Shown in pieces: positions 1 to 22,664 of a stretch of DNA of 22,664 nt (position 1 is its first letter; each line of letters begins with the position of its first letter). Source of the stretch: a virus; the IMG/VR virus record IMGVR_UViG_3300020448_000415, positions 1 through 22,664 of that record; one strand, written 5' to 3'. Below the pieces are notes generated by a model that saw only the letters and a program-made list of their open reading frames with translations, was not told where the DNA came from and did not search any database. A program made the translations under genes and the position numbers.

Positions 1-1741
1 TGCTCAAGCACTCCTCGCAAATATGGCAGGTTTTTATGCTTCTTACCACGGTTCGGAAGGTCTGAAAAGAATAGCAACCAGAGTATTAAAATATAGGCAA
101 GTGCTATTAACAGCATTGAAATGGATTGGAATAGAGGTTGATGAGTCTGAAGGATTTGATACTGTTAGATTTAAAAGTTTCCTTGCCTTAGAAGGATTCA
201 ATGTTAGATACGAAGACGGTTGGACATTGATAACCTTAGATGAGTGTACCACAGAAGAGGAATTAAAGCAACTGATTTGGTCTCAACAAGATTTGATTAA
301 TAGATTTGATACTATTGAACACGTTATAGAATCAGTAGGACATTACAAATGGTTTTCTACTCCAGAAAGAAAGAGACCTTGGTTAACTCAAGAAGTATTT
401 AATAAGTATCATAGTGAAACTGATATGATGAGATATATCTATGAGTTATCATCTAAAGACTTTTCATTAGTAAATGGTATGATGCCACTTGGTAGTTGTA
501 CTATGAAACTAAATGCAGCATCAGAACTGATGCCTGTATCATGGGAAAGTATTAATAACATACATCCATTTGCACCATTATCTCAAACTTTGGGATATCA
601 AAAAATTATGGATGATTTAAAAGAATGGTTATGTAATATTACAGGGTTTGATTCTATATCATTACAACCTAATGCAGGATCTCAGGGTGAGTATGCAGGA
701 CTGTTAGCAATCAGAGAATATCATATGAGTATAGGTGAGAATAAAAGAAAGGTATGTCTTATTCCAGAGAGTGCACATGGAACTAACGGTGCTAGTGCAG
801 TCATGGCAGGTATGAAAGTAGTTCCTATCAAATGTGATGACGATGGTAACATTGATATGGCAGACCTAGAGAAACAGGCAACTATGAATATATTTGAGTT
901 ATCATGTTGTATGGTTACATATCCATCTACTCATGGTGTATTTGAATCTACTATAAAAGATATCTGTAGGATAGTTCATGAGTGTGGTGGTCAGGTATAT
1001 CTAGATGGTGCAAATATGAATGCACAGGTAGGACTAGCAAAACCAGGTGAGTTTGGTGCAGATGTAATGCATCTAAATTTACATAAGACATTTTGTATTC
1101 CTCATGGAGGTGGAGGTCCTGGCGTAGGTCCTATAGGTGTAGCAAAACATCTGACCCCTTACGTAGAACAGAAAGTATCAGCAGCACCTCAAGGTAGTGC
1201 ATCTATCTTACCTATTAGTTGGATGTATATAAGGATGATGGGTGGAGACGGTTTAAGACATGCTACAGAGGTAGCATTATTAAATGCAAACTGGTTAGCA
1301 CATAAGATAGATGATTCATTTAAAGTATTATACAAAGGAAATAATAATAGGGTAGCACATGAGTGTATCTTTGACTGTCGTAACTTACCAGTAACAGCAG
1401 AGGATATTGCTAAGAGACTTATGGATTATGGTTTCCATGCACCTACACTATCATGGCCAGTTCTAGGAACTATGATGGTAGAACCAACAGAGTCTGAATC
1501 ACTGGATGAGTTACAAAGGTTTGTTGATGCTATGGACAAAATAAGAAGAGAGATGTATACTGTTCCTGAGATAGTAAAGAATGCTCCACATACAGAATCA
1601 GAAGTCTGTGGTCAGTGGACACATGCATATACAAGAGAAGAAGCATGTTTCCCTAATCATCCAAGGAAGAAATTCTGGGCAACAGTAAGCCGTATAGATA
1701 ACGTGTACGGTGATCGTAATCTGGTTTGTGCATGCTCTTAG
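1..1741 (+). CDS. gcvP: Glycine dehydrogenase (decarboxylating), P-protein; 5'-partial
   Basis: P-protein of the glycine cleavage system: PLP-dependent decarboxylation of glycine with transfer of the aminomethyl group to lipoyl H-protein. The frame is open from the window edge (codons from position 2), and residues before the first ATG (position 23) already match the family (AQALLANMAGFYASYHG), so the gene starts upstream. About 580 residues are seen of a usual 950-980. The PLP-lysine motif LNLHKTFCIPHGGGGPG is intact (Lys codon 1085-1087), as are the SAHGTNGASAVMAGM segment and the family C-terminus DNVYGDRNLVC, which ends in two cysteines. In the Synechocystis enzyme a C-terminal cysteine takes part in redox control; whether that applies here is inference. 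Codons are AT-rich like the neighbouring phage genes. No genes for T-, H- or L-protein are visible, so host partners would be needed. Confidence 0.95.
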   Translation, partial: AQALLANMAGFYASYHGSEGLKRIATRVLKYRQVLLTALKWIGIEVDESEGFDTVRFKSFLALEGFNVRYEDGWTLITLDECTTEEELKQLIWSQQDLINRFDTIEHVIESVGHYKWFSTPERKRPWLTQEVFNKYHSETDMMRYIYELSSKDFSLVNGMMPLGSCTMKLNAASELMPVSWESINNIHPFAPLSQTLGYQKIMDDLKEWLCNITGFDSISLQPNAGSQGEYAGLLAIREYHMSIGENKRKVCLIPESAHGTNGASAVMAGMKVVPIKCDDDGNIDMADLEKQATMNIFELSCCMVTYPSTHGVFESTIKDICRIVHECGGQVYLDGANMNAQVGLAKPGEFGADVMHLNLHKTFCIPHGGGGPGVGPIGVAKHLTPYVEQKVSAAPQGSASILPISWMYIRMMGGDGLRHATEVALLNANWLAHKIDDSFKVLYKGNNNRVAHECIFDCRNLPVTAEDIAKRLMDYGFHAPTLSWPVLGTMMVEPTESESLDELQRFVDAMDKIRREMYTVPEIVKNAPHTESEVCGQWTHAYTREEACFPNHPRKKFWATVSRIDNVYGDRNLVCACS

Positions 1742-1765
1742 ACAGTTTACAAAGTGTCCACTATG

Positions 1766-1795
1766 TTGACCATCAGCATATAGACTTGCTATAAT
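1766..1795 (+). promoter_or_regulatory. Sigma70-type promoter for the cobT-like/pebS/pcyA operon
   Basis: A -35 box TTGACC (1766-1771) and a perfect -10 box TATAAT (1790-1795) are separated by 18 nt. They lie in the 77-nt gap between gcvP and the next gene, whose ATG is at 1819. This is consistent with early or middle transcription by the host sigma70-like RNA polymerase. Confidence 0.75.
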
Positions 1796-1818
1796 AATTA
1801 CATAAGACACGAAAGCAC

Positions 1819-3984
1819 ATGACAACAGACATCAACCAAGAAGTAAAAGGAACACTTGCTAGACTACTAGCAACAGAGAATCTAACAGTTGAGCACCGTA
1901 AAGTGTCTACAGCATTCTTTGATGTTGAGAAGAGACTTCTTTGCTTACCTATCTGGAAGACTGCTTCTAACACAGTATACGACCTTCTAGTAGGACACGA
2001 AGTAGGTCACGCTCTATACACACCAAACGCTAGACCTGACGGTGTTAACAAATCTTTCCTTAATGTTCTAGAGGATGTAAGAATAGAGAAGTTAATGAGA
2101 CAGACATATCCAGGTCTTAAGAAAACTTTCTTCGCAGGTTATGCTGAGTTATGGAGAGATGATTTCTTTGGTGTTGCAAACGATGATATAAACGAACTTG
2201 CTTTTATTGATCGTATCAACCTATTCTACAAAGGATGCTATGACATGGAGTTTACTGCAGAAGAGCAAGTATATGTAAATCGTGCAGGTGCAACAAAAAC
2301 TTTTGAAGAAGTTATTGAGTTAGCAAAAGAATTATATGATCTAATGGAAGAGAAGGAGCAAGAGAAACTAGAAGAGTTATCACAGGAACAGGAACAGCAA
2401 GACTTAGAAATCACTGACGATGAGAGAGAGTTAACTCCAACTAATGAAGAGACTCCTAGTGATTCAGACGAGATTGAATCTGATAAGTCTCCAAAGTCTG
2501 CTCAAGAACTTAGTGATGAGATTGATGAAGCACTAGACGAACTAATGAGTGGAAAGTATGGTTCAGATGAAGGCACTGTTAATGAGACAGAAGCAATGAC
2601 AGACAAAGCATTCCAAAAAGCATGTGAGCAACTAATTGATGAAGATGCTAAGGAGTGGGTTTATCTTGATTTACCTAAACTAGACCTAGACAAGTACATC
2701 AAACCTGCTAAAGAAATCAAAGACGAATTATTCTACTGGTTCAATGGTCAAGCACATTCATCTGAGGGTGCACAAGAAAGACATATGGAGAACCTAGACA
2801 ATGCTATCAAAAAGTATTTCGCATTCAAAAAGTCTTCAAACAAGACTGTTAACTATCTTGTAAAACAGTTTGAAATGAAGAAGTCTGCAGAGAATTACAA
2901 GAGAGCAGCAACTGCCAAGACAGGTGTTATCGATACAAACTCTCTTCACAAATACAAGTTGACTGAAGACATCTTCAAGAAAATTACTGTTGTCCCAGAT
3001 GGTAAGAATCATGGTCTTGTAATGTATCTTGACTGGTCTGGTTCTATGTCTTGGACTCTCCTTGATACACTTAAGCAAGTTTACAACCTAGTTTGGTTCT
3101 GTAAGAAAGTAAACATACCATTCAGAGTTTATGGATTTGCAAGTGGTTACTACGGTAGATATGGTTCACACAGCAACATTCATGAGTGCATGGTCAATCC
3201 AGATAATAATACACTAGCAATCGGTGATGACATTAGATTACTAGAGTTCTTATCTTCACAGCAAAGAACTAAAGAACTAGAAGAGTCAATGAAGTATCTA
3301 TTCCTTCAAGCAAGTTCTTTTCACAATAGTTACCTACAGTATTACACTCCTCTTGGATTAGGTGGAACTCCATTAGCAGAAGCATTATATGCTGCACGTC
3401 AATTAGTTGACAGACTAAAGGCACAAGAGAAAGTATCTAAGGTTAATGTTATATGCTTAACTGATGGTGAATCTCAACCAATGAGTTATATTCACAAATC
3501 AGAGTATGAGTATAATCATGGTGAACTAACTTCTAGATGTCTAGCATCTCAGTATGGTAAATTATTCTTCTTACGTGACAAACAAACTGGTTATACAAAG
3601 AAGATCACTAACACTTCATACAATACTACTGCTCAGATAGTAGGATTCCTTAGAGAAATTACAAACTATAACTGGGTAGGTATTCGTCTATGTAGTAAGG
3701 GTGAAGCAAATCGTATGTTCAGAGAGTATTCTCTTGACAAGTATGAGAAACTAGATAAGCAATGGAGAAAAGAGCGTTTCGCATCTATCAAAAATGACTG
3801 TGGATTTACTGAAGCATTCTTTATGCCAGATAGAGGTAACGGTGAAGATACCCAAGACCTTGAAGTAAAACAGAAAGGTGAAGTTGCAACAAGAGCAGAA
3901 CTAGGACGTGCATTCAAAAAGCACATGAATTCTAAGATGACAAACAAGACTGTTCTTAATAGATTCATAGATCAAATAGCATGA
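1819..3984 (+). CDS. CobT-like VWA-domain protein with N-terminal HEXXH motif
   Basis: A 721-aa protein in three parts. The N-terminus (1 to about 180) carries a zincin-type motif HEVGH at residues 60-64, followed by NVLEDVRIE with Glu85 as a possible third zinc ligand. The middle (about 190-270) is very acidic and Glu-rich. The C-terminal von Willebrand A domain has a full MIDAS set: DWSGSMS at 405-411, GGTP at 515-518 and LTDGE with Asp549. An acidic linker before a C-terminal VWA domain is also the plan of CobT, the partner of the AAA+ ATPase CobS in aerobic cobaltochelatase, and cobS lies at 5736. VWA proteins paired with MoxR-type ATPases form remodelling complexes. The HEXXH domain makes a peptidase or adaptor role possible; activity is unproven. 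It is the first gene of its operon, and its stop overlaps the pebS start (ATGA). Confidence 0.85.
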   Translation: MTTDINQEVKGTLARLLATENLTVEHRKVSTAFFDVEKRLLCLPIWKTASNTVYDLLVGHEVGHALYTPNARPDGVNKSFLNVLEDVRIEKLMRQTYPGLKKTFFAGYAELWRDDFFGVANDDINELAFIDRINLFYKGCYDMEFTAEEQVYVNRAGATKTFEEVIELAKELYDLMEEKEQEKLEELSQEQEQQDLEITDDERELTPTNEETPSDSDEIESDKSPKSAQELSDEIDEALDELMSGKYGSDEGTVNETEAMTDKAFQKACEQLIDEDAKEWVYLDLPKLDLDKYIKPAKEIKDELFYWFNGQAHSSEGAQERHMENLDNAIKKYFAFKKSSNKTVNYLVKQFEMKKSAENYKRAATAKTGVIDTNSLHKYKLTEDIFKKITVVPDGKNHGLVMYLDWSGSMSWTLLDTLKQVYNLVWFCKKVNIPFRVYGFASGYYGRYGSHSNIHECMVNPDNNTLAIGDDIRLLEFLSSQQRTKELEESMKYLFLQASSFHNSYLQYYTPLGLGGTPLAEALYAARQLVDRLKAQEKVSKVNVICLTDGESQPMSYIHKSEYEYNHGELTSRCLASQYGKLFFLRDKQTGYTKKITNTSYNTTAQIVGFLREITNYNWVGIRLCSKGEANRMFREYSLDKYEKLDKQWRKERFASIKNDCGFTEAFFMPDRGNGEDTQDLEVKQKGEVATRAELGRAFKKHMNSKMTNKTVLNRFIDQIA

Positions 3985-4604
3985 ACCTCTGGAAAAATTA
4001 TCAGGAAGCGGTCTTCGAGACGTTTCCTGATTTAACTTTTGAAAAACAACATGTTCACTGGATTAATAAACGAGGAGTAAACCTTACTGCTGATTTGTAC
4101 AGTGGAAAACATTTTATTAAATCTAGACACGTTGATATATGGGATGAGAAAATAAATATCCATAACAATGTGATCTATCCTAAGACTGGACATAACCTAC
4201 CATGTTTCGGTATGGACTTGATGGGATTCTTTGAGAAGAAAGTTATAATAGTATTTGACTTCCAACATCCTGTAGAAAAATATCTTTTATCTATACCTGA
4301 CTTACCTAAAGCAGAAGGAACATATAGATTTTTTGAACCAGGTAATCATTTTTCTGAAAACATATATGTAAAGTATTGCACTATGAGTGAGGTGGATGAT
4401 CATCTACCTATGTTTAAAAAATATCTATCTGTATATAAAAAGATGTTAGATGATGCACAACCTACTGGGGAAGATACTAGTTTATATAATGACTTCGATA
4501 AGTATATGATTAAACTAGACCCTATCTCAGGTTATCTATCTAATAGTTTTGGTAAAGAAGAATCAGAGAAATTAATCAAGGAGTTCTTTTTCAGTTATGC
4601 ATAA
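3981..4604 (+). CDS. pebS: Phycoerythrobilin synthase (ferredoxin-dependent bilin reductase)
   Basis: Reduces biliverdin IXalpha to phycoerythrobilin in two ferredoxin-dependent two-electron steps; PebS is a cyanophage enzyme that replaces host PebA plus PebB. As I recall the P-SSM2 PebS sequence, this protein follows it over nearly its whole length: NYQEAVFETFP near the start, YPKTG.NLPCFGMDLM, VIIVFDFQHP, YRFFEPGNHFS and the C-terminal EFFFSY. The two catalytic aspartates are conserved as Asp79 (GMDL) and Asp180 (KLDP), 101 residues apart as in PebS (Asp105/Asp206). At 207 aa it lacks the roughly 20-residue N-terminal extension of the P-SSM2 protein (233 aa). It overlaps the preceding gene by 4 nt and pcyA by 8 nt, so the operon is probably translationally coupled. 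Confidence 0.92.
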   Translation: MNLWKNYQEAVFETFPDLTFEKQHVHWINKRGVNLTADLYSGKHFIKSRHVDIWDEKINIHNNVIYPKTGHNLPCFGMDLMGFFEKKVIIVFDFQHPVEKYLLSIPDLPKAEGTYRFFEPGNHFSENIYVKYCTMSEVDDHLPMFKKYLSVYKKMLDDAQPTGEDTSLYNDFDKYMIKLDPISGYLSNSFGKEESEKLIKEFFFSYA

Positions 4605-5277
4605 TTTAAACCAAGACGTAGCAGTATTATTAGCATATTGTATGCAAGACTTTGAGGGTGTAAAACCTTTAGAGTGTCCTATACCCGAAGTAAAAAAGGA
4701 TGATCTTAAGATTAGGAATACAATGTATAGTACTCCTAAACTTAGAAAGATACATTTAGAATTAGCAGAATTAAAAGCATTAAAGATATTGCATTGTGTA
4801 TTCTTTCCTGACCCTCATTATAATTTACCTATCTTTGGATGTGACATTGTTGCTACTGATAAAACAGTTACTGCTGCTATAGTTGATGTGTCACCTGTAA
4901 AAGGATTTGAAGACTGGGATAAGATTAGAGAAATTAGTAATGCTTTTGAGTTTAGTGAGACTAGAACTATACCTGCGTGGGGTGATGGAGTATTCTCTCC
5001 CTATGCTAAGTTTATGCGTTTAAGTAAAGACAAAGATATATCAAACTTCTATGTTCTTTTAATAAACTATCTAAAAGTATATTGTGATATGGTAGATAAA
5101 GTTGAAAAGGATGACAACTGGATTATGACTATGCTAAGATATGATGACCAGATACATTATTGTAAGCAACAAAAAAAGAATGACAAAACTCGTGCCATTC
5201 TTGAAAAATTATTTGATAAGGACTGGGCAAACAATTACATAGATAATGTATTATTTGACCTTCCTAGGATTAAATAG
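4597..5277 (+). CDS. pcyA: Phycocyanobilin:ferredoxin oxidoreductase
   Basis: Four-electron reduction of biliverdin IXalpha to phycocyanobilin using ferredoxin. PcyA signatures are clear: YSTPKLRKIHLELA, ILHCVFFPDP, LPIFGCDIVA, VDVSPV, and the C-terminal block QIHYCKQQKKNDKTR followed by VLFD. The active-site trio of Synechocystis PcyA (Glu76, His88, Asp105) aligns to Glu55, His66 and Asp83. At 226 aa it is slightly shorter than the host enzyme (about 245), mostly at the N-terminus. It begins 8 nt inside the end of pebS. No heme oxygenase is present in this window, so biliverdin must come from the host or from a phage gene elsewhere. The last 27 nt overlap a minus-strand small gene. Confidence 0.95.
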   Translation: MHNLNQDVAVLLAYCMQDFEGVKPLECPIPEVKKDDLKIRNTMYSTPKLRKIHLELAELKALKILHCVFFPDPHYNLPIFGCDIVATDKTVTAAIVDVSPVKGFEDWDKIREISNAFEFSETRTIPAWGDGVFSPYAKFMRLSKDKDISNFYVLLINYLKVYCDMVDKVEKDDNWIMTMLRYDDQIHYCKQQKKNDKTRAILEKLFDKDWANNYIDNVLFDLPRIK

Positions 5278-5427
5278 ATTCCAGTTCTTATTAAAGATTA
5301 CATCTATGTAGACCCACTTTGCATAGTGAACTCCACGATAACACAGTAGGGCAAAGACCCTCTCTGGATTATGAATTTCTGGATCGTATTCTGGAACATC
5401 TGGGATCTTCCAATTAATTTGTAACAT
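5251..5427 (-). CDS. Small protein of unknown function, antisense to the pcyA 3' end
   Basis: A 58-aa reading frame on the minus strand, starting MLQINWKIPDVPEYD and ending NPRKVK. I chose it because a strong Shine-Dalgarno (GGAGGT, complement of 5436-5441) sits 8 nt before its ATG at 5427, and because it fills a gap otherwise empty of genes. It is rich in aromatic residues (several Trp and Tyr), with no signal peptide or obvious membrane segment. It converges with pcyA and overlaps its last 27 nt. I do not recognise a family. The longer minus-strand frame at 5304-5495 is in another register and lacks such a ribosome site. Confidence 0.6.
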   Translation of the reverse strand: MLQINWKIPDVPEYDPEIHNPERVFALLCYRGVHYAKWVYIDVIFNKNWNLFNPRKVK

Positions 5428-5499
5428 TTGTCTTTACCTCCTGTAACATTATTTAGTGTTCGGAGATCCTCACAAAACCGTTCAAGCAAACACACTTTT

Positions 5500-5667
5500 A
5501 TGAAAACTACTAAATGGTCTGCTTATATTCTATTAGCATCTAATAGATTAACTAAAGTAGAATTTACAACTGAATCAAATTTAAGAGAAGACGCAGAACA
5601 AAGATGTAAAGCGATGTATGGGGTAAGTGATATCAGACAGCTTAAAAGAGAGTGGACAGTTAAATAA
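5500..5667 (+). CDS. Small hypothetical protein
   Basis: A 55-aa protein from the ATG at 5500 (MKTTKWSAYILL...). The frame is open further upstream to 5428, but those residues overlap the leader of the minus-strand gene and look non-coding (Ser/Arg-rich), so I prefer the internal ATG. The N-terminal part looks like a beta strand and the rest is charged and probably helical (DAEQRCKAMYG, DIRQLKREW). There is no clear Shine-Dalgarno, which is common in this window. Function unknown. The cobS promoter lies directly downstream. Confidence 0.55.
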   Translation: MKTTKWSAYILLASNRLTKVEFTTESNLREDAEQRCKAMYGVSDIRQLKREWTVK

Positions 5668-5681
5668 CTGTACCAGGTGGC

Positions 5682-5710
5682 TTGCAAGTGATATAATTTG
5701 TGTGTATAAT
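5682..5710 (+). promoter_or_regulatory. Sigma70-type promoter for cobS and the replication operon
   Basis: TTGCAA (5682-5687), a 17-nt spacer and a perfect TATAAT (5705-5710), 25 nt upstream of the cobS ATG. A second TATAAT lies in the spacer (5692-5697). This is the last obvious promoter before gp45, gp44, gp62 and regA, which follow as one tightly packed unit. Confidence 0.75.
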
Positions 5711-5735
5711 AATAGTATAAAACAAATACAAACAC

Positions 5736-6806
5736 ATGACTTTCAAAGCAATTTTCACAACAGACGATCTTCTATCATTTTTCGAGACAGGAGATATTGA
5801 TACTAACCAAGTAAAATCATTTGCAGAAAAGCACGGTGTTCAAATACAAAGTGTTACTAAGAGAATGAACAAGTTACCACAGTTCCAGAAACTTGGTCGT
5901 GGTCGTTGGAATCTTACAGCACAAGAAATACATAAAGCATTCGTAGCACCTTCTGCTAAACCTGCTGTAGATGTATCCTATGTTCCTGATAAGGATTCTT
6001 CTTTTGTTCAGTTCGGTAACTTCAATAGTCTCAAAAAGATTATATCATCTAGACTATTCTACCCTGCATTCATCACAGGTCTATCTGGTAACGGTAAGAC
6101 TTTTTCTGTAGAGCAAGCATGTGCTTCTCTAAATAGAGAACTCATTAGAGTAAACATCACTATCGAAACAGATGAAGATGATCTTATCGGTGGATTCCGT
6201 TTGAATGATGGTTCTACTGTATGGCACAACGGTCCTGTCATAGAAGCACTTGAGAGAGGTGCAGTACTTTTACTAGACGAGATTGACTTAGCATCTAACA
6301 AGATCTTATGTCTACAATCTATCCTTGAAGGTAAGGGTGTATTCCTTAAGAAAATTGGAAGATTTGTAAAACCTGCTGAAGGTTTCACAATTATAGCCAC
6401 CGCTAATACAAAAGGTAAAGGTTCAGAAGATGGTAGATTCATCGGAACCAATGTTCTTAACGAAGCATTCCTTGAGAGATTCCCAATTACTTTCGAGCAA
6501 GACTATCCTGCTGCATCTACTGAGACTAAGATACTTCTTAATCAAGGATGTCAAAAAGACTTTGCAGAGAATCTTGTCAGATGGGCAGGTGTTATCCGTA
6601 AGACATTCTTTGACGGTGGAGTAGACGAAGTTATTACAACTCGTAGACTTGTTCACATTGTTCAAGCATTCAATATCTTCAATGATAAAATGACTGCTAT
6701 CACTCACTGTGTTAATCGTTTCGATGACGATACAAAACAATCTTTCCTAGATCTTTATACAAAAGTTGACGCAGGAGAAGATTCAGAGTATAATGAAGGG
6801 GAATAA
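5736..6806 (+). CDS. cobS: CobS-like / MoxR-type AAA+ ATPase
   Basis: A 356-aa AAA+ ATPase of the CobS/MoxR group, found in nearly all T4-like cyanophages. Walker A GLSGNGKT is at 115-122, Walker B LLLDEID at 178-184, sensor 1 ATANT at 221-225, and the arginine-finger segment NEAFLERFP ends near 250. Residues 1-70 precede the ATPase and look like a small helical domain. In bacteria CobS drives cobalt insertion together with CobT and CobN. No CobN-like chelatase is visible here, but a CobT-like VWA protein lies 1.7 kb upstream, so an ATPase-VWA pair is likely. The start at 5736 follows a strong promoter. The Shine-Dalgarno is weak. A GC hairpin covers the stop codon. Confidence 0.9.
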   Translation: MTFKAIFTTDDLLSFFETGDIDTNQVKSFAEKHGVQIQSVTKRMNKLPQFQKLGRGRWNLTAQEIHKAFVAPSAKPAVDVSYVPDKDSSFVQFGNFNSLKKIISSRLFYPAFITGLSGNGKTFSVEQACASLNRELIRVNITIETDEDDLIGGFRLNDGSTVWHNGPVIEALERGAVLLLDEIDLASNKILCLQSILEGKGVFLKKIGRFVKPAEGFTIIATANTKGKGSEDGRFIGTNVLNEAFLERFPITFEQDYPAASTETKILLNQGCQKDFAENLVRWAGVIRKTFFDGGVDEVITTRRLVHIVQAFNIFNDKMTAITHCVNRFDDDTKQSFLDLYTKVDAGEDSEYNEGE

Positions 6807-6816
6807 TAAACCCCTT
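6796..6816 (+). terminator. Hairpin at the cobS stop codon, weak terminator or processing site
   Basis: AAGGGG (6796-6801) pairs with CCCCTT (6811-6816) across a 9-nt AT-rich loop, followed only by TATT. The short U-tail argues for partial termination or 3'-end stabilisation of cobS mRNA rather than a full stop. Confidence 0.4.
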
Positions 6817-6820
6817 TATT

Positions 6821-7135
6821 ATGAGGAAATACAATGAGGATGATTATCTCAAAGAGATATCTGAATACATTGCCAATACATACCGAGGTCATTATTCTGT
6901 AGGAAACGTACAGACTCTTGACCTCATTGATTCTGTTGGGGATGCTGAAGCATTCTGTAGGAGTAACGTCCTTAAGTATGCATCACGCTACGACAGAAAA
7001 GGAACAGCAAGAAAGGATATTCTAAAGATTATCCATTATGGATTACTTCTTTTACACTTTAGCGATAAAGCAGAAAGAGCAAACCAAAACATAGCAGAGA
7101 CCCCTACTGCATTCTCAGTTGATTACGACAAATGA
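6821..7135 (+). CDS. DUF3310-like small phage protein
   Basis: A 104-aa protein with the layout of the phage DUF3310 family. A helix with TLDLIDSVGDAEAFC is followed by NVLKYASRYDRKG and then DILKIIHYGLLLLHF, matching the family pattern of an acidic-aromatic helix, N..KY..R...KG and a long C-terminal helix. Some members of this family have been annotated as nucleotide kinases, but I see no P-loop here. It is the first gene after cobS, and its stop overlaps the gp45 start (ATGA), so it belongs to the replication transcript. Confidence 0.6.
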   Translation: MRKYNEDDYLKEISEYIANTYRGHYSVGNVQTLDLIDSVGDAEAFCRSNVLKYASRYDRKGTARKDILKIIHYGLLLLHFSDKAERANQNIAETPTAFSVDYDK

Positions 7136-7791
7136 TTATGATTACTAAACCCACTATTGAAATATTAAAGAACTTCTGTTCTATTAACAAGTCTCTTGTT
7201 ATTAAACCTGGTAATAGGTTAAGCACCTTGAGTATTAATAAAAATATTCTTGTCTACGCAGATGTAGAAGAACAGTTTGATTCTGAAATGTCAATCTATG
7301 ATTTATCTACATTCTTAGGTGGGTTATCTTTATTTGAAAAACCATCTATAGATACATCCAAGAGCAACTACGTAACTGTTAGCGATGCAGCAGGACGTTC
7401 TAAGACTAGATTTTTCTATGCTGACCCAGATATTATTACACAACCACCTGCGAAAGAAATTACACTTCCTAGTGTGGATGTTAATTTCAGCATTGATGCT
7501 AATACTCTTCAGCAACTTCAACGTGCTGCCTCAGTATACCAACTACCTGACTTATGTCTTTATGGTGATGGTGAGGTAATGAACTTGACTGTATGTGACA
7601 AGAAGAATGATACTTCTAATAGTTACTCAGTTGAGGTAGGAAATTCAGATTCAGAATTCTGTTATTGTTTCAGAGTTGAGAACTTAAAGTTATTACCTGG
7701 TTCTTACGATGTGTCAATAAGTAAAACTAACGTTGCACTCTTCCAAGGTAATGGGATAAAATACTTTATAGCACTAGAACCAGAATCATGA
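7132..7791 (+). CDS. 45: DNA polymerase sliding clamp gp45
   Basis: T4-type processivity clamp, a ring that tethers gp43 polymerase to DNA and in T4 also activates late transcription. The 219-aa length is close to T4 gp45 (228). The N-terminal segment TIEILKNFCSINKSLVIKPG and the strand-rich remainder ending in IKYFIALEPES fit the family, as does its position ahead of gp44 and gp62. Two in-frame ATGs exist (7132 and 7138); the first forms an ATGA overlap with the upstream gene and is preferred. The downstream gene overlaps its stop by 4 nt. Confidence 0.88.
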   Translation: MIMITKPTIEILKNFCSINKSLVIKPGNRLSTLSINKNILVYADVEEQFDSEMSIYDLSTFLGGLSLFEKPSIDTSKSNYVTVSDAAGRSKTRFFYADPDIITQPPAKEITLPSVDVNFSIDANTLQQLQRAASVYQLPDLCLYGDGEVMNLTVCDKKNDTSNSYSVEVGNSDSEFCYCFRVENLKLLPGSYDVSISKTNVALFQGNGIKYFIALEPES

Positions 7792-8285
7792 ACATTTTTG
7801 TGACTGACCCAGACCCCATTAAATCAGCACAAGTTTTACCAGACAAACATATAGTAAAGATGCCTTTAGAAACATGTCAAATGCTTGCTATTGTTGCATC
7901 AGAGAAATGGGGTCATGGATTCGGTGTTCTACCTAAAGTAGATGGAGCACCATACAAAACAGACAAGGGTGCATTTCGTAACCATCCTTGTACTATCTGG
8001 GCACAGACTAACTTTCGTTGGTTGATTGATCACGGTCTTGCATTATGTGCAGAGTATACTCACAGATACAACAAAGTCCACAGTTGTCAGTATACTATAG
8101 AATGTGCTGATATCATATTTCCTGATTGCCCACCGCCAACATCATTCACCAGAGCGATGCCCGATGGGTTTAAATATGACACAAGCATTGACACTTTTAC
8201 TGCTTACAAGAATTACATTAGCAGCAAACCTTGGGTTGCATCTAATTATCTTCGTGACGAATCCAGAAAACCAAATTGGGTATGA
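7788..8285 (+). CDS. Conserved phage protein, function unknown
   Basis: A 165-aa protein of a family I recognise as common in cyanophages and other phages. Conserved-looking blocks are FVTDPDPIKSAQVLPDKHIV, KMPLETCQMLAIV, GAFRNHPCTIWA, YNKVHSCQY and the C-terminal SRKPNWV. Conserved His, Cys, Asp and Arg residues suggest an enzyme. Distant similarity to pyrimidine-dimer glycosylases (DenV) is sometimes suggested for such proteins, but I cannot confirm it. It lies between gp45 and gp44, so a link to replication or repair is likely by context only. Its ATG overlaps the gp45 stop. Confidence 0.8.
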   Translation: MNIFVTDPDPIKSAQVLPDKHIVKMPLETCQMLAIVASEKWGHGFGVLPKVDGAPYKTDKGAFRNHPCTIWAQTNFRWLIDHGLALCAEYTHRYNKVHSCQYTIECADIIFPDCPPPTSFTRAMPDGFKYDTSIDTFTAYKNYISSKPWVASNYLRDESRKPNWV

Positions 8286-8292
8286 TTAAATT

Positions 8293-9234
8293 ATGAATGA
8301 TTTTTTATGGGTAGAGAAGTATCGTCCTAAAAAGATTGAGGATTGTATACTTCCTACTAATGTGAAGAACACCTTTAAAAGTTTTGTAGAGCAGGGGGAG
8401 ATACCAAATCTTCTACTATCTGGAACTGCAGGTGTAGGTAAAACAACTATTGCAAAAGCATTATGTTATGAACTTGGAGCAGATTTTTATGTCATCAATG
8501 GATCAGACGAAGGACGATTCCTCGATACAGTCCGAAATCAAGCAAAGACGTTTGCATCAACTGTTTCTCTTACAGCAGGAGCAAAGCACAAAGTCCTTAT
8601 CATTGATGAGGCAGACAACACTACCCCAGATGTACAACTCTTACTTCGTGCATCGATAGAGGAGTTTCAAAAGAACTGTAGATTTATATTTACATGTAAC
8701 TTCAAAAATAAAATCATTGAACCTCTACACAGTAGAACAACTGTAATAGATTTCAATGTTCGTGGTAAAATTAAACAACAACTTGCATCTGAATTCTTTG
8801 GATCAACTCGTAACATACTTAACGCAGAAGGTGTACAATATACTGATGCAGTGGTCGCTCAAGTCGTCCAAAAATACTTCCCAGACTTTAGAAGAACCTT
8901 AAATGAATTACAAAGATATGCTTCTACTGGTAATATTGATACTGGTATTCTAGCAACATTAGGTGATGCTAAAATAGATCCACTAGTAGCATCTCTAAAG
9001 GCAAAGAAATTTAATGATGTTAAGAAATGGGTGCAACAGAATCTAGACAATGATCCTGTATCTATCATGCGTAAACTGTATGACAATTTATCTACAACAG
9101 TAGATGGTCCTAGTGTTGCTGCAGCAGTTTTAATAATTGCAGAGTATCAATACAAGTCTGCCTTTGTTGTAGATCAAGAGATAAACCTATTGGCTTGTCT
9201 TACTCAAATTATGTTGGAGTGTAACTTCAAGTGA
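8293..9234 (+). CDS. 44: Clamp loader large subunit gp44 (AAA+ ATPase)
   Basis: ATPase subunit of the T4-type clamp loader (gp44/gp62), which opens gp45 and loads it on primer-template DNA. 313 aa, near T4 gp44 (319). Motifs: the N-terminal WVEKYRPK box, Walker A GTAGVGKT (44-51), Walker B LIIDEAD (102-108), sensor 1 TCNFKNKI (134-141) and the Ser-Arg pair of the SRC-like motif at 147-148. A short 7-nt gap separates it from the upstream gene, and its TGA overlaps the GTG of the next. Unlike in T4, the small subunit gp62 does not follow directly; three genes lie between. Confidence 0.95.
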   Translation: MNDFLWVEKYRPKKIEDCILPTNVKNTFKSFVEQGEIPNLLLSGTAGVGKTTIAKALCYELGADFYVINGSDEGRFLDTVRNQAKTFASTVSLTAGAKHKVLIIDEADNTTPDVQLLLRASIEEFQKNCRFIFTCNFKNKIIEPLHSRTTVIDFNVRGKIKQQLASEFFGSTRNILNAEGVQYTDAVVAQVVQKYFPDFRRTLNELQRYASTGNIDTGILATLGDAKIDPLVASLKAKKFNDVKKWVQQNLDNDPVSIMRKLYDNLSTTVDGPSVAAAVLIIAEYQYKSAFVVDQEINLLACLTQIMLECNFK

Positions 9235-9512
9235 CTAACAAATTTATGAAACGACGTGAAAAGATCAGAGCACAAGTAAAGTCTAGATTTTACTATTTGT
9301 TCTGGGGAACTGCTACCTTATCTGTTGTGGCAGGACAAGTTTATCTTGGCACATCTTATCGTGCTATGGCAAGATCAATGAACAGATGGTTTGAAGAAAC
9401 TATTGATCTCATACAACAACCAGTAAAACCTATGCCTCGTATTCCTGACAGGGGTGGATATTATTTACCTATTCCAAGTCCCGAAGATTATGAGATGCCA
9501 ATTATACAATGA
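9231..9512 (+). CDS. Small single-pass membrane protein
   Basis: A 93-aa protein starting at GTG 9231, which overlaps the gp44 stop (GTGA); an alternative ATG is at 9246. A very basic N-terminus (1-19) is followed by one hydrophobic segment (about 20-41), then an amphipathic region and a Pro-rich tail (PVKPMPRIPDRGGYYLPIP). The positive-inside rule predicts the N-terminus in the cytoplasm. Unknown function. It sits between the clamp loader gene and an oxygenase gene. Confidence 0.65.
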   Translation: MTNKFMKRREKIRAQVKSRFYYLFWGTATLSVVAGQVYLGTSYRAMARSMNRWFEETIDLIQQPVKPMPRIPDRGGYYLPIPSPEDYEMPIIQ

Positions 9513-10129
9513 AAACTATAGGAATATTTCCAACAAATATCTTTGAGTTTCAATTACATGATCTCCAACTTCGGGATGATGTTTATACTTATGTTGACAC
9601 TCTTAAGATGACTCGGTTTAACTATCCTCATAGAGTCCTGAGTTCTCATGGTGATCTTCATAAACACGAAGAACTTAAACCATTGTATGATTGGTTTCAT
9701 AAGTGTTTAGAAGAGGCAAGAGTATCAGAAGGATTACAATGTGAAAGTTTAAAGATATCATTGTCATGGGCAAACTGGGCACCTCCTCAATCTGGTGCAG
9801 GTCACCCAATGCATAGACATAACTATGCGTACTACTCTGCTGTATATTATCTTACAGAAGGATCACCTACAGTCTTTTTAGATCCTGTAGATATTAGAGG
9901 GTTAGATACTCTTGAAATATTACAGGGAGATAGAGAGAGTGTTCCTAATGAAAAAGAAATAGTTGCAGAACCTGGTAAACTAATTCTATTTCCTGGTTGG
10001 TTAAGACATTGTTCAGCACCACATAATCAGGATTTCAATAGATTTACTATATCATTCAACAGTCTTCCTGACGGTGCCATTAACGGTGGACCTGGTGGAG
10101 TGCCTGTTGCAACATTGAAAGTATTATGA
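9509..10129 (+). CDS. Putative 2-oxoglutarate/Fe(II)-dependent oxygenase (TIGR02466-like)
   Basis: A 206-aa protein resembling the phage family often annotated as putative 2OG-Fe(II) oxygenase. It begins with the usual GIFPTNIFEF segment. The metal-binding region is HPMHRHNYAYYSAVYYL (His102/His104), the distal ligand candidate is in WLRHCSAPH (His167 or His172), and Arg178 in NRFTISFN would bind 2-oxoglutarate. The proximal site reads H-x-H rather than the usual H-x-D, which fits this subfamily. Substrate unknown. It overlaps the preceding and following genes by 4 nt each. Confidence 0.75.
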   Translation: MKTIGIFPTNIFEFQLHDLQLRDDVYTYVDTLKMTRFNYPHRVLSSHGDLHKHEELKPLYDWFHKCLEEARVSEGLQCESLKISLSWANWAPPQSGAGHPMHRHNYAYYSAVYYLTEGSPTVFLDPVDIRGLDTLEILQGDRESVPNEKEIVAEPGKLILFPGWLRHCSAPHNQDFNRFTISFNSLPDGAINGGPGGVPVATLKVL

Positions 10130-10950
10130 TGAAAACACCTTTGCGTTATCCTGGTGGTAAATCACGTGCCACAAAAAAGATAGCACAATTTCTTCCAGAT
10201 CTTACAAAGTATAAATCATATCATGAACCATTTTTAGGAGGTGGGTCTGTTGCTTTATACATCAGTCAAACTTATCCTCACTTAGATATATGGGTGAGTG
10301 ATTTATATAAACCATTAATTGAATTCTGGCAAACACTAGCATCCAAAGGAGACGAACTCTACAATGAACTTATTCAACTTAAATACAGGCACTGCGATCC
10401 TGCGTCTGCCAAAATGCTTTTTCTCGAAGCTAAAGAATATCTCACTAGAGAATCCTCAACCTTATTTGATCGCTCCGTTAGTTTTTATATCATTAATAAG
10501 TGTAGCTTTAGTGGTCTCACAGAGTCGTCCTCCTTCTCTTCCCAAGCCTCAGACAACAACTTTACCGTCAGAGGTATTGAAAAACTAAGATACTATAAGG
10601 ATACCATTGAAACTTGGAAAATTACCCACTCGTCGTACGAGGAACTATACACTGATAGTATGGACACTTTTACTTATCTTGACCCACCTTATGAAATCAA
10701 ACCCAAGTTGTATGGGAAACGAGGAGAAATGCATAAAGGATTCAACCACGATAAGTTCTTTGAAGATTGTGACCACCACTGTAGTCACATGATGGTATCC
10801 TATAATAGTTCTCAATTAATTAAAGATAGATTTAAGAACTGGGATGCACAAGAGTATGATCACACATATACAATGAGATCAGTAGGTGACTATATGAAGA
10901 ATCAACAAGAGCGTAAAGAATTACTTTTATTAAATTATGGCATACGATGA
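10126..10950 (+). CDS. dam: DNA adenine-N6 methyltransferase (Dam family)
   Basis: A 274-aa Dam-type methyltransferase transferring methyl from S-adenosylmethionine to adenine N6. Motifs: RYPGGKSR at 7-14 and EPFLGGGS at 34-41 (AdoMet site), then the catalytic DPPY at 186-189. The size and order are those of T4 Dam (259 aa) and bacterial Dam. A start at 10126 overlaps the upstream stop; a second ATG follows at once (10129). No cognate restriction gene is adjacent, so it is probably an orphan protecting phage DNA or marking it. The end overlaps gp62 by 14 nt. Confidence 0.93.
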   Translation: MMKTPLRYPGGKSRATKKIAQFLPDLTKYKSYHEPFLGGGSVALYISQTYPHLDIWVSDLYKPLIEFWQTLASKGDELYNELIQLKYRHCDPASAKMLFLEAKEYLTRESSTLFDRSVSFYIINKCSFSGLTESSSFSSQASDNNFTVRGIEKLRYYKDTIETWKITHSSYEELYTDSMDTFTYLDPPYEIKPKLYGKRGEMHKGFNHDKFFEDCDHHCSHMMVSYNSSQLIKDRFKNWDAQEYDHTYTMRSVGDYMKNQQERKELLLLNYGIR

Positions 10951-11335
10951 TCGCTATCCTCTAAAGGATTATTTGAATAGTATTAATTACACTAAGGATT
11001 ACCTGATGGGTGAGGATCCAGACTGGGAAAGGAACTATCCAACATATGTAATTAACAAGTGTCTTTCACATCACATGGATACTATTGTGTTTGCGAATGA
11101 GATGAACAAGTATCCTAACTTGGATAAGCGTTTACAATATGACTTCTATATACATACTGTTAGACCCAAAAGGAGATTCTCCCCTTGGGCAAAGAAACAA
11201 CAGGTGAAAGATCTTGACCTTGTGAAAAAATACTATGGATATAGTAGTGAAAAAGCACATCAAGCCCTACGGATCTTAACTCCCGACCAACTTAACTACA
11301 TTAGAACCAAACTGAACAGAGGAGGAAAGAGATGA
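10937..11335 (+). CDS. 62: Clamp loader small subunit gp62
   Basis: A 132-aa protein, shorter than T4 gp62 (187 aa). It carries the pattern I associate with cyanophage gp62: YVINKCLSHHMDTIVFANEM, a segment with LQYDFYIHTVRPKRRF, WAKK, and a C-terminal helix. It acts as the non-ATPase subunit that holds the gp44 ATPases in the clamp loader. Position just before regA is the T4 order, which supports the call. It starts inside the end of dam, and its stop overlaps the regA start (ATGA). Confidence 0.82.
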   Translation: MAYDDRYPLKDYLNSINYTKDYLMGEDPDWERNYPTYVINKCLSHHMDTIVFANEMNKYPNLDKRLQYDFYIHTVRPKRRFSPWAKKQQVKDLDLVKKYYGYSSEKAHQALRILTPDQLNYIRTKLNRGGKR

Positions 11336-11748
11336 ATGATGTGGAATGGACTAAAGATGATATGGTTGAAGTCACTCTTAAAGAACCAGATGACTTCTTA
11401 AAGATAAGAGAAACTCTTACTCGTATAGGTGTAGCGTCTAGAAAAGAAAGGAAGTTATACCAGTCATGTCATATTCTTCATAAGAAAGGACAGTATTACA
11501 TAGTACACTTCAAAGAACTGTTTGCTTTAGATGGTAAGAGAGCAAATTTATCTGAAAATGATTTACAACGTAGAAATAGAATTATTAAACTACTATCAGA
11601 CTGGGGTCTTGTAGAGATTGTAAAGATATCTGAGGTAGTAAATGTAGCACCTTTAAGCCAAATCAAGGTAATTGCATACAGGGAGAAGGGAGAATGGATC
11701 CTTGAGTCCAAGTATAACATTGGTAAAAAGAGGCAAGTATCAGAATGA
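11332..11748 (+). CDS. regA: RegA translational repressor
   Basis: RNA-binding repressor that in T4 blocks translation of early genes, including gp45, gp44 and its own mRNA. The match to T4 RegA is direct: VTLKEPDDFLKIRETLTRIG, LYQSCHILHKKGQYYIVHFK, a LLSDWGLVEIV block, and the C-terminal EWILESKYNIG. It is 138 aa against 122 in T4, with extra residues at both ends. It is the last gene of the replication operon. A short hairpin follows at 11753-11770. Confidence 0.96.
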   Translation: MNDVEWTKDDMVEVTLKEPDDFLKIRETLTRIGVASRKERKLYQSCHILHKKGQYYIVHFKELFALDGKRANLSENDLQRRNRIIKLLSDWGLVEIVKISEVVNVAPLSQIKVIAYREKGEWILESKYNIGKKRQVSE

Positions 11749-11752
11749 TATA

Positions 11753-11770
11753 TAGAGTAGGTAAACTCTA
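11753..11770 (+). promoter_or_regulatory. Intercistronic hairpin between regA and the next gene
   Basis: TAGAGT (11753-11758) pairs with ACTCTA (11765-11770) around a 6-nt loop, just before the ATG at 11775. There is no U-run, so it is not a classic terminator. It would sit over the ribosome-binding region of the next gene and may affect its translation or mRNA processing. Confidence 0.35.
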
Positions 11771-11774
11771 AGTC

Positions 11775-12185
11775 ATGGCAGAAGCAGTTAAAAAAGAAGA
11801 ACCTAAGAAGAAAGGTATCTTAGGTAAGCTTAAAGAAGCAGCAGATGATAAAGAAGAGCAACTCGCTATTCTTTCTACATTTGTAAGATTGGCAGTTCTA
11901 GTGTGGTCCGCAGGAATTTTAACATTAGCGTATGTTAAGTTACCTGCAGCATTTAAAATACCAGAACAAAAACTGGATCCAACTTTCATAGCTTCGGTCT
12001 TCACAGGTACATTAGCTACTTTTGGCGTACAAGCGGCTGGTAAGAAAAAGAATGGAGAGAACGGTGGCGGTGCAAACATATCTAAGAAAGATATGGAGTT
12101 CCTTATTGCTAAGGCATCCGAAACTGCTCCTGCTCAAACTATTAGGATCGAATCAGGTCCTGTAAAAATTGTCCCTGATAAGTAA
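11775..12185 (+). CDS. Membrane protein with two transmembrane segments
   Basis: A 136-aa protein. A highly charged Lys/Glu N-terminus (1-30) is followed by a hydrophobic segment at about 31-55, a short linker, a second at about 71-89, then KKKNGENGGG and a polar C-terminal tail. Both ends are predicted in the cytoplasm. Its size and two-helix layout resemble small phage membrane proteins such as holins, but nothing proves that. It is the first gene of the envelope-related island between regA and hsp20. Unknown function. Confidence 0.75.
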   Translation: MAEAVKKEEPKKKGILGKLKEAADDKEEQLAILSTFVRLAVLVWSAGILTLAYVKLPAAFKIPEQKLDPTFIASVFTGTLATFGVQAAGKKKNGENGGGANISKKDMEFLIAKASETAPAQTIRIESGPVKIVPDK

Positions 12186-12190
12186 ACATC

Positions 12191-12412
12191 ATGCAAAAAA
12201 TTATTAATGTACTCGCTATTGCGTCTGCTGTTGTATCTGTTACCGTTGTTGGCACTGCTGGCTACGTATATATTCGCAAAGATGCAATCATAGAAAGTAT
12301 AAAAGAAAAAGCATTAGGTTCAGTTATGCCTAAAATGCCATCATTGTCATCCCCTATAGAAACAGATTCTATACCACCAGTAGGTGAGGGGTTTGGTATA
12401 CCACAGTTTTAA
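12191..12412 (+). CDS. Small membrane-anchored protein
   Basis: A 73-aa protein with an N-terminal hydrophobic segment (about 5-27), a basic RK flank, a short amphipathic stretch and a Pro/Ser-rich tail (MPKMPSLSSPIETDSIPP). It could be a signal anchor; there is no clear AxA cleavage site. It follows the previous gene by 5 nt. Unknown function, probably acting at the inner membrane with its neighbours. Confidence 0.65.
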   Translation: MQKIINVLAIASAVVSVTVVGTAGYVYIRKDAIIESIKEKALGSVMPKMPSLSSPIETDSIPPVGEGFGIPQF

Positions 12413-12421
12413 GAGGTTATT

Positions 12422-13015
12422 ATGAATAAGTGGATTGGAATTAGTTTAGGAACACTTCTAGGTGTTTCACATATTGGTATGATCGGTTTTGTTGCTACAA
12501 AAAATAAAGATCAACTTCCTAATTTAGATATACCTGTAGGTGACTATACATCTTATGTTGTCTCTGCAAATAAAGAGGGATATAAGATCAGTTATACAGC
12601 AAACGATCCTAAGACAGCATACATCACTAAGGATATTAAGACTAAGGGTGGTTTCCTAGGACTAGCAACAGAAACAACTAAGGTTGCTGAGGAATACTTC
12701 CTAGATGGTAAGACTAATCAGGGCGGTCCTGTATCTAACAATAGATCTTGGATAGATATGCCACCTGGTTTGACTCAAGGTCAAGCTGATCAGATTACTG
12801 CTATACGAAAAAGTGAAGCATGTATTGAAGCGGTTGGTGCTGCAAAAGGAACAGGTAGATTAGTAGGAACTAGCGTTGGTGCAAGTGCTGCACCTGCTCT
12901 TAGTGGCATACCTTTCATCGGTTGGGTAGCTGCAGGTTGGGTAGCAATGTTCGGTGGAGAACAAGGTGCTAACATCGGTGGTAACATGGCAGAAGATCTT
13001 AATAAGAACTGCTAA
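12422..13015 (+). CDS. Membrane-associated protein with glycine-rich hydrophobic C-terminus
   Basis: A 197-aa protein with a good Shine-Dalgarno (AGAGG, 12411-12415). An N-terminal hydrophobic helix (about 4-25) leads to a polar domain of mixed strands (35-130). A Gly/Ala-rich hydrophobic region follows (about 139-189, with GRLVGTSVGASAAP and FIGWVAAGWVAMFGG), resembling glycine-zipper membrane segments. Cys134 and the terminal Cys197 flank this region and could form a disulfide if it is exported. Unknown function. Its stop overlaps the next ATG by one base (TAATG). Confidence 0.7.
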   Translation: MNKWIGISLGTLLGVSHIGMIGFVATKNKDQLPNLDIPVGDYTSYVVSANKEGYKISYTANDPKTAYITKDIKTKGGFLGLATETTKVAEEYFLDGKTNQGGPVSNNRSWIDMPPGLTQGQADQITAIRKSEACIEAVGAAKGTGRLVGTSVGASAAPALSGIPFIGWVAAGWVAMFGGEQGANIGGNMAEDLNKNC

Positions 13016-13512
13016 TGCAGGTCATTGATAATTTTCTGAATGCAGAACAATATGCAGCGTTAGAACCAATGTTGATGAGTGATCATCTAGATTGGTATTG
13101 GAATGAGGGTATATGTTATGACGATGATGGATTATTCCAGATGACTCATACTGTATTTGATTCAAGTAAAGATCTAAAGAGTCCTTTATTCTTTCATTGC
13201 AAATCTTTATTAAATAAACTAGGTGGATCTGCTCGTAGAATTAAAGCAAATTTAACTACTAAGTGTCATAAACATGTACATACAGGATTCCATACAGACT
13301 TTACCGAAGATGAATTTATAGGTAAGACTGCTGTTTATTATGTCAATACAAACAATGGTTATACAGAGTTTAAATCAGGTGTTAAGGTAAATAGTATTGC
13401 AAATCGTATGATTATATTTGATTCTAAATATGAACATGCAGGAGTAACTTCTACTGATACTAATCGTAGAGTTGTTCTTAATATTAATTTTAATAGTATC
13501 TACTATCAATAA
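13015..13512 (+). CDS. Putative 2OG-Fe(II) oxygenase
   Basis: A 165-aa protein with a compact double-stranded beta-helix dioxygenase pattern: GFHTDF supplies His93 and Asp95, KYEHAG supplies His141, and Arg151 in TNRRVVLNINF is the 2-oxoglutarate-binding position. The strand-rich core AVYYVNTNNGYTEF fits the fold. The N-terminal VIDNFLNAEQYAALEPML is typical of prolyl-hydroxylase-like phage proteins. Substrate unknown. It lies between two membrane-protein genes with 1-nt overlaps, so it is probably co-expressed with them. Confidence 0.78.
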   Translation: MQVIDNFLNAEQYAALEPMLMSDHLDWYWNEGICYDDDGLFQMTHTVFDSSKDLKSPLFFHCKSLLNKLGGSARRIKANLTTKCHKHVHTGFHTDFTEDEFIGKTAVYYVNTNNGYTEFKSGVKVNSIANRMIIFDSKYEHAGVTSTDTNRRVVLNINFNSIYYQ

Positions 13513-13772
13513 TGGACTTACAAAAAATAACAACAGGAGTAACCGCAGCAGCAGTCGTAGGAACTGGTGCAACTGTTGGTATTCAACATCAGATAGATCA
13601 AATGCGAGGAGGTCCTGAAGCAAGAGAAGAGGCAAAGATAGAACAGATAAGACAGGTAGTTGCAGAAGAAGTATATAAACAATTAATAAATGCTTGGCCA
13701 GAAACCTCAGGTCCTGTGAAAGGAATTAAACCTCCTAATGGAGATTATAAAAAACAGATACCTAACCCTTAA
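13512..13772 (+). CDS. Small protein with hydrophobic N-terminus
   Basis: An 86-aa protein. Residues 7-24 form an Ala/Gly/Val-rich hydrophobic segment, followed by a charged helical region (PEAREEAKIEQIRQVVAEEV) and a Pro/Gly-rich tail. It could be a short membrane anchor with a cytoplasmic or periplasmic helix. It is the last plus-strand gene of the island, and its stop codon overlaps the stop codon of the convergent minus-strand gene. Unknown function. Confidence 0.62.
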   Translation: MDLQKITTGVTAAAVVGTGATVGIQHQIDQMRGGPEAREEAKIEQIRQVVAEEVYKQLINAWPETSGPVKGIKPPNGDYKKQIPNP

Positions 13773-14578
13773 CGTTTTATAGGAGGTAGTCCTCTTTTCT
13801 TACGATACTCATCCGTCTGAATATCTTGACGACTGGGTTTCGTAGTTTTTTTGCCGAATTTTTTCTTTACAAAGTCTGTTGCTTTTTTAATTATAGGTTT
13901 GATTACTCTTAATAATAATGGTGTCGCAGCTGCAGACGCAGTTGCAATTACTGCTATTGCTGCTGTTGTGCTGACTTGACCTGCACTAGGTACGAACTGT
14001 TCTACTGTTGGAACAGGTTCCCAAATCGTTTCACAGATCAATCCATCAGGTGTTAATTTATATTCTTTAACTTGTTCATCACCTTTCTGACTTCTTTCAC
14101 CTATACGTCTAGCATTTATAGGAGGGCAGTCTATTTCTTTTTTATCTTCGTCAGGTGTTTGTGGTGGTTCAACATCTGCTGAAGGAGGTGCTAAAGGTTC
14201 ACCTGTATCTACACCTTCTGTAATTTCTTCTTGTGGAACATACACTGTCTGCCAGGTAAGCTCATCAGCACGATAATCAGGTGGCTCATAGTATGGCATA
14301 CCTGCATCACATAATACTACATTCTGTTTTGGATCGTCATTAACTAAGGACTTACTTTTATTTGCAGGGTTTTTAGTATTTTCTTTATGAACCTTTACAC
14401 AACCTGGCATGTCAATGACTGGAGTTCCTACAAGTTGTGTTACAGGAACTGTTATAGGTATGGATGTGGGATAACTATCTATCCATGTCCTAGTATCAGC
14501 TATGGTTCTTATACCAATAGTTTGAACTCTTTGATAGGGTATGGTTACATTAGGAACCTGTACCTTAATCGGTTCCAT
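13769..14578 (-). CDS. Proline-rich protein with C-terminal membrane segment
   Basis: A 269-aa protein, last gene of the minus-strand operon. The N-terminal part is strand-rich (PIKVQVPNVTIPYQRVQT) and is followed by a region with Cys60 and Cys90, an acidic Pro-rich linker (about 126-145) and Cys151/Cys182. A hydrophobic Ala-rich segment (about 203-226) precedes a strongly basic tail. The basic tail predicts a cytoplasmic C-terminus. There is no signal peptide, so how the N-terminal domain would cross the membrane is unclear. It overlaps the upstream gene by 14 nt. No family recognised. Confidence 0.72.
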   Translation of the reverse strand: MEPIKVQVPNVTIPYQRVQTIGIRTIADTRTWIDSYPTSIPITVPVTQLVGTPVIDMPGCVKVHKENTKNPANKSKSLVNDDPKQNVVLCDAGMPYYEPPDYRADELTWQTVYVPQEEITEGVDTGEPLAPPSADVEPPQTPDEDKKEIDCPPINARRIGERSQKGDEQVKEYKLTPDGLICETIWEPVPTVEQFVPSAGQVSTTAAIAVIATASAAATPLLLRVIKPIIKKATDFVKKKFGKKTTKPSRQDIQTDEYRKKRGLPPIKR

Positions 14579-15446
14579 TAGTATTACCTATAGAAAAAGT
14601 TCCTAGACTACTAGAATCACCCAAACTTACTTCTTCCTTCGGATTATTTCTATTAGGTGGAGTCCATGTAGGTTGTGGTATCTGATGTTCATGTGGTATT
14701 ACTCTACCACCAGGTGCTGTTACTACTACGTCAGCACATATAGAATGATAAGGAGAAGCTGGATGGAAAAACACTCCAGCCTTTTTTAATTCACCACAAT
14801 TTTTCAAACGAGCTAGCTCAAAGTCTAATCTCTTATTAGCAGTTAACTGAGTCTGCATTGCTATCTGTGCCTGTGCTGCCTCATGACATTGCTTAGTTAA
14901 CTTCTTATTCATTGGTATCGATAGTGTAGCAGAGAGTCCTAAGTTCAAAGATTGATTTGCTTTCATGTCAGTTCTTACTGGTTTTCTCCATAGAACTTGA
15001 CCAGGATTATCTGGTATACCATCAGGTCCGTCTACATCTACTGTTATATCCATGTCTTCTCCATCAGGAAACCATCTAGTTCCATCTGATTTAGTTCGGG
15101 TATCATACCATGATTCCCAAGGATAGTTTTTTACCGTAATTGTTTGTTGGGTTGTCCGACCTGTAAAGTCTGTGCTGTTATATTGTGGTTCGTAATATAC
15201 GTCCTCCCAAGGATCTTTTCTTGAATCTGCAAATTGAATATAAGGTGTTACGTTAAGTGTACTACCTTGACACTGAACACCATTACCATATGTGTTTGTT
15301 ATATACGGACCTTGTAAAACTTGTATTGCCTGGTTGGTTACTGAGCCAGAACTATTGGCAATGGGATTTGCTGTTGCACTCACACCCCCGACATTTTCCG
15401 CCAGTGTGACAGGGACATGTGCAAATTGAGCTAGACATATTACTAT
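14565..15446 (-). CDS. Exported protein of unknown function; start codon unresolved
   Basis: The coding part is clear from ENVGGVSATANPIANSSG onward to NTNGTD, about 275 residues with four scattered cysteines and strand-like blocks. I have a memory of similar proteins in cyanophages but no function. Directly before it, IVICLAQFAHVPVTLA looks like a Sec signal peptide ending at VTLA. No ATG, GTG, TTG or CTG lies in this frame shortly before that segment; the only ATG (15761) would add a run out of register with the upstream gene. An ATA at 15446 overlaps the upstream TAG as ATAG. Possible explanations are a rare ATA start, a -1 frameshift from the upstream gene, or a sequence indel. The given start is a placeholder. 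Confidence 0.6.
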   Translation of the reverse strand: MVICLAQFAHVPVTLAENVGGVSATANPIANSSGSVTNQAIQVLQGPYITNTYGNGVQCQGSTLNVTPYIQFADSRKDPWEDVYYEPQYNSTDFTGRTTQQTITVKNYPWESWYDTRTKSDGTRWFPDGEDMDITVDVDGPDGIPDNPGQVLWRKPVRTDMKANQSLNLGLSATLSIPMNKKLTKQCHEAAQAQIAMQTQLTANKRLDFELARLKNCGELKKAGVFFHPASPYHSICADVVVTAPGGRVIPHEHQIPQPTWTPPNRNNPKEEVSLGDSSSLGTFSIGNTNGTD

Positions 15447-15919
15447 TGGGTAAAGGTTGAGGTTGTATCTGTTACGCTTTCGATGGTTGTTGTACGCTGT
15501 ATTATTGTCTGATTCGAGACCCCTGGTCCTTGATAACTTTGAGTAAATTGGAACGCTCCCCCTTGAGTTGTCATGGTGAAGTTGTTCTGATTTGAAAAGT
15601 CTAAGGAATCGAACGAGCTTGTTACTTGTCCTGTTATCACGTTTCCTCCTGCCGCTCCATTGGAACTGCTCGGAGTTACGTTCACCGTTGATGTATTCAC
15701 GTTTGGATTCAAGGGTCCATTTTCGTTTGAAATGCCTACCCCTGTTACTGAGTATTCCCATCCTGTGTTATAATCTATACTGTAAATGGTCTCCTGCACC
15801 GTAGAATTTGTCTCGGTGTGAGAAGTCATGCTGCCTTGTTGGAAATTTGGTACCACAGGCACTGCATTAGCTGCAGATCCAAGAAGACTAAGCCATATTA
15901 ATGGTATAAACCTTCTCAT
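15443..15919 (-). CDS. Sec-exported Ser/Thr-rich protein
   Basis: A 158-aa protein with a typical Sec signal peptide: MRRF, hydrophobic core, then SAANA with cleavage likely after residue 19. The mature part is rich in Ser, Thr, Asn and Gln with alternating polar strands (VNTSTVNVTPSSSNGAAGG) and no cysteine, like extracellular beta-structured or fibre-like proteins. The ATG at 15919 has a Shine-Dalgarno (AAAGGTGA) about 10 nt upstream. It is the second gene of the minus-strand operon and shares its signal-peptide style with the first. Its last codons overlap the next gene's frame. Function unknown. Confidence 0.75.
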   Translation of the reverse strand: MRRFIPLIWLSLLGSAANAVPVVPNFQQGSMTSHTETNSTVQETIYSIDYNTGWEYSVTGVGISNENGPLNPNVNTSTVNVTPSSSNGAAGGNVITGQVTSSFDSLDFSNQNNFTMTTQGGAFQFTQSYQGPGVSNQTIIQRTTTIESVTDTTSTFTQ

Positions 15920-15934
15920 AATTATATATCACCT

Positions 15935-16450
15935 TTATCGAATTGTGATTTCAGAGACGAATTGTCCAGTCGCTGATGTTCCAGCTCCACCTGCTGTTAT
16001 TGCCATCGCTCCAGAAGTTGCAATTGTACCAGCTAAGTTACCAACTGTTCCTGCTGCACTTGATGTCTGGTCTGAGTATGCTGCTACAGATCCTGTTGTA
16101 GGTGCTGTTGCTATACTATCTCCTAATCCTACTGACTGTGTATATGAATATGAATTACCTTGAGTAGTCTGTGCTGTATCTGGTAAAGCAAAAGTTGCTA
16201 GTCCTGTAGTAGCACTAACTGCTGTTATACCACCTAGATTACTAGCAGCACTACCACCCGAAGGTGTAATTGTTGTTGACACACCACTACCTGTTGTAGA
16301 GTATGTGTTTGGTGCCCTTGTTACTGCAGTTACTCCTGCATCCACTGTTAATTGAGTTGAGCTTGTCAAGCGGTGTGTAAGATCTGCCTTAACTGGTGTT
16401 ACAAGAGATCCTAGACCTGCGATCATAATAATGGGAAGAAATCTTTTCAT
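15935..16450 (-). CDS. Sec-exported Ser/Thr/Gly/Ala-rich protein
   Basis: A 171-aa protein, first gene of the minus-strand operon. The signal peptide is MKRFLPIIMIAGLGSLVTP followed by VKA, with likely cleavage before DLTHR. The mature part is low-complexity, rich in Thr, Ser, Gly and Ala (SGVSTTITPSGGSAASNLGG, AMAITAGGAGTSATG), without cysteine, and probably beta-rich. It may be a secreted, periplasmic or surface protein. AGGGG precedes the ATG. A promoter with an embedded palindrome lies directly upstream. No family recognised. Confidence 0.75.
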   Translation of the reverse strand: MKRFLPIIMIAGLGSLVTPVKADLTHRLTSSTQLTVDAGVTAVTRAPNTYSTTGSGVSTTITPSGGSAASNLGGITAVSATTGLATFALPDTAQTTQGNSYSYTQSVGLGDSIATAPTTGSVAAYSDQTSSAAGTVGNLAGTIATSGAMAITAGGAGTSATGQFVSEITIR

Positions 16451-16461
16451 AACCCCTGATA

Positions 16462-16491
16462 TTAATACCTAACCTATATAGGTTCTGACAA
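16462..16491 (-). promoter_or_regulatory. Candidate promoter of the minus-strand exported-protein operon
   Basis: On the minus strand TTGTCA (complement of 16486-16491) and TATTAA (complement of 16462-16467) are 18 nt apart, 11 nt upstream of the ATG at 16450. The -35 matches 5 of 6 consensus bases and the -10 matches 4 of 6. The leader would be very short. Confidence 0.5.
16471..16484. promoter_or_regulatory. Perfect 14-bp palindrome, candidate operator
   Basis: AACCTATATAGGTT is its own reverse complement. It lies entirely inside the -35/-10 spacer of the minus-strand promoter candidate and about 37 bp upstream of the hsp20 promoter candidate, a place where a dimeric repressor could act. 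No regulator is identified. Confidence 0.5.
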
Positions 16492-16520
16492 CCCTCCAAA
16501 AAATGTTCGGAGTGTACCAT

Positions 16521-16549
16521 TTGCTAAACCTTGAGTCTATGGTTAAATA
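16521..16549 (+). promoter_or_regulatory. Candidate hsp20 promoter
   Basis: TTGCTA (16521-16526), a 17-nt spacer and TAAATA (16544-16549). The -10 is weak for sigma70, but TTAAATA resembles the T4-type late element TATAAATA, so a late promoter is also possible. Transcription would start just before the leader hairpin. Confidence 0.35.
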
Positions 16550-16553
16550 GTAT

Positions 16554-16570
16554 TGTCGCCTTCGGGGACA
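16554..16570 (+). promoter_or_regulatory. C(UUCG)G hairpin in the hsp20 leader
   Basis: TGTC-G-CC pairs with GG-GACA around a TTCG loop: six base pairs with one bulged G. The closing C(UUCG)G tetraloop is the very stable type known from T4 mRNAs. It would lie near the 5' end of hsp20 mRNA, about 32 nt before the ATG, and may protect or tune the message. Confidence 0.55.
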
Positions 16571-16602
16571 CAATTCACACTCGCTTTAAAAGGAGAACTA
16601 TT

Positions 16603-17031
16603 ATGGACAACATACAGAAGTATCGTTCAGCAGATTTACCAGATCTACTTGATAAGATATCAAGAAACAGTATTGGACTAGACAATTACCTAGACCAGTT
16701 TTTCAACATTCCATCATCCAACTATCCACCTTATAACCTAATACATCTTAGTAATCATGAGTCTAAACTTGAGATTGCTTTAGCAGGATTTAAAAAGGAT
16801 GAAGTCAAAGTCTTCACAGAATATGGAAAACTTACAGTTGAAGGTACTAAACCTGCAGCAGATGAAGATAAAAACTATTTACATAGAGGACTAGCATCTA
16901 GAAACTTCTCTAAGTCATGGACACTATCAGAAGATTGTGAAGTATCTAACGTTTCATTTTCAGATGGATTGTTAGTAGTAGACTTAAAGAAAATTATTCC
17001 AGAGAAGCATGCTCGTAAAGATTATATCTAA
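16603..17031 (+). CDS. hsp20: Small heat-shock protein Hsp20
   Basis: A 142-aa alpha-crystallin-type chaperone, an ATP-independent holdase conserved in T4-like cyanophages. The alpha-crystallin domain runs from about residue 45 to 135: KLEIALAGFKKDEVKV, GKLTVEG, NFSKSWTL and DGLLVVDLKKIIPE. I chose the ATG at 16603 because AAAAGGAGA lies 8 nt before it; the frame is open 24 codons further upstream, but those residues are not family-like and cover the leader hairpin. It is a single-gene unit with its own promoter candidate and a terminator after it. Confidence 0.93.
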   Translation: MDNIQKYRSADLPDLLDKISRNSIGLDNYLDQFFNIPSSNYPPYNLIHLSNHESKLEIALAGFKKDEVKVFTEYGKLTVEGTKPAADEDKNYLHRGLASRNFSKSWTLSEDCEVSNVSFSDGLLVVDLKKIIPEKHARKDYI

Positions 17032-17054
17032 ACAGCATACATAGTTATACAACC

Positions 17055-17081
17055 AAAGAGACACTCGTGTCTCTTTTTTTA
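17055..17081 (+). terminator. Rho-independent terminator after hsp20
   Basis: AGAGACAC (17057-17064) and GTGTCTCT (17067-17074) form a perfect stem, extended by A-T pairs at its base, followed by a run of T to 17080. It separates hsp20 from the polymerase region. Confidence 0.88.
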
Positions 17082-17093
17082 TTGAGATAAACT

Positions 17094-17324
17094 ATGAACT
17101 ATTACTTGAATTGTAAACCTAATAATTATACAGGTGATTACGATTTGATAACTTTAGACTTGCCAAGTGGTATGACTGATGATATAATGAAATATGTTAG
17201 ACCTTTGGCAGAGGAATTTAATAAATCCGAAACCAAAGTCCTAAAGGACGTTATAAAAAATTCCATTTACGAAATCGAACGGAGAGAAAATGAGCGTAAG
17301 AATCGTAAGAACCAGAAATGGTGA
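17094..17324 (+). CDS. Small hypothetical protein
   Basis: A 76-aa protein (MNYYLNCKPNNYTG...). An N-terminal strand region is followed by amphipathic helices and a very charged Arg/Glu/Lys/Asn C-terminus (YEIERRENERKNRKN). No signal peptide or membrane segment. It starts 13 nt after the hsp20 terminator and overlaps the next gene by 35 nt. The promoter is unclear. Function unknown. Confidence 0.6.
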   Translation: MNYYLNCKPNNYTGDYDLITLDLPSGMTDDIMKYVRPLAEEFNKSETKVLKDVIKNSIYEIERRENERKNRKNQKW

Positions 17325-17736
17325 AGACATTATCTGTGATCTTTATGAGGTAACAACTAAAGAGAAACCAGAAGACCCTGTTGCTTTTCAACTAAAGCAT
17401 CCATACAATGTATGGTTAGAGGGTGTGGATAAACCAAGAGTTCTTATTGAAACAGATGCAGAACCAGAAGTTCAAAAACTTCCTGACCCAGAAATTCATT
17501 TCAGACCTTGGGTACCTTTATCAACTACAAAATCAATTATGATAAAGATGGATGAAGTCGTATCAGCATACGAAACATATCCAGAGGTCATCAAAAAGTA
17601 CAATCAACTAGTGGAGGCAGACAGTGGAAGAGGAAATGCTACAGCAACAGATCAAAGTGATCTTATTGAAACAAAGGAAGGAGTACCTGTTGGGGAAAGT
17701 GACGGAACTGGACGAGGAGCCAAGCTTATTAATTGA
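17290..17736 (+). CDS. Conserved phage protein, possibly Sm-like fold
   Basis: A 148-aa protein starting at 17290 after GGAGAG. Residues 1-90 (MSVRIVRTRNGEDIICDLYE, QLKHPYNVWL, HFRPWVPLS, SIMIKMDEVVSAYE) fit a small beta-barrel pattern I associate with phage proteins annotated as Sm/LSm-like, with the strand-turn NGEDI as its hallmark. The last 40 residues are Gly/Thr/Asp-rich and probably disordered. That tail is also where the next frame begins, so its composition may be constrained by overlap. An RNA-binding role is possible but unproven. Confidence 0.68.
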   Translation: MSVRIVRTRNGEDIICDLYEVTTKEKPEDPVAFQLKHPYNVWLEGVDKPRVLIETDAEPEVQKLPDPEIHFRPWVPLSTTKSIMIKMDEVVSAYETYPEVIKKYNQLVEADSGRGNATATDQSDLIETKEGVPVGESDGTGRGAKLIN

Positions 17737-17881
17737 AGGGTGCTTTGAAGTTATCTCTGAGTCAGAGATAAAACCATTCCCTTCTTTTACACAACAACGT
17801 GACGTTTTCTTGACATCCGATACAGTAATGACTATACTAGATCCTAGTCCTGCTTTGATCGAACTTTACAATAAACAGTGA
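17699..17881 (+). CDS. Small conserved protein immediately upstream of gp43
   Basis: A 60-aa acidic protein read from GTG 17699 (VTELDEEPSLLIEGCFEVIS...), ending SPALIELYNKQ. The frame is open to an ATG at 17624, but the extra 25 residues lie wholly inside the preceding gene and look less natural, so I prefer the GTG, which has GGGGAA just before it. The start remains uncertain. Its TGA overlaps the GTG start of gp43 (GTGA), suggesting coupled translation with the polymerase. Function unknown. Confidence 0.6.
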   Translation: MTELDEEPSLLIEGCFEVISESEIKPFPSFTQQRDVFLTSDTVMTILDPSPALIELYNKQ

Positions 17882-20358
17882 GCAAGTTTTATACTAACAT
17901 CCAACTAGCAGGTGATACGATCCTGTATAGAGGATATGAAGATGGAGAACCTGTGCAGTTTCGTGCACGTTTTTCTCCAACATTATATGTGTTGTCAAAC
18001 AACAAAGAAAAATTTACTACACTTGATGGTAGATATGTCTCTCCTATTAAGTTTGACAAACCACGAGAAGGTAGAGAGTTTATAAGACAGTATGATGGTG
18101 TAGAAGGATTTGAAGTTCATGGGTATGAACGTTTTGTATATCAATACATCCGTCAAGAATATCCTGGCGAAGTAGACTATCGTATTGATCAAATGAAATT
18201 ATACTCAATGGATATTGAGGTTCAATGCGAAAATGGTTTCCCTGATGTAGAAGCAGCAGCAGAAGAAATGCTATCAATTACCATTAAAGATATGGTAAGT
18301 AAAAAGTTTTATATCTGGGCAGTAAAAGATTTTGATACGGATCATACTAAATTTATATTTGATACTGAACGTGAGATGCTAATGCATTTCATAGATTGGT
18401 GGGTAAAAAATACACCAGATATTTTGACAGGATGGAATGTAAACCTTTATGACGTACCATACATATGTCGTAGGGTGAAAAGAATGTTAGGATCCAAATG
18501 GATGAATTCTATATCACCTTGGAACCGTGCTAACGAAAGAGAGGTCTATGTCCAAGGAAGAAAAAATTATGCTTATGACATTAGTGGTGTCAATATCCTC
18601 GACTATCTCGATCTTTACCGTAAGTTTACTTATACTAACCAGGAATCATATAGACTCGATCACATCGCTTTTGTGGAACTAGGACAACGTAAGGTTGACC
18701 ATAGTGAATACGAGAACTTTAGAGATTTTTATACTAATGACTGGCAGAAGTTTATTGAATACAACATTCAAGATACTGAATTGATTGACCGTCTTGAAGA
18801 GAAAATGAAGTTACTTGATCTTGCCATCACTATGAGTTATGATGCCAAGGTTAATTTTGAAGACGTATACTCACAGGTTCGTATGTGGGATACGATGATC
18901 TATAATTATCTTACGGATAGAAAGATTGTTGTGCCACCTAAGAAGGGTGCTAAAAAAGATGAGAAGTATGCAGGTGCTTATGTAAAGGAACCTATACCTG
19001 GTAAGTATGATTGGGTAGTTAGTTTTGACCTTAACTCTCTGTATCCTCATCTTATTATGCAGTACAATATCTCACCAGAAACTCTCTGGGATACTAGACA
19101 TCCTAGTGCAAGTGTTGATAGAATATTAAATGAAGAGATAGTTATTGAAGATGATGTATGTGTCTGTGCTAATGGTGCACAGTATCGTAAAGACATACAA
19201 GGCTTCTTACCACAAATGATGGACAAGATCTACAATGAAAGAACAATTTACAAAAAGAAAATGCTCCAAGCAAAGCGGGACTATGAGATTAATCCAAGTG
19301 CCAAACTACAAAGAGACATTAGTAAATTTAATAACATTCAAATGGCGAGAAAGATCCAACTTAATAGTGCTTATGGTGCTATTGGTAATCAATACTTTCG
19401 CTATTACAACCTTGCCAACGCAGAAGCTATTACACTATCTGGTCAGGTTTCTATTCGTTGGATAGAACAACGAATGAACAACTACCTAAACAAAATTTTA
19501 AAAACGGAGGACATTGATTATGTTATTGCTAGTGATACCGATTCTATCTATTTGCATCTTGGTCCTCTGGTGGAGAACGTATTTGCCAGTAGAAAGAAGG
19601 ATGATAAGAGCATCGTTACGTTCCTTAATAAGGTGTGTGAAGTGGAATTCGAGAAATATATTGAGAGTTCTTACCAAGCGTTGGCCAACTACGTAAATGC
19701 TTATGATCAAAAGATGTTCATGAAACGTGAGACCATTGCCAACAAAGGTATATGGACAGCAAAGAAAAGATATATGTTGAATGCATGGGACATAGAGGGA
19801 GTTAGATTTGCTGAACCTAAACTAAAAGTTATGGGCATTGAAGCAGTCAAGTCTAGTACACCTGGTGCATGTAGAGAGAAGATTAAAGAATGTATAAGTG
19901 TTATTATGAATGAGAGTGAAGAGGCAGCACAAGAATTTATTGCAAACTTTAGAGATGAATTTTCATCGTTACCTGTTGAAGACATATCGTTCCCTCGTGG
20001 ATGTAATGGAATAAATAAGTGGGCGAACCAATCTACGATCTATAATAAGGGAACACCTATTCACGTCAGAGGAGCGTTGTTGTATAACCATTACAACAAA
20101 AAGAATAACTTATCACATAAGTATCCTTTAATCCAAGACGGTGAAAAGATCAAATTTTGTTATCTAAAAACACCTAATAAGTTTGGGGAAAACGTTGTGT
20201 CATTTTTAAATACCTTTCCAAAGGAGTTTGGACTTGACAAACAGGTGGATTATGAGTTACAATTTGAGAAGAGTTTCCTTGACCCGATAAAGGTTATATT
20301 AGATACTATAGGTTGGAAGTCAGAAAAAGTAGCAAATTTGGAGTTTCTTTTCGGATGA
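17878..20358 (+). CDS. 43: DNA polymerase gp43 (family B)
   Basis: Replicative polymerase with proofreading exonuclease, 826 aa (T4: 898). Exonuclease motifs: SMDIEVQ (Asp112, Glu114), NVNLYDVPY (Asp192) and YNIQDTELID (Asp299). Polymerase motifs: A, DLNSLYPHL from Asp384; B, KIQLNSAYGAIGN from Lys492; C, SDTDSIY with Asp553 and Asp555. All catalytic residues are present in order. It starts with GTG at 17878, overlapping the upstream stop, and ends in an ATGA overlap with a 50-aa gene. The C-terminal hydrophobic segment LEFLFG could be the clamp-binding tail that in T4 docks gp45 (inference). Confidence 0.97.
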   Translation: MSKFYTNIQLAGDTILYRGYEDGEPVQFRARFSPTLYVLSNNKEKFTTLDGRYVSPIKFDKPREGREFIRQYDGVEGFEVHGYERFVYQYIRQEYPGEVDYRIDQMKLYSMDIEVQCENGFPDVEAAAEEMLSITIKDMVSKKFYIWAVKDFDTDHTKFIFDTEREMLMHFIDWWVKNTPDILTGWNVNLYDVPYICRRVKRMLGSKWMNSISPWNRANEREVYVQGRKNYAYDISGVNILDYLDLYRKFTYTNQESYRLDHIAFVELGQRKVDHSEYENFRDFYTNDWQKFIEYNIQDTELIDRLEEKMKLLDLAITMSYDAKVNFEDVYSQVRMWDTMIYNYLTDRKIVVPPKKGAKKDEKYAGAYVKEPIPGKYDWVVSFDLNSLYPHLIMQYNISPETLWDTRHPSASVDRILNEEIVIEDDVCVCANGAQYRKDIQGFLPQMMDKIYNERTIYKKKMLQAKRDYEINPSAKLQRDISKFNNIQMARKIQLNSAYGAIGNQYFRYYNLANAEAITLSGQVSIRWIEQRMNNYLNKILKTEDIDYVIASDTDSIYLHLGPLVENVFASRKKDDKSIVTFLNKVCEVEFEKYIESSYQALANYVNAYDQKMFMKRETIANKGIWTAKKRYMLNAWDIEGVRFAEPKLKVMGIEAVKSSTPGACREKIKECISVIMNESEEAAQEFIANFRDEFSSLPVEDISFPRGCNGINKWANQSTIYNKGTPIHVRGALLYNHYNKKNNLSHKYPLIQDGEKIKFCYLKTPNKFGENVVSFLNTFPKEFGLDKQVDYELQFEKSFLDPIKVILDTIGWKSEKVANLEFLFG

Positions 20359-20507
20359 CCATTTACATAGTTGAATATAAAAAATCTTTTGGAGCAGGTG
20401 AGAATGCACAGGTAAAGGAATTCCATGATAAAGGTGAAGCTGAATGGTTTGAAAGATCCAAAAAGCGATCCAATCATATAACAAATTTGTATAAACGTTC
20501 CCCCTAA
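20355..20507 (+). CDS. Small protein between gp43 and uvsX
   Basis: A 50-aa protein from ATG 20355 (MTIYIVEYKKSFGAG...), which overlaps the gp43 TGA. The frame is open 14 codons earlier but only inside gp43. The N-terminus is strand-like and the C-terminus a basic helix (GEAEWFERSKKRSNHI). Its stop is directly followed by the uvsX ATG with no spacer, so it is probably coupled to both neighbours. Function unknown. Confidence 0.62.
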   Translation: MTIYIVEYKKSFGAGENAQVKEFHDKGEAEWFERSKKRSNHITNLYKRSP

Positions 20508-21515
20508 ATGAATTTTTTAAAAGACATTGCTAAGGAGATTGATAATGAATATGCTTCATTGGTCAGTGACGGAGTTTCAGCTGGTGACACAAGCGGTTTT
20601 ATCGACACTGGTAGCCATATATTTAATGCTGTTGTCTCTGGGTCGATCTATGGTGGCATCCCAAGAAACAAAATCACTGCTCTTGCAGGAGAGTCTAGTA
20701 CTGGTAAGACTTATTTTTGCCTTGGTGTTGTTCAACATTTCCTTGAGTCTGATCCCGATTCTGGTGTTATCTACTTCGAGTCGGAGTCTGCCCTTTCTAA
20801 GGAGTTAATTGAAAGTAGAAGTATAGATTCTTCTCGTATGTTAATTGTTCCTATTACTACTGTTCAAGAGTTTAGGACTCAAGCAATAAGAATTCTCGAT
20901 AAATACTTGCAACAAGATGAACGCAAACCCTTAATGTTTGTTCTTGATTCTCTTGGTATGCTCAGTACTACCAAGGAGATTGAAGACAGCGAAGCAGGTA
21001 AAGAGACACGAGATATGACTCGTGCTCAGATAGTGAAATCTATATTTAGAGTCCTTACTCTTAAATTAGGTAAGGCAAATGTTCCCCTTATAGTCACAAA
21101 TCATACCTACGATGTTGTCGGATCTTATATCCCTACTAAAGAAATGGGAGGCGGTAGCGGTCTCAAATATGCCGCGAGTACAATCATTTATCTCAGCAAA
21201 AAAAAGGAAAAGAGTGAGAAAGAAGTTGTTGGCAACCTTATTAAAGCTAAGACGGCTAAATCAAGACTCACCAAAGAAAACTCTGAGATAACAACTAGAC
21301 TCTTTTATGATGAAAGAGGTCTAGATAGATACTACGGATTACTTGAACTAGGAGAAAAGTATGGAATCTTTAACCGTAAAGGAAATAGGATCGTTGTTGG
21401 TGATAGTTCTGTATATCCTTCTGCAATACTTAAGGATCCAGAAACGTATTTCACCACCGAAATAATGGAGCAACTAGACGTAGCTGCCTCTAAAGAGTTT
21501 GGTTATGGTAACTAG
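20508..21515 (+). CDS. uvsX: UvsX RecA-like recombinase
   Basis: Strand-exchange ATPase for recombination-dependent replication and repair. At 335 aa it is shorter than T4 UvsX (391). Walker A GESSTGKT is at 61-68, a glutamate in VIYFESES is at about 91, and Walker [10 protein letters not shown] has Asp147. The L2-like region [20 protein letters not shown] is followed by a C-terminal domain with [20 protein letters not shown]. The ATG follows the previous TAA immediately. Its end overlaps the oxygenase gene by 17 nt. Confidence 0.95.
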
Positions 21516-22071
21516 ATTATCTGATTATATTAAAACATATGATGACAAACTTGATAAGTCTTTTTGTGAAACTATCATTAACACGTTTCATGAATCCGAC
21601 AGCATATATGTTGATCGAGAGCAGCGACCAACTTTCCGAGAGTTAAATATATCAGAAAGGTATTTGAATAAAGATCCTAAATGGATGTCTATTCAAGCAA
21701 GACTATCTGACATCTTAACTGTAAGTGCTAAAAGTTATATTAATTATTTGGATGTAGGACCTGACTTTCCTGCTCAATATGGGTTTGAACAGTTCCGTAT
21801 GAAGATGTATGATAATAATGGTAAGGATCAATTTAAAGATCACGTTGATGTTGGAGACTATGCTTCTGCCAAACGTTTTCTAGTTATGTTTTTATATCTC
21901 AATGATGTGAAAGAAGGAGGAGAAACAAACTTTCCTAACTTAAACGTTGCAATTAAACCGAAATGTGGTAGAATACTTTTGTTCCCTGCCAACTGGCAGT
22001 ATAGACACTCTGGACTTCCACCAGTGTCATCTCAAAAATACATTGTTGGATCTTATTTACATTACACATGA
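21499..22071 (+). CDS. 2OG-Fe(II) oxygenase, prolyl-4-hydroxylase-like
   Basis: A 190-aa protein of the P4H-type dioxygenase family common in cyanophages. KDHVDVG gives His115 and Asp117, a beta-core segment reads [23 protein letters not shown] gives His170, and Lys180 in [13 protein letters not shown] is the 2-oxoglutarate-binding lysine of P4H enzymes. Starts at 21499 and 21505 are both possible; both lie inside the end of uvsX. The stop overlaps the gp41 ATG. Substrate unknown; it could be a protein side chain. Confidence 0.88.
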
Positions 22072-22664
22072 ACTTAGAAGTTACTATACTTGGTAATTTA
22101 ATATCTCATGAAGAGTATACCCGAAAGGTATTACCTTTTTTGAAGACAGATTATTTCACTGTACGATCATACAAGATAATCTATGCTGAGATTCATGAAT
22201 ACATTGCAAATTACAATGCACTTCCCTCTCTGAATGCATTAGGTATAGAGTGTCAAGAAAGGACTGATCTAACTGAAGATCAGTTTAAAGATATTATGGA
22301 GGTTTTACGTGAGTTATCCGATGAGAAAGCAGAACTGGATTGGATCCTTGATTCTACGGAGAAATGGTGTCAGGAGAGAGCGATTTATCTATCTCTTATG
22401 GAATCAGTTAAGATTGCTGATGGGCAAGATGAGAAAAGGGATAAGGGGGCTATTCCACAAATCCTAAGTGATGCATTAGGTGTTTCCTTTGACCAAAATG
22501 TAGGTCATGATTACTTACAAAACTACGAAGAAAGATACGACTTCTACCATAAGAAAGAAGAAAAGATTCCTTTTGATTTGGAATTCTTCAACAAGATTAC
22601 AAAAGGTGGTCTTCCTAACAAGACTCTCAATGTTGCTCTTGCAGGGACTGGTGTGGGTAAGTCT
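22068..22664 (+). CDS. 41: Replicative DNA helicase gp41 (3'-partial)
   Basis: The first 199 residues of a DnaB-type helicase that unwinds DNA at the T4-type fork and works with primase. The N-terminal domain (EVTILGNLISHEEYTRKVLP, DYFTVRSYKIIYAEI) and the linker region lead to the RecA-like domain, beginning FDLEFFNKITKGGLPNKT. The window ends inside Walker A (AGTGVGKS). Position after uvsX fits the T4 cluster. The ATG overlaps the stop of the oxygenase gene. Confidence 0.93.
   Translation, partial: MNLEVTILGNLISHEEYTRKVLPFLKTDYFTVRSYKIIYAEIHEYIANYNALPSLNALGIECQERTDLTEDQFKDIMEVLRELSDEKAELDWILDSTEKWCQERAIYLSLMESVKIADGQDEKRDKGAIPQILSDALGVSFDQNVGHDYLQNYEERYDFYHKKEEKIPFDLEFFNKITKGGLPNKTLNVALAGTGVGKS

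Follow-up and report, generated by a model that had tools for sequence, protein, structure and literature searches.

The window, by which we mean the whole stretch of DNA that was analysed, is the full IMG/VR record IMGVR_UViG_3300020448_000415 (22,664 bases) and is probably a fragment of a genome. Homologues of gp45, gp44, RegA, gp43 and UvsX were identified in it by profile and domain matches, which marks the window as the replication region of a T4-like cyanophage. It encodes a 721-aa protein with an HEXXH motif and a VWA domain, as well as a CobS-like ATPase (Table 1). The initial annotation had classed the latter as a MoxR-type AAA+ protein, and this assignment holds, given the matches to AAA_5 (4.7e-18) and CbbQ_C (1.4e-5), the Walker A and B motifs and the helix-2 insert. 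As in MoxR-AAA+/VWA couples, AAA+ motifs are therefore found in one gene and a VWA domain with a complete MIDAS in a gene linked to it. No CobN-family gene was found in the 22,664 bases of this probable genome fragment, in agreement with the earlier statement that the window contains no chelatase subunit.

Several other genes surround the pair. Tandem bilin reductase genes (3981-4604 and 4597-5277) lie between the VWA gene and cobS, the first being closest to phycoerythrobilin synthase (PDB 2vck, 9e-74) and the second to PcyA (2d1e, 8e-44); the start codon of the first (3981) overlaps the stop codon of the VWA gene. Positions 23-1741 hold a shortened glycine decarboxylase (GcvP) gene of 572 aa, which shares 76% identity with the versions of P-HM1, P-HM2 and MED4-213. 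A pyrimidine-dimer glycosylase gene at 7788-8285 belongs to the same cluster as the pair, and such a gene also clusters with the pair in Roseobacter phage CRP-810 (L227 6037-6531).

Table 1. Coordinates of the HEXXH/VWA gene, cobS and neighbouring replisome genes in the window, with the features predicted or conserved in their products
Feature	Position	Strand	Basis
HEXXH and VWA protein, 721 aa, CobT-like	1819..3984	+	phrog_459 'peptidase', E 1e-285
N-terminal zincin-like domain (predicted), residues 8-178	1840..2352	+	AlphaFold2 pLDDT 92.2; Foldseek zincin ranks
HEVGH, residues 60-64, on helix 51-67	1996..2010	+	H60, E61, H64 invariant in both alignments
NVLEDVRIE (NxxEDxRIE), residues 82-90, on helix 78-96	2062..2088	+	N82, E85, D86, R88 invariant in both alignments
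Acidic low-complexity linker, residues 180-255, 37% D/E	2356..2583	+	mean column identity 0.24; largely low pLDDT
Conserved finger-like segment before VWA, residues 367-397	2917..3009	+	mean identity 0.75; aligned by hhalign to phage CobT equivalent
VWA domain, residues 398-660	3010..3798	+	best Foldseek PDB match NorD in NorQD, 9qhe, E 1.4e-4
MIDAS DxSxS, residues 405-409	3031..3045	+	D405, S407, S409 invariant in both alignments
MIDAS Thr517	3367..3369	+	invariant in 34-sequence alignment; at least 90% in 56-sequence alignment
MIDAS Asp549	3463..3465	+	invariant in both alignments
Conserved C-terminal helix, residues 690-721	3886..3981	+	mean identity 0.65
CobS-like MoxR-type AAA+ ATPase, 356 aa	5736..6806	+	AAA_5 4.7e-18; phrog_249 3.4e-137; TIGR01650 74.9 bits vs 558.6 cut-off
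CobS Walker A, GLSGNGKT	6078..6101	+	sequence motif
CobS GGFRLNDGST, helix-2-insert-like	6189..6218	+	length and G, L, T positions as in NorQ motif GRXLL/IXXXXT (PMC13036017)
CobS Walker B, LLLDEID	6267..6287	+	sequence motif
gp45-type sliding clamp, replisome neighbour (context only)	7132..7791	+	domain/profile matches
gp44-type clamp loader, replisome neighbour (context only)	8293..9234	+	domain match

Conservation and predicted fold of the 721-aa protein

Conservation was assessed in two alignments, one of 34 sequences with identities down to 25% and one of 56 diverse members. H60, E61, H64, N82, E85, D86, R88, D405, S407, S409, T517 and D549 are all invariant in the former, and the same set is invariant in the latter apart from T517, which at least 90% of the members share. 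The HEVGH motif, the ED.RIE helix and the complete MIDAS noted in the initial annotation are thus confirmed. Among the 56 members, mean column identity is 0.89 for the HEXXH helix (residues 51-67), compared with 0.52 for the entire protein, 0.49 for the VWA domain and 0.24 for the linker; the HEXXH helix is the most constrained of the stretches measured. This conservation rules out a chance HEXXH, and full-length homologues in hundreds of phages rule out a chimeric or misassembled ORF. Members of the family normally combine HEXXH and VWA, so this architecture is not a fusion peculiar to the window phage, and the earlier wording of an HEXXH motif 'fused' to a VWA protein was right as to both parts but loose.

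Direct Pfam and PDB sequence searches with the 721-aa protein matched neither a VWA domain nor a peptidase; these features emerged only from profile comparison and structure. The full-length AlphaFold2 model has a mean pLDDT of 80, and its best PDB match in Foldseek is NorD in NorQD (E 1.4e-4), with the MIDAS domain of MDN1 also listed. In the model of the N-terminal domain, strands and the HEXXH helix (51-67) are followed by the helix that carries the ED motif (78-96). When this model was searched against the PDB, ranks 1-17 were all HEXXH zincins, as classed by family, each of them non-significant individually (best E 0.076, probability up to 0.99). PDB neighbours comprise ArdC, selecase, minigluzincin zymogens, PprI/IrrE, Wss1 and M1 and M61 peptidases, at 9-16% identity in the structural alignments, and the viral models (BFVD) that match are phage CobT/VWFA proteins, a Haloarcula tailed virus 2 protein and a SprT-like protein. 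The N-terminal domain is hence predicted to be a zincin, in line with the gluzincin-like site proposed earlier. In minigluzincins/selecase, ArdC, PprI/IrrE and Wss1, as in the predicted domain, the HEXXH helix precedes a second helix whose acidic residues are conserved; none of them is known to have an AAA+/VWA partner. Judging from the motif, E85 or D86 is a candidate third zinc ligand, although E85 may be structural, because its equivalent persists in relatives without HEXXH.

Relation to CobT and linkage to cobS

Profile comparison connects the cyanophage family to the phage CobT of SSU5-type phage-plasmids and their relatives (probability 98.5, E 3e-15), with HEVGH aligned on HEVGH and NVLEDVRIE on NALEDVYIE. 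This phage CobT group in turn matches alphaproteobacterial CobT (probability 100, E 1.2e-46). Compared directly with the cellular CobT profile, the cyanophage family gives a weak match (probability 33%, E 4.5e-4), and the link between the two therefore rests on the phage CobT bridge. By this route, the 721-aa protein can be placed as a remote relative of CobT. The SSU5-type 'CobT' (PF06213 and PF11775) and its CobS resemble the cyanophage pair closely: HEVGH or HEVAH is followed by an ED helix, an acidic linker and a VWA domain with MIDAS, and cobS lies directly downstream. They differ in that the Klebsiella member, like the CobT of Pseudomonas phage nickie, matches the Pfam CobT models whereas the cyanophage protein is undetected by them, and in that the next gene block is dnaE.

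The HEXXH motif is distributed differently in cells. A representative alphaproteobacterial CobT has ACSLR at the corresponding positions, and among the CobT-type proteins of alphaproteobacterial genomes 35 of 36 are without HEXXH, including all 35 main copies. Given this distribution, most phage and mobile-element versions can be told apart from chelatase-type CobT by the signature of the zinc site. The one exception (L205) is a second CobT-like gene on the bacterial chromosome of genome G142, with HEAAH (L230 7314-8816); a CobS-like gene is found near it (L230 9992-10996), with a 358-aa ORF in between.

We then considered how regularly the two phage genes occur together. Across 157 loci with an intact VWA gene, taken from IMG/VR contigs and a few contigs of GTDB assemblies, cobS lies downstream in 140, while the other 17 end 67-1601 bases after the gene. 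Every contig that extends far enough thus has the two genes next to each other, and the co-occurrence expected from the initial annotation was borne out. Tblastn among phage records retrieved the 721-aa protein in 463 records and CobS in 674, 456 of these at 60-80% identity; in three cyanophage name groups the counts for the two genes were equal (365, 61 and 24, as totals compared per group). The link between CobS and the VWA protein had been offered as an inference from family pairing and proximity, but it is not new, because Liu et al. 2021 (PMC8651126) published it: in their passages on the subject, the genes form a core cobST cluster and "peptidase" is a mis-annotation. The HEXXH site is not addressed in those same passages (PMC8651126). 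Neither the 'cobT' nor the 'peptidase' label fits the 721-aa protein fully.

Two further candidates for such a pair were rejected. In Staphylococcus phage 812, the ATPase is interrupted by a premature stop according to its annotation, and no VWA/HEXXH partner lies close to it; in Microbacterium phage Pumpernickel no HEXXH or MIDAS partner was present in the stretch viewed.

The vitamin B12 reading

As a core gene of T4-like cyanophages, cobS is often counted as evidence for phage-boosted B12 synthesis. In the published reading, proposed in passages of PMC8651126 and PMC5083919, viral CobST hijacks the host CobN and thereby provides more cobalamin for a host B12-dependent ribonucleotide reductase. 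The remote CobT homology and the CobS-like AAA+ partner are consistent with this proposal, and CobN/ChlH-family (PF02514) genes are present in 59 of 61 host-family genomes, mostly as two genes, although PF02514 also covers Mg-chelatase H. Since nearly all host-family genomes carry such genes, the hijack of a host CobN is conceivable, and for the same reason a CobN encoded elsewhere by the phage would be weak evidence against a role of the pair outside cobalamin synthesis. We nevertheless regard the hijack as unlikely, in view of the following observations.

Both window proteins miss the equivalog cut-offs of the chelatase subunits. In NCBIfam, TIGR01651 (CobT, cut-off 759 bits) did not match the 721-aa protein, nor did the Pfam CobT domains PF06213 and PF11775, and the window CobS scored 74.9 bits against TIGR01650, whose cut-off is 558.6 bits. 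The CobS/CobT of the alphaproteobacterial aerobic cobaltochelatase share with the pair the combination of an AAA+ and a VWA protein, and their CobT N-domain keeps an E-x-x-R-x-E helix; they work with CobN, however, and HEXXH, the best conserved part of the phage protein, is absent from chelatase-type CobT. Neither a VWA/HEXXH homologue nor a phage-type CobS was found in 60 other host-family genomes, which gave only weak AAA-level matches to CobS. The sole strong match in each search came from genome G002, on the contig that gave L090, with a phage-type gene neighbourhood. With no homologue of either type in those 60 genomes, the pair is not a host-derived metabolic gene set there.

The range of hosts argues in the same direction, as SAR11 and E. 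coli, both of which lack B12 synthesis, have phages with related pairs. Pelagibacter phage HTVC008M carries both genes side by side, and SAR11 is reported to be auxotrophic for B12 (PMC9296465). SSU5-type relatives reside in E. coli, in which cobN, cobS and cobT had to be supplied for cobalt insertion (PMC6249242). The ribonucleotide reductases do not follow the expected pattern either, in a contrast of two phages that is not a survey: S-PM2, which has cobST, encodes the class I, B12-independent NrdA/NrdB, whereas P-SSP7, which has the class II, B12-dependent nrdJ, is without annotated cobST. Moreover, each gene name has two meanings, which some publications confuse. CobS also denotes cobamide synthase and CobT a nucleobase phosphoribosyltransferase (PMC8749415), and these meanings have been applied to chelatase-type phage genes in PMC11288001 as well as in the annotation of phage Cyrano. 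Altogether, the B12 reading of the pair is poorly supported and, as the initial annotation had suspected, looks wrong or incomplete.

Replisome neighbourhood and a possible remodelling mechanism

In no fewer than three phage lineages, genes of the replisome or of recombination lie next to the pair. In S-PM2 its neighbours are gp46 and gp45/gp44, and in Ochrobactrum phage OC and Pelagibacter phage HTVC008M gp46/gp47 and clamp genes are located next to it. In SSU5, Cyrano, nickie (Pseudomonas) and Rhizobium, Stenotrophomonas and Acinetobacter elements, dnaE is found within a few genes of the pair, and Vibrio MJW and Cobavirinae T5S1 (both Zobellviridae) carry a primase/polymerase beside it. No replisome genes were seen beside the pair in the stretches viewed of Gordonia, Tsukamurella and Roseobacter CRP-810. 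Because the pair sits among replisome genes in at least three lineages, phage DNA replication or recombination is its likely setting.

We consider it somewhat probable that the two proteins form a two-component MoxR-AAA+/VWA remodelling complex with a zincin head, which acts on replication or recombination proteins. The CobS-like protein would be the ATPase ring and the 721-aa protein its co-chaperone, whose C-terminal VWA domain would grip the substrate through the intact MIDAS, while the finger segment and the C-terminal helix would dock on the ring. The zincin-type N-terminal domain would serve as the working head, joined through the long acidic linker. ATP-driven movement of the VWA domain relative to the head could then pull apart or reposition the bound protein and, where the zinc site is intact and binds metal, the head may also cut it. 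This model draws on NorQD, in which a finger of the VWA domain reaches into the pore of the ATPase ring, to which the C-terminus docks, and the linker between the VWA and N-domains is stretched (PMC13036017). By analogy with that complex, we propose a pull on a MIDAS-bound protein relative to the zincin head, a pore-finger role for residues 367-397 and an ATPase-docking role for the helix at 690-721. NorQ/NorD likewise consists of a MoxR ATPase and a VWA partner with N-domain, linker and finger, and provides the best PDB match to the VWA fold, but it inserts iron into nitric oxide reductase.

Whether the head would be catalytic is a separate matter. The HEXXH motif is fully retained in the entire cyanophage family and in most other lineages examined, where it takes the forms HEVGH, HEVAH, HESAH, HEAGH, HEIGH, HETGH and HECYH, the Gordonia, Tsukamurella and Vibrio proteins being assigned by motif pattern alone; this retention suggests that the metal site matters. 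In contrast, relatives from Stenotrophomonas (DREVS, L217), Acinetobacter (DQEVA, L218) and Pseudomonas nickie (DSEIS, L086) have lost both histidines while keeping the glutamate, the VWA domain and the adjacent AAA+ gene. Proteolysis by the 721-aa protein is plausible, but it cannot be a function common to all members, because several have lost both HEXXH histidines. The initial annotation had pictured an AAA+/VWA remodelling or proteolytic machine; the NorD-like VWA domain and the adjacent cobS speak for the machine, and 'proteolytic' went too far. A narrower form of our explanation, in which the complex only remodels and the zincin head serves for binding or structure without being catalytic, is quite possible, though not what we would expect from the retention of the full motif. 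It would account for the relatives without histidines and agrees with cellular CobT, which is without the site, as well as with NorD, described as working by remodelling (PMC13036017). The annotation of the CobT-like region on Acinetobacter plasmid p37662RM1d21 divides it into two ORFs that overlap (L218 3989-5910).

A stronger form would make the protein a Wss1/SPRTN-like protease that clears DNA-bound or cross-linked proteins at phage forks with the help of the AAA+ partner. ArdC, PprI/IrrE, Wss1 and the SprT-like phage protein among the structural neighbours of the N-domain are DNA-linked metalloproteases, the gene neighbourhood is that of a replisome and a pyrimidine-dimer glycosylase gene belongs to the same cluster. 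The likeness is, however, to the general zincin core, the ranks are weak and no DNA-binding element was identified in the protein, so that we hold this form to be very unlikely. Returning to the zincin-headed remodelling complex, a broader and rather doubtful extension, which we offer tentatively, is that in tailed phages the CobST-like pairs act at the replication fork as a metalloprotease/remodelase driven by the AAA+ protein. They would then form an accessory system of replication that has gone unrecognised, and cellular chelatase CobT would be a relative without the zinc site. If so, calling this core gene of T4-like cyanophages a 'B12 gene' would be an annotation error.

If the pair is a zincin-headed remodelling machine, the counts of cobS as a B12 gene have been misread, and phages of cyanobacteria, SAR11, enterobacteria, rhizobia and vibrios share a core replication-linked function that has not been studied so far. 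The phage-plasmid relatives in E. coli open the model to testing in a standard laboratory host. A viral MoxR AAA+ protein with a VWA partner has a precedent in p618/p892 of Acidianus two-tailed virus, cited in a passage of PMC7159879; unlike the role proposed here, that pair acts in tail development, and we set it beside ours by its description there.

Finally, we looked at CobT in cells. Among 144 alphaproteobacterial genomes (G001, G005-G146), CobT (PF06213) is present in 114 and a CobN-family gene (PF02514) in 61. CobT occurs without any CobN-family gene in 55 of the 144, a count in which genome gaps and search sensitivity are uncontrolled and which may be too low for genomes without CobN itself, because PF02514 also covers Mg-chelatase H. 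If this count holds, it suggests that CobST also does something other than cobalamin synthesis in cells, independently of CobN.
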